A model generated the notes under the pieces. The model made no database searches and was not told the origin of the DNA. It saw only the letters and a program-made list of their open reading frames with translations. The position numbers and the translations under genes are program-made. Shown in pieces: positions 1 through 37,531 of a stretch of 37,531 nt of DNA (position 1 is the first letter of the stretch; each line of letters opens with the position of its first letter). The DNA comes from Candidatus Heimdallarchaeota archaeon (lineage in GTDB: Archaea; Asgardarchaeota; Heimdallarchaeia; Heimdallarchaeales; Kariarchaeaceae): contig JAAFKL010000319.1 in NCBI GenBank assembly GCA_021399405.1, forward strand, positions 1 through 37,531, read 5' to 3'.

Positions 1-79
1 CTTTAAGATTTAGAATATGATCACGATTAGATCGTTTACCAGTATTTCCGCTGACTAGCCAATTGAAAAGATCTCTCAT
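1..79 (-). CDS. Start of a truncated gene, possibly an ESCRT-III (Snf7-like) subunit
   Basis: An ATG at 79 on the minus strand opens 26 codons without a stop and runs off the left edge. The visible protein begins MRDLFNWL, then a Gly/Asn turn, Lys-Arg-Ser and an isoleucine/leucine helix start. A short amphipathic helix followed by a basic turn and the start of a long helix is how ESCRT-III proteins usually begin. The gene diverges from vps4, and in Asgard genomes ESCRT-III genes commonly neighbour vps4. A weak ribosome-binding match (AGTGA) lies about 6 nt upstream. The identification rests on position and on very few residues, so it is a guess; the reading frame itself is moderately likely. 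Confidence 0.4.
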   Translation of the reverse strand, partial: MRDLFNWLVSGNTGKRSNRDHILNLK

Positions 80-380
80 AATAAATCACTTTAGAATACA
101 ATCAAAGGTTTGATCAATATCTACAATTAAATGAGTTTTTCACAATAATAAAACCTTCGTAACTTCATTATTAGAAAAAGGCATTTTCTATATAGTTTAA
201 ATCCTCTAAACGTGTTCCTATACTTGTTTTGTGCAAAATAATCTAACGTAACATCGATTGTCATAGAATATCGAAGGTTAATTCGAAACAAAAATCGATA
301 TTTATTGATCTGAAAAGAGCAACCTTAATACTTGGATTGGGAAAATTAATATTAAATCAAGGTATCTAGGAGGATTGGTT
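80..380. promoter_or_regulatory. Divergent intergenic region upstream of vps4
   Basis: About 300 nt of AT-rich sequence between the left-edge gene and vps4. It must hold the promoters of both. A TATA-like TTAATATTAAA lies roughly 25-35 nt before the vps4 start, and AGGAGG at 368-373 is a strong Shine-Dalgarno for the GTG at 381. I see no RNA gene or further reading frame. Confidence 0.4.
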
Positions 381-1538
381 GTGAGTAGTAATCTTTATGC
401 ACGTGCAAAACAATTAGCTGAGAAAGCTGTAAATGCAGATAATGCAGGTAAGTTCCAAGAAGCATTAAATTTATATCTACAAGCTGCAGAAATATTAGTC
501 GAGATGGGAAAAATCACTGGTAATCCTAGATTACGACAAACATATGAACAAAGAGCTAAAGAATACATTTCAAGATCTAAATCTTTGAAACCTTTAATTA
601 AACAAAAAGCGAAACTTGGATCCTCAAAATCAAGTTCCAGTTCTGGTGATGAAGATGATGATGAACTTGATGAGTCGATCGCAGGTGCGATTGTTTCAGA
701 AAAACCTGATATCTCCCTTACTGATGTTGCAGGATTGCATACAGCAAAGAGAGCCCTTAGAGAATCAATTGTACTGCCACTAATGAGACCTGACCTATTT
801 ACCGGATCACGGCAACCATGGAGGGGGATATTATTACATGGCCCTCCAGGATGTGGTAAAACAATGATTGCAAAGGCTACTGCTGGAGATATCGAGGCTA
901 CATTTTTTAATATATCAGCCGCAACTTTGGTTAGTAAATATTTGGGTGAGAGTGAAAAATTAGTAAAGAAACTTTATGAAACTGCAATAGAAAGACAGCC
1001 TTCTATCATCTTCATAGATGAGGTAGATTCATTAACTCAATCGCGTGGGGATGGTGAACATGATGCTATGCGAAGGGTGAAAACTCAATTACTTACCAGT
1101 ATGGAGGGATTATCTTCAAAGAAGGATGATAGAGTGGTTACCATAGGCGCAACAAATATTCCTTGGGAGATTGATTCTGCTTTCAGAAGACGATTCCAAA
1201 GAAGAATTTATGTCGGTTTACCAGATGAAGAGGCAAGAGAAGTTATCTTTAAGGTAAACTCGAAAGGGATCGAATTAGATGATAGTGTTGATTTTAAGCA
1301 CCTCGCTGGACTCTCAGATGGATTTTCAGGATCTGATATTGCAAATGTATGTAGAGATGCAATAATGACCCCAATCAGAGAATTGGATAGTACTGATTTG
1401 ATAAATGACACAAGTGTTGCTGCAAGAGCTGTGATTCAGAATGACTACATAGTCTCATTAAAAAATGCAAATAAATCAGTTTCAACAAGGGAATTGGTGA
1501 AATTTGATGAATGGAACGAAGAATTTGGTGCTTCGTAA
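381..1538 (+). CDS. vps4: ESCRT AAA ATPase Vps4 (MIT domain + AAA)
   Basis: Vps4 is the AAA ATPase that remodels and disassembles ESCRT-III filaments. Residues 3-75 form a three-helix MIT domain, which binds ESCRT-III tails. A Ser/acidic linker (about 80-100) follows, then a type-I AAA module with Walker A GPPGCGKT at 154-161, pore loop SKYLGESEK near 185-193, Walker B IIFIDE at 209-214, sensor GATN at 256-259 and arginine fingers RRRF near 269. The C-terminal FDEWNEEFG resembles the Vps4 terminal helix. At 385 residues the length is normal. I start at GTG 381 rather than TTG 375 because AGGAGG at 368-373 sits 7 nt before the GTG but only 1 nt before the TTG. Its stop overlaps the vps25 start. 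Both the intact MIT domain and all ATPase motifs point to a working enzyme. Confidence 0.96.
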   Translation: MSSNLYARAKQLAEKAVNADNAGKFQEALNLYLQAAEILVEMGKITGNPRLRQTYEQRAKEYISRSKSLKPLIKQKAKLGSSKSSSSSGDEDDDELDESIAGAIVSEKPDISLTDVAGLHTAKRALRESIVLPLMRPDLFTGSRQPWRGILLHGPPGCGKTMIAKATAGDIEATFFNISAATLVSKYLGESEKLVKKLYETAIERQPSIIFIDEVDSLTQSRGDGEHDAMRRVKTQLLTSMEGLSSKKDDRVVTIGATNIPWEIDSAFRRRFQRRIYVGLPDEEAREVIFKVNSKGIELDDSVDFKHLAGLSDGFSGSDIANVCRDAIMTPIRELDSTDLINDTSVAARAVIQNDYIVSLKNANKSVSTRELVKFDEWNEEFGAS

Positions 1539-2287
1539 TGTCGATCAAAGAGAGACCTCGAGAAAAAAAAGAGGACAAAAAAGAAAAATCTGAGGACTCT
1601 AAAAAGATTAATGATTGGTTAGACAATGTCGATATGGAAAAAATTGAGAATAAAACAATTGAAGCTGAACCAAAACAAGAAACAATCACGAAGCCCGAAA
1701 ACACAGTGATATCACCTAAAGTAGATGAGGAGATTGTGATTACTGAAATTGTGGAAGTGGCACCTGTTGACATTTTTCTCATTAAAATGCCACCTTGGGT
1801 CAAAAAACCATGGATGTATGTTAAACCAACACATGAACATCAATTGAGTTCATGGTTAGATTCATGGCAAGGATTAGTATTAGACTATTCAAGGTCATAC
1901 AAAATCCACATTGTTAACCTCTCCGAATTAAACACTAAATACCCGTTCACAAATCAAGAAATTGGTAAAATATTGACATATGATCAATTACAGACTATTA
2001 TCGATAAGATGGTCACAGAAGGATTAGCTAGATGGATCGATGAAACCAAAATATCAGCAAGAATTTATTATCTCACCAATAAAGATTGGGCAAGTAGGGT
2101 AATGGCTTATCTCATGGAAAGTGGTTATGCTGCTGAGGTAATGACCTTTTTCGAATTACAAGGACTTGAGCAAGAATGGAGCACGCTACCAAGAGCAGAA
2201 TTAAGGGATATTTTTGATATATTAGTTATGGATGGAAGAGCAAAATGGGTTGGAGAAGGAAAAGATACATTATCATTTATTTTATAA
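1538..2287 (+). CDS. vps25: ESCRT-II subunit Vps25-like protein
   Basis: Vps25 is the ESCRT-II arm that links to ESCRT-III. The C-terminal 165 residues match the Vps25 fold: the PPWVKKPW opening at 85-92, a first winged helix containing QLSSWLDSW and the QTIIDKMVTEGLARWID stretch, and a second winged helix ending GRAKWVGEGKDTLSFIL, recalling the HKAEI and GRGVKFF end of the eukaryotic protein. Residues 1-75 are a highly charged Lys/Glu-rich, probably disordered extension that eukaryotic Vps25 lacks. The start is placed at ATG 1538, which shares its A with the last base of the vps4 stop (TAATG), implying translational coupling; an in-frame ATG at 1511 would add 9 residues inside vps4 and is less likely. 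The gene converges on vps22 across 17 nt. Confidence 0.92.
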   Translation: MSIKERPREKKEDKKEKSEDSKKINDWLDNVDMEKIENKTIEAEPKQETITKPENTVISPKVDEEIVITEIVEVAPVDIFLIKMPPWVKKPWMYVKPTHEHQLSSWLDSWQGLVLDYSRSYKIHIVNLSELNTKYPFTNQEIGKILTYDQLQTIIDKMVTEGLARWIDETKISARIYYLTNKDWASRVMAYLMESGYAAEVMTFFELQGLEQEWSTLPRAELRDIFDILVMDGRAKWVGEGKDTLSFIL

Positions 2288-2304
2288 TTTGATTAAATTC
2301 TTTT

Positions 2305-3030
2305 TTATGATTCACCCAAGCTTGGGAACCAATATTTGGTACCTTCATGATACGTTTCATCTTTGAGTACCATACCCTGTTGAACTAATTCATTCAAAAC
2401 CCGACTAGCACGTTCTGGTTCCCACGAAGCATGTATTATCAGTTTTTCACGAGTAAGGAATCCAAATCTTGCTGCGAGATCAAATACAGATTGTTGATCT
2501 GGTGACATCTCAATAGAGACGAATTCTACAATTAAAACACCAGAAGGTAATTTACGAAGTGGTTGAATCAATTTATCACTGATCAATTTGTCTAATGATC
2601 TAGTTACATCTTTGGGAGAAACTATCTTACCTGGTCGTTTTCGATTGACTTGAATTACTAATTCTGCCAAAGAAATGAGACCTCCTTTGCTGTTTATTGT
2701 TTCTCTTCCAAGTTCAAGAATTTCATTGGCTAATTGATCATAAAATCCTGAACCGCGTAATTTTTCCATGAAGGAAGGACTTTCTTTCCATTCATAAACA
2801 CCTATTTCCTCAGGTAATCCAAGTTCATCACGCAATCTACTTACTTTTTGGTAATAATCTTGGTTTCCTTTGATTTCCTTGGAATGTTTTTTCTCAAATT
2901 TCTTGAGGCCTTTTTTTAGTGCTTCGACATTTTCAATTAGACTATCAAGTTCTTCAAGCATTATCTCTGCTTCTTTTCTTTGATAAGCACTTTTTTCGCG
3001 TAGTTTCCTCTCGATTTCTCTTAAACCCAT
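2305..3030 (-). CDS. vps22: ESCRT-II subunit Vps22/EAP30 (SNF8)-like protein
   Basis: This is the core subunit of ESCRT-II. Residues 1-70 form a long charged helical hairpin or coiled coil, as at the N-terminus of SNF8/EAP30. The body contains FYDQLANEILELGRETI and GGLISLAELV, matching the SNF8 pattern of FYxELGxQIIE and GGLITLEEL, then two winged helices; the last has the SWEPERASRVLNELVQQGM block, close to the SNF8 KWETERARQVLEHLLKEG, and ends YWFPSL like the SNF8 YWLPAL. At 241 residues it is near the usual length. The ATG at 3030 follows the vps28 stop by 1 nt, with an AAGGGAG ribosome-binding site inside vps28. A Vps36 partner is not seen, so one EAP30 protein may serve both roles. Confidence 0.92.
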   Translation of the reverse strand: MGLREIERKLREKSAYQRKEAEIMLEELDSLIENVEALKKGLKKFEKKHSKEIKGNQDYYQKVSRLRDELGLPEEIGVYEWKESPSFMEKLRGSGFYDQLANEILELGRETINSKGGLISLAELVIQVNRKRPGKIVSPKDVTRSLDKLISDKLIQPLRKLPSGVLIVEFVSIEMSPDQQSVFDLAARFGFLTREKLIIHASWEPERASRVLNELVQQGMVLKDETYHEGTKYWFPSLGES

Positions 3031-3031
3031 A

Positions 3032-3649
3032 TTACAACTCCCTTAGTTGTCTTCGAAATTCATTCAACCATCTAACTGCATCAAATTCTAGTTTTTCACA
3101 ATGTTCGTCGCCAAGTACTTGGCTTGGTTTCTCATCACTTAGAGTTTTGACCCATCCATTAATTTCAATTATACTTCTAGAACTCTCATCAATTTTAGGA
3201 AATTTGCTTAATATTGCATTCATATCATCCAGTAATGGTATAATGTATTCCACTTTAGCAACTGTTCGCAGCTTAAGTAGATCAATTAGTTCAATTGCAC
3301 TTGCAACATAATCAGCCGATCTAGCTGGCAATTCTTTCAATTGTTTATATTCTAGTGACACAGCATCTTCATCCAAACCTTCGGCTAAATCCAGGCGTCT
3401 CATCCCTTCAGGATATTTTTCATGTAAATTCTCGCGGGTTATAAATTCCTGAATATTGAATCCAATTTTTTCTAGTTGGATACGAGCTTTAAATACATCA
3501 GATATACATGCCTTGAGTTGTCTTCTCAGCAATGTCTCTTCAACCAACCCTTTATCAAAATATTTTGATAATTTATCCATGGTTGCGATTGCCGCAAACA
3601 GGTCAGCTTCAATTTGTAATGGGTCTTTGGGTCTTCTCGATGTAATCAT
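3032..3649 (-). CDS. vps28: ESCRT-I subunit Vps28-like protein
   Basis: Vps28 joins ESCRT-I to ESCRT-II. The N-terminal half (DPLQIEADLFAAIATMDKL, then a run of helices to about residue 95) corresponds to the Vps28 N-terminal domain that packs on the Vps23 steadiness box. Residues about 115-205 look like the C-terminal four-helix bundle that contacts ESCRT-II, with the INGWVKTLSDEKPSQVL segment resembling the eukaryotic SQWLQTLSGM and a final WLNEFRRQL helix like the eukaryotic AYNAFNRFL. I choose ATG 3649 because AGGTGA at 3655-3660 lies 5 nt before it; the GTG at 3658 is part of that ribosome-binding site. The start lies 41 nt inside vps23, so the two are translated together. At 205 residues it is close to eukaryotic Vps28. 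Confidence 0.88.
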   Translation of the reverse strand: MITSRRPKDPLQIEADLFAAIATMDKLSKYFDKGLVEETLLRRQLKACISDVFKARIQLEKIGFNIQEFITRENLHEKYPEGMRRLDLAEGLDEDAVSLEYKQLKELPARSADYVASAIELIDLLKLRTVAKVEYIIPLLDDMNAILSKFPKIDESSRSIIEINGWVKTLSDEKPSQVLGDEHCEKLEFDAVRWLNEFRRQLREL

Positions 3650-4316
3650 TTCGTTCACCTACTAATTTCTTTAATTCGGTATTTTGGATATACCATTCTC
3701 TCCTGTACTTACGGTAAAGTCTGAAGAAATCTGTTTGATCAATATCAGCTTCCTCAAATTTTACTTCTAGTAATTCTACCAAATCATTGAGAGCCAAAAT
3801 TTGACATTCTAGATCAAGTTTATGTGAAATTTGCATTGAACCTACAGCGATAGAGTCAATTCCTGCACTTTTCAATTTAGCAGCTTTTAACTCATTGATC
3901 TTTCTATTATATTCCGCAATTTCATTTTGTATTTCAATAATCTCTTGTTCAGATCTGGAAGGTGTTGATTGTGGTGTTGAAGCAATAGATATTGATTTAC
4001 TTGATTTAACAAATAATCTTCTCGTAGAAGTAATTATATCTTTCATCCTGTAATTTGGTTCCCACATATCCAGAAGTTGCATATCCAGGGATCGATCTGA
4101 ATTAATATTCGGATGACTAATATTGGTAATAACTTTTACTTCTGGTTTAATAAATGGGTAGTATTCCGGGACAATAATACTGATAATGATATCCTCACCA
4201 TCTGGTGCCCTACCTACCTTACCAGTAAATTGATTCCCATTGACACTGAATGTGGGCTCATTACGCACTATCCAGTCAAGTTCTTGAGCAATTATCAAAT
4301 CGGGATTGTCAGACAT
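3609..4316 (-). CDS. vps23: ESCRT-I Vps23/Tsg101-like UEV protein with steadiness box
   Basis: The protein has the full Tsg101 layout in 235 residues: a UEV/E2 fold (about 1-105), a Ser/Pro linker, a coiled coil (about 122-150) and a C-terminal steadiness-box-like helical pair (about 160-228). The E2 fold is clear from VPEYYPFIKPEVKV, HPN at 68-70 and MWEPNY near 84. Where an active E2 has its cysteine a few residues after HPNI, this protein has Ser76 in RSLDM, so it cannot form a ubiquitin thioester and is expected to act as a ubiquitin reader, like Tsg101. I start at ATG 4316 with AAGGA 4-5 nt upstream; GTG 4331 is a weaker alternative. It is the first gene of the vps23-vps28-vps22 unit. 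Confidence 0.9.
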   Translation of the reverse strand: MSDNPDLIIAQELDWIVRNEPTFSVNGNQFTGKVGRAPDGEDIIISIIVPEYYPFIKPEVKVITNISHPNINSDRSLDMQLLDMWEPNYRMKDIITSTRRLFVKSSKSISIASTPQSTPSRSEQEIIEIQNEIAEYNRKINELKAAKLKSAGIDSIAVGSMQISHKLDLECQILALNDLVELLEVKFEEADIDQTDFFRLYRKYRREWYIQNTELKKLVGERNDYIEKTQRPITN

Positions 4317-4557
4317 CTTTCCTTTGTTCACCTATCCAATGTTAATGTATTTGTATTCCTAAAATATAAAGGTTTAACAAATAATCCTATAATATTCGCG
4401 GAAATTATTCATTTTCGTAAATATATTGAACGATTTTACCTTCAATTATTTGATTTAATCATTATAAAAATCTCATTTATCATAAAAATCTGCTGAAACA
4501 TTGTTGTTAACAAATAATAAGATTTGACTAGATTGTTAAGATCGCTATCGATAAGGA

Positions 4558-4569
4558 TTTTAAGTATAA
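4558..4569 (+). promoter_or_regulatory. TATA-like box for tRNA-Asn
   Basis: TTTTAAGTATAA lies 27-38 nt before the first base of the mature tRNA-Asn, the expected distance for an archaeal TATA element. Confidence 0.4.
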
Positions 4570-4596
4570 TTCGAAAAAGAGTATGCCTAATCTGAT

Positions 4597-4692
4597 GCGT
4601 CCGTGGCCCAGTCCGGTTAAGGCATCCGACTGTTAAAACCATTTTTGGTTTCAGATATCGGGAGATCGCAGGTTCGAATCCTGCCGGACGCG
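4597..4692 (+). tRNA. trnN: tRNA-Asn (anticodon GTT) with one intron
   Basis: All four arms fold. The acceptor stem is GCGTCCG (4597-4603) with CGGACGC (4685-4691) and discriminator G4692. The D arm begins GCCCAG at 4606. The anticodon stem is TCCGA (4625-4629) with TCGGG (4658-4662). The T arm is GCAGG TTCGAAT CCTGC (4668-4684). The anticodon loop reads C-T-GTT-A and, after removing the intron at 4636-4656, closes with A4657 as a normal 7-nt loop, giving anticodon GTT at 4632-4634. CCA is not encoded. A nine-T run follows directly. Confidence 0.93.
4636..4656 (+). other. 21-nt tRNA-Asn intron at position 37/38 (BHB)
   Basis: This is the canonical archaeal intron site. AACC (4637-4640) pairs with GGTT (4647-4650) as the inner helix. 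CTG (4630-4632) pairs with CAG (4652-4654) as the central helix. Three-nt bulges remain at 4634-4636 and 4655-4657, each cut after its second base. That is a bulge-helix-bulge with one mismatch in the central helix. Confidence 0.85.
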
Positions 4693-4701
4693 TTTTTTTT
4701 T
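4693..4701 (+). terminator. T-run terminator after tRNA-Asn
   Basis: Nine consecutive T residues start immediately after the discriminator base. Oligo-T alone is enough for termination by archaeal RNA polymerase. Confidence 0.6.
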
Positions 4702-4763
4702 ATTTAATTTTTTCTGTTTATTATATATTAATGATATATCGTGGATATTATCTGTTGAAGGAT

Positions 4764-5855
4764 CTAACGAATTCTCATCCCATCTTGAAAGAAATACATT
4801 GAGGTTTGAGGAATTTTTACAGCTACTTCCACGCCTGCCTTAAGTTTACTTACATTTGATATATTTTCAACCACATTCACCACAAAGGGTGTATTATCAG
4901 ATAAAGTAAGCTCTATCTGTAAAAACGACCCCATATAGGCTAAATGTTTTAGTTTACCATGAATTATGTTACCATCTGTAGATTTTGGATTAAATTCTAA
5001 ATCATCATATCTAACCACGATATCTACCTTTTCACCCAGTCTAATATTATCACCTTGAAGTTTAATTGATAACTTTTCTCCATTATCTAAATCTATTGTG
5101 GCTTCTCCTGAAGCATATTTACTTAATGTTCCATTTAAAGAATTGTTCTCACCAACAAAATTAGCTACAAAAGAAGTTCCAGGGTCAGTAAAAATATTAA
5201 TCGGCGTATCCTCTTGGATTAGCTTACCTTCATCAATAATTGCTATCCTATCACTTATGGCAAGCGCTTCTGTTTGATCATGTGTGACATAAACAACGGT
5301 TACACCAACATCCTTAGCAATTTCTCTTATCTCTGTTCTCAATTCTACTCTAAGTTGAAAATCAAGATTAGATAATGGTTCATCACAGAGAAGAACTGTC
5401 GGTGAAATTGCTAAAGCCCTCGCTAGTGCTACACGCTGTTGTTGACCACCAGATAATTGAGTAGGATATTTTTGATCTTGGCCTTTCAATTTAACCTGCT
5501 CTATTAAGTCCATGGTTATTTTTTTTCGTTCCTTTTTCGCAACTTTTCTGATTTTTAATCCATAACCAATGTTGGCTTCGATTGTCATATGCGGCCACAG
5601 TGCATAATTCTGAAATATCATACCCATATCCCTTTTTTGAGGTGGCATCAAGGTGATATCAGTACCATCCAAGTAGATTTTCCCTTCAGATGGTATATTA
5701 AATCCTGCAACAGCGCGTAAAATGGATGTTTTACCACAGCCACTGGGGCCTAGTAGTGTAACAATTTCTGAATCTTTAATTGTTAGGTTTACACCATCTA
5801 CAGCTAGGAAGTCGTCATATTTTATGTGAATGTTTTCTAAAATTAATTCTACCAT
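4764..5855 (-). CDS. ABC importer ATP-binding protein (FbpC/PotA type)
   Basis: This is the cytoplasmic ATPase of a binding-protein-dependent importer. Walker A GPSGCGKT is at 36-43, the Q-loop at FQNYALWPHM near 81, signature LSGGQ at 134-138, Walker B LLCDEP at 155-160 and the H-loop in THDQ near 191-194. Residues beyond about 235 form a TOBE-type regulatory/binding region, giving the 363-residue length usual for iron(III), spermidine or sulfate ATPases. The ALWPHM variant resembles the iron(III) subfamily. It is the last gene of a three-gene operon, 14 nt after the permease, with a GGTGAA ribosome-binding site in that gap. Import of Fe3+ is the likeliest role given the fused permease, but the substrate cannot be fixed from sequence alone. 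Confidence 0.9.
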   Translation of the reverse strand: MVELILENIHIKYDDFLAVDGVNLTIKDSEIVTLLGPSGCGKTSILRAVAGFNIPSEGKIYLDGTDITLMPPQKRDMGMIFQNYALWPHMTIEANIGYGLKIRKVAKKERKKITMDLIEQVKLKGQDQKYPTQLSGGQQQRVALARALAISPTVLLCDEPLSNLDFQLRVELRTEIREIAKDVGVTVVYVTHDQTEALAISDRIAIIDEGKLIQEDTPINIFTDPGTSFVANFVGENNSLNGTLSKYASGEATIDLDNGEKLSIKLQGDNIRLGEKVDIVVRYDDLEFNPKSTDGNIIHGKLKHLAYMGSFLQIELTLSDNTPFVVNVVENISNVSKLKAGVEVAVKIPQTSMYFFQDGMRIR

Positions 5856-5869
5856 ATTATTTCACCAAA

Positions 5870-7774
5870 TTATAGGCCTGAAATTGCCTCTGCTCGGTTC
5901 TTAAGAAGTAAATTTGTCACCAACAGACTGATAGTTTGGATTGCCATCAGAAATATTCCGATTGCAGCTAATTCTCCTATTTTACCGTTTGAATCTGCCA
6001 TTTTCCAAGTCAAAGTTCCATAGGTATTATCCGCCACCAATATCAATGTTGTACTTACTTCACTCATATTATACACCAGAGATACTAAAGCACCACCAAC
6101 GATGTTTAAAGCAATAAGTGGAATGATTACCTCCACAATGACTCTTTGCTTACTTGCTCCCATATTCATTGCGGATTCTTCTAGTACCTCGTCTGTCTGT
6201 TGCAAACCAGCATAAACAGCCCTTACAGTAAAAGGGAATTTTCGAATTGTGTAACTAATAACCAATAAGGTTGGTGGATATACAATTGGATTAAGGGTAA
6301 TAATTGTATCTCCAATTTGTCCATATGTGCCCATCCCTCCAAACATTTTGATAAATCCAATACCAAGTACTATTCCAGGGATGGCAATTGGGATAGTAAC
6401 TAGTGTATCAAATAATGTTTGACCTCGGAATTTTTTACGATTAGCAACATACCCTGCCAATGTTGCTAGAATGACAATTAGAAATGTGGCAATTAAACTA
6501 TAAGTTATTGTATTTATGAAAAATTGCCGGAATCCTGAATCTGGATCAATAAGGAAAGCTAAATTATCACCTGTAAACTGTAATGGCCAAACTTGGGGAA
6601 CTGTCGTTCCCGCAATAAGCACACCTAAATGTGGTATAGTTGCAATTGTGAGTAAGAAGAAGAAATAGGCATAAATCGATATTTTTCCAACAACTCCTGG
6701 TTTGAAAGTTCTAAATTCACCAGCCCTACCTTTACTAACCATTGAGTATTGTCTTAGGGAAACGTATTTTCTAATCATGAAAAATCCAATTAAAGCAAAG
6801 ATAAGAAGAATTGCCCCCAATATTGCACTTTCTTGTGCTATATCGCTACTTTCTGCTTCTGCAAAAATATGCTTGGCAATGTAATATGTAATTGTTTGCT
6901 TAGCTATAGGATCCCCAAAACCTGCAAAAATTATTGGTGTCCCTAAATCTTCCATGGCTAAAATAAATACTAAAATACTCCCAGAAGCAATTCCGGGAAG
7001 AGCTAAAGGTAACGTCACTGTTCTCATTATTCTTAATCGTGAAGCTCCGAGATTCTCTGCTGATTCTTCCATACTAGGATCTGTATTCATTAAAGAACTG
7101 TAAACATTCAAATGAATGAGTGTGAAATAATGTAATGATTGTACGAATACAATGGCTGCAATACCTTCCAATACAATCTTAATTCCAAATACTGGTGATA
7201 AGAAACGTTCGTTGAAAATCCCGTTATCTCCAAGTAATGCAAAAAACCCAACACCACTTACAAAAGGTGGCAGTACAAGAGGAATTAATAATAATCCACC
7301 GAGTAAAGCTTTACCTCTGAATTCAACTCGAGCCATGAGTATTGCACTGAATACTCCTAAAATCAATGAAATTAATGTCGTTAGAACTCCAATTACAATT
7401 GTATTAAGAAAAATACCCAGGTTTGGTCCTCTTATTAAATACACATCAGCATCTGAACGATGATCAATTCGAATGATGTAGCCACCTTTATCTAAATCTC
7501 CTTTGGGATTGAAAAATGTCGGATTATTAAATAATTCACGAAAAGCTTGAAATCGAAATTCACCTTTTACATAAACTGAAGCTACAAGAACTTGACCCAG
7601 TGGTATTATTAGAAAAATTGAGAAAAACACTGTAATGAAAATGATTACAGACCATGAAACTGGATCGCGTTTGTAACTCGCAATAATACCCGAAAAAGGT
7701 CTTTTAGGCCCTCTAGGTTTAGGTTTTATTTTGTCAGTTAATGTTAGATCTTCAGAGCTACTGTCTATCAACAA
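5870..7774 (-). CDS. Fused two-domain ABC permease (FbpB type)
   Basis: A polytopic membrane protein of 634 residues with two homologous MetI-type permease halves, the arrangement of FbpB/AfuB iron(III) permeases. Each half carries the cytoplasmic EAA loop that docks on the ATPase: EESAENLGAS at about 236-245 and EESAMNMGAS at about 532-541. A hydrophobic helix at 42-68 opens the first half; an extracytoplasmic segment of about 50 residues follows it. The apparent start is a TTG at 7774 (with another at 7771) without an obvious ribosome-binding site, and there is no Met before the first membrane helix, so the exact start is uncertain. It lies 33 nt after the binding-protein gene and 14 nt before the ATPase gene. 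Confidence 0.88.
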   Translation of the reverse strand: MLIDSSSEDLTLTDKIKPKPRGPKRPFSGIIASYKRDPVSWSVIIFITVFFSIFLIIPLGQVLVASVYVKGEFRFQAFRELFNNPTFFNPKGDLDKGGYIIRIDHRSDADVYLIRGPNLGIFLNTIVIGVLTTLISLILGVFSAILMARVEFRGKALLGGLLLIPLVLPPFVSGVGFFALLGDNGIFNERFLSPVFGIKIVLEGIAAIVFVQSLHYFTLIHLNVYSSLMNTDPSMEESAENLGASRLRIMRTVTLPLALPGIASGSILVFILAMEDLGTPIIFAGFGDPIAKQTITYYIAKHIFAEAESSDIAQESAILGAILLIFALIGFFMIRKYVSLRQYSMVSKGRAGEFRTFKPGVVGKISIYAYFFFLLTIATIPHLGVLIAGTTVPQVWPLQFTGDNLAFLIDPDSGFRQFFINTITYSLIATFLIVILATLAGYVANRKKFRGQTLFDTLVTIPIAIPGIVLGIGFIKMFGGMGTYGQIGDTIITLNPIVYPPTLLVISYTIRKFPFTVRAVYAGLQQTDEVLEESAMNMGASKQRVIVEVIIPLIALNIVGGALVSLVYNMSEVSTTLILVADNTYGTLTWKMADSNGKIGELAAIGIFLMAIQTISLLVTNLLLKNRAEAISGL

Positions 7775-7807
7775 ATTTTATCGGGAATTAAGATTTTATA
7801 ACAATAT

Positions 7808-9418
7808 TCAATTTTGATCTAGTTTTTTTCGCTTATTGACGACTTTAATAATCAAAATTGGAGTAAACATGCCACCTATTAACCATAAAGTGGGAAGAGG
7901 AACATCTTCCGTAGTGTCAGAAGCAGTTGACCCAGTATCACTTGATGTAACGATAACTTCGGATGTTGTGGTTGTCCCATCTGAAGTAATTACTGCAGTT
8001 GATGTTGTGGTAATTGTGTATGGATCATCTATCATAGCCTCTGAAGCAGTGAACTTATTTGAACTAAACTGATTCCACTCAGTTTGCTTGGATAATTTGA
8101 ATCCAGCATCAGATATCTGAGGCTCAAATTCTAAAGCTTCTGCCATTGTTATAGCGGGTTTACCAAATTCTGCGGCTATTTGATCGAACCTTTGCAATGG
8201 TGCTGTTGGAAAACCTCCTTCTCTATATGCAGCAACCATTTTACCCCAAGTATCTCTTAATTGCAAATAAACATCTTGTATTGTAAATTCAAAATGCCAA
8301 CGCATGGTCGAATATTGGGCGGCTGCTAAATCTTCATCAAAGTCAATACCTTTGTTTGTGATAGTTTTGTCATATAATATCTTGAGATCAGGTCTTGCAA
8401 TACCTGCGGGTTCGGTAAAAGCATCTGCCCGTATTGGCAATCGATTAATCTCAGCATCAAACAAAACTGCTTGTCCTTCTTTGCTTAATACATATTTAAT
8501 AAATGCATTTGCAGCTTCTGGATGAGCCGGATTTTTTGATAATGCGATAGGGTCAGCATTAACAATTGATCCATTTTCTGGGACAATATATTCAGTATTG
8601 GGATTTTCAGTCATAGCAATGACACCGTAAAAATCAATTGTCATTGCAATAGCCGTATCTCCAGTTATAACTGATGATCGAGTCTCAACAGAACCTCCAA
8701 ATATTTTTCCATTTCCAGCCATACGGTAGATAATTTCCCATCCCTTTTCCCAACCGAATTTTTGTAAGATAATCTGATAAATTCTAGTGTTACTTGTGGT
8801 ATCGGGTGCGTTACCCAGTCCAATATTGAATTCTGATCCGAATGTGTAATATTCTGGTGAAGCTAGATCTTCCCAAGTTTTAGGTTTTGGAAGACCTCTT
8901 TCTTCTAGTTCAGCATTGTTAACTGTGAAACCAAAACTTGAGATTGCACTACCTACCCAAACTAATTCATTGGCGTCATTAAATTTCTTCATATCAGCAC
9001 CAGCAAGTCTATCGGGTATATCGGCTTCAACTAATGCAAGTACTTCTGTATCTGTTATAAGGCTTAATGCACCTGCTGCAGCTAAATTGTTAAATAATGT
9101 TGGTCCGCCACCCCATGCTACACTTTTAGCAAAGAAGGGATCTGTCATTTCCTTATAAAAACCATCATAAGTCGATGGTGCAGAAAATTTAATTTGACTC
9201 GCACTAGTGATTCCAACACTTGCACCTAATGTTGAGGAAGCAAATGCTGCCGCAAGCTTATTATAAAGTATCGCATCATGACGAGTTGATACAGCCAATT
9301 TGATCGCATCAGGTGAAACTTCGTTAGTTTCAGGAGCTGATGAAACACTAATAATGCTCCCACTTACCGGAATAAGTAAAGCTAAAATAAACAGAAATAT
9401 CAGATTTCTCTCTTTCAT
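7808..9418 (-). CDS. ABC transporter substrate-binding protein, membrane-anchored
   Basis: An extracytoplasmic solute-binding protein of the Fe3+/extracellular solute-binding family 1 kind. Residues 1-27 are a signal peptide (MKERNLIFLFILALLIP). The type II periplasmic-binding fold spans about 35-450, with KLAVSTRHDA at the first strand and the hinge region near PKTWEDLASPEY. A Thr/Ser-rich stalk (about 465-500) leads to a C-terminal membrane helix and the basic tail NKRKK. Archaeal binding proteins are usually lipid- or helix-anchored, so the C-terminal anchor is in keeping with the family and matches the four secreted proteins encoded next door. It is the first gene of the importer operon. 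Substrate not determined; iron(III) is suggested by the fused permease. Confidence 0.87.
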   Translation of the reverse strand: MKERNLIFLFILALLIPVSGSIISVSSAPETNEVSPDAIKLAVSTRHDAILYNKLAAAFASSTLGASVGITSASQIKFSAPSTYDGFYKEMTDPFFAKSVAWGGGPTLFNNLAAAGALSLITDTEVLALVEADIPDRLAGADMKKFNDANELVWVGSAISSFGFTVNNAELEERGLPKPKTWEDLASPEYYTFGSEFNIGLGNAPDTTSNTRIYQIILQKFGWEKGWEIIYRMAGNGKIFGGSVETRSSVITGDTAIAMTIDFYGVIAMTENPNTEYIVPENGSIVNADPIALSKNPAHPEAANAFIKYVLSKEGQAVLFDAEINRLPIRADAFTEPAGIARPDLKILYDKTITNKGIDFDEDLAAAQYSTMRWHFEFTIQDVYLQLRDTWGKMVAAYREGGFPTAPLQRFDQIAAEFGKPAITMAEALEFEPQISDAGFKLSKQTEWNQFSSNKFTASEAMIDDPYTITTTSTAVITSDGTTTTSEVIVTSSDTGSTASDTTEDVPLPTLWLIGGMFTPILIIKVVNKRKKLDQN

Positions 9419-9837
9419 CTAAATCTAGAAAATATATTCGCCTATATTTTAATTTTCTATGTTGAAATGTATTTTAGCATTTTTTAGCAAGGATACTAAT
9501 AATATACTATAATCATTTGAGATTAAATATTCGTTGATTTATGATTTCAAATAATCAGACAACAAAAAGAATAAACAAATTAAGCCTAAATTCTGAATTG
9601 ATTAATTGACTATAATCAGATGTTTTATCAAATGAAAGGACCAAAAATTATGAGAAATACTATTTTAATTTTTTTATTTTGTTACGGGTATTATTTTTCA
9701 ATATATTATCTTGGGTGAAAGTTAGACTAAAATATTCTAGTTTAATCTATCAATTTGATCGATATAATATTAGATTTCTACAGGTCAATTTTGGATTGAT
9801 CGAGAAAATCTAATTATCGATTTTTATTACGAGGTGC
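9419..9837. promoter_or_regulatory. 419-nt divergent intergenic region
   Basis: Very AT-rich spacer between the importer operon and the secreted-protein gene at 9838. It must contain both promoters. GAGGTG at 9831-9836 is the ribosome-binding site for the + gene. A 28-codon frame at 9632-9718 is hydrophobic but lacks further support. No RNA gene was recognised. Confidence 0.35.
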
Positions 9838-11067
9838 ATGAGACACTTGAAAATGAAGAATCTTTATTTAGCAACACTTATTATCACATTATTTGTATTA
9901 AGTGGAGTAAATACCCCTGTAGCCACAGAGAATACAAGGGAATATCCAACAGGACTAAAAATTTTGGTTTACTATGACGATTTAGACCAATATGCAACAG
10001 ACTATGCTGGATTGACATCGAATTATACTGCAGCAGGTAATACTGTTACAGTAGTAACACAATCTAATTGGAATTGGGCAACTAATACAACTGATCTAAC
10101 AGGTTATGATGTATTGATGGTTAGTGAATGGGGGTCAGGTACTTTCAATTCAACAAATAACGCCAACAATACTATCATCAAAAACTGGTTTGATGCCGGT
10201 TCCAAACTACTTTGGGTAGGATCTGATTCAGATTTTGGTGGAAATTGGGTAGCCAATCAAACCAATCCATTGTTAAAAGAAATTGGTACACAGTTAAGAT
10301 TTGATGCTGGTGCAATTTCTGACGACGAGAGTCGAGATGGAACTGGTTCTTACCGAGTTGTAGGTAACGAAACTGGTGTATCGACGCCTTATGTTGATAC
10401 AATCACAGCAGGATTTGTGGAAATGGTATTCCATGGTCCCACATCAATTATGTACACTGATGATGGTGATGTAACCTACCGAGATTTAAGAAATGCAACA
10501 TTGGCTAATGTTGATGTAGTAATCAATTCATCCAGAGCTGCAGAAGCTTTGGATCAAGACACAGCAGTTGGTGCTGATGATTATTATGCATATATTAATA
10601 CATCCGCAGCAGATTATCATGATATTAACGGTAGTTACCCAATGTTAGTTGTTGATCACGCCGCAGGAGCGCTTGATTCACTATTAGTAGTATCCGGTGA
10701 ACGTGTTTACTCTGATTACAAGAACATGTATGGTCACGTAAAAGAGAAAAACGCAGATTATCATGATGGATCTAACATAGTAGACAGAATTATATTCAAT
10801 TACTTTGTAACTGTAAAATCTGGTGCAAGCGTTATTGTAAACAACCGATACATCACAAATACTGTCACTGCAACCAAATCAGTTACTGAAACATCTAACT
10901 TCACAGAGACCGAAGATGCCGTAACTGAAACTGTAACCGCAGATCCAGTAACCAACACAGCAACTGAAACTGAGACTACAACAAAAACTGAGACACCAAT
11001 CAGTATAGTTGGTCCAATCTTTGCTATTGTAGCAGCAACACTGTATTTCAGAAAACGTAAGAATTAG
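9838..11067 (+). CDS. Secreted, membrane-anchored protein with glutamine-amidotransferase-like fold
   Basis: A cell-surface protein of up to 409 residues. A signal peptide covers about 6-30. The mature part opens with a strand KILVYYDD and alternates strands and helices, with LTGYDVLMVSEWGSG and GSKLLWVGSDSDFGG segments typical of the class I amidotransferase/ThuA-like flavodoxin fold; I see no convincing Cys-His-Glu triad, so it is probably a binding rather than catalytic domain. Near 340-385 a Thr/Glu-rich repeat stalk (TETETTTKTET) precedes a membrane helix (about 387-403) and the tail RKRKN. GAGGTG at 9831-9836 is only 1 nt from ATG 9838, so the TTG at 9847 or ATG at 9853 may be used instead; all three give a good signal peptide. 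Function unknown. Confidence 0.72.
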   Translation: MRHLKMKNLYLATLIITLFVLSGVNTPVATENTREYPTGLKILVYYDDLDQYATDYAGLTSNYTAAGNTVTVVTQSNWNWATNTTDLTGYDVLMVSEWGSGTFNSTNNANNTIIKNWFDAGSKLLWVGSDSDFGGNWVANQTNPLLKEIGTQLRFDAGAISDDESRDGTGSYRVVGNETGVSTPYVDTITAGFVEMVFHGPTSIMYTDDGDVTYRDLRNATLANVDVVINSSRAAEALDQDTAVGADDYYAYINTSAADYHDINGSYPMLVVDHAAGALDSLLVVSGERVYSDYKNMYGHVKEKNADYHDGSNIVDRIIFNYFVTVKSGASVIVNNRYITNTVTATKSVTETSNFTETEDAVTETVTADPVTNTATETETTTKTETPISIVGPIFAIVAATLYFRKRKN

Positions 11068-11097
11068 AGTTAATACTCTGTAAAATAAATAATTAAT

Positions 11098-11117
11098 CCC
11101 TAACCAATTGGTTGGGG
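11098..11117. terminator. 20-bp palindrome between secreted-protein genes
   Basis: CCCTAACCAATTGGTTGGGG is a full palindrome except for one T-G wobble. It lies 31 nt after the stop of the gene ending at 11067 and is followed by an AT-rich, partly T-rich stretch. It could act as a transcript-end hairpin or a protein-binding site; the sequence does not decide. Confidence 0.35.
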
Positions 11118-11220
11118 AATAAACTTCTTTTATAACATACAATATTAATTTTATGTAATTTCCATTAGGTCATTATTACATTTATAATATCTTGAAAAAA
11201 GTCAAATTGAGATAATAAAT

Positions 11221-13059
11221 ATGAAAACACCTTATCAGAACCTATTTTTAATTGTATTAATTATTACTGGAATTCCATTTTTTATCAGCGGGAATTCCAA
11301 TGATTCGGATATAAATAATCTAAACCAGATAAAAAACAATACGTATGATTTTGCAGTACCTGATCAAACTTCTGAAAATCCAGGTGTTTTTAAACTTGTA
11401 AATTTCAATATTATAGCAGCCCAAGATACTCCTAGAAACAATTGGTCGGAAATCTTAGTAGATGAAAATGCTGAAGTGTTAACTCTGGTTGAAACAGGAA
11501 GATGGAAATTAAGTGATGGATCCTTTGACAAAGCAGTGGAAGAGCTTAATGCACTATTTCCTAACGAAAAACCATATGAAGCTGTCACTTTTGAACCTGA
11601 CGGAACTACAGACGGACAAGCTATTTTCTCAAGGTTCCCCATAATAGAGAGTTATTCAGTGCCTGAATTTCCCCTTGATGACGGTACTATATATCAACTC
11701 AGCCATCCACTCATAGTTGCAGTTTTAGATATAGACGGTCAAGAAATAATTGTGGTGTCTGAACATAATTCCTGCTGTCAATTAACTGATGTCAGATCTG
11801 ATGAGCAGGAGGCAATTAACAATTACTTTGATTCGTTAGGTCCAGCTGTTGCAATAATTTATTCGGGAGATTTTAACAATGTACCCCCAGAACACGATAT
11901 CAGAGATCCTGAACAACCACAAGACTGGGATTCAGATAATGTTGATATGTTGTTAAATGGTACCCATCCCAAGGCCACAATATACCATACATGGACGGAT
12001 ACATATCGGGAGCTTAATCCAGATATTTATCAGTACACTGGATACAGTGCTGAGAATGATAATGGATTTCTTGAAAGAATTGATTATATATTAGTGAATC
12101 AAAATTTGGTTGACAACTTAGTAAGTTCAGTAGTTAAACTCAGAGGTTTTGATCATGGACACGTAACTAACATATTTAATTTAAATCCTGATAAAGTAAA
12201 TCTCAGACCACCGTTACCTCCAGTCGGAATTTCCATCAATGTGGATGTGACAAACCAGCAATCAACGATTAGCTGGAATGAAAACGTTGAAGATGACTTT
12301 TTTAAATATCAACTTTGGAGAAATAAATGCTTGATCACAGAACTACCAAGCGGACAAACGAGCTTTGCTGATAATTATTTCTATGATACAAATAAAATTT
12401 ATAATTACGAGATGAGAGCAATCGATATTTTCAACAACATATCTCCATTATCTAGTTATAATTATATAAATTCAAGTTTGGGTAATTTGAGTTTACCAGG
12501 ACAGCCTGTTATTGCCGCTTCAACAGTGTCGGGTGGTGTCCAAATAATCTGGTCTGAACCGGACACAGGCAATACAACAATAACTCAATACGAAATTTAT
12601 CGAACCACAATTAAAGGCTACCCCTTGAATCCCTTTGTCAAAACGCAAACAGCTAACTACACAGATACTTCAATTTCGAAAGCTGGAATTACACTTTATT
12701 ATCAAGTAAGAGCATATAATCTGATTGGTCAAGGGCCATTCTCTGTTGTTGCCACCGCTCCTTCTGGTTTGGTAACTAGTAATTCTATTCAAATAAGTAG
12801 TTTGAGTCCTAATTTATTATCAGAGATTCAATTGTCACAAGATGATTCTGGAAACTGTCCCGAAACCATCACCACGTTGGAATACACACCTCCTCCAACT
12901 ACAACATCGACCCCGTCTACATCCACATCAACCACTACTACCACTACATCATCAGATTCGAGTACGAGTACTGAAGATGATAGCGTTTTTGGACTGCCTA
13001 TATTTTCTTTGGTTTTGGTGAACTTAGCAGTGATAATTCTTAGAAAACGAAAAGACTAA
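11221..13059 (+). CDS. Secreted EEP-family phosphoesterase with FN3 domains and C-terminal anchor
   Basis: An extracellular protein of 612 residues in the endonuclease/exonuclease/phosphatase (EEP) superfamily, which cleaves phosphodiesters or phosphomonoesters using Mg2+. A signal peptide covers 1-24. The EEP domain (about 55-322) shows the diagnostic residues in order: NFN at 61-63, metal-binding Glu91 in VETGRW, His182 in SEHNS, Asp and Asn in GDFN (216-219), RIDYIL at 286-291 and the catalytic-type His pair DHGH at 311-314. Two fibronectin type III-like modules follow (about 330-418 and 425-515), then a Thr/Ser-rich stalk (about 555-585), a membrane helix and the tail RKRKD. Substrate could be DNA, RNA or phospholipid headgroups. 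It faces the zinc phospholipase/nuclease-like gene, 52 nt away. Confidence 0.85.
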   Translation: MKTPYQNLFLIVLIITGIPFFISGNSNDSDINNLNQIKNNTYDFAVPDQTSENPGVFKLVNFNIIAAQDTPRNNWSEILVDENAEVLTLVETGRWKLSDGSFDKAVEELNALFPNEKPYEAVTFEPDGTTDGQAIFSRFPIIESYSVPEFPLDDGTIYQLSHPLIVAVLDIDGQEIIVVSEHNSCCQLTDVRSDEQEAINNYFDSLGPAVAIIYSGDFNNVPPEHDIRDPEQPQDWDSDNVDMLLNGTHPKATIYHTWTDTYRELNPDIYQYTGYSAENDNGFLERIDYILVNQNLVDNLVSSVVKLRGFDHGHVTNIFNLNPDKVNLRPPLPPVGISINVDVTNQQSTISWNENVEDDFFKYQLWRNKCLITELPSGQTSFADNYFYDTNKIYNYEMRAIDIFNNISPLSSYNYINSSLGNLSLPGQPVIAASTVSGGVQIIWSEPDTGNTTITQYEIYRTTIKGYPLNPFVKTQTANYTDTSISKAGITLYYQVRAYNLIGQGPFSVVATAPSGLVTSNSIQISSLSPNLLSEIQLSQDDSGNCPETITTLEYTPPPTTTSTPSTSTSTTTTTTSSDSSTSTEDDSVFGLPIFSLVLVNLAVIILRKRKD

Positions 13060-13111
13060 CATATTCAGAATGTCTAAATTTTTTAAAAATGAAAAACTAA
13101 CTGTGAAACTA

Positions 13112-14140
13112 TTATTTTTTAATTGATTTAAATTTAGATCTTAAAATTGGAATTACAACAAATATTGATAAACCTACGAGTGGCGTATTGGAATCATCTG
13201 TTAAGGAAGAGGATGAAGATAGAGTCGTGGTTGTAGATGTGGTTGATGTTGTAGTTGATGTTGTGGTTGTTGATGTCGATGATACACTTGTAGTACTTGA
13301 GGTAGGTGGTTCTGCATCTGTGATTGCTGTAAACCACAAATCAGCAGTAAATTGTACGGCTAGTTCTATTCTATTAATTATAGACTCATTCAATAAATTG
13401 TAAAAAGTAGTAGTATATGCACCTTGGTTTTTTGCCGCAACCGCTGCAGCAACTCCTAGAGTATCAGCTTCAAGATAACTGGGAACAAGAGCGAGGCCAG
13501 AAGCAATGTTTTCCTTTGTCGCTGCATATACATCATCAACATATTGAGGTGACCGTAGCGTAATATTATCGAAAACATCAGCTCCATATTTTTTGAAGAT
13601 TAATTCTTCAATTTTTGAATGTACACCATCATTACCTGTATCTTGGCCATTGAAATTCTTGGTTGCATGAAATGGCATGGTAGAGTCTGCAGCATAATGG
13701 GACACAAATCCGAACTGGTAGATGAGATCAGCGTTACTAGCATTTGATTTTATCAATTCAGTTAATTTTTTAGTTGCATTTTCAGCAGCCCATGATATTA
13801 CTCCCCAACTCCAATCATCAGAAAGCCCAACACTGGTATGATCGTCGTGGGGAACATCTGAATCATCAAAATGTCTTGCGTATTCTAATGGATCTACACC
13901 TTTGTGTGCATCTGGGTAATCAGAAGCATCGCCAATACCTGTGAGATTGTTGTTAAAAAAGGTTAACCAAGGTTCCGCTATAATTTGAGTTGCGGCAACT
14001 CCAACCGGATAATGAGACAAATGATCTAGACTACTCCAACCTCTAACAGGAGTAACTTGATTTTGAGTCAATAAGCTATTCAAAACTAAAAACAACAACA
14101 AGAAATAGGTGGATTTGTTTCTCTTTTTCACGATATTCAT
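13112..14140 (-). CDS. Secreted zinc phospholipase C / S1-P1 nuclease-like protein
   Basis: A 342-residue secreted zinc hydrolase. After a signal peptide (about 11-33) the mature protein starts near GW (34-35); in Bacillus PLC an N-terminal Trp ligates zinc. The core signature is present with almost the same spacing as in B. cereus phospholipase C: His148-x3-Asp152, His158 six residues later, then His174-x3-Glu178. Additional His residues at 40, 43 and 90 may complete the trinuclear zinc site. Both phospholipase C and S1/P1 nuclease share this fold, so the substrate is open; with the neighbouring EEP enzyme, phosphodiester scavenging or lipid attack is a reasonable inference. The C-terminus has a long Ser/Thr run (about 278-315), a membrane helix and the tail KFKSIKK. 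A 22-bp palindrome lies just upstream. Confidence 0.85.
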   Translation of the reverse strand: MNIVKKRNKSTYFLLLFLVLNSLLTQNQVTPVRGWSSLDHLSHYPVGVAATQIIAEPWLTFFNNNLTGIGDASDYPDAHKGVDPLEYARHFDDSDVPHDDHTSVGLSDDWSWGVISWAAENATKKLTELIKSNASNADLIYQFGFVSHYAADSTMPFHATKNFNGQDTGNDGVHSKIEELIFKKYGADVFDNITLRSPQYVDDVYAATKENIASGLALVPSYLEADTLGVAAAVAAKNQGAYTTTFYNLLNESIINRIELAVQFTADLWFTAITDAEPPTSSTTSVSSTSTTTTSTTTSTTSTTTTLSSSSSLTDDSNTPLVGLSIFVVIPILRSKFKSIKK

Positions 14141-14169
14141 TATCGCTATAGTGTATTATAATGATTGGA

Positions 14170-14191
14170 TTTTCAACTAATTAGTTGAAAA
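14170..14191. promoter_or_regulatory. 22-bp perfect palindrome, putative operator
   Basis: TTTTCAACTAA followed by its exact reverse complement TTAGTTGAAAA. It lies 29-51 nt before the ATG at 14140. A TATA-like TTATAATA (14154-14161 on the minus strand) sits between palindrome and gene, so a dimeric regulator bound here would overlap the BRE/TATA zone. Confidence 0.6.
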
Positions 14192-14290
14192 ATATATGAC
14201 CCTTATCAATAATATGGAAATATTACGCACAATGGATTAAATCCTTTTATTATTAAACGGGTCTACAATTTAATTTATTATTTTGTTTAT

Positions 14291-15715
14291 TTAATAATTC
14301 TTTATTTTCTTCCTTACTAATGGAATTAAAGCTATGAACACGGTACTCCAGATAAATGGATATGGGGAATCATCATCATTACTAGCTTCAGTAGTTGAAG
14401 ATGTTGTTGAAGTTGACGATGTTTCACTCGATGTTACTGCCTCAGTAACTGCAACAGTAACACTATCAGAAGCGGTGTTGCCAAAAGCATCAATTGTGGA
14501 TAGTTCATATGTATATGTCCCAACAGTAAGATCAGTCACAGTGACGGTTACATCCTTGCCCGCAGTACCATATGTACCGGTAGAATCTGATGCTGTATCT
14601 TTAGTAACGTTATAACTACCACCAAAGACATCTCCATCTTTAACATTCCAATCAATTGTCTGAGCAGTAGTTGTGCCCTCTTCAAATGTAAAATCCGCAA
14701 CATCTGAAACAATAGGTGCAGTAGTGTCAGAATGCATACCTGATGATTTGAGGATTGTAATATAGTCGAAAACTTGAATCCGTGCATTTCCCTGATCTGC
14801 AATTAAAACTCGATTGTTAAGATAATCATAAGCAATCCCGTCAGGTGACAAGAATTCACCTTCTGCCGTATGTCCTGTTGAACCCCAAGAATATAGTGCT
14901 GTAAAATTAGTTGCATCAAAAACAATAATCCGGGCAGGGATACTTGAGGAGGATGAATCTGGACCTTCACTAACTGCGATAATGTTGCCTAATGGATCAA
15001 GTGCTAAACCTTCAAAATTACCATCTGCATCTGATCCCCCAAAGTTACCAATATTAGTTCCATTTAGCCAATAATAATCAATTCTAGCAAAACCTTCAGT
15101 GCTAACATAAATTCGATCTTTTGCAGTATTAATTACCATATTTTCAGGTGTTGCATTTGCAGCTAATGTTATCTCATCAACAAGAGAACCATTCTTAGCT
15201 ATGACTAATATTTTTTGTTCTGGTTGATTGGTAATGTAAATGTAATCTGTATCTGAATCAACAGCTAAACCTTGTGTATCCCAATTAGTTAGAGTGACTA
15301 ATGTGGATAAATCAACCTTACTGTTCATGGTCCCAGTTGCTTTGTTGAAGAAATATAGATTCCCTACTTTTTCAACAACAACTAAAGTTCCATCAGATAA
15401 TTCTCCTATACCTTGAACTTCGTTGCCTGCAGCGTCACCTGTTGCAGGAGTGAAACCTGTTATTTCTCTTAAAAATGAGCCACTAGATGAAAATACTTGA
15501 ACTCGCAAGTTGGTGGAATCACCTGCAAATATCGTTCCACTAGCATCAACATAGAGTGAGTCAGGTTCATTAAATTCCCCGTCTCCACTACCGACTAAAC
15601 CTCCAATCACAAGTACTGGTGTAACACTAGCTGTGTCGACAGCAATTGTGGGGGCAGATAGTAAACTCGAGAAAGATAAGAGTAAGCCTAATACAATTAA
15701 ATTATATCGTTTCAT
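14291..15715 (-). CDS. Secreted beta-propeller (NHL/SMP-30-like) protein with Ig-like domain and anchor
   Basis: A cell-surface protein of 474 residues. Residues 1-25 are a signal peptide. About 30-330 is a six-bladed propeller of NHL type, recognisable by repeated phrases such as GSGDGEFNEPDSLYVDASG near the start and GEFLSPDGIAYD with LIADQGNARIQVFDY near the end. A beta-sandwich (about 335-425) of the kind found in bacterial and archaeal surface repeats follows, with a repeated DVTVTVTD-like strand and YTYELSTIDAFGN. A Ser/Thr stalk (about 428-445), a membrane helix and the basic tail RKKIKNY complete it. No enzymatic motif is visible, so a binding or adhesive role is likely. It starts at ATG 15715 and lies in the same direction as the zinc hydrolase gene, 150 nt upstream of it. 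Confidence 0.8.
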   Translation of the reverse strand: MKRYNLIVLGLLLSFSSLLSAPTIAVDTASVTPVLVIGGLVGSGDGEFNEPDSLYVDASGTIFAGDSTNLRVQVFSSSGSFLREITGFTPATGDAAGNEVQGIGELSDGTLVVVEKVGNLYFFNKATGTMNSKVDLSTLVTLTNWDTQGLAVDSDTDYIYITNQPEQKILVIAKNGSLVDEITLAANATPENMVINTAKDRIYVSTEGFARIDYYWLNGTNIGNFGGSDADGNFEGLALDPLGNIIAVSEGPDSSSSSIPARIIVFDATNFTALYSWGSTGHTAEGEFLSPDGIAYDYLNNRVLIADQGNARIQVFDYITILKSSGMHSDTTAPIVSDVADFTFEEGTTTAQTIDWNVKDGDVFGGSYNVTKDTASDSTGTYGTAGKDVTVTVTDLTVGTYTYELSTIDAFGNTASDSVTVAVTEAVTSSETSSTSTTSSTTEASNDDDSPYPFIWSTVFIALIPLVRKKIKNY

Positions 15716-15935
15716 GATCGTTCTTTCCTTTAGGATCCATTAAATTTGCTTTTAGAAATTTTCCTACAATTAAATGAATATTCGAATTAATTATTTCTAA
15801 GATTTTCTTTAGTCGACCATTATTGTAAATTACTAAAATTAATTTCAGATTTTATTGAGATTAATAATAAAGCAGTTCAACCAAGAAATCATATTAAGAG
15901 AAAACTATTAAATAATTCACAAAATAATCTAAATT

Positions 15936-16667
15936 ATGACCAAAACAGAGCCAGTATATTCTTCAGATGCTTATCTTAAAGAAGTTGATGCTCAAATAAT
16001 TGAGTTACACGAAGATGGATTGATCCTTGACAAAACCGTGTATTATCCCCAAGGTGGAGGTCAACCGAGTGATCGTGGAATTATAAGGAGAAAGTCCGAT
16101 AAAAAAGAAATAGCGGTATTGGGGATGAAACGAGATAGTGGAAAATTGATACATACGGTAGATAAAAATCAGGAGCATGATTTCAAAGTCGGTGATAAGG
16201 TGTCCGCAATCATCGATTGGGATTATAGATATCGTTTAATGAAACATCATACTTCACTTCACGTACTTTCTGCTGTCGTTTACAGAAAATTTAATGCAAA
16301 AGTAACTGGAGGTACAATATACGAGGATAAAGCTAGATTAGATTTTGATCTACCAGAGCTGAACAGAGAAACTGCAACTGAATTAGTTAAAGAGACTAAT
16401 GAAGAATTACAAAAAGGACACAAGATTTCTGTAGAATTTATTAGCAGGGAAGAAGCAGATCAGCGTCCTGAATTGATTAGAACCAAGATTAATTTGTTAC
16501 CAGAATCAGTTAGTGAGATTAGATTGGTTAAAATTGGTGATATTGATCTTCAAGCAGATGGGGGGTTGCATGTGCATAGTACTGATGAAATAGGAATACT
16601 TGAATTGAAGAAGATAGAAAACAAAGGCAAAGGTCGTAAAAGGATATCAATTGGAGTAATTAAATGA
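15936..16667 (+). CDS. alaX: AlaX-type alanyl-tRNA editing protein
   Basis: A free-standing editing domain that hydrolyses mischarged seryl- (or glycyl-) tRNA-Ala in the cytoplasm. The 243-residue size fits AlaX-M. The N-terminal part has YYPQGGGQPSDRG (36-48), a hallmark of AlaRS/AlaX. The zinc site is partly visible: His105-x3-His109 in HHTSLH, and DGGLH at 208-212, where His212 is kept but an Asp (208) stands where many members have the Cys of the CGGTH motif. A Gly-rich TGGTIYEDKARLDFD segment (about 124-137) also matches. The C-terminal ENKGKGRKRISIGV is the usual end of AlaX. It has no neighbour with a linked job; the cp-GTPase gene converges on it with a 20-nt gap. Confidence 0.9.
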   Translation: MTKTEPVYSSDAYLKEVDAQIIELHEDGLILDKTVYYPQGGGQPSDRGIIRRKSDKKEIAVLGMKRDSGKLIHTVDKNQEHDFKVGDKVSAIIDWDYRYRLMKHHTSLHVLSAVVYRKFNAKVTGGTIYEDKARLDFDLPELNRETATELVKETNEELQKGHKISVEFISREEADQRPELIRTKINLLPESVSEIRLVKIGDIDLQADGGLHVHSTDEIGILELKKIENKGKGRKRISIGVIK

Positions 16668-16687
16668 TTATAATCCTATTTTTAATT

Positions 16688-17479
16688 TTACTGGAATCTT
16701 AACGGGTCGTTTATATTTTCAAATACGGGAATCTTACCCTTTATATGATCCGACAGTACAGTAACTGCTGCAAATCTATCATCTGGGACCCCACCTCTCA
16801 TTAAACGATTCATTTTAATTGCAATATTCTCAAGAAATGTAGAAACATCATCAGGAACCTCGTAATAAGATGCGGTTTTACCTGGATCGATTTCATTTAA
16901 CAATTCAAATAAGAGTTCTGCAGCATGAACAGGATCTTTGATTTTGGTGACAGGAGTTAAACCCAACAAAACTTTGTGTTTTTCAGGTAGTTTAATTGGC
17001 ATAACACCAGGGGTATCAAACATCATCATACTTTTTGAGACCCGAATCATTTGTTGGCTTTTTGTATGACCTGAAATTGGCGCAGTGGATGCGGATTTTC
17101 TTCCTTTTAATCTGTTAATTATGCTACTCTTTCCAGTATTCGGCAACCCTACCACTGCCACTTTGGCAGTCTTTTTGTTTGAGGCTTTCAAAATTTCTCT
17201 TTGCAGTATTGAAGTGCTCAATCGCTGTGTAGCTGAAACTCCAATTGCTTTGATTCCTTGATCCTTTAGCCAGGCGACCCAGGCATTAGTATGTTCTCTT
17301 GGGACCAAATCTGCTTTGTTGATGGCTACAAGCAGAGTGCATTGATCACTTTCCATGACTCTTTGTTCCAGCCGATTACTTCTACAGATAGATGGAAAAC
17401 GAGCATCGATTACCTCCAATGTCACGTTTGCATCATCAATCATTCTCCAAACGATTGACCAATATTTACCCATTTGCAT
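16688..17479 (-). CDS. Circularly permuted GTPase (YlqF/RbgA/Nog2-like)
   Basis: A GTPase with motifs in permuted order, as in the ribosome-assembly family: G4 NKAD at 54-57, G5 SAT at 82-84, then G1 GLPNTGKSS at 111-119, G2 Thr in SGHTKS near 139 and G3 DTPG at 155-158. The family matures the large ribosomal subunit. At 263 residues it lacks the long extensions of the eukaryotic Nog proteins. The start is ATG 17479, with AGGAGA at 17488-17493 giving an 8-nt spacer; ATG 17473 is the alternative. The start lies 14 nt inside the end of the HflX-like gene, so the two GTPases are translationally coupled. Role in this host inferred from family. Confidence 0.9.
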   Translation of the reverse strand: MQMGKYWSIVWRMIDDANVTLEVIDARFPSICRSNRLEQRVMESDQCTLLVAINKADLVPREHTNAWVAWLKDQGIKAIGVSATQRLSTSILQREILKASNKKTAKVAVVGLPNTGKSSIINRLKGRKSASTAPISGHTKSQQMIRVSKSMMMFDTPGVMPIKLPEKHKVLLGLTPVTKIKDPVHAAELLFELLNEIDPGKTASYYEVPDDVSTFLENIAIKMNRLMRGGVPDDRFAAVTVLSDHIKGKIPVFENINDPLRFQ

Positions 17480-18716
17480 TTTTAATTTCTCCTAATATAG
17501 GTGCTACTATAGCCTTAATCCCAGTACCATGTACAAATGCGGTACCATCAGAGTTCCAGCCATGCTCATCAATTCGGGAACTGTTAAAGAGCTTATTCAT
17601 AAATTTAGGTTGGAGATTAGAAAAGTTAAATGTGATTAATTCTTCACTAAATAAAATTTCGAAAGCTTCAATGAATTTATCTTTTACATTTTGTGGATCT
17701 TGGTTGCTAATTGGTAGTAGCTCATAATCTCCCAAGAAATCTAATTTTGATATCTCATTTTTAACCTCAAATAACACTTCATCATTAATTAAATCTGTCT
17801 TCGTCAGTGCAACGATTACTCTTTTTGGATCTTCTTTTGATGTAAATATTTCAAAATATCGTTCTAATTCAGAATACTGTCTTTGACGTTCTTCCTCAGA
17901 TAGGGAACTATCTATACAAAGTATAATTCCAGGAAATACAAATGTCAATCTTAACATGAGGTCAAAAGCACTTAGTATATCTCTTGGTAAATCCACCAAA
18001 CCTACAGAATCAATCAAATCAAGTGGATAACCTGTGAAATTTATTCTACCTGATTTTAATATCATTGTAGTGAAAGCTTCTTGACCGATACTTTGTGATC
18101 CATCTGTCAGGATATTAAACAAAGTTGACTTACCCGAGGAGTAATAACCAATAATGGGTATTTTTGGAATATCAGAAATCTCAGCTGCAGAAAGTTGCTT
18201 GATTTTTATTTTCTCTAATCTATGTTCCAATTTTCTGATCCGGCCTTGGATATCTGAAAGGAAAAGCTCTGTAACAGTTTCTCCCGTTCCACCAAATCCA
18301 GGTCGTTCTGATCTTACACCCGCTCCAATTTGCAATCTAGTTTTTGGCAGATTGTACTTTAGCTGTGCTAATTGGATCTGCAATTGAATATCTTTTGAAT
18401 TGGCTTTTCTCTCATAAATTTCTAGGACAAGTAATGGTTTATCCAAAATTTCAACACCCAATAATTCCTCAAGATTTATTATCTGGTGTGGTCTGATCCG
18501 CCCATCAATTATTATCTTCGAAATGTTGTTTTCTGCAACTAGATCTACAAGTTGATCTAATTTCATTTTAGGAATAAACAATTTGGGATGAGGATTCTCC
18601 GTTTTAAATTCAATCAGATCAATCATATTGTAGCCAGCTGTCTCTAACAATTCAATAATTTCATTATTAACGAATTGCCATTTATTTTTTAACCACCGGA
18701 CAACAACAGTCTTCAT
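17466..18716 (-). CDS. hflX: HflX-like GTPase
   Basis: HflX binds ribosomes and splits or rescues them under stress. The N-terminal part (about 1-125) has the HflX glycine-rich-domain layout, including ISKIIIDGRIRPHQIINLEE-like strand-helix pairs where other HflX proteins have the IDEELSPRQ region. GGTGETVTE at 142-150 is the HflX signature, followed by a long helix LEHRLEKIK. The G domain has G1 GYYSSGKST at 190-198, TTM switch I near 216-218, G3 DSVGL at 236-240 (HflX usually DTVGF) and G4 TKTD at 305-308. At 416 residues it is of normal length. ATG 18716 is the first codon. It forms a two-gene unit with the overlapping permuted GTPase, a pairing that points to ribosome assembly or quality control. 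Confidence 0.88.
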   Translation of the reverse strand: MKTVVVRWLKNKWQFVNNEIIELLETAGYNMIDLIEFKTENPHPKLFIPKMKLDQLVDLVAENNISKIIIDGRIRPHQIINLEELLGVEILDKPLLVLEIYERKANSKDIQLQIQLAQLKYNLPKTRLQIGAGVRSERPGFGGTGETVTELFLSDIQGRIRKLEHRLEKIKIKQLSAAEISDIPKIPIIGYYSSGKSTLFNILTDGSQSIGQEAFTTMILKSGRINFTGYPLDLIDSVGLVDLPRDILSAFDLMLRLTFVFPGIILCIDSSLSEEERQRQYSELERYFEIFTSKEDPKRVIVALTKTDLINDEVLFEVKNEISKLDFLGDYELLPISNQDPQNVKDKFIEAFEILFSEELITFNFSNLQPKFMNKLFNSSRIDEHGWNSDGTAFVHGTGIKAIVAPILGEIKNANG

Positions 18717-18774
18717 ACTATTGATATTAATATCGAGATATTTTAGCTCAATGATAGATTAACAGAACAAATTA

Positions 18775-19473
18775 TTGAAGAATGAAAGAAGTTTTCCTTA
18801 TTTGTTGAGTATCACATCAACTAGTCATATTGTGAAATTTCAAGCAATGCCTATGCAGGAGTTGCATGAAAAAATCACTCCAGAACTAGAAACTGAGGGA
18901 TACAAAACTTCACTCAACAATTTAACCGATGGTACACTTAGTCTAAAGATTATTAATAAAACGACAACAGTTCTAACTATAGACAGACATAGACATAGAC
19001 CATTTGAACTTGAAGTACTTGTTGATCACACTTTAAAGAAAAAACAGGATTTAGTATCTCGTAGAAAGCGAAGTAGTCAAAGAGATGGATCTTTAATAAA
19101 TTATAGATATCTGTGGATTGCTATTATATTCTTTGCAACATTATTATCAATGTTTTATTTCTTCATTGGCCTATTTCTAGATGCTCTTGATACTATTACT
19201 CCAGGTTGGTCATCCACGCAACAAGCCCTAGGAATTATTATTGTTATCCTTGTGATTGCATTGTTCTGGATACTTGTTGTTCCAATTTTTACAAAACACA
19301 AAAAAGAATCAATGAAGAAATATGATATAATAGTCCTTGAAATCGTATGCGGGATAATTAAAAGCCTTAGAGTTGAGATAGATGAAACTGCAGTTCTGAG
19401 ATGCTGGTCTTGTTTTGAAGAAATTAATCATTCTGACAAGATATGCAGGAATTGCGGGGAAGAACAGAGTTAG
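18775..19473 (+). CDS. Zinc-ribbon membrane protein, paralogue 1
   Basis: Unrecognised family, 232 residues from the first possible codon. The N-terminal 20-100 is a small soluble domain beginning FQAMPMQEL and containing a His/Arg patch DRHRHRPFELEVLVDH. Two membrane helices follow (about 103-131 and 143-168), then a soluble stretch and a C-terminal CxxC...CxxC zinc ribbon with Cys at 210, 213, 224 and 227. The next gene encodes a paralogue with the same order of parts. The TTG at 18775 has no visible ribosome-binding site; TTG 18802 or 18805 would line up better with the paralogue's start. The gene is divergent from hflX. The zinc ribbon is probably cytoplasmic, but the role is unknown. Confidence 0.72.
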   Translation: MKNERSFPYLLSITSTSHIVKFQAMPMQELHEKITPELETEGYKTSLNNLTDGTLSLKIINKTTTVLTIDRHRHRPFELEVLVDHTLKKKQDLVSRRKRSSQRDGSLINYRYLWIAIIFFATLLSMFYFFIGLFLDALDTITPGWSSTQQALGIIIVILVIALFWILVVPIFTKHKKESMKKYDIIVLEIVCGIIKSLRVEIDETAVLRCWSCFEEINHSDKICRNCGEEQS

Positions 19474-19536
19474 ATTTAGTTCTATCTGACACCTTATATT
19501 TGTCAAACAATATACTTGAAGTAGGAGAAGAATATA

Positions 19537-20229
19537 TTGAGTTTAGTGAGTGATTCGGCTGCAAAATATAAATTAAAATTACAAGCAATGCCCATGCAGG
19601 AATTACGGGGTCTCCTTGAGAAAGATCTAGCGAGTCAGGGTTATGAAAGTTATTTAACTAATATGACTGAAACCGATCTTGATCTAAAAGTCATCAAACA
19701 ATCACAAAAACCGACTCTTATTTCACTTGCCCGAAAAAGACACAAACCATTGGAGATTGAATTAATGGTCAATCATGAATTATTGGATAGCCATGATTTG
19801 GTTACCAAACAGGCAAAATCCAGAAATTCAGGAAATCGTCAGAGTTCGTTCATGATGTATAGATTCCTATTTCTCGGATTATTCTTGGCCTCCATACTAA
19901 TATCCATATTTGTTTTATTCGTAGATATAATTATTTCAATAATTGAAGCTGCAACCCCAGGTTGGTCTTCTTATCAACGTTCAACCGGAATTTTGGTGGT
20001 ATCTGCTTTGATTCTCTTGTGGTATATCTATATAAGACCCCGAGTGAAGGCGAGCGATACTCACAGACGGAATAAATCTGATTCTCATTTACTTGAATAT
20101 ATTAAAACTTTTATTGAGAACCTAGCTTACCAAGCCCCTGCCAATGCAATAGTTCGATGTTGGAATTGTTTTGAAAAGATTGATCAAGCCGAAAGTTTTT
20201 GTTCAAACTGTGGAAAACAACAAGATTGA
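19537..20229 (+). CDS. Zinc-ribbon membrane protein, paralogue 2
   Basis: Same family as the preceding gene, from which it presumably arose by tandem duplication. Shared features are LQAMPMQEL near residue 16, a basic KRHKPLEIELMVNH segment, two membrane helices (about 106-135 and 147-168), ATPGWSS between them (the partner has ITPGWSS), and a C-terminal zinc ribbon with Cys at 208, 211, 222 and 225. The two proteins are clearly diverged over the rest of their length. The start is TTG 19537, with GGAG at 19524-19527 and a 9-nt spacer; GTG 19546 is possible. It sits 63 nt after paralogue 1 in the same direction, so they may be co-transcribed. No function can be assigned. Confidence 0.78.
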   Translation: MSLVSDSAAKYKLKLQAMPMQELRGLLEKDLASQGYESYLTNMTETDLDLKVIKQSQKPTLISLARKRHKPLEIELMVNHELLDSHDLVTKQAKSRNSGNRQSSFMMYRFLFLGLFLASILISIFVLFVDIIISIIEAATPGWSSYQRSTGILVVSALILLWYIYIRPRVKASDTHRRNKSDSHLLEYIKTFIENLAYQAPANAIVRCWNCFEKIDQAESFCSNCGKQQD

Positions 20230-20243
20230 ATGAGAGTTCCGAT

Positions 20244-20813
20244 CTAATCAATTTTCGAAATCAAATCAGAATTGTAGACAGTTTTTGGAAGACCTGTAAT
20301 AACCAAACCTAAATGAATTACCCTATCATCAGTCTGATCGATATCGTGCCATCGATCTAAGAATTCGTTCTTTTCAATATAAGCATAGTTTCCGAGAGTC
20401 GATGGATCCATAAAATAATAATTTTTGTAATCATAACCAATTACAACAACATAATGACCATCATCCCATCGATCTTTCCAATCCTTTGTCTCATTTTCAT
20501 CTGACCAAGCTTGAATCGCCACAATTACAGGACTTTGGTTATCGATATTTGATTCTAGTTGCTGTGAAGTCATATTAAGAATTGGATCACAATTCAATCC
20601 CTTAGTTTCAACATATCGCTTCATATCTCGATAGGGAGTCCCAAACTCAGGAGTGCAATTTACTTCTTTAGATAACAAATCCTCTCGAATAGAATGACCA
20701 TAATATGCAAGAATACTCTGTAAAGCAGCAACGCCACATGTGTAGGGTGTACTTTGTCTCACTAGAGGAATTGTGATTAGGTTAGGAGGTTTTATTACAT
20801 CAGGGTTAGACAA
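20244..20813 (-). CDS. C39-like (papain-fold) cysteine peptidase
   Basis: A 189-residue single-domain protein of the peptidase C39-like type. The catalytic set is complete: Gln20 (oxyanion hole), Cys26 in PYTCGVAA, His120 in DDGHYVVVIGYD and Asp136 in FMDPS. C39 enzymes trim leader peptides at double-glycine sites when fused to ABC exporters, but stand-alone forms like this one, with no transporter domain or signal peptide, have varied or unknown substrates. Here it is encoded with two tiny membrane proteins just upstream on the same strand, which might be partners or substrates (inference). The start is a TTG at 20813 with only a weak GGTAA ribosome-binding site. The gene ends 14 nt from the oppositely oriented paralogue 2. 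Confidence 0.85.
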   Translation of the reverse strand: MSNPDVIKPPNLITIPLVRQSTPYTCGVAALQSILAYYGHSIREDLLSKEVNCTPEFGTPYRDMKRYVETKGLNCDPILNMTSQQLESNIDNQSPVIVAIQAWSDENETKDWKDRWDDGHYVVVIGYDYKNYYFMDPSTLGNYAYIEKNEFLDRWHDIDQTDDRVIHLGLVITGLPKTVYNSDLISKID

Positions 20814-20877
20814 TTATTTACCAATCCCTCTTAGATTTAGAAAAAAAGAATGTATCTGTTTTACAATTTTATCTTGA

Positions 20878-21060
20878 TTAATATTGTACATTTGCTAAGG
20901 AGGATCGAATAATAAGGAACATAACTATCAGACCAAATATCAATACAATCCATTGCCAAGCTTCGATTGTAATTATATCCTCATTGATATTATCTTGCTC
21001 TTCTAGTTCTTGAATTTCTTCAATAACAGACACATTACCATCTTGATCTATGGAAATCAA
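20878..21060 (-). CDS. Small single-span membrane protein (60 aa)
   Basis: A Glu/Asp-rich N-terminus of about 28 residues (EEIQELEEQDN and neighbours) precedes one membrane helix, EAWQWIVLIFGLIVMFLIIR, and a short tail. The start is TTG 21060 with no clear ribosome-binding site, so the gene call is tentative, but the acidic head plus clean hydrophobic helix is not typical of chance frames. It lies 64 nt upstream of the C39-like gene in the same direction. Confidence 0.5.
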   Translation of the reverse strand: MISIDQDGNVSVIEEIQELEEQDNINEDIITIEAWQWIVLIFGLIVMFLIIRSSLANVQY

Positions 21061-21123
21061 TAGTTATCGTAAACTGTTGATGTACATAATTCTTGTGATC
21101 AATGAAACTAGTGTGTTTCTTTT

Positions 21124-21146
21124 TCAAATCAATCGTGCACTAAGGT
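21124..21146. repeat. 23-bp direct repeat, copy 1
   Basis: This segment, containing AATCGTGCACTAAGG, recurs identically at 21492-21514. Copy 1 overlaps the last codons of the small gene ending at 21140; copy 2 lies in the spacer before tRNA-Met. The copies start 368 bp apart. Confidence 0.85.
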
Positions 21147-21346
21147 CGATTCAGACCATCAAAAGCCGCCTTGTGTCCAATGAGATCCTCATTTAACCGT
21201 TCATCCTTTGCTGTTGCTCCAAAATACCCATTAGCTATTGTTTTAGAGAAGTATTTTTCGGTCAAGAAATTAAAAAATGTTGGAACTACGGCTAATAAGA
21301 GGATTCCGACAAAAAAAGCTAAAACTAGTATGAGGGCATAATTCAA
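21140..21346 (-). CDS. Small membrane protein (68 aa)
   Basis: One N-terminal hydrophobic helix (ALILVLAFFVGILLLAVVP, about 3-22), which could be an anchor or uncleaved signal, followed by about 45 polar residues ending GLNRP. The start is TTG 21346; GTGAT about 5 nt upstream on the minus strand is a plausible ribosome-binding site and is part of an inverted repeat (CAATAGAT, 3 nt, ATCTATTG; 21344-21362) that spans the start codon and could mask it. The 3' end overlaps copy 1 of the 23-bp direct repeat. No family recognised. Confidence 0.5.
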   Translation of the reverse strand: MNYALILVLAFFVGILLLAVVPTFFNFLTEKYFSKTIANGYFGATAKDERLNEDLIGHKAAFDGLNRP

Positions 21347-21491
21347 TAGATCACATCTATTGTATACATTTTATTTATTATAGTTTTTCACAAATATTAA
21401 CATTTTGTATCCAATTATACCTTTATTGACAATTCGAGACATTATAAATTAAGTAGAATAAAGAGTATAGAAATGATTACGAAGTTATATC

Positions 21492-21514
21492 TCAAATCAA
21501 TCGTGCACTAAGGT
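21492..21514. repeat. 23-bp direct repeat, copy 2
   Basis: Identical to 21124-21146. It ends 60 nt before the tRNA-Met gene. Outside the 23 bases the flanks differ (CGATTC after copy 1, GAATTT after copy 2), so the edges are sharp. Confidence 0.85.
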
Positions 21515-21603
21515 GAATTTTAAGAATGTATTAAAGTAAAAGAGATATGTCTAAAGACTATCTTGAAGACACAAGGGCTCGTGGTCTAGCTCGGTTATGA
21601 CGC

Positions 21604-21626
21604 AGAAATTCAGTTGTGTGCTGAAT
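21604..21626 (+). other. tRNA-Met insert 1 in the 5' anticodon stem
   Basis: About 23 nt inserted between positions 27 and 28 (or 26 and 27, using a U-G pair). It includes most of a perfect hairpin, GAAATTCAG (21605-21613) with CTGAATTTC (21621-21629), loop TTGTGTG. This is a rare intron site. A standard BHB is not obvious here. Confidence 0.7.
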
Positions 21627-21636
21627 TTCGTTCATA

Positions 21637-21697
21637 CTGTATCAGTTGTGTACTGATACAGGTCAAATTCGTTTACAAAGCTGTGAACGCTTAAAAA
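21637..21697 (+). other. tRNA-Met insert 2 at position 37/38
   Basis: About 61 nt at the canonical intron site. It holds two hairpins: CTGTATCAGT (21637-21646) with ACTGATACAG (21652-21661), and CGTTTACA (21670-21677) with TGTGAACG (21682-21689, one wobble). TTCA (21631-21634) can pair three of four bases with TAAA (21692-21695) as central helix. It may be one composite intron or two fused ones. Confidence 0.75.
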
Positions 21698-21718
21698 CCG
21701 AAGAGGTCGGGAGTTCAA

Positions 21719-21747
21719 TTGGTTCAATTGTGATTGGATCTGGATTA
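21719..21747 (+). other. tRNA-Met insert 3 in the T-loop
   Basis: About 29 nt between positions 58 and 59 of the T-loop. Removing it restores TTCAAAT between GGGAG and CTCCC. The exon/intron edge contains a tandem TTCAATTG repeat (21714-21721 and 21723-21730), so the cut could slide. Confidence 0.72.
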
Positions 21748-21868
21748 ATCTCCCCGAGCCCATTTATTTTAGCAAATACAATTGATTTTCTTAAATTTTG
21801 AAATTAATTCAATTAAGGTAGCCTTTGCAACAAATGAATATATATCTGTACAAGCAATATTTTAAACG

Positions 21869-22864
21869 TTGCAAGATGGTTTATCATCCTCAGTGATAAC
21901 AACGCCCACTAGGATTAATTCGAATTTTCAACCACATAGACAAACCGGAATCATTCTATCTTTGTCATCATTGCTGCTCCTTGGGATTCTTCCAATAATA
22001 TCCAATTCTCGACCTTCGGATTTAGATGCTCTAGATTTTGCCTTTTATCTATCACTTTGGCAACTAATTTCTGCAATACCATTATTATTCTTTGAATTGA
22101 ACAGCTCCAATAAAGGAATTTTTGATGATAAGGTTGATAAGAGTGTACGAAATAGTACTCTTAGAATAATATTAATTACTGGGGTAATTTTCTCATTTAC
22201 CACATTCCTATATGTTCTGTCATTTGAGAAAGCAGGTACTGTCAGTGCAGCGATTGCGTTACAGGCATATTCTTTATTTTCCATATTATTGGAAACCCTG
22301 TTTCTGGGAAGAAAGAAAAATTCTGGAGAATTATTATTTACAATTCTATTGGTAACTGGAATTTACTATTTAGGAACTGAAGGAACTTGGATAATAAAGG
22401 AATTTTCACCCTGGTTTGCACTTGCATTACTCGTACCATTTTTATGGAGTGTAGCTCATGTGACTATCAAACACACATTAGACAAATCACCTATCACGCC
22501 TAGTCAAGTGACATTTATGCGTGTGCTGATTTCCTCTATTGTGCTTTTTGCGATCTCTGGTTTTAATAATGGATTTAATGTATTGATTAATGGGATAACC
22601 AACCCTACATTTCAACTATTCGCTTTTTTTATGGGGGTTGTTTACTATCTTGAATTGGTTATCTGGTTTTACGCTATAAAACATGTTGACGTATCAGTGG
22701 CAAGTTCAATAACAACGCCAACACCAATCATAACATTGATTTTAGCAATCATTATTTTGAAAGAGTCTGTTGAACTTTATCAAATCACCGCTATGATAGT
22801 CATATTCATCTGTCTCTATGGTATACTATATTTTGGTAAACAAAAGAATTTGAAACTAAATTAA
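21869..22864 (+). CDS. DMT-superfamily (EamA-like) transporter
   Basis: A membrane protein of 331 residues with about ten hydrophobic helices arranged as two five-helix EamA repeats, typical of drug/metabolite or nucleotide-sugar/amino-acid exporters. The first repeat includes FTTFLYVLSFEKAGTVSAAIALQAYSL-type sequence (the end of helix 3 into helix 4), and the second repeat the equivalent YYLELVIWFYAIKHVDVSVASSI with TPTPIITLILAIIILKES, the usual last-helix pattern. The substrate cannot be inferred. The apparent start is TTG 21869, without a clear ribosome-binding site; the protein could begin later but before the first helix near residue 28. It lies 106 nt after tRNA-Met and is otherwise unlinked to its neighbours. 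Confidence 0.85.
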   Translation: MQDGLSSSVITTPTRINSNFQPHRQTGIILSLSSLLLLGILPIISNSRPSDLDALDFAFYLSLWQLISAIPLLFFELNSSNKGIFDDKVDKSVRNSTLRIILITGVIFSFTTFLYVLSFEKAGTVSAAIALQAYSLFSILLETLFLGRKKNSGELLFTILLVTGIYYLGTEGTWIIKEFSPWFALALLVPFLWSVAHVTIKHTLDKSPITPSQVTFMRVLISSIVLFAISGFNNGFNVLINGITNPTFQLFAFFMGVVYYLELVIWFYAIKHVDVSVASSITTPTPIITLILAIIILKESVELYQITAMIVIFICLYGILYFGKQKNLKLN

Positions 22865-22909
22865 TCACATGACATATTGCATCCATGTATAATTAACCAA
22901 CATTGTTTG

Positions 22910-23782
22910 TTATTGATCTCTTTTTATGTCCCATAATCTGATTGTATTATCTCTAGATCCAGATACTAGAATACGGTCACCAAAGAATGCAAGATCGAAA
23001 ATTGTATCCTTATGATCAATTAATGTCTCAATACACTCTTGTTTTTCAATATCCCACAACTTGATTGTTTTATCATAAGATCCTGAAGCTAGTATTCCCT
23101 CCGTTGAAAATGCTAGACCCATCACTGCACTTTTGTGATCAGTCAATGTTGCAATGTTTTCATATGTCAAAGCATCCCAAATTTTTATTGTATCATCATA
23201 TGATCCCGAGGCTAATTGACCTTTTGAATTGAAAGCTAAAGCTTTGATAGAACCAGTATGCCCACGTAAGGTATCCATGAACTTTCTAGCATAAGTATCC
23301 CAAATTTTAATTGTACTATCATCTGATCCTGAGGCTAAAATACCACTGTCATGATATGCAATTGATTGAATATAATCACCGTGACCCGTCAAGGTTGCCA
23401 TCAATTTCTGTTGATTAATATCCCATAATTTGATTGTTTTATCTCTTGATCCAGAGGCAAGTAATCCTTCTTTAAGAAAAGCTAATGAGAAAACAGAATC
23501 AGTATGACCTTTCAAAGTACCAATAAGTTTCTTCTCCTCTACATTCCATAGTTTGATTGTGTTGTCTTGAGAAGCTGAAACTAATACACCATCGGCAGAA
23601 AATGCAACACAATTAATGTAATCCTTATGTCCTTTAAAAGTAACAAGATTTTCTTGTTTCTTTATGTCCCAAACCTTGACTGTTTTATCGTGAGAGCCTG
23701 ATGCAAGTAATCCATCATTTGAAAAGGCAAGAGATAATATTGATAAGAAATGCCCTTTCAATTGAAATAATGCTCGCCTCAT
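22910..23782 (-). CDS. Seven-repeat WD40 beta-propeller protein
   Basis: The 290 residues are almost wholly seven WD40 repeats of about 41 residues, each with GH or DH near its start, (L/V)(A/V)SGSxDxT in the middle and (V/I)(K/R)(V/L/I)W(D/N) at the end; the first GH is at residue 10 and the last LWD near 285. Seven units make one closed propeller, a scaffold for protein-protein contacts. There is no signal peptide, extra domain or membrane helix, so it is cytoplasmic. Repeats are similar enough to suggest fairly recent internal duplication. The start is ATG 23782. Stand-alone WD40 proteins are common in eukaryotes and present in some bacteria and Asgards; the partner is unknown. Confidence 0.93.
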   Translation of the reverse strand: MRRALFQLKGHFLSILSLAFSNDGLLASGSHDKTVKVWDIKKQENLVTFKGHKDYINCVAFSADGVLVSASQDNTIKLWNVEEKKLIGTLKGHTDSVFSLAFLKEGLLASGSRDKTIKLWDINQQKLMATLTGHGDYIQSIAYHDSGILASGSDDSTIKIWDTYARKFMDTLRGHTGSIKALAFNSKGQLASGSYDDTIKIWDALTYENIATLTDHKSAVMGLAFSTEGILASGSYDKTIKLWDIEKQECIETLIDHKDTIFDLAFFGDRILVSGSRDNTIRLWDIKRDQ

Positions 23783-23991
23783 TGTGTAGCCACCGATTTA
23801 GGTAAATCTTTATCCCATCTAAACTTTGTTTGTGCAAAATGAATATTTTAGTTGATTATCATTGAATAGCCTCAAATTAGATCTCACGGGAAGAAATTGA
23901 AAATCAACAATTTAATGAATACTCAAGAGAATATACGAAAATAAACAATATTAAGAACCTTAGATTTAAAATTTATTCCCTAACAAAGTAA

Positions 23992-24735
23992 GTGATTGCA
24001 ATTAGCCGTAAAGTCCTAAACCAGCTTATTAAACTGCCAGATAAGACAGGAGTATATATTTTGAAGGATGAGGATGGAAATGTAATTTTCATCAATATGA
24101 CAAAAAGTTTATCCAAACAAGTTAGATCCCATTTTCATTCAAAAAAAAGACAGGATCAGATTATTAAATCCAAAACTCGATCAATTGAATTTATCATAGA
24201 AGAGGATGTAATATTGGCAGTTAAGTTAGAACTTGATTCAATCAAAAAACATCACCCTCCACTAAATCAACGAGGTCACGATCAAAAAAAATATAGATTT
24301 ATAGAATTGACCATTCAACACAAATATCCCTCAGCAACGGGTAGAAAACTTATGACTAATAATAAAACAGCAAAAATTATAGGGCCATTTCCTAAGAAAA
24401 GTACAATTCGTCAACTTTTCAGTTTTGCAATTAATTATTTTGAAATCGCAGATTGTCGTCAAACAATTGTTACTGGAAAGAAGAATAAAACTGTATCCAC
24501 ATGTTTACGAAGGAAAACTAAACAATGTTGTAGACCGTGTGAAATAGAAATTAGTGAGGAAGTGTATAATAATAAAATCTCTGATTTTGTAAAATTTTTT
24601 GATGGGGAATTTCCTGAGATGTTGGATGATTTAGAAAAGAAAATGAAGAAATATGGAGAAAAATATGAATTTGAAAAAGCCGCATTGATTAGAGATGATA
24701 TTACAGCTATTAAACAGCACATTAAGTTCAAATAA
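23992..24735 (+). CDS. UvrC N-terminal-half homologue with degraded GIY-YIG site
   Basis: A 247-residue protein matching only the first part of excinuclease UvrC. Residues 15-95 are a GIY-YIG fold (TGVY at 19-22). Compared with T. maritima UvrC from memory, Tyr19, Glu76 and Asn88 equivalents are kept (Tyr22, Glu80, Asn92), but Tyr29, Gly31, Lys32 and Arg39 are replaced by Phe33, Asn35, Met36 and Gln43. GPFP at 131-134 is retained. The iron-sulfur cysteines are kept with UvrC spacing: C155, then C171-x7-C179-x3-C183. A UVR (UvrB-binding) helix pair ends the protein (about 208-243). The second nuclease (RNase H-like) half is absent. Incision activity is doubtful; it may be a binding subunit. 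Start GTG 23992 is uncertain. Confidence 0.85.
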   Translation: MIAISRKVLNQLIKLPDKTGVYILKDEDGNVIFINMTKSLSKQVRSHFHSKKRQDQIIKSKTRSIEFIIEEDVILAVKLELDSIKKHHPPLNQRGHDQKKYRFIELTIQHKYPSATGRKLMTNNKTAKIIGPFPKKSTIRQLFSFAINYFEIADCRQTIVTGKKNKTVSTCLRRKTKQCCRPCEIEISEEVYNNKISDFVKFFDGEFPEMLDDLEKKMKKYGEKYEFEKAALIRDDITAIKQHIKFK

Positions 24736-24845
24736 AAATTGAATCGACATTTTAATGGGTCTATAATACTTATTAAAAAAAAATTAAGTCTTCGTTGTGT
24801 TGGACTCAAAGCAATATTAATTAGATAACCAATCTTAAGGTACAT

Positions 24846-25838
24846 GTGGATAAAGAATTTGATGTCTATGGAATCGGCAATCCACTAATTGATCTGCTGG
24901 TTCAAATCTCCACTCAAAAGCTGGAAAGTTTAGGTGTAGACAAAGGTGTAATGAACCTAGTTGATTTAGAGAGAAGACAATATTTGCTCAATAATATCAA
25001 GGACTGGACTGTATTACCCGGAGGATCTTGTGCAAATACAATCATAGCACTATCTGATCTTGGTTTGAAAACGGTATATGGAGGAAGCATTGGTCCTGAT
25101 AATTTGGGGGATCAGTTTGAAGAAAATATGTCTCAACTTGGAGTAACTTCTGCGTTACGCAGAAAATCACTACCCACTGGTTCAAGTATAATTTTAATTA
25201 CCGAAGATACCGATCGATCACAAAATACCTATCTAGGAGCTTGTCAGGAGTATTCTACAAGTGATGTCGATGACGATAAAATTAGAAAATCAAAATCTTT
25301 GTATTTCACAGGTTATATGTGGGACACTGAGAATCAAAAAGAAGCCCTACTTCGTGCAATAGATATTGCAAAAGATAGTAACACCGAAATTATATTTGAT
25401 GTAGCTGATCCTTTTGCTGTTAATCGTTCAAAGGATGATTTTATCAAACTTATGAAAAACGATGTGGACTTCATCTTTGCAAATTTCGAAGAAGCAAAAG
25501 CAATGACTGGAGAAGGTACCAAAGATGCAATAATTGAGAAAATGATAGATTTGGGACCATCATCAGGTGTAGTTAAGGATGGAAAACACGGGTCTTATGT
25601 GTACCACGATGGTAAAATTTTCGATATTGATATTCATGAGGTTACGGCAGTTGATACAACTGGTGCAGGAGACATGTATGCAGCCGGTTTCATATATGGA
25701 ATGGCAAAGAACTATGGCATGCAAAAATCAGGAGAAATTGCCTCATTGGTTGCAGGCAAAGTTGTAGAACAAGTAGGAGCACGCCTTGGCTATTCATTAA
25801 AAGAAATTATTGGTTTTAAAGATGCTTTTTCAGAATAA
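24846..25838 (+). CDS. PfkB-family carbohydrate/nucleoside kinase (adenosine kinase-like)
   Basis: A ribokinase-fold ATP-dependent kinase of 330 residues. The N-terminus YGIGNPLIDLLVQ carries the substrate-binding Asp typical of adenosine kinase-like members; LPGGSCANT (57-65) is the PfkB first signature region (GG motif) and DTTGAGD (270-276) the second, where the last Asp is the catalytic base and the preceding glycines form the anion hole. The AYLGAC-like segment after it (TYLGACQEYS) also resembles the adenosine kinase branch. Sugar or nucleoside specificity needs testing. The start is GTG 24846, with AAGG 5 nt upstream. It is followed at 103 nt by the M20 peptidase in the same direction. 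Confidence 0.9.
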   Translation: MDKEFDVYGIGNPLIDLLVQISTQKLESLGVDKGVMNLVDLERRQYLLNNIKDWTVLPGGSCANTIIALSDLGLKTVYGGSIGPDNLGDQFEENMSQLGVTSALRRKSLPTGSSIILITEDTDRSQNTYLGACQEYSTSDVDDDKIRKSKSLYFTGYMWDTENQKEALLRAIDIAKDSNTEIIFDVADPFAVNRSKDDFIKLMKNDVDFIFANFEEAKAMTGEGTKDAIIEKMIDLGPSSGVVKDGKHGSYVYHDGKIFDIDIHEVTAVDTTGAGDMYAAGFIYGMAKNYGMQKSGEIASLVAGKVVEQVGARLGYSLKEIIGFKDAFSE

Positions 25839-25941
25839 AATTGTATTAAACCAGCTCACATAGTAATTTTGACCGAAAATAGTATGATTATATTAGTAAA
25901 TCACAAAATCCTAAAGTAATCTGTGTTCAAAATTTTCTTAC

Positions 25942-27294
25942 TTGCAAGAATTTGACCATGATGTTATGAAAAAAAAGAGTATTTCCTTGCTACAGGAGTT
26001 AATACGTAATAAATGTGTAAATTATGATACGCCAGAATCTGGACAGGAAATTAAATCTGTAAATACATTAGCAAAATATTTTGATTCCTATAATTTATCA
26101 GAATATGAGGTACTTGAATCAGTTGAAGGTCGCGCTAATTTACTGATTAAGATTTCAGGTAGTGAAAAATCTCCATCCTTAATGTATCAGAATCATTTAG
26201 ATGTGGTACCAGCAACTCCCGAGGATTGGCAGGTAGATCCCTATGAGGGAGTGATAAAGGATAATTGGATCTGGGGAAGAGGAGCAATTGATATGCTCAT
26301 GTTCACAGCGTCGCAAGCTGTTGCGTTTGCACATCTGATCAATAATGAATTCAAACCAAAGGGTGATTTTTATTTCCTTGCTGTAGCAGATGAAGAAGGA
26401 GGAGGTACATATGGTGCTAAATGGTTAGTAGAAAACCATCCCGACAAAATTGGAGCTGATTTTATGATGGGTGAATTCGGTGGTACAATGATAGAGACAC
26501 CAACAGGTTGGAAGAATACGGTAATGTTTGGGGAAAAGGGTACTGGTTGGACATCGTTGAACATTAAGGGGACACCTGGACATGGTTCAGCACCGTATAA
26601 AGCAGATAATGCAATAGAAACTATGGCTAAAATATTAGACAAGATTAGAAAAAATCCACCTGATACTGTTGTTACAGAAGAATGGAAATTAATGGTAGAA
26701 GGATTTGGACGTGGCAGGATTTTCCAATATTTGATGACCCATAGACCTACATTAAATATATTGATGTCTTTATTGGGAAGACGAGATCCCGGTCAAGTAA
26801 AAGCACTCCATTCATTAACCAGAATGACGATCACACCGACAAAGAGTAATGCAGGAGAAAAAGCCAATGTAATTCCAGATAGATCATATTTGGGATTTGA
26901 TATTCGGCTACTCCCAGGACAGGATTACGAATATGTAAAAAAATACTTCAATAAAACCCTTGGAAAATTAATGGATAAGGTAGAATTGAATCAAGATCTA
27001 TATTGGCCAGGAACAAGTGATAGGTGGGATACTCCTTTGATTGATTCAATAGCAAAAATTAATAAAAAATATCAACCAGATACGGAAATTATGCCTCTAT
27101 TTGTAGGTGGAGGGACTGATGCAAGATTTTTCAGAGAATTAGGAACTAAATGTTATAGCACATCTATATTAACAAAAAAAGTTACTAGTGAGCTCATGGG
27201 ACAAATTTTCCATGGTATAGATGAGAGGGTTCCAGTAGAGGCTGTAGAGAATACAACATTATTTTTCAAAGACTTAGCTTTAGATTTCTTATAA
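25942..27294 (+). CDS. M20-family zinc metallopeptidase (ArgE/DapE/CPG2-like)
   Basis: A cytoplasmic di-zinc amidohydrolase/peptidase of 450 residues. Zinc ligands are visible in order: His85 and Asp87 in NHLDVVP, Asp117 in GRGAIDM, Glu151 and Glu152 in DEEGGG (catalytic base and ligand), and the final His in GQIFHGIDE near residue 424. The dimerisation (lid) domain lies between about 195 and 330, starting from the TGWTSLNIKGTPGHGSAP segment, where GHGSAP contributes the lid His. The M20 family trims acyl groups or dipeptides; exact substrate unknown. The start is TTG 25942 without a clear ribosome-binding site; ATG 25966 is the alternative and still precedes the first conserved helix. Its stop codon directly abuts the stop of the TerB-like gene on the other strand. 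Confidence 0.9.
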   Translation: MQEFDHDVMKKKSISLLQELIRNKCVNYDTPESGQEIKSVNTLAKYFDSYNLSEYEVLESVEGRANLLIKISGSEKSPSLMYQNHLDVVPATPEDWQVDPYEGVIKDNWIWGRGAIDMLMFTASQAVAFAHLINNEFKPKGDFYFLAVADEEGGGTYGAKWLVENHPDKIGADFMMGEFGGTMIETPTGWKNTVMFGEKGTGWTSLNIKGTPGHGSAPYKADNAIETMAKILDKIRKNPPDTVVTEEWKLMVEGFGRGRIFQYLMTHRPTLNILMSLLGRRDPGQVKALHSLTRMTITPTKSNAGEKANVIPDRSYLGFDIRLLPGQDYEYVKKYFNKTLGKLMDKVELNQDLYWPGTSDRWDTPLIDSIAKINKKYQPDTEIMPLFVGGGTDARFFRELGTKCYSTSILTKKVTSELMGQIFHGIDERVPVEAVENTTLFFKDLALDFL

Positions 27295-27639
27295 TTATTT
27301 GCTTTGAGCTATTGATTCCATTAATTCTGCCAATTTTTTCAATAATTGTTTTTCATCATCTGAAATTTTTCCATCTTCAAAAGCTTTTGCAGTTGCATCT
27401 TGGATTAATTTTTTCTCTATAATATGCATCTCTTCAGACCTTGTTAGAATATCTGAATCATCATATTGCTCAATGATAGCAAAATAACTGTCTAAGTTCC
27501 TCTTGATATTCATTATCAAACCAATTTCATCATCCGTCATTTTACCGTCGGTATCTGCGACCTCTGTCAATGATTGGACAATATCTTTAGCAATCTTAAT
27601 CTTAGATTTAATTGTTTTCTTGCTATATTCTTTTGACAT
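27295..27639 (-). CDS. TerB-like small acidic helical protein
   Basis: A 114-residue, all-helical cytoplasmic protein with two internally similar acidic loops: ADTDGKMTDDE at 28-38 and AFEDGKISDDE at 86-96, each starting a helix. The DG(K)x(S/T)xxE pattern is that of the TerB/DUF533 tellurite-resistance fold, a metal-binding helical bundle, and is loosely EF-hand-like. No tellurite-resistance gene set is nearby, so a resistance role is not implied. The start is ATG 27639, where GGAG is too close (1 nt) to be ideal, so the message may be leaderless. Its stop (27295-27297) touches the M20 stop (27292-27294), leaving no intergenic bases. Confidence 0.72.
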   Translation of the reverse strand: MSKEYSKKTIKSKIKIAKDIVQSLTEVADTDGKMTDDEIGLIMNIKRNLDSYFAIIEQYDDSDILTRSEEMHIIEKKLIQDATAKAFEDGKISDDEKQLLKKLAELMESIAQSK

Positions 27640-27908
27640 ACTCCAAACATAATAACTCGTATACTAATAAAAAATGCTTTTATCAAAAGTAGAACCAAAT
27701 ATCAGATAGATTTGAAATCCATCCTCAGCTATTCCTTTTACTAAACAGCTGTTAACTGGCGATGGTTGAGAACGGTATCAATTTATTTAAGAACTTATTA
27801 ACAAGCCTTTCTTTGGAGTCAAATGCAAACAGGTGAATACCTTCCTCTACAGTTATAATTTCACAAAAGAAGAAAATAGCAATAGTATAGACTCAGGAGT
27901 AAATCAAC

Positions 27909-29339
27909 ATGCCCTTAGATAACCCTAGATCTGATTTTTCGAAATGGTATTCTGAAATTTTATTACGCGCAGATATAGTAGATGCACGTACTCCCACCAA
28001 AGGAGCCAATGTACTTCTTCCAAATGGGTATGAAATTTGGGAAGCTATTAAAACTTTCATGAATAAGCGATTTAAAGAGACTGGACACAAAAATGCCAAT
28101 TTCCCTCTGTTTATTCCAGAAGAATTTCTTCAGAGAGAGGCTGAACATTTTGCAGGTTTTACTCCCGAGGTTGCATGGGTTACTCATGTTGGTGATACTA
28201 AACTTGCTAATAAATTTGCACTTCGTCCAACCTCAGAAACCATCATGTATCACATGTATGCCCAATGGATACATAGTCATGGAGATTTACCATTGAAAAT
28301 TAATCAATGGGGGAATGTTATACGATGGGATACCAAGGAAACTCGACCTTTAATTCGGGATCGTGAATTCTTATGGAGTGAAGCACATACCGCTCATGAC
28401 AGTTTTGAAGCCGCAGCTGAACAAGTATTAGAATCAATGGATATTTATCAATCATTGTATGACGCTTTGTGTTTATCGTATATGGTTCTTAAAAGACCAG
28501 AACATGATAAATTTGCAGGTGCAGAGTATTCTATTGCCTATGATTCACCAATGCCAAATGGTAAAGTGTTACAAATTGGCACGACACATCATTTAGGTCA
28601 GAATTTTGCAAAACCGTTTAATGTTAAGTTCTTAGATAAAGATGGAAAAACTAAATTTGTCCACCAAACATCATATGGGTTGAGTACAAGACTAATTGCT
28701 TCGATTTTGGCAACTCATGGTGACGATCAAGGTCTAATTTTACCTCCAATGCTGGCTCCAGATCAGATAGTTATAGTCCCGATTATCTTTAAGAAAAAGG
28801 GTGAAATAGTACTTGAAGCTTGTAGAGCCTTGGAGAAGAAAATTCGTTCATGGGGATATAGGGTGACAGCTGATTTAAGAACTCAATATACGAGTGGTTG
28901 GAAATATGCCGAGTGGGAAATGCGTGGTGTACCACTAAGGATCGAGATTGGACCGAGAGACCTTGAAAACGATGCAGTTATGACCGTGAGGAGAGATACT
29001 TCTGAGAAGGAAAGTGTTTCCAATAGTGATCTAAAGAAATTCATTAAGAGTACGTTTACTAAAATCTCAAAGAATCTCAAGAAGGAAGCAGATAAGACTC
29101 TAGAGGATCTCATGCGAGAGGCTTCTAATTTTGAGGAACTAGAATCAATTATGAAAAATAATCGAGGTATAGTTCGGTCAAATTGGTGTACTAAACTGTC
29201 ATGTGCTCAGAAAATTAAAGATAATATGAGTGCAGGAATTCTTGGCACAAGACATGATGTAAAGGAAGAATCTGATGGACCTTGTGTTGTTTGTGGTGAA
29301 GAAGGGAAACAATTGGTTTATATTGCCGCGTCGATGTGA
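27909..29339 (+). CDS. proS: Prolyl-tRNA synthetase, archaeal/eukaryal type
   Basis: Class II synthetase charging tRNA-Pro. At 476 residues it is the short archaeal/eukaryotic type without a bacterial editing insertion. Motif 2 is seen in LPLKINQWGNVIRWD followed by the TKETRPLIRDREFLWSEAH block, and motif 3 near HQTSYGLSTRLIASIL, the ProRS form of the class II GLSTR-arginine. LRPTSETIMYHM is the ProRS ATP/proline pocket. The C-terminal region ends with a zinc-binding cysteine set (WCTKLSCA, then PCVVCGEE) and the terminal Tyr-containing VYIAASM, a ProRS hallmark of this type. ATG 27909 has AGGAG with a 9-nt spacer. Upstream (27640-27908) is an AT-rich 269-nt region with no recognised gene. 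Confidence 0.96.
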   Translation: MPLDNPRSDFSKWYSEILLRADIVDARTPTKGANVLLPNGYEIWEAIKTFMNKRFKETGHKNANFPLFIPEEFLQREAEHFAGFTPEVAWVTHVGDTKLANKFALRPTSETIMYHMYAQWIHSHGDLPLKINQWGNVIRWDTKETRPLIRDREFLWSEAHTAHDSFEAAAEQVLESMDIYQSLYDALCLSYMVLKRPEHDKFAGAEYSIAYDSPMPNGKVLQIGTTHHLGQNFAKPFNVKFLDKDGKTKFVHQTSYGLSTRLIASILATHGDDQGLILPPMLAPDQIVIVPIIFKKKGEIVLEACRALEKKIRSWGYRVTADLRTQYTSGWKYAEWEMRGVPLRIEIGPRDLENDAVMTVRRDTSEKESVSNSDLKKFIKSTFTKISKNLKKEADKTLEDLMREASNFEELESIMKNNRGIVRSNWCTKLSCAQKIKDNMSAGILGTRHDVKEESDGPCVVCGEEGKQLVYIAASM

Positions 29340-29370
29340 AAAAATCATTTTTGAATGATTGTTGATCAGT

Positions 29371-31053
29371 CTAACTTAGTATTGATTTATTATCTGAGAG
29401 ATGATCAATATCAAGTATATTTAATTTTATTTTTGTAATTTCAAACCATCTCCGAGTAATTAAAGTCATTCTTGTTTTTTGATTTTCTTCAACTATGTTA
29501 TAAGAAAATTCTACGAGTAATACCCCAATCATAATTTCAGCAATAGAGTAAGCAAAATTTCTTGCTTCTGTTTCAATTAATCTTGGATCCCTTGTATCCA
29601 TCTGCCTAGTATAATCAATTAATTTTTGTAATTCAGATTCAAGAAGCTCTCTTTCAGCGGAATATCCGGAGGAGATTTGAGCTAATTTAGCTTTAAGTAT
29701 TGAAACAAGAGATAAGAAAGTATTATCCCTTTGGATAGATCTCAATACGTCCAAACTCAGGACATTAGTTGTACCCTCCCAAATTGATAGAACCTGTGCA
29801 TCACGTAGAATAGCTGGAAATCCACTATCTTCCAAATACCCAGCACCACCCATGCATTCAAGGAGTTCACTAATAACAGAAACCGATTTTTTACCGGTGT
29901 AGAGTTTTCCAATTGGTGTTAAGAGTCTGAGGAGTTTGGCTTCATCTTTTGTTGCTTTTGCTGTTTCTGATTTCCCTAATAATTTCGTAATGTAAAATAT
30001 TAGGAGAAAGGAACCAGTGAATTCGACTTCACATGTCGCTAATGTTTCAGCATGAAGTGGCAAATCAACTAAAAATCTTTCAAATGCTTCTCTTCTATGA
30101 GCGTAATCTTTTGCGTATGCTAATGCCCTCCTCATTAGCGAGACCGCGGATATGGCATTGTATATTCGGGTGATATTTAGCATTGTAGCAATTTGTTTAA
30201 TACCGTGTCCAACTTCTCCGATAAGGATTGCTGGAACTCCCAATAATTCCAATTCAGCAGTTGGAAGAGCTCTGGTTCCTAATTTATCTTTTAGTCTATT
30301 AATTTGAATATTGTTTAATTTTTCATTATCATCTTTAATTCTGAGATAAAAAAGACTCAATCCTCGGCTCCCTGAAACAACTTCCTCGTTTTCTTCTATT
30401 CTTGCTAATGTCATTGCTGTTTGTGCCGTAATTGCAGAAGTAAACCATTTGGGACCATAAAGTTTCCATACTCCATTATGCATTCTAGCGATAGTTTCCG
30501 TCCTACCAAGATCGCTTCCTCCAGTTTTTTCAGTCATCCATTGACCTGAAACCCAAAAGTCTTGAGGATTATTTGAAGTATAATGTTTCAAAATTTTATC
30601 TTTAAGAAAGTCATCTCCATAAATTTCAATTAATCGTGCGGCTCCATCAGTCATAGCGAGCGGACAAGTATAAATTGCAGATGATGGAGTGAAAAGATAT
30701 AATTTCGTGAATTGTATTATTCGTGAATATTCTCCATACTTCCGTTCATATCCCGTTGTAATCAGTCCTTCTTCAGCTGCTACATTTTTCAGTTTGCGCC
30801 ATCCAGACGATACAACAACTCTATCTACTCTATTTCCCCATTCATCATATTGAATTAACTCAGGCTCGATATTAGAAGCATCTCTGCCCATCTCCAATAT
30901 ATCACTGATCACTCTTCCACCTAATGTTTTTAATTTGGGTTCAATTTTTTGTAAGATAGTATCTGGCAAACTTTGTGAAAGAAATGTCTGTAAAAGCGTA
31001 TCTGATGAATACTGATTTTCTAGCTTTGGTCCTTCTTGTATGAATTCGAACAC
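29371..31053 (-). CDS. Acyl-CoA dehydrogenase-fold flavoprotein, AidB-like
   Basis: A 560-residue FAD enzyme of the acyl-CoA dehydrogenase superfamily. MTEKTGGSDLG (FAD-binding middle domain), LLECMGGAGYLEDSGFP and SIWEGTTNV match the AidB/ACAD11-like branch, which is larger than classical dehydrogenases (about 380-400 residues). Glu426 in WEGTT occupies the position of the catalytic base of the family. AidB proteins are known in bacteria from the alkylation response, but close dehydrogenase-active relatives exist, so both DNA-protection and fatty-acid roles are possible; no other beta-oxidation genes are nearby. The start is GTG 31053. A TATATAATA box at about 31073-31081 lies some 25 nt before it, suggesting a leaderless message. 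The gene runs tail-to-tail with proS (31 nt). Confidence 0.86.
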   Translation of the reverse strand: MFEFIQEGPKLENQYSSDTLLQTFLSQSLPDTILQKIEPKLKTLGGRVISDILEMGRDASNIEPELIQYDEWGNRVDRVVVSSGWRKLKNVAAEEGLITTGYERKYGEYSRIIQFTKLYLFTPSSAIYTCPLAMTDGAARLIEIYGDDFLKDKILKHYTSNNPQDFWVSGQWMTEKTGGSDLGRTETIARMHNGVWKLYGPKWFTSAITAQTAMTLARIEENEEVVSGSRGLSLFYLRIKDDNEKLNNIQINRLKDKLGTRALPTAELELLGVPAILIGEVGHGIKQIATMLNITRIYNAISAVSLMRRALAYAKDYAHRREAFERFLVDLPLHAETLATCEVEFTGSFLLIFYITKLLGKSETAKATKDEAKLLRLLTPIGKLYTGKKSVSVISELLECMGGAGYLEDSGFPAILRDAQVLSIWEGTTNVLSLDVLRSIQRDNTFLSLVSILKAKLAQISSGYSAERELLESELQKLIDYTRQMDTRDPRLIETEARNFAYSIAEIMIGVLLVEFSYNIVEENQKTRMTLITRRWFEITKIKLNILDIDHLSDNKSILS

Positions 31054-31188
31054 AAATTTGCTTTCACAGGTATATTATATAGTTTTTAACGAATAATTGC
31101 TCCAATCAATTCAATTACAAGATTTCTCTAGAATTTTCAAATATCTCAGATAAATCTCAAGATAATGATAAAATATTTACAGTAAAAG

Positions 31189-31198
31189 TTTATAAAAA
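31189..31198 (+). promoter_or_regulatory. TATA box of the tandem AAA ATPase gene
   Basis: TTTATAAAAA ends 25 nt before the ATG at 31223. With archaeal initiation about 25 nt from the TATA centre, transcripts would begin at or next to the start codon, in line with the lack of a ribosome-binding site. Confidence 0.6.
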
Positions 31199-31222
31199 CT
31201 CAATTCATTATTAGAATTATCA

Positions 31223-32773
31223 ATGAGGACTGCTGCGATTAAAGAATTGCATGAATTAATCGAAGTTCCTCTGAAAAGACCCGAACTATACAATAAATTG
31301 GGAGTGGACCCACCCAAAGCAATTATGCTATATGGAGTAACGGGAACGGGAAAAACCTACCTAATAAAAAATGCCGCAAAAAATGTTGGAGCTACCCTAC
31401 ATGCTATAGATTTAAGCGGTATTTCTTCTGAGGACCTCATTAATCAATTTAAAAAAGCTACCGAAGGTCAAAAACCACTTGTGATTTATCTTGTAATGCA
31501 TGACCCAGAACATATACGCACTAATGTCGTGAATACATTATGTAAAATCCTTGACGGAGAGGTTGATCTTGACCTTGGATCTACGATAATAACAGGAAGT
31601 TCGGTACGTCCAACACTTCCAAACGAATTACGAAGACCCGGGAGATTTGATAGAGAATTGGAAATTCCGTTACCCTCTCTTTCAGATAGATTAGAAATTT
31701 TAGAAAATCTTTCAAAGGAATCAAAAATTGAAGCAGATGTAGATTTTATTGAATTAGCCTCTATATCCACCGGATTTACTCCTGCAGACATAATTCAATC
31801 TTTAAGAACGGCAGCAAGATATGCTATCAGAAGATATTTAGATGGTACAAATCATAATTTAGATGATTTGGATAATATTGATGAATCAGCAATAATCCTA
31901 ACTCAAGCGGATATAGATCAAGCAATTAAGGATACAAAACCAACTGTATTTTCTGAATTTGGTTTATATGAACCGAACATACCTTGGGATTCAATTGGGG
32001 GACATGAGGAATTAAAAAAGACTCTTTGGGAAAATGTTATTGAACCTATCAATCACAAAAAATTCTATAAGAAGGTAGGAGTAGTTGGAATTAAAGGGAT
32101 TTTGCTATATGGCCCTCCAGGAAACGGTAAATCAACTTTAGCCCGAGCAATTGCAACTGCTATTAACGCTCGATTCCTCTATGTTAATTCCTCTGATTTT
32201 ACCGGAATAACTGGCGGGGAGAAACGCCTCAGACAACTTTTTGAAATCGCACGAGAAGTTGAACCAACTCTGATATTTTTTGATGAAGCTGACAGTTTAT
32301 TACCAGCTAGAGAAAGTGCAAAGGAAATGACTGTAATGCTTGTTAATGAGTTTCTTGTTCAGATGGACGGTATTAAGGGAGAAAATAATGTTGTGACAAT
32401 TGCAGCAACGAATTTTCCAGATAAATTAGATGAAGCAGCAATCAGGACTGGAAGGTTAGAATTGAAACTTTTAGTATCTCCTCCTAATTATAATGGAAGA
32501 GTAGCTGCATTTAGCAACTTGACAAAACCTATGAATTTAGATGAAGTAAATTTTGAAACTATAGCAAAATTGACAAAACCTCAAGATGAATTTTGTTATT
32601 CATTTTCTGATCTAAAAGCAATCACTCGAAATGCGGGTATTTTGTCTGCTAGAGAGGCTATTCGGATGAATTACGATTCTGATGCTGTGAAAGTTTCCAT
32701 GGTACATTTCATAGAATCGATAAACAATGTTAAACCCTCTATTGAAGGATATCACTTTGAGGATGGGGGATAA
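31223..32773 (+). CDS. Two-domain AAA ATPase (CDC48-related, no N domain; D1 degenerate)
   Basis: A 516-residue protein with two AAA modules in tandem. D1 (about 5-205) starts immediately, without a CDC48 N-terminal domain. Its Walker A is GVTGTGKT (38-45), but the Walker B site reads LVIYLVMHD where an Asp-Glu pair belongs, and the sensor-1 ATN is GSSVRP; RRPGRFDRE (about 138-144) is kept, so D1 can supply an arginine finger but probably not hydrolyse ATP. D2 (about 250-510) has GPPGNGKST (297-305), LIFFDE (350-355), AATN (394-397) and RTGR near 408. In D2 the pore loop is FTGITGGEK instead of the usual K-aromatic-V-G-E-S-E, so substrate threading by an aromatic is not evident. Length and motifs suggest a specialised, not a general, unfoldase. 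No ribosome-binding site; probably leaderless. Confidence 0.9.
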   Translation: MRTAAIKELHELIEVPLKRPELYNKLGVDPPKAIMLYGVTGTGKTYLIKNAAKNVGATLHAIDLSGISSEDLINQFKKATEGQKPLVIYLVMHDPEHIRTNVVNTLCKILDGEVDLDLGSTIITGSSVRPTLPNELRRPGRFDRELEIPLPSLSDRLEILENLSKESKIEADVDFIELASISTGFTPADIIQSLRTAARYAIRRYLDGTNHNLDDLDNIDESAIILTQADIDQAIKDTKPTVFSEFGLYEPNIPWDSIGGHEELKKTLWENVIEPINHKKFYKKVGVVGIKGILLYGPPGNGKSTLARAIATAINARFLYVNSSDFTGITGGEKRLRQLFEIAREVEPTLIFFDEADSLLPARESAKEMTVMLVNEFLVQMDGIKGENNVVTIAATNFPDKLDEAAIRTGRLELKLLVSPPNYNGRVAAFSNLTKPMNLDEVNFETIAKLTKPQDEFCYSFSDLKAITRNAGILSAREAIRMNYDSDAVKVSMVHFIESINNVKPSIEGYHFEDGG

Positions 32774-32820
32774 TCAATTGATAGATTGATATAATTATCT
32801 AATTTTAATAAATCGTTACA

Positions 32821-33678
32821 TTAATCATTGAAATCAATAAGCTTCCACTTGTCACCTAATTGATTTGATTTAATTTGTTGTGTTAGTTCCTGCAATGTTA
32901 GGGATTTAAAGGTATTAATCAGCAATCCTCTTTTTCTCACATCCAAGTGACCTAATCGTAATGACACTATTTCTTTCTCATTAAAATTTGAAATATCGTA
33001 TAAATCCAGTATTAATTCCTTCTCTAGACTTGGTTTTGATGAAGTGGGACTCCTTTCAATAAGATATACTTTCCTTTTTATTGGTGAATAAATTAAAAAG
33101 ATAAATAGAATTACAATTAGGGGATTAAAAATCAAGTAAAAATTAAACCAATTAATTCCATTATTAGGTACTCCATGACCAACATCAAACCTGATTTTCA
33201 TATTTGAATGACCCAACCCACAATAAACTTGGCAATACGCTGAGATAGAAATATCAGTATCAGGAAGGGTGAAATCATAGAAATAGGGAATTGTTGAATC
33301 TATGTTCTCGGTTGATTCTAGAATTGATATATGAATGTCCAACTCATTTATCAAAAAACCATGCTGAACATCGAGAGAGTAAACCTGGAAAAACACTTTA
33401 CTCCCTTTCTCTAATTTTCCCATGTAGTCTAGATAGGTTGATTGGCTATAGGCAAATGAAAGTGAATTTCCTTCTAGCATTAAATCTTCAATTCTATTAA
33501 GATCAATAACTTTGATCGACCATTGAGATAACTCTATTCGGAAATAATATGGTCGATCCACACCTCCTACAGGATTAAGGATTTCATCACTGTTGGTATT
33601 AACCTGATATAACAATCCTGTAGTGACCAAAATTATAACTACCAAAATTATAATGAAATAATTACGAGTACTATTCAT
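32821..33678 (-). CDS. CuA-containing cytochrome c oxidase subunit II-like protein with C-terminal extension
   Basis: A 285-residue membrane protein. Residues 6-25 form a membrane helix or signal anchor, then a cupredoxin domain (about 45-170) carries a full CuA ligand set: His106 in DVQHGF, Cys149, Cys153, His157 and Met160 in CQVYCGLGHSNM (C-x3-C-x3-H-x2-M). The conserved acidic residue between the cysteines is Val/Tyr here. Unlike typical subunit II, a second membrane helix follows (about 177-198), then an 80-residue cytoplasmic region ending KLIDFND. Only one helix precedes the CuA domain, whereas mitochondrial-type subunit II has two. ATG 33678 has AGGT 6 nt upstream; an upstream GTG-type start would overlap the DUF411 gene. 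No subunit I lies in the window, so it could be an oxidase part or an electron-transfer or copper-carrier protein. Confidence 0.85.
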   Translation of the reverse strand: MNSTRNYFIIILVVIILVTTGLLYQVNTNSDEILNPVGGVDRPYYFRIELSQWSIKVIDLNRIEDLMLEGNSLSFAYSQSTYLDYMGKLEKGSKVFFQVYSLDVQHGFLINELDIHISILESTENIDSTIPYFYDFTLPDTDISISAYCQVYCGLGHSNMKIRFDVGHGVPNNGINWFNFYLIFNPLIVILFIFLIYSPIKRKVYLIERSPTSSKPSLEKELILDLYDISNFNEKEIVSLRLGHLDVRKRGLLINTFKSLTLQELTQQIKSNQLGDKWKLIDFND

Positions 33679-33686
33679 AATTATAC

Positions 33687-34343
33687 CTATATGGTTTGAA
33701 ATATCCCGACTACTAGCCCATTTGAAATTGAAGAAATTACCCAATCTTCATTTTTTTCTCCACTCATACCAGGGGAACCTGAAGGCATATTTGGAAGTGA
33801 AATTCCGTCAATATTGGGTCCTTGGGATAACATATCAAACACTACTGAGAGTGGAATATGTCCCTCTATGAAATAATCTCCAATAATTGCAGTGTGACAG
33901 CTCCTTTGATTCTCAGGAATCATATTTTCGTCCTTAATTTCTTGATAATCTTCAGTACGTTTTTGGAAAGTGTCAAACCCATTATCATTCAAATATGCCA
34001 CGTATTCATGGCAACATCCACATGTTGGAGAGCTATAAAGCACTACAGATATTTTTTCCCCGTTTGGTTGAGTAAATGTGTTTAACGGTAGATCTTCATT
34101 ATTTATGAAATCGTTGTTGGGTGAATTAGAACCAGGAGAAAATAATCCCGTAAGTAGAAGAATTGCTATTAACCCAGTTGCGATAGTTCCCCATTTTAAC
34201 AATCGAAAATTCGAACTCACAGAATTTTCTGTCTTATTGTTTTTTCTCAAATAATCAGATTTCTTTTTCTGAGCATAGTTTTCAATTTTTTCACTTTCTT
34301 TATTCGGCTTTTTTTGCTTAATTGAACGACTAGATTTACCCAT
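33687..34343 (-). CDS. DUF411 metal-binding (CGCC) membrane protein
   Basis: A 218-residue protein of the DUF411 family, which is often encoded with copper resistance or copper enzyme genes. A lysine-rich N-terminus (1-48), one membrane helix (about 50-69), a short linker, then the DUF411 domain (about 95-218), which resembles a thioredoxin-like fold: SSPTCGCCHEY with Cys108, Cys110 and Cys111, SCH (Cys149/His150), EGHIP (His162) and NMPSGSPGM (Met186, Met193), all potential Cu ligands. Its stop is 8 nt from the CuA gene, so the two are likely co-transcribed. The start is ATG 34343; a palindromic TATA region (34363-34378) lies 20-35 nt upstream, so the message is probably leaderless. A copper chaperone to the CuA protein is a natural inference. 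Confidence 0.86.
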   Translation of the reverse strand: MGKSSRSIKQKKPNKESEKIENYAQKKKSDYLRKNNKTENSVSSNFRLLKWGTIATGLIAILLLTGLFSPGSNSPNNDFINNEDLPLNTFTQPNGEKISVVLYSSPTCGCCHEYVAYLNDNGFDTFQKRTEDYQEIKDENMIPENQRSCHTAIIGDYFIEGHIPLSVVFDMLSQGPNIDGISLPNMPSGSPGMSGEKNEDWVISSISNGLVVGIFQTI

Positions 34344-34362
34344 ATGTGATTTTTGTTAAAAT

Positions 34363-34378
34363 TACTTTATTTAAAGTA
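34363..34378 (-). promoter_or_regulatory. Palindromic TATA region of the DUF411 gene
   Basis: TACTTTA, TT, TAAAGTA is a 16-bp perfect inverted repeat. On the minus strand it contains a TTTAAATA-type TATA box 20-35 nt before the ATG at 34343. A repressor bound here would block TBP access. Confidence 0.5.
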
Positions 34379-34421
34379 GTGTTTTTTAGCATTGATGTTT
34401 TTTCAATAATATCTCATATAA

Positions 34422-34443
34422 TGACATATCAATTTATGACATA
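34422..34443 (-). promoter_or_regulatory. Paired TGACATA direct repeats upstream of DUF411
   Basis: TGACATA occurs at 34422-34428 and 34437-34443, starting 15 bp apart, 79-100 nt upstream of the DUF411 start. The same heptamer forms an inverted repeat at 37276-37294 in the divergent control region of the cluster. Confidence 0.45.
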
Positions 34444-34463
34444 TTTTGTTAATTTATGCATTT

Positions 34464-35087
34464 CTAAGTTTTAATTGCCTCAATGACTATTATTAGGTCC
34501 TTTACAATATCTGATCTGTTAATTATTTCCCAATCATTATCAAAATAATCATGAGTCGGTTTTCTATTAAAATTGACGCCAAACAATTTTGTGGTAAAAG
34601 GATTTAGAAATTTTACTAAAGTTTGTGCTTTGCGATTTGTAGGTTTCACATATTCAAAAATAAGTAATTTTGTACCCATTTCAACCCACTTATTTAATTC
34701 ATCTAAGATAAGTCTGGGATCTGGCATTGTACAAAATACAAAAGTAGCTACAATTAATGAAAATTTAGTGTTCGGCAATTTCCAAGGGAGATTTTGTTGC
34801 AAAGTTAGGGAGATGCTAGCATTAACTTGACTTTTTCTGATTCTATCTGCTGCATGTCGTAGCATATTCCCCTCATGATCTAATCCAATAATATAGTTTG
34901 AATTGTGATAGTAGGGAAGATTTTTTCCCGTTCCAACACCGATCTCCAATACTTGTTCATCCCGAATTTTTGATATCCATTTTTTTCTCATTGATTTGTA
35001 GTATAATAATTCTGATGGATAGTCAAAAACGTCATAGAAATACCCAAGTTTGGAATATAAACCTCCATTAGTTTTTCTTGTGTCCAT
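34464..35087 (-). CDS. Class I SAM-dependent methyltransferase (UbiE/PmtA-like)
   Basis: A 207-residue Rossmann-fold methyltransferase. Motif I VLEIGVGTGKN is at 46-56; the acidic end of beta-2 is in YIIGLDHEGNML; motif III/IV is SLIVATFVFCTMPDP, with LDELNKWVEMGTKLLIFEYVKP as motif V-VI. This pattern is common in phospholipid N-methyltransferase and quinone methyltransferase relatives, but the substrate cannot be fixed. A respiratory-quinone or membrane-lipid target would suit the CuA neighbour; this is only inference. AGGGATG upstream provides a possible ribosome-binding site. It lies between the HTH-membrane gene (33 nt away) and the DUF411 gene (120 nt), in the same direction. Confidence 0.87.
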   Translation of the reverse strand: MDTRKTNGGLYSKLGYFYDVFDYPSELLYYKSMRKKWISKIRDEQVLEIGVGTGKNLPYYHNSNYIIGLDHEGNMLRHAADRIRKSQVNASISLTLQQNLPWKLPNTKFSLIVATFVFCTMPDPRLILDELNKWVEMGTKLLIFEYVKPTNRKAQTLVKFLNPFTTKLFGVNFNRKPTHDYFDNDWEIINRSDIVKDLIIVIEAIKT

Positions 35088-35120
35088 ACTACATCATCCC
35101 TAAATTAGAGTATCTAAATT

Positions 35121-35990
35121 TTATGACATGAGAATTACAATTCCAAGTAGTAGATCTATTATTGATATTAAAATAGCTAAATCCAGGGATTTTTCGAAAG
35201 GCTGACTTCTTAAGTATGAAACTCCAACAGCTGTAGTTATAGTTCCAAAAATTAACGAAATCACAAATAACCACGGATAAATTGAAGCTGATGGTATAAC
35301 ATCGGATGTAAAAAGTAAGTACAATCCAATTGACATAACAGTTCCAGGTAACATGGACATCAATCTAATGGTAATAATGAATTGAATTCGATTGTAAATT
35401 GGAGGTGATTGCTTATATGTCTCAATAACATAGAGAGAAAGGACTACAAGGATAAATGCAGCTAAATCAAACTTAACTGCAAGCTCCCCTCCTGTTGCAT
35501 AAATAGCACTTCCTGCTAGGGCAACTCCTTGTGTTGCCATAATTGTGGATACAGCAACAATTATTGTAAGAATAATGTAATTTATTTTACCTAGCCAAAT
35601 TAATGACAAATTATCCTCTATCGTGTTTGTCATGCCATCAGTTGGGAGGATACTATTTATTTCTTGAGAAGAGGAATTGACTCCTAAATCTGATTTGATC
35701 TTTGGTTTGGTACTACTTATATCTACTAGATTCAAGTCTTCAACGATTTTTATACCTGATTCAGTAATGTAATACAAACCGTGTCCTCTTTTTTCAATTA
35801 AGGGTTCCAATATACTGAGATGATGATAAAGCGATCCAGGTTTTAATCCTGAAAATTCTATAAGGTCTTTATATTTTCTTGATTGTACATAAATGTATGA
35901 AAGGAGCTGTTTTCGTTTATCATTTTGTATTCTTGTGTATAATTCATAATTTTCTTTTACAAGCAATACATCCAATCTACTCACTGTCAA
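35121..35990 (-). CDS. Winged-helix DNA-binding protein with membrane domain
   Basis: A 289-residue protein combining a winged helix (about 25-85), whose recognition helix is in LKPGSLYHHLSILEPLI (51-65), with at least five membrane helices (about 132-160, 168-190, 207-232, 239-265, 268-288). The Lys/Arg-rich first helix and HHLSxLE pattern are those of ArsR/MarR-type archaeal regulators. Such one-component membrane-bound regulators sense a signal at the membrane and bind DNA on the cytoplasmic face. It lies 8 nt after the Met-rich gene and leads the methyltransferase, so a sensor role for the copper block is a good guess. TTG 35990 and GTG 35984 are both possible starts; GGTG upstream gives the GTG the better spacing. 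Confidence 0.8.
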   Translation of the reverse strand: MTVSRLDVLLVKENYELYTRIQNDKRKQLLSYIYVQSRKYKDLIEFSGLKPGSLYHHLSILEPLIEKRGHGLYYITESGIKIVEDLNLVDISSTKPKIKSDLGVNSSSQEINSILPTDGMTNTIEDNLSLIWLGKINYIILTIIVAVSTIMATQGVALAGSAIYATGGELAVKFDLAAFILVVLSLYVIETYKQSPPIYNRIQFIITIRLMSMLPGTVMSIGLYLLFTSDVIPSASIYPWLFVISLIFGTITTAVGVSYLRSQPFEKSLDLAILISIIDLLLGIVILMS

Positions 35991-35998
35991 ACACCATT

Positions 35999-37003
35999 TT
36001 ATTTCTTATTGGATTTTACAAATCGAGATGTTGCAAATAAAACACCTAGAGAGAGTAAACCTAGAATAATTCCTAAAGAAGTAGGAGTTTTAACGGTTTC
36101 CCAGAATTGTTCTAAACCTATATTATCAAGCATACTATCAACATCTCTAATATCCTCAGGATTAAATCCTATCTGAGGGTCATACAGTATCTCTGCACCT
36201 TGGTCAAATGATAGACTGAAAAGACTATTCTCCAGATTTGGAATGACATCTCGCGTCTCCCCGTCAACAATATATTGTTCATCCCAAGAGAAAAACATAG
36301 GTAAATTCTCATCATTATCCATCATCATGTTTGAATCAAAACCTTGCTCACCCATATGATCCTCATCTTCCATCATATCAGCCATTTGAATTGAATCCAT
36401 CTCATGCAATATTGCAATCTTTGTATTATTTTGCTGAAATGGGTAATTTATATCAAGTGACCATTTGAATGCAAATGGACTATCGCTATCAGAAAGTATA
36501 TCCACGGTGATGTTGATTACATTTGATTTTGATGTAATTGAGAAATTAGATATATCAGAATCTGATTGTAATTCAACTGGGTTCATTGTTGTTTGATCCA
36601 TGATAAATTCCGAAACTTGTATATCATCTTCAGAATATCCATTATCTGTTAAATCTTCAAATTCTACCAATTTAGTTAACGAAATGGTCATCATATTAGA
36701 ATACATCATCATATCAGAGGAAGACCCCATATGATCATTCATCATATCATTCATTTCTTCTGTTGGTTGAACAGATATTGTTAATTTTACACTATCAGTA
36801 ATTTGAATTTCTCCATCAATTCTCATGTGGTCGGAATAACCCTCAAAACCATTGTGGTCCATGTTCATCATGTTATCAGAAACTATGTTATCTGGTCCTG
36901 TACTATCTTCATCCCCATGAGCTGATACTGAAGAGACAGCTAGTAGGAATAGAAGCGAAACGGATAAGCTAATACTTATTATCGATTTCATTTTGATCAT
37001 CAT
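35999..37003 (-). CDS. Secreted Met-rich, C-terminally anchored protein (putative copper binder)
   Basis: A 334-residue protein with a signal peptide (about 5-28, ending SVSAHGDED) and a C-terminal membrane helix (about 308-326) with tail KSNKK. The exterior part contains 28 Met in all, many in clusters next to His, Asp and Asn, for example NMMNMDHN, MMNDHMGSSSDMMMYSNMM and MADMMEDEDHMGEQ. Methionine/His/Asp clusters of this type bind Cu(I) in known copper transport proteins, so a periplasm-like Cu buffer or collector is likely. The domain between the clusters looks beta-rich (repeated short strands such as KLTISVQPTEEM), otherwise unrecognised. ATG 37003 and ATG 37000 are alternatives. A TTAAATAA box near 37019-37026 on the minus strand suggests a leaderless message. 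Confidence 0.78.
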   Translation of the reverse strand: MMIKMKSIISISLSVSLLFLLAVSSVSAHGDEDSTGPDNIVSDNMMNMDHNGFEGYSDHMRIDGEIQITDSVKLTISVQPTEEMNDMMNDHMGSSSDMMMYSNMMTISLTKLVEFEDLTDNGYSEDDIQVSEFIMDQTTMNPVELQSDSDISNFSITSKSNVINITVDILSDSDSPFAFKWSLDINYPFQQNNTKIAILHEMDSIQMADMMEDEDHMGEQGFDSNMMMDNDENLPMFFSWDEQYIVDGETRDVIPNLENSLFSLSFDQGAEILYDPQIGFNPEDIRDVDSMLDNIGLEQFWETVKTPTSLGIILGLLSLGVLFATSRFVKSNKK

Positions 37004-37459
37004 GTTATTCTAATCCATTATTTAACTTAATTCTGCTCAAATACTAGTTGAGCTTTTGTACAAATACTATTTGTACTGATTTCAAGCTCTTTGATGGCCA
37101 TTTTTTAATAAAATAGACAATCAACTTTCTAAATTTGAACTAAACAGAAGGTATCCTTTGTTTTTGCAAGTGAAGTATCGATACAACACCTGTTAATATT
37201 GCGAAACAAAGGTCCTCGCTGCTAAGATAGAAATAACTTTTTTATATAAAAATACTATTAAAAGTGTAGTATTAATATGTCAAAAAATGACATAACAAAT
37301 TTCGACATATTGATTGTCAAATCAATTCTTCTCTTTGTTTGTTTGACGGAATTTACTACTTATAATACCTCTTAACCATAATTCAAAAAAACTCAAATGA
37401 TACTTTAGTTATAGTTTTTTGTACTGAAAGGATAATTAGTAGATAACTGATGTGATATT
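37004..37459. promoter_or_regulatory. 456-nt divergent control region with multiple palindromes
   Basis: Contains promoters for the Met-rich gene (-) and the right-edge gene (+). Visible elements are GCTCAA, 7 nt, TTGAGC at 37035-37053; the perfect palindrome TTTGTACAAA at 37055-37064; ATTTGTACTGA at 37070-37079 with a TTTTGTACTGA near-copy around 37417; an AATACTA/TAGTATT inverted repeat near 37250-37275; and TATGTCA, 5 nt, TGACATA at 37276-37294. No reading frame or RNA gene was recognised in it. Confidence 0.6.
37276..37294. promoter_or_regulatory. TATGTCA-N5-TGACATA inverted repeat
   Basis: Perfect 7-bp inverted repeat separated by five A residues. The half-site equals the direct repeats at 34422-34428 and 34437-34443 before DUF411, making it the best candidate operator for a shared regulator. 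Confidence 0.55.
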
Positions 37460-37531
37460 ATGATGTATGGATTTCAGAACATGTATGACTATTATATTTT
37501 AGGTATCTTGATTTTGATTGCAGTAGCAATC
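37460..37531 (+). CDS. Start of a small membrane protein, cut by the right edge
   Basis: ATG at 37460 (or 37463) opens 24 codons without a stop to the window end: MMYGF, then an aromatic/Met stretch with NMYDYY, then a hydrophobic helix GILILIAVAI. A short Met/Gly/aromatic opening followed at once by a membrane helix is typical of small SHOCT-type membrane proteins often found with copper or heavy-metal genes. It is divergent from the Met-rich gene. Identification beyond membrane protein is a guess. Confidence 0.55.
   Translation, partial: MMYGFQNMYDYYILGILILIAVAI

Follow-up and report, generated by a model that had tools for sequence, protein, structure and literature searches.

A probable three-intron tRNA-Val(UAC) gene with a likely tandemly duplicated intron in a Heimdallarchaeota-like Asgard archaeon

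Gene layout and genomic surroundings

The window (the whole 37,531-nt stretch of DNA analyzed, with a G+C content of ~34%) carried a tRNA gene at 21575–21762 on the forward strand, which spanned 188 nt and gave a closed 75-nt cloverleaf upon removal of three inserts. The gene ends, the 75-nt mature form, and the presence of three inserts, of which one interrupts the anticodon stem and another the T-loop, had been proposed in a first-pass annotation of the sequence and were all borne out. Neither ARAGORN nor Rfam reported a tRNA at 21575–21762; when the Rfam threshold was relaxed for this region, four matches appeared, but no tRNA was among them and all stayed well short of their gathering scores. 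All stems of the mature form had also been described as perfect, and this held for the acceptor (7/7 pairs), anticodon (5/5), and T (5/5) stems but not for the D stem, which had three pairs plus a T13.T22 mismatch.

The arrangement favored here (see below) was composed of four exons and three introns, all on the forward strand. Exon 1 (21575–21603) contained the acceptor 5′ strand (7/7 pairs with 21755–21761), D-arm, position 26, and C27, and it matched the Val-UAC genes of relatives. Intron 1 (21604–21667; 64 nt; position 27/28) was followed by the short exon 2 (21668–21677; positions 28–37, TTCG TTTACA), with TAC (Val) as the anticodon, and then by intron 2 (21678–21697; 20 nt) at the canonical position 37/38. 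Exon 3 (21698–21718) held C38, the anticodon stem 3′ strand, variable loop, T stem 5′ strand, and TTCAA; intron 3 (21719–21747; 29 nt) lay at T-loop position 58/59; and exon 4 (21748–21762) supplied the T-loop end, the 3′ strands of the T and acceptor stems, and discriminator A. Joined together, these exons gave a full cloverleaf of an isotype that is known.

The window also contained an ESCRT gene set at 375–4331 (Vps4-like AAA with MIT, ESCRT-II, EAP30/Vps36, and Vps28) plus an E2 ubiquitin-conjugating-like gene, as expected for an Asgard archaeon; all five of these genes had matches in L004, with the gene order kept. L004 belonged to G002, a MAG named Candidatus Heimdallarchaeota, and the comparison set consisted of 35 genomes from the same order as G002; judged from this order, all 35 would belong to Heimdallarchaeota. 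The prolyl-tRNA synthetase (ProRS) of the window was 74% identical to that of a Candidatus Heimdallarchaeota MAG (L001). Among the 35 genomes, the closest by ProRS was G032 (80%, although measured on a fragment of 200 residues), followed by G033, G002, G031, and G030 (70–72%). The proposal of a thrice-interrupted tRNA gene in a Heimdallarchaeota-like Asgard archaeon was supported.

The EamA gene flanking the tRNA gene had one clear relative, in G033 (54%), and its other matches, found in 17 of the 35 genomes, were weak. ARAGORN reported no tRNA in the 3.9-kb EamA locus of G033, where an intron-rich tRNA could escape it. Orthology of the tRNA locus with G032 received no support: the tRNA-bearing contig of G032 had no match at E 1e-8 to the window ORFs (30 of the 32 ORFs, with ProRS and the Vps4-like gene excluded). 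Two neighboring proteins encoded at 18775–19473 and 19537–20229 (both on the forward strand) had no Pfam match above the cut-off; both of them matched the same end of L001, and they may be paralogues.

Valine versus methionine identity

The first-pass annotation had read the gene as an elongator tRNA-Met with a CAT anticodon and with inserts at 21604–21626, 21637–21697, and 21719–21747. When this spliced Met form was searched in three relatives, its best matches were valine tRNAs. The Val-UAC anticodon loop in G002 and G001 was CTTACAC, and the window had a second TTCG-TTTACA at 21668–21677; taking this segment as exon 2 gave the loop TTTACAC, which was identical to that of the Val-UAC gene in G004 (L061). 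The resulting spliced Val form was 83% identical over positions 1–75 (E 2.4e-15) to the intron-free Val-UAC gene of G002 and 85% identical over positions 7–68 to that of G001, and the bit scores of the Val form exceeded those of the Met form for both genes (75.2 vs. 66.2 for G002 and 69.8 vs. 60.8 for G001). The CAT reading came from TTCG TTCATAC at 21627–21637 on the forward strand, which lies within intron 1 as delimited here.

An intron-allowing alignment was applied to 21540–21800 with 25 tRNA references, permitting up to three introns at any place. The references comprised eight Val tRNAs and one CAT tRNA selected by name, and 16 further covariance-model matches from G002, the last being picked, out of 36 above the gathering score, by a length of 71–76 nt (suggesting that they were intron-free). 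Val-UAC ranked first among the 25: the five Val-UAC references (those of G035 and G032 spliced by hand for this analysis, the other three being natural intron-free genes) scored 55, 53, 49, 45, and 45, and each of them placed the introns at 21604–21667, at 21677–21696, and within 2 nt of 21719–21747. The limits of intron 1 were thus identical in 5/5 cases, and of the inserts proposed earlier only 21719–21747 could be kept, 21604–21667 and 21678–21697 (see below) being the better limits for the other two. The remaining Val references scored 45 (GAC, G031), 40 (GAC, G002), and 35 (CAC, G001); the GAC reference of G031 and the CAC reference of G001 set the first cut at 21603–21625, near that of the Met reading, and the GAC reference of G002 set it at the Val-form place. 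L125, a Val-type tRNA of G002 with a CAC loop (Val by anticodon), scored only 29. The best other reference reached 32, and the two CAT tRNAs of G002 reached 30 and 26.

The gene region stood above chance as a tRNA gene with inserts. With 200 shuffles run per reference, the maxima for three references were 24, 23, and 26, and a scan of 746 window stretches on both strands gave 43 at the tRNA place and 23 at the best non-overlapping stretch. Allowing one, two, and three introns in turn raised the score by 21, 15, and 8 with the G002 Val reference and by 19, 16, and 6 with that of G032, and a fourth intron added 4 points for both.

The methionine reading drew on the facts that its stems paired equally well, that ARAGORN called the spliced letters tRNA-Met(cat), and that its canonical insert retained three of four central pairs of the splice motif, no worse than the Val-GAC intron of G032. 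In Escherichia coli, moreover, a Val tRNA body that bears a CAU anticodon can become a target of MetRS, and charging with methionine would thus be compatible with a Val body as such. Against the methionine reading, the body of the gene was unlike all seven CAT tRNAs tested (five from G032 and G033 and two from G002, taken irrespective of elongator status), the best score of which was 30 with three introns, a value reached in both of these groups, compared with 45–55 for Val-UAC. With the anticodon loop masked, two Val-UAC references scored 37 and 43, and the five CAT tRNAs from G032 and G033 scored 11–22. Two inserts of the Met form lacked a complete splice motif: insert 1 had only two of four central pairs, and insert 2 had one mismatch. 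An elongator tRNA-Met was accordingly judged very improbable, and TAC was the best reading of the anticodon. Both loops are present in the DNA and both cuts give closed cloverleaves, from which one could picture alternative splicing of a single gene into Val-UAC and Met-CAU tRNAs; given the same defects of the Met cut at inserts 1 and 2, dual splicing was rejected on the splice motifs as barely credible. The sequence comparisons instead argued that the gene very probably encodes tRNA-Val(UAC), interrupted by three archaeal bulge-helix-bulge (BHB) introns at 27/28, 37/38, and 58/59, in a Heimdallarchaeota-like host. The correction from Met to Val illustrates how readers of raw sequence can be misled by a spurious anticodon that arises within a duplicated intron (see below).

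Splice motifs and the two units of intron 1

The splice motifs were examined in a register with a 3-nt bulge on either side of a 4-bp central helix, each bulge being cut behind its second base. With the Val cut, the central helices of introns 1, 2, and 3 showed the pairing patterns WWWW, WWWW, and gWgW: (i) TGAC/GTCA in intron 1, with 4/4 Watson-Crick pairs between 2^1 bulges; (ii) TTTA/TAAA in intron 2, also with 4/4 Watson-Crick pairs; and (iii) GTTC/GGAT in intron 3, with 4/4 pairs including two G-U. The Met cut gave W.W. and WW.W for inserts 1 and 2, and the third insert was common to both cuts. Introns 2 and 3 each had a one-base ambiguity, which this register settled by hand at 37/38 and 58/59. 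Both flanking helices were present for intron 2 only (an outer helix of four pairs and an inner AGC/GCT helix of three pairs); intron 1 had a weak outer helix and a three-way junction instead of an inner helix, and intron 3 had a mismatched inner helix and an outer helix whose four pairs required a shift of the T-stem register. When the introns were shuffled, the chance of obtaining the central helix with G-U counted was 0.019, 0.060, and 0.034 for introns 1, 2, and 3, and that of an all-Watson-Crick center was 0.003 and 0.017 for introns 1 and 2.

The minimum-energy fold showed none of the three motif centers, whether in the full precursor or with any single intron or any pair of introns taken out; the fold of the whole precursor had −71.5 kcal/mol vs. 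−47.1 kcal/mol with all three motifs, the latter being ~24 kcal/mol worse. The same fold test on relatives with all introns in place displayed the motif for only one of nine introns, so that the test says little in either direction. All counts leave out the G002 CAT gene, the canonical intron of which lies in a stretch with two N. Two hairpins had earlier been assigned to one long canonical-site insert; the first (21637–21661) belonged to intron 1, and the second, formed by CGTTTACA with TGTGAACG, spanned exon 2 and intron 2.

Intron 1 was made up of two 32-nt units with a common layout, namely an A, a 9-bp hairpin with the 7-nt loop TTGTGTR, and a 6-nt tail: unit A at 21604–21635 (loop TTGTGTG and tail GTTCAT) and unit B at 21636–21667 (loop TTGTGTA and tail GTCAAA), both on the forward strand. 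The two units were identical at 18 of 32 positions in register, their local similarity was reached by 0 of 5000 shuffles, and their outer five stem pairs differed between the units yet remained paired. The false CAT sat across the junction of units A and B. The hairpin core CAGTTGTGTnCTG occurred only twice in the window and was absent from the loci compared, and a dispersed repeat was on this ground rejected as the source of the hairpin. From the likeness of its halves, intron 1 likely arose by tandem duplication of one 32-nt intron.

The suggestion that the long insert could itself be two introns thus had some basis, but for intron 1 rather than for the canonical-site insert to which it had been applied. 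Intron 1 might even be a twin intron, with two duplicated 32-nt BHB introns standing in tandem at one site and spliced successively: unit A would be removed first on a weak motif, and its loss would build the complete motif of unit B. With unit A left out, the central helix of unit B appeared with 4/4 pairs in the minimum-energy fold (P 0.45–0.56, a range that held also when unit A and intron 3 were left out together), compared with P 0.06–0.08 when unit A was present. With unit A and introns 2 and 3 all left out, the unit B center had P ~0.16 and was absent from the fold, and the own center of unit A had, by hand, three of four pairs including one G-U and an ensemble probability near 0. Such a twin intron was considered rather unlikely; if true, it would mean that archaeal tRNA introns can be spliced step by step at one and the same site, and it would offer one way in which such introns multiply.

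Intron-bearing tRNAs in relatives and other lineages

Val-UAC genes were read in 15 of the 35 genomes (L039, L040, L049, L051, L052, L053, L055, L056, L057, L058, L061, L062, L066, L067, and L078). Eleven of them were intron-free, and four harbored non-canonical introns: (i) an intron at 21/22 in G032 (L078; 75-nt product), the four central pairs of which appeared in the fold; (ii) introns at 37/38 and 59/60 in G035 (L053), with four central pairs each; and (iii) introns at 25/26 and 37/38 in G017 (L066) and G019 (L067), likewise with four central pairs each. The window gene shared with these four genes the isodecoder, the order of G002, and non-canonical introns fitting the same cleavage register, including one in the T-loop in G035; it differed in having three introns, while they had one or two each and used other non-canonical positions. 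The 25/26 introns of G017 and G019 were nearly identical, and their 37/38 introns had diverged. The 37/38 intron of the G030 Val-GAC gene had four central pairs, and the G032 Val-GAC intron had one mismatch. In G032, 22 of 35 Rfam tRNA matches above the gathering score were at least 91 nt long, which points to introns. With the intron sites of one isodecoder varying among four relatives, this order suits the study of recent intron gain and loss, which could here be followed in lineages close to eukaryotes.

In G002, G033, and G032 (L039, L183, and L175), the Val-UAC gene lay close to Glu-type (TTC) and CAT tRNA genes, and this cluster adjoined ProRS in G002 and G033. The window Val-UAC gene was located outside such a cluster, and ARAGORN and Rfam, both of which also miss the gene at 21575–21762, found no tRNA beside the window ProRS. 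As the window copy lies elsewhere, another Val-UAC copy could exist, and the gene would then be open to interpretation as a decaying pseudogene with an intact copy at another place; since its acceptor, anticodon, and T stems are fully paired and its 75-nt length and splice registers are intact, decay was considered improbable, and a functional tRNA-Val(UAC) gene remained the preferred reading.

The splicing-endonuclease family PF01974 was present in 35/35 genomes of the order, with at least two matches in 29 of them, and two kinds were distinguished: kind 1 kept Tyr, His, and Lys, which we take to be the catalytic triad of the splicing endonuclease, in 5/5 aligned copies, while kind 2 kept Tyr and Lys and lacked His at the aligned position in 5/5 aligned copies. 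The closest PDB chains to kind 1 (G032 copy) were 3p1z_B, 3ajv_B, 2zyz_B, and 2cv8_A, presumably crenarchaeal catalytic-type subunits, and kind 2 (G035 copy) also matched PDB splicing endonucleases. Among ten catalytic-type loci, L106 yielded an unrelated reading frame and was left out. Both kinds were present in G001 and G033, and G032 showed kind 1 only and G035 kind 2 only, these being incomplete MAGs; the two kinds presumably form one enzyme. A search of six genomes found RtcB in 6/6, the G033 copy being just a fragment where a contig ends. Since these genes were seen in relatives, the window organism itself would be expected to have both the endonuclease and RtcB. In other archaea, two-subunit endonucleases are described as accompanying non-canonical and multiple tRNA introns (PMC4090602) and split tRNAs (PMC3218864), and the catalytic and His-less genes of the relatives fit the former link as reported in PMC4090602. 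The gene would be transcribed with its three BHB introns in place, each of which would be cut inside the two 3-nt bulges flanking the 4-bp helix by an endonuclease that combines a catalytic with a structural subunit; RtcB would then join the exons into a 75-nt tRNA to be charged with valine.

Multi-intron tRNAs are already known, and the window gene adds a three-intron example from a Heimdallarchaeota-like genome. They have been described in Thermoproteales (PMC4390854), with three-intron tRNAs in Pyrobaculum (PMC4390854; PMC4090602), and the first-pass view that they are known mainly from Thermoproteales and are unusual in Asgard archaea is out of date: in Atabeyarchaeia and Freyarchaeia, PMC11291895 describes more than one intron in over half of the tRNA genes. 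These share with the window gene the presence of several, often non-canonical introns in Asgard tRNAs (PMC11291895), but they come from other Asgard lineages, compared here at the level of the lineage. Among the open-licence papers listed, none was on such multi-intron tRNA genes in Heimdallarchaeia.

Two three-intron genes offered parallels. Pyrobaculum islandicum tRNA-Pro(UGG), as described in PMC4090602, has introns at 25/26, 37/38, and 56/57 and thus resembles the window gene in occupying the D/anticodon junction, the anticodon loop, and the T-loop; P. islandicum belongs to Crenarchaeota, a group with α2β2 endonuclease (PMC4090602), and the window gene differed from it in isotype, lineage, the positions 27/28 and 58/59, and the tandem makeup that intron 1 likely has. 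The tRNA-Ile(UAU) of the red alga Cyanidioschyzon merolae has introns at 12/13, 37/38, and 53/54, again three introns in the D-, anticodon, and T-arms with hBHBh′ motifs, but in a eukaryote, where the order of intron removal has been studied (PMC9602550).

A second tRNA gene of the window, at 4597–4692 on the forward strand, was called Phe(aaa) by ARAGORN, but manual reading favored GTT (Asn) as its anticodon; it carried a 21-nt intron at 37/38, the center of which had, by hand, three of four pairs.
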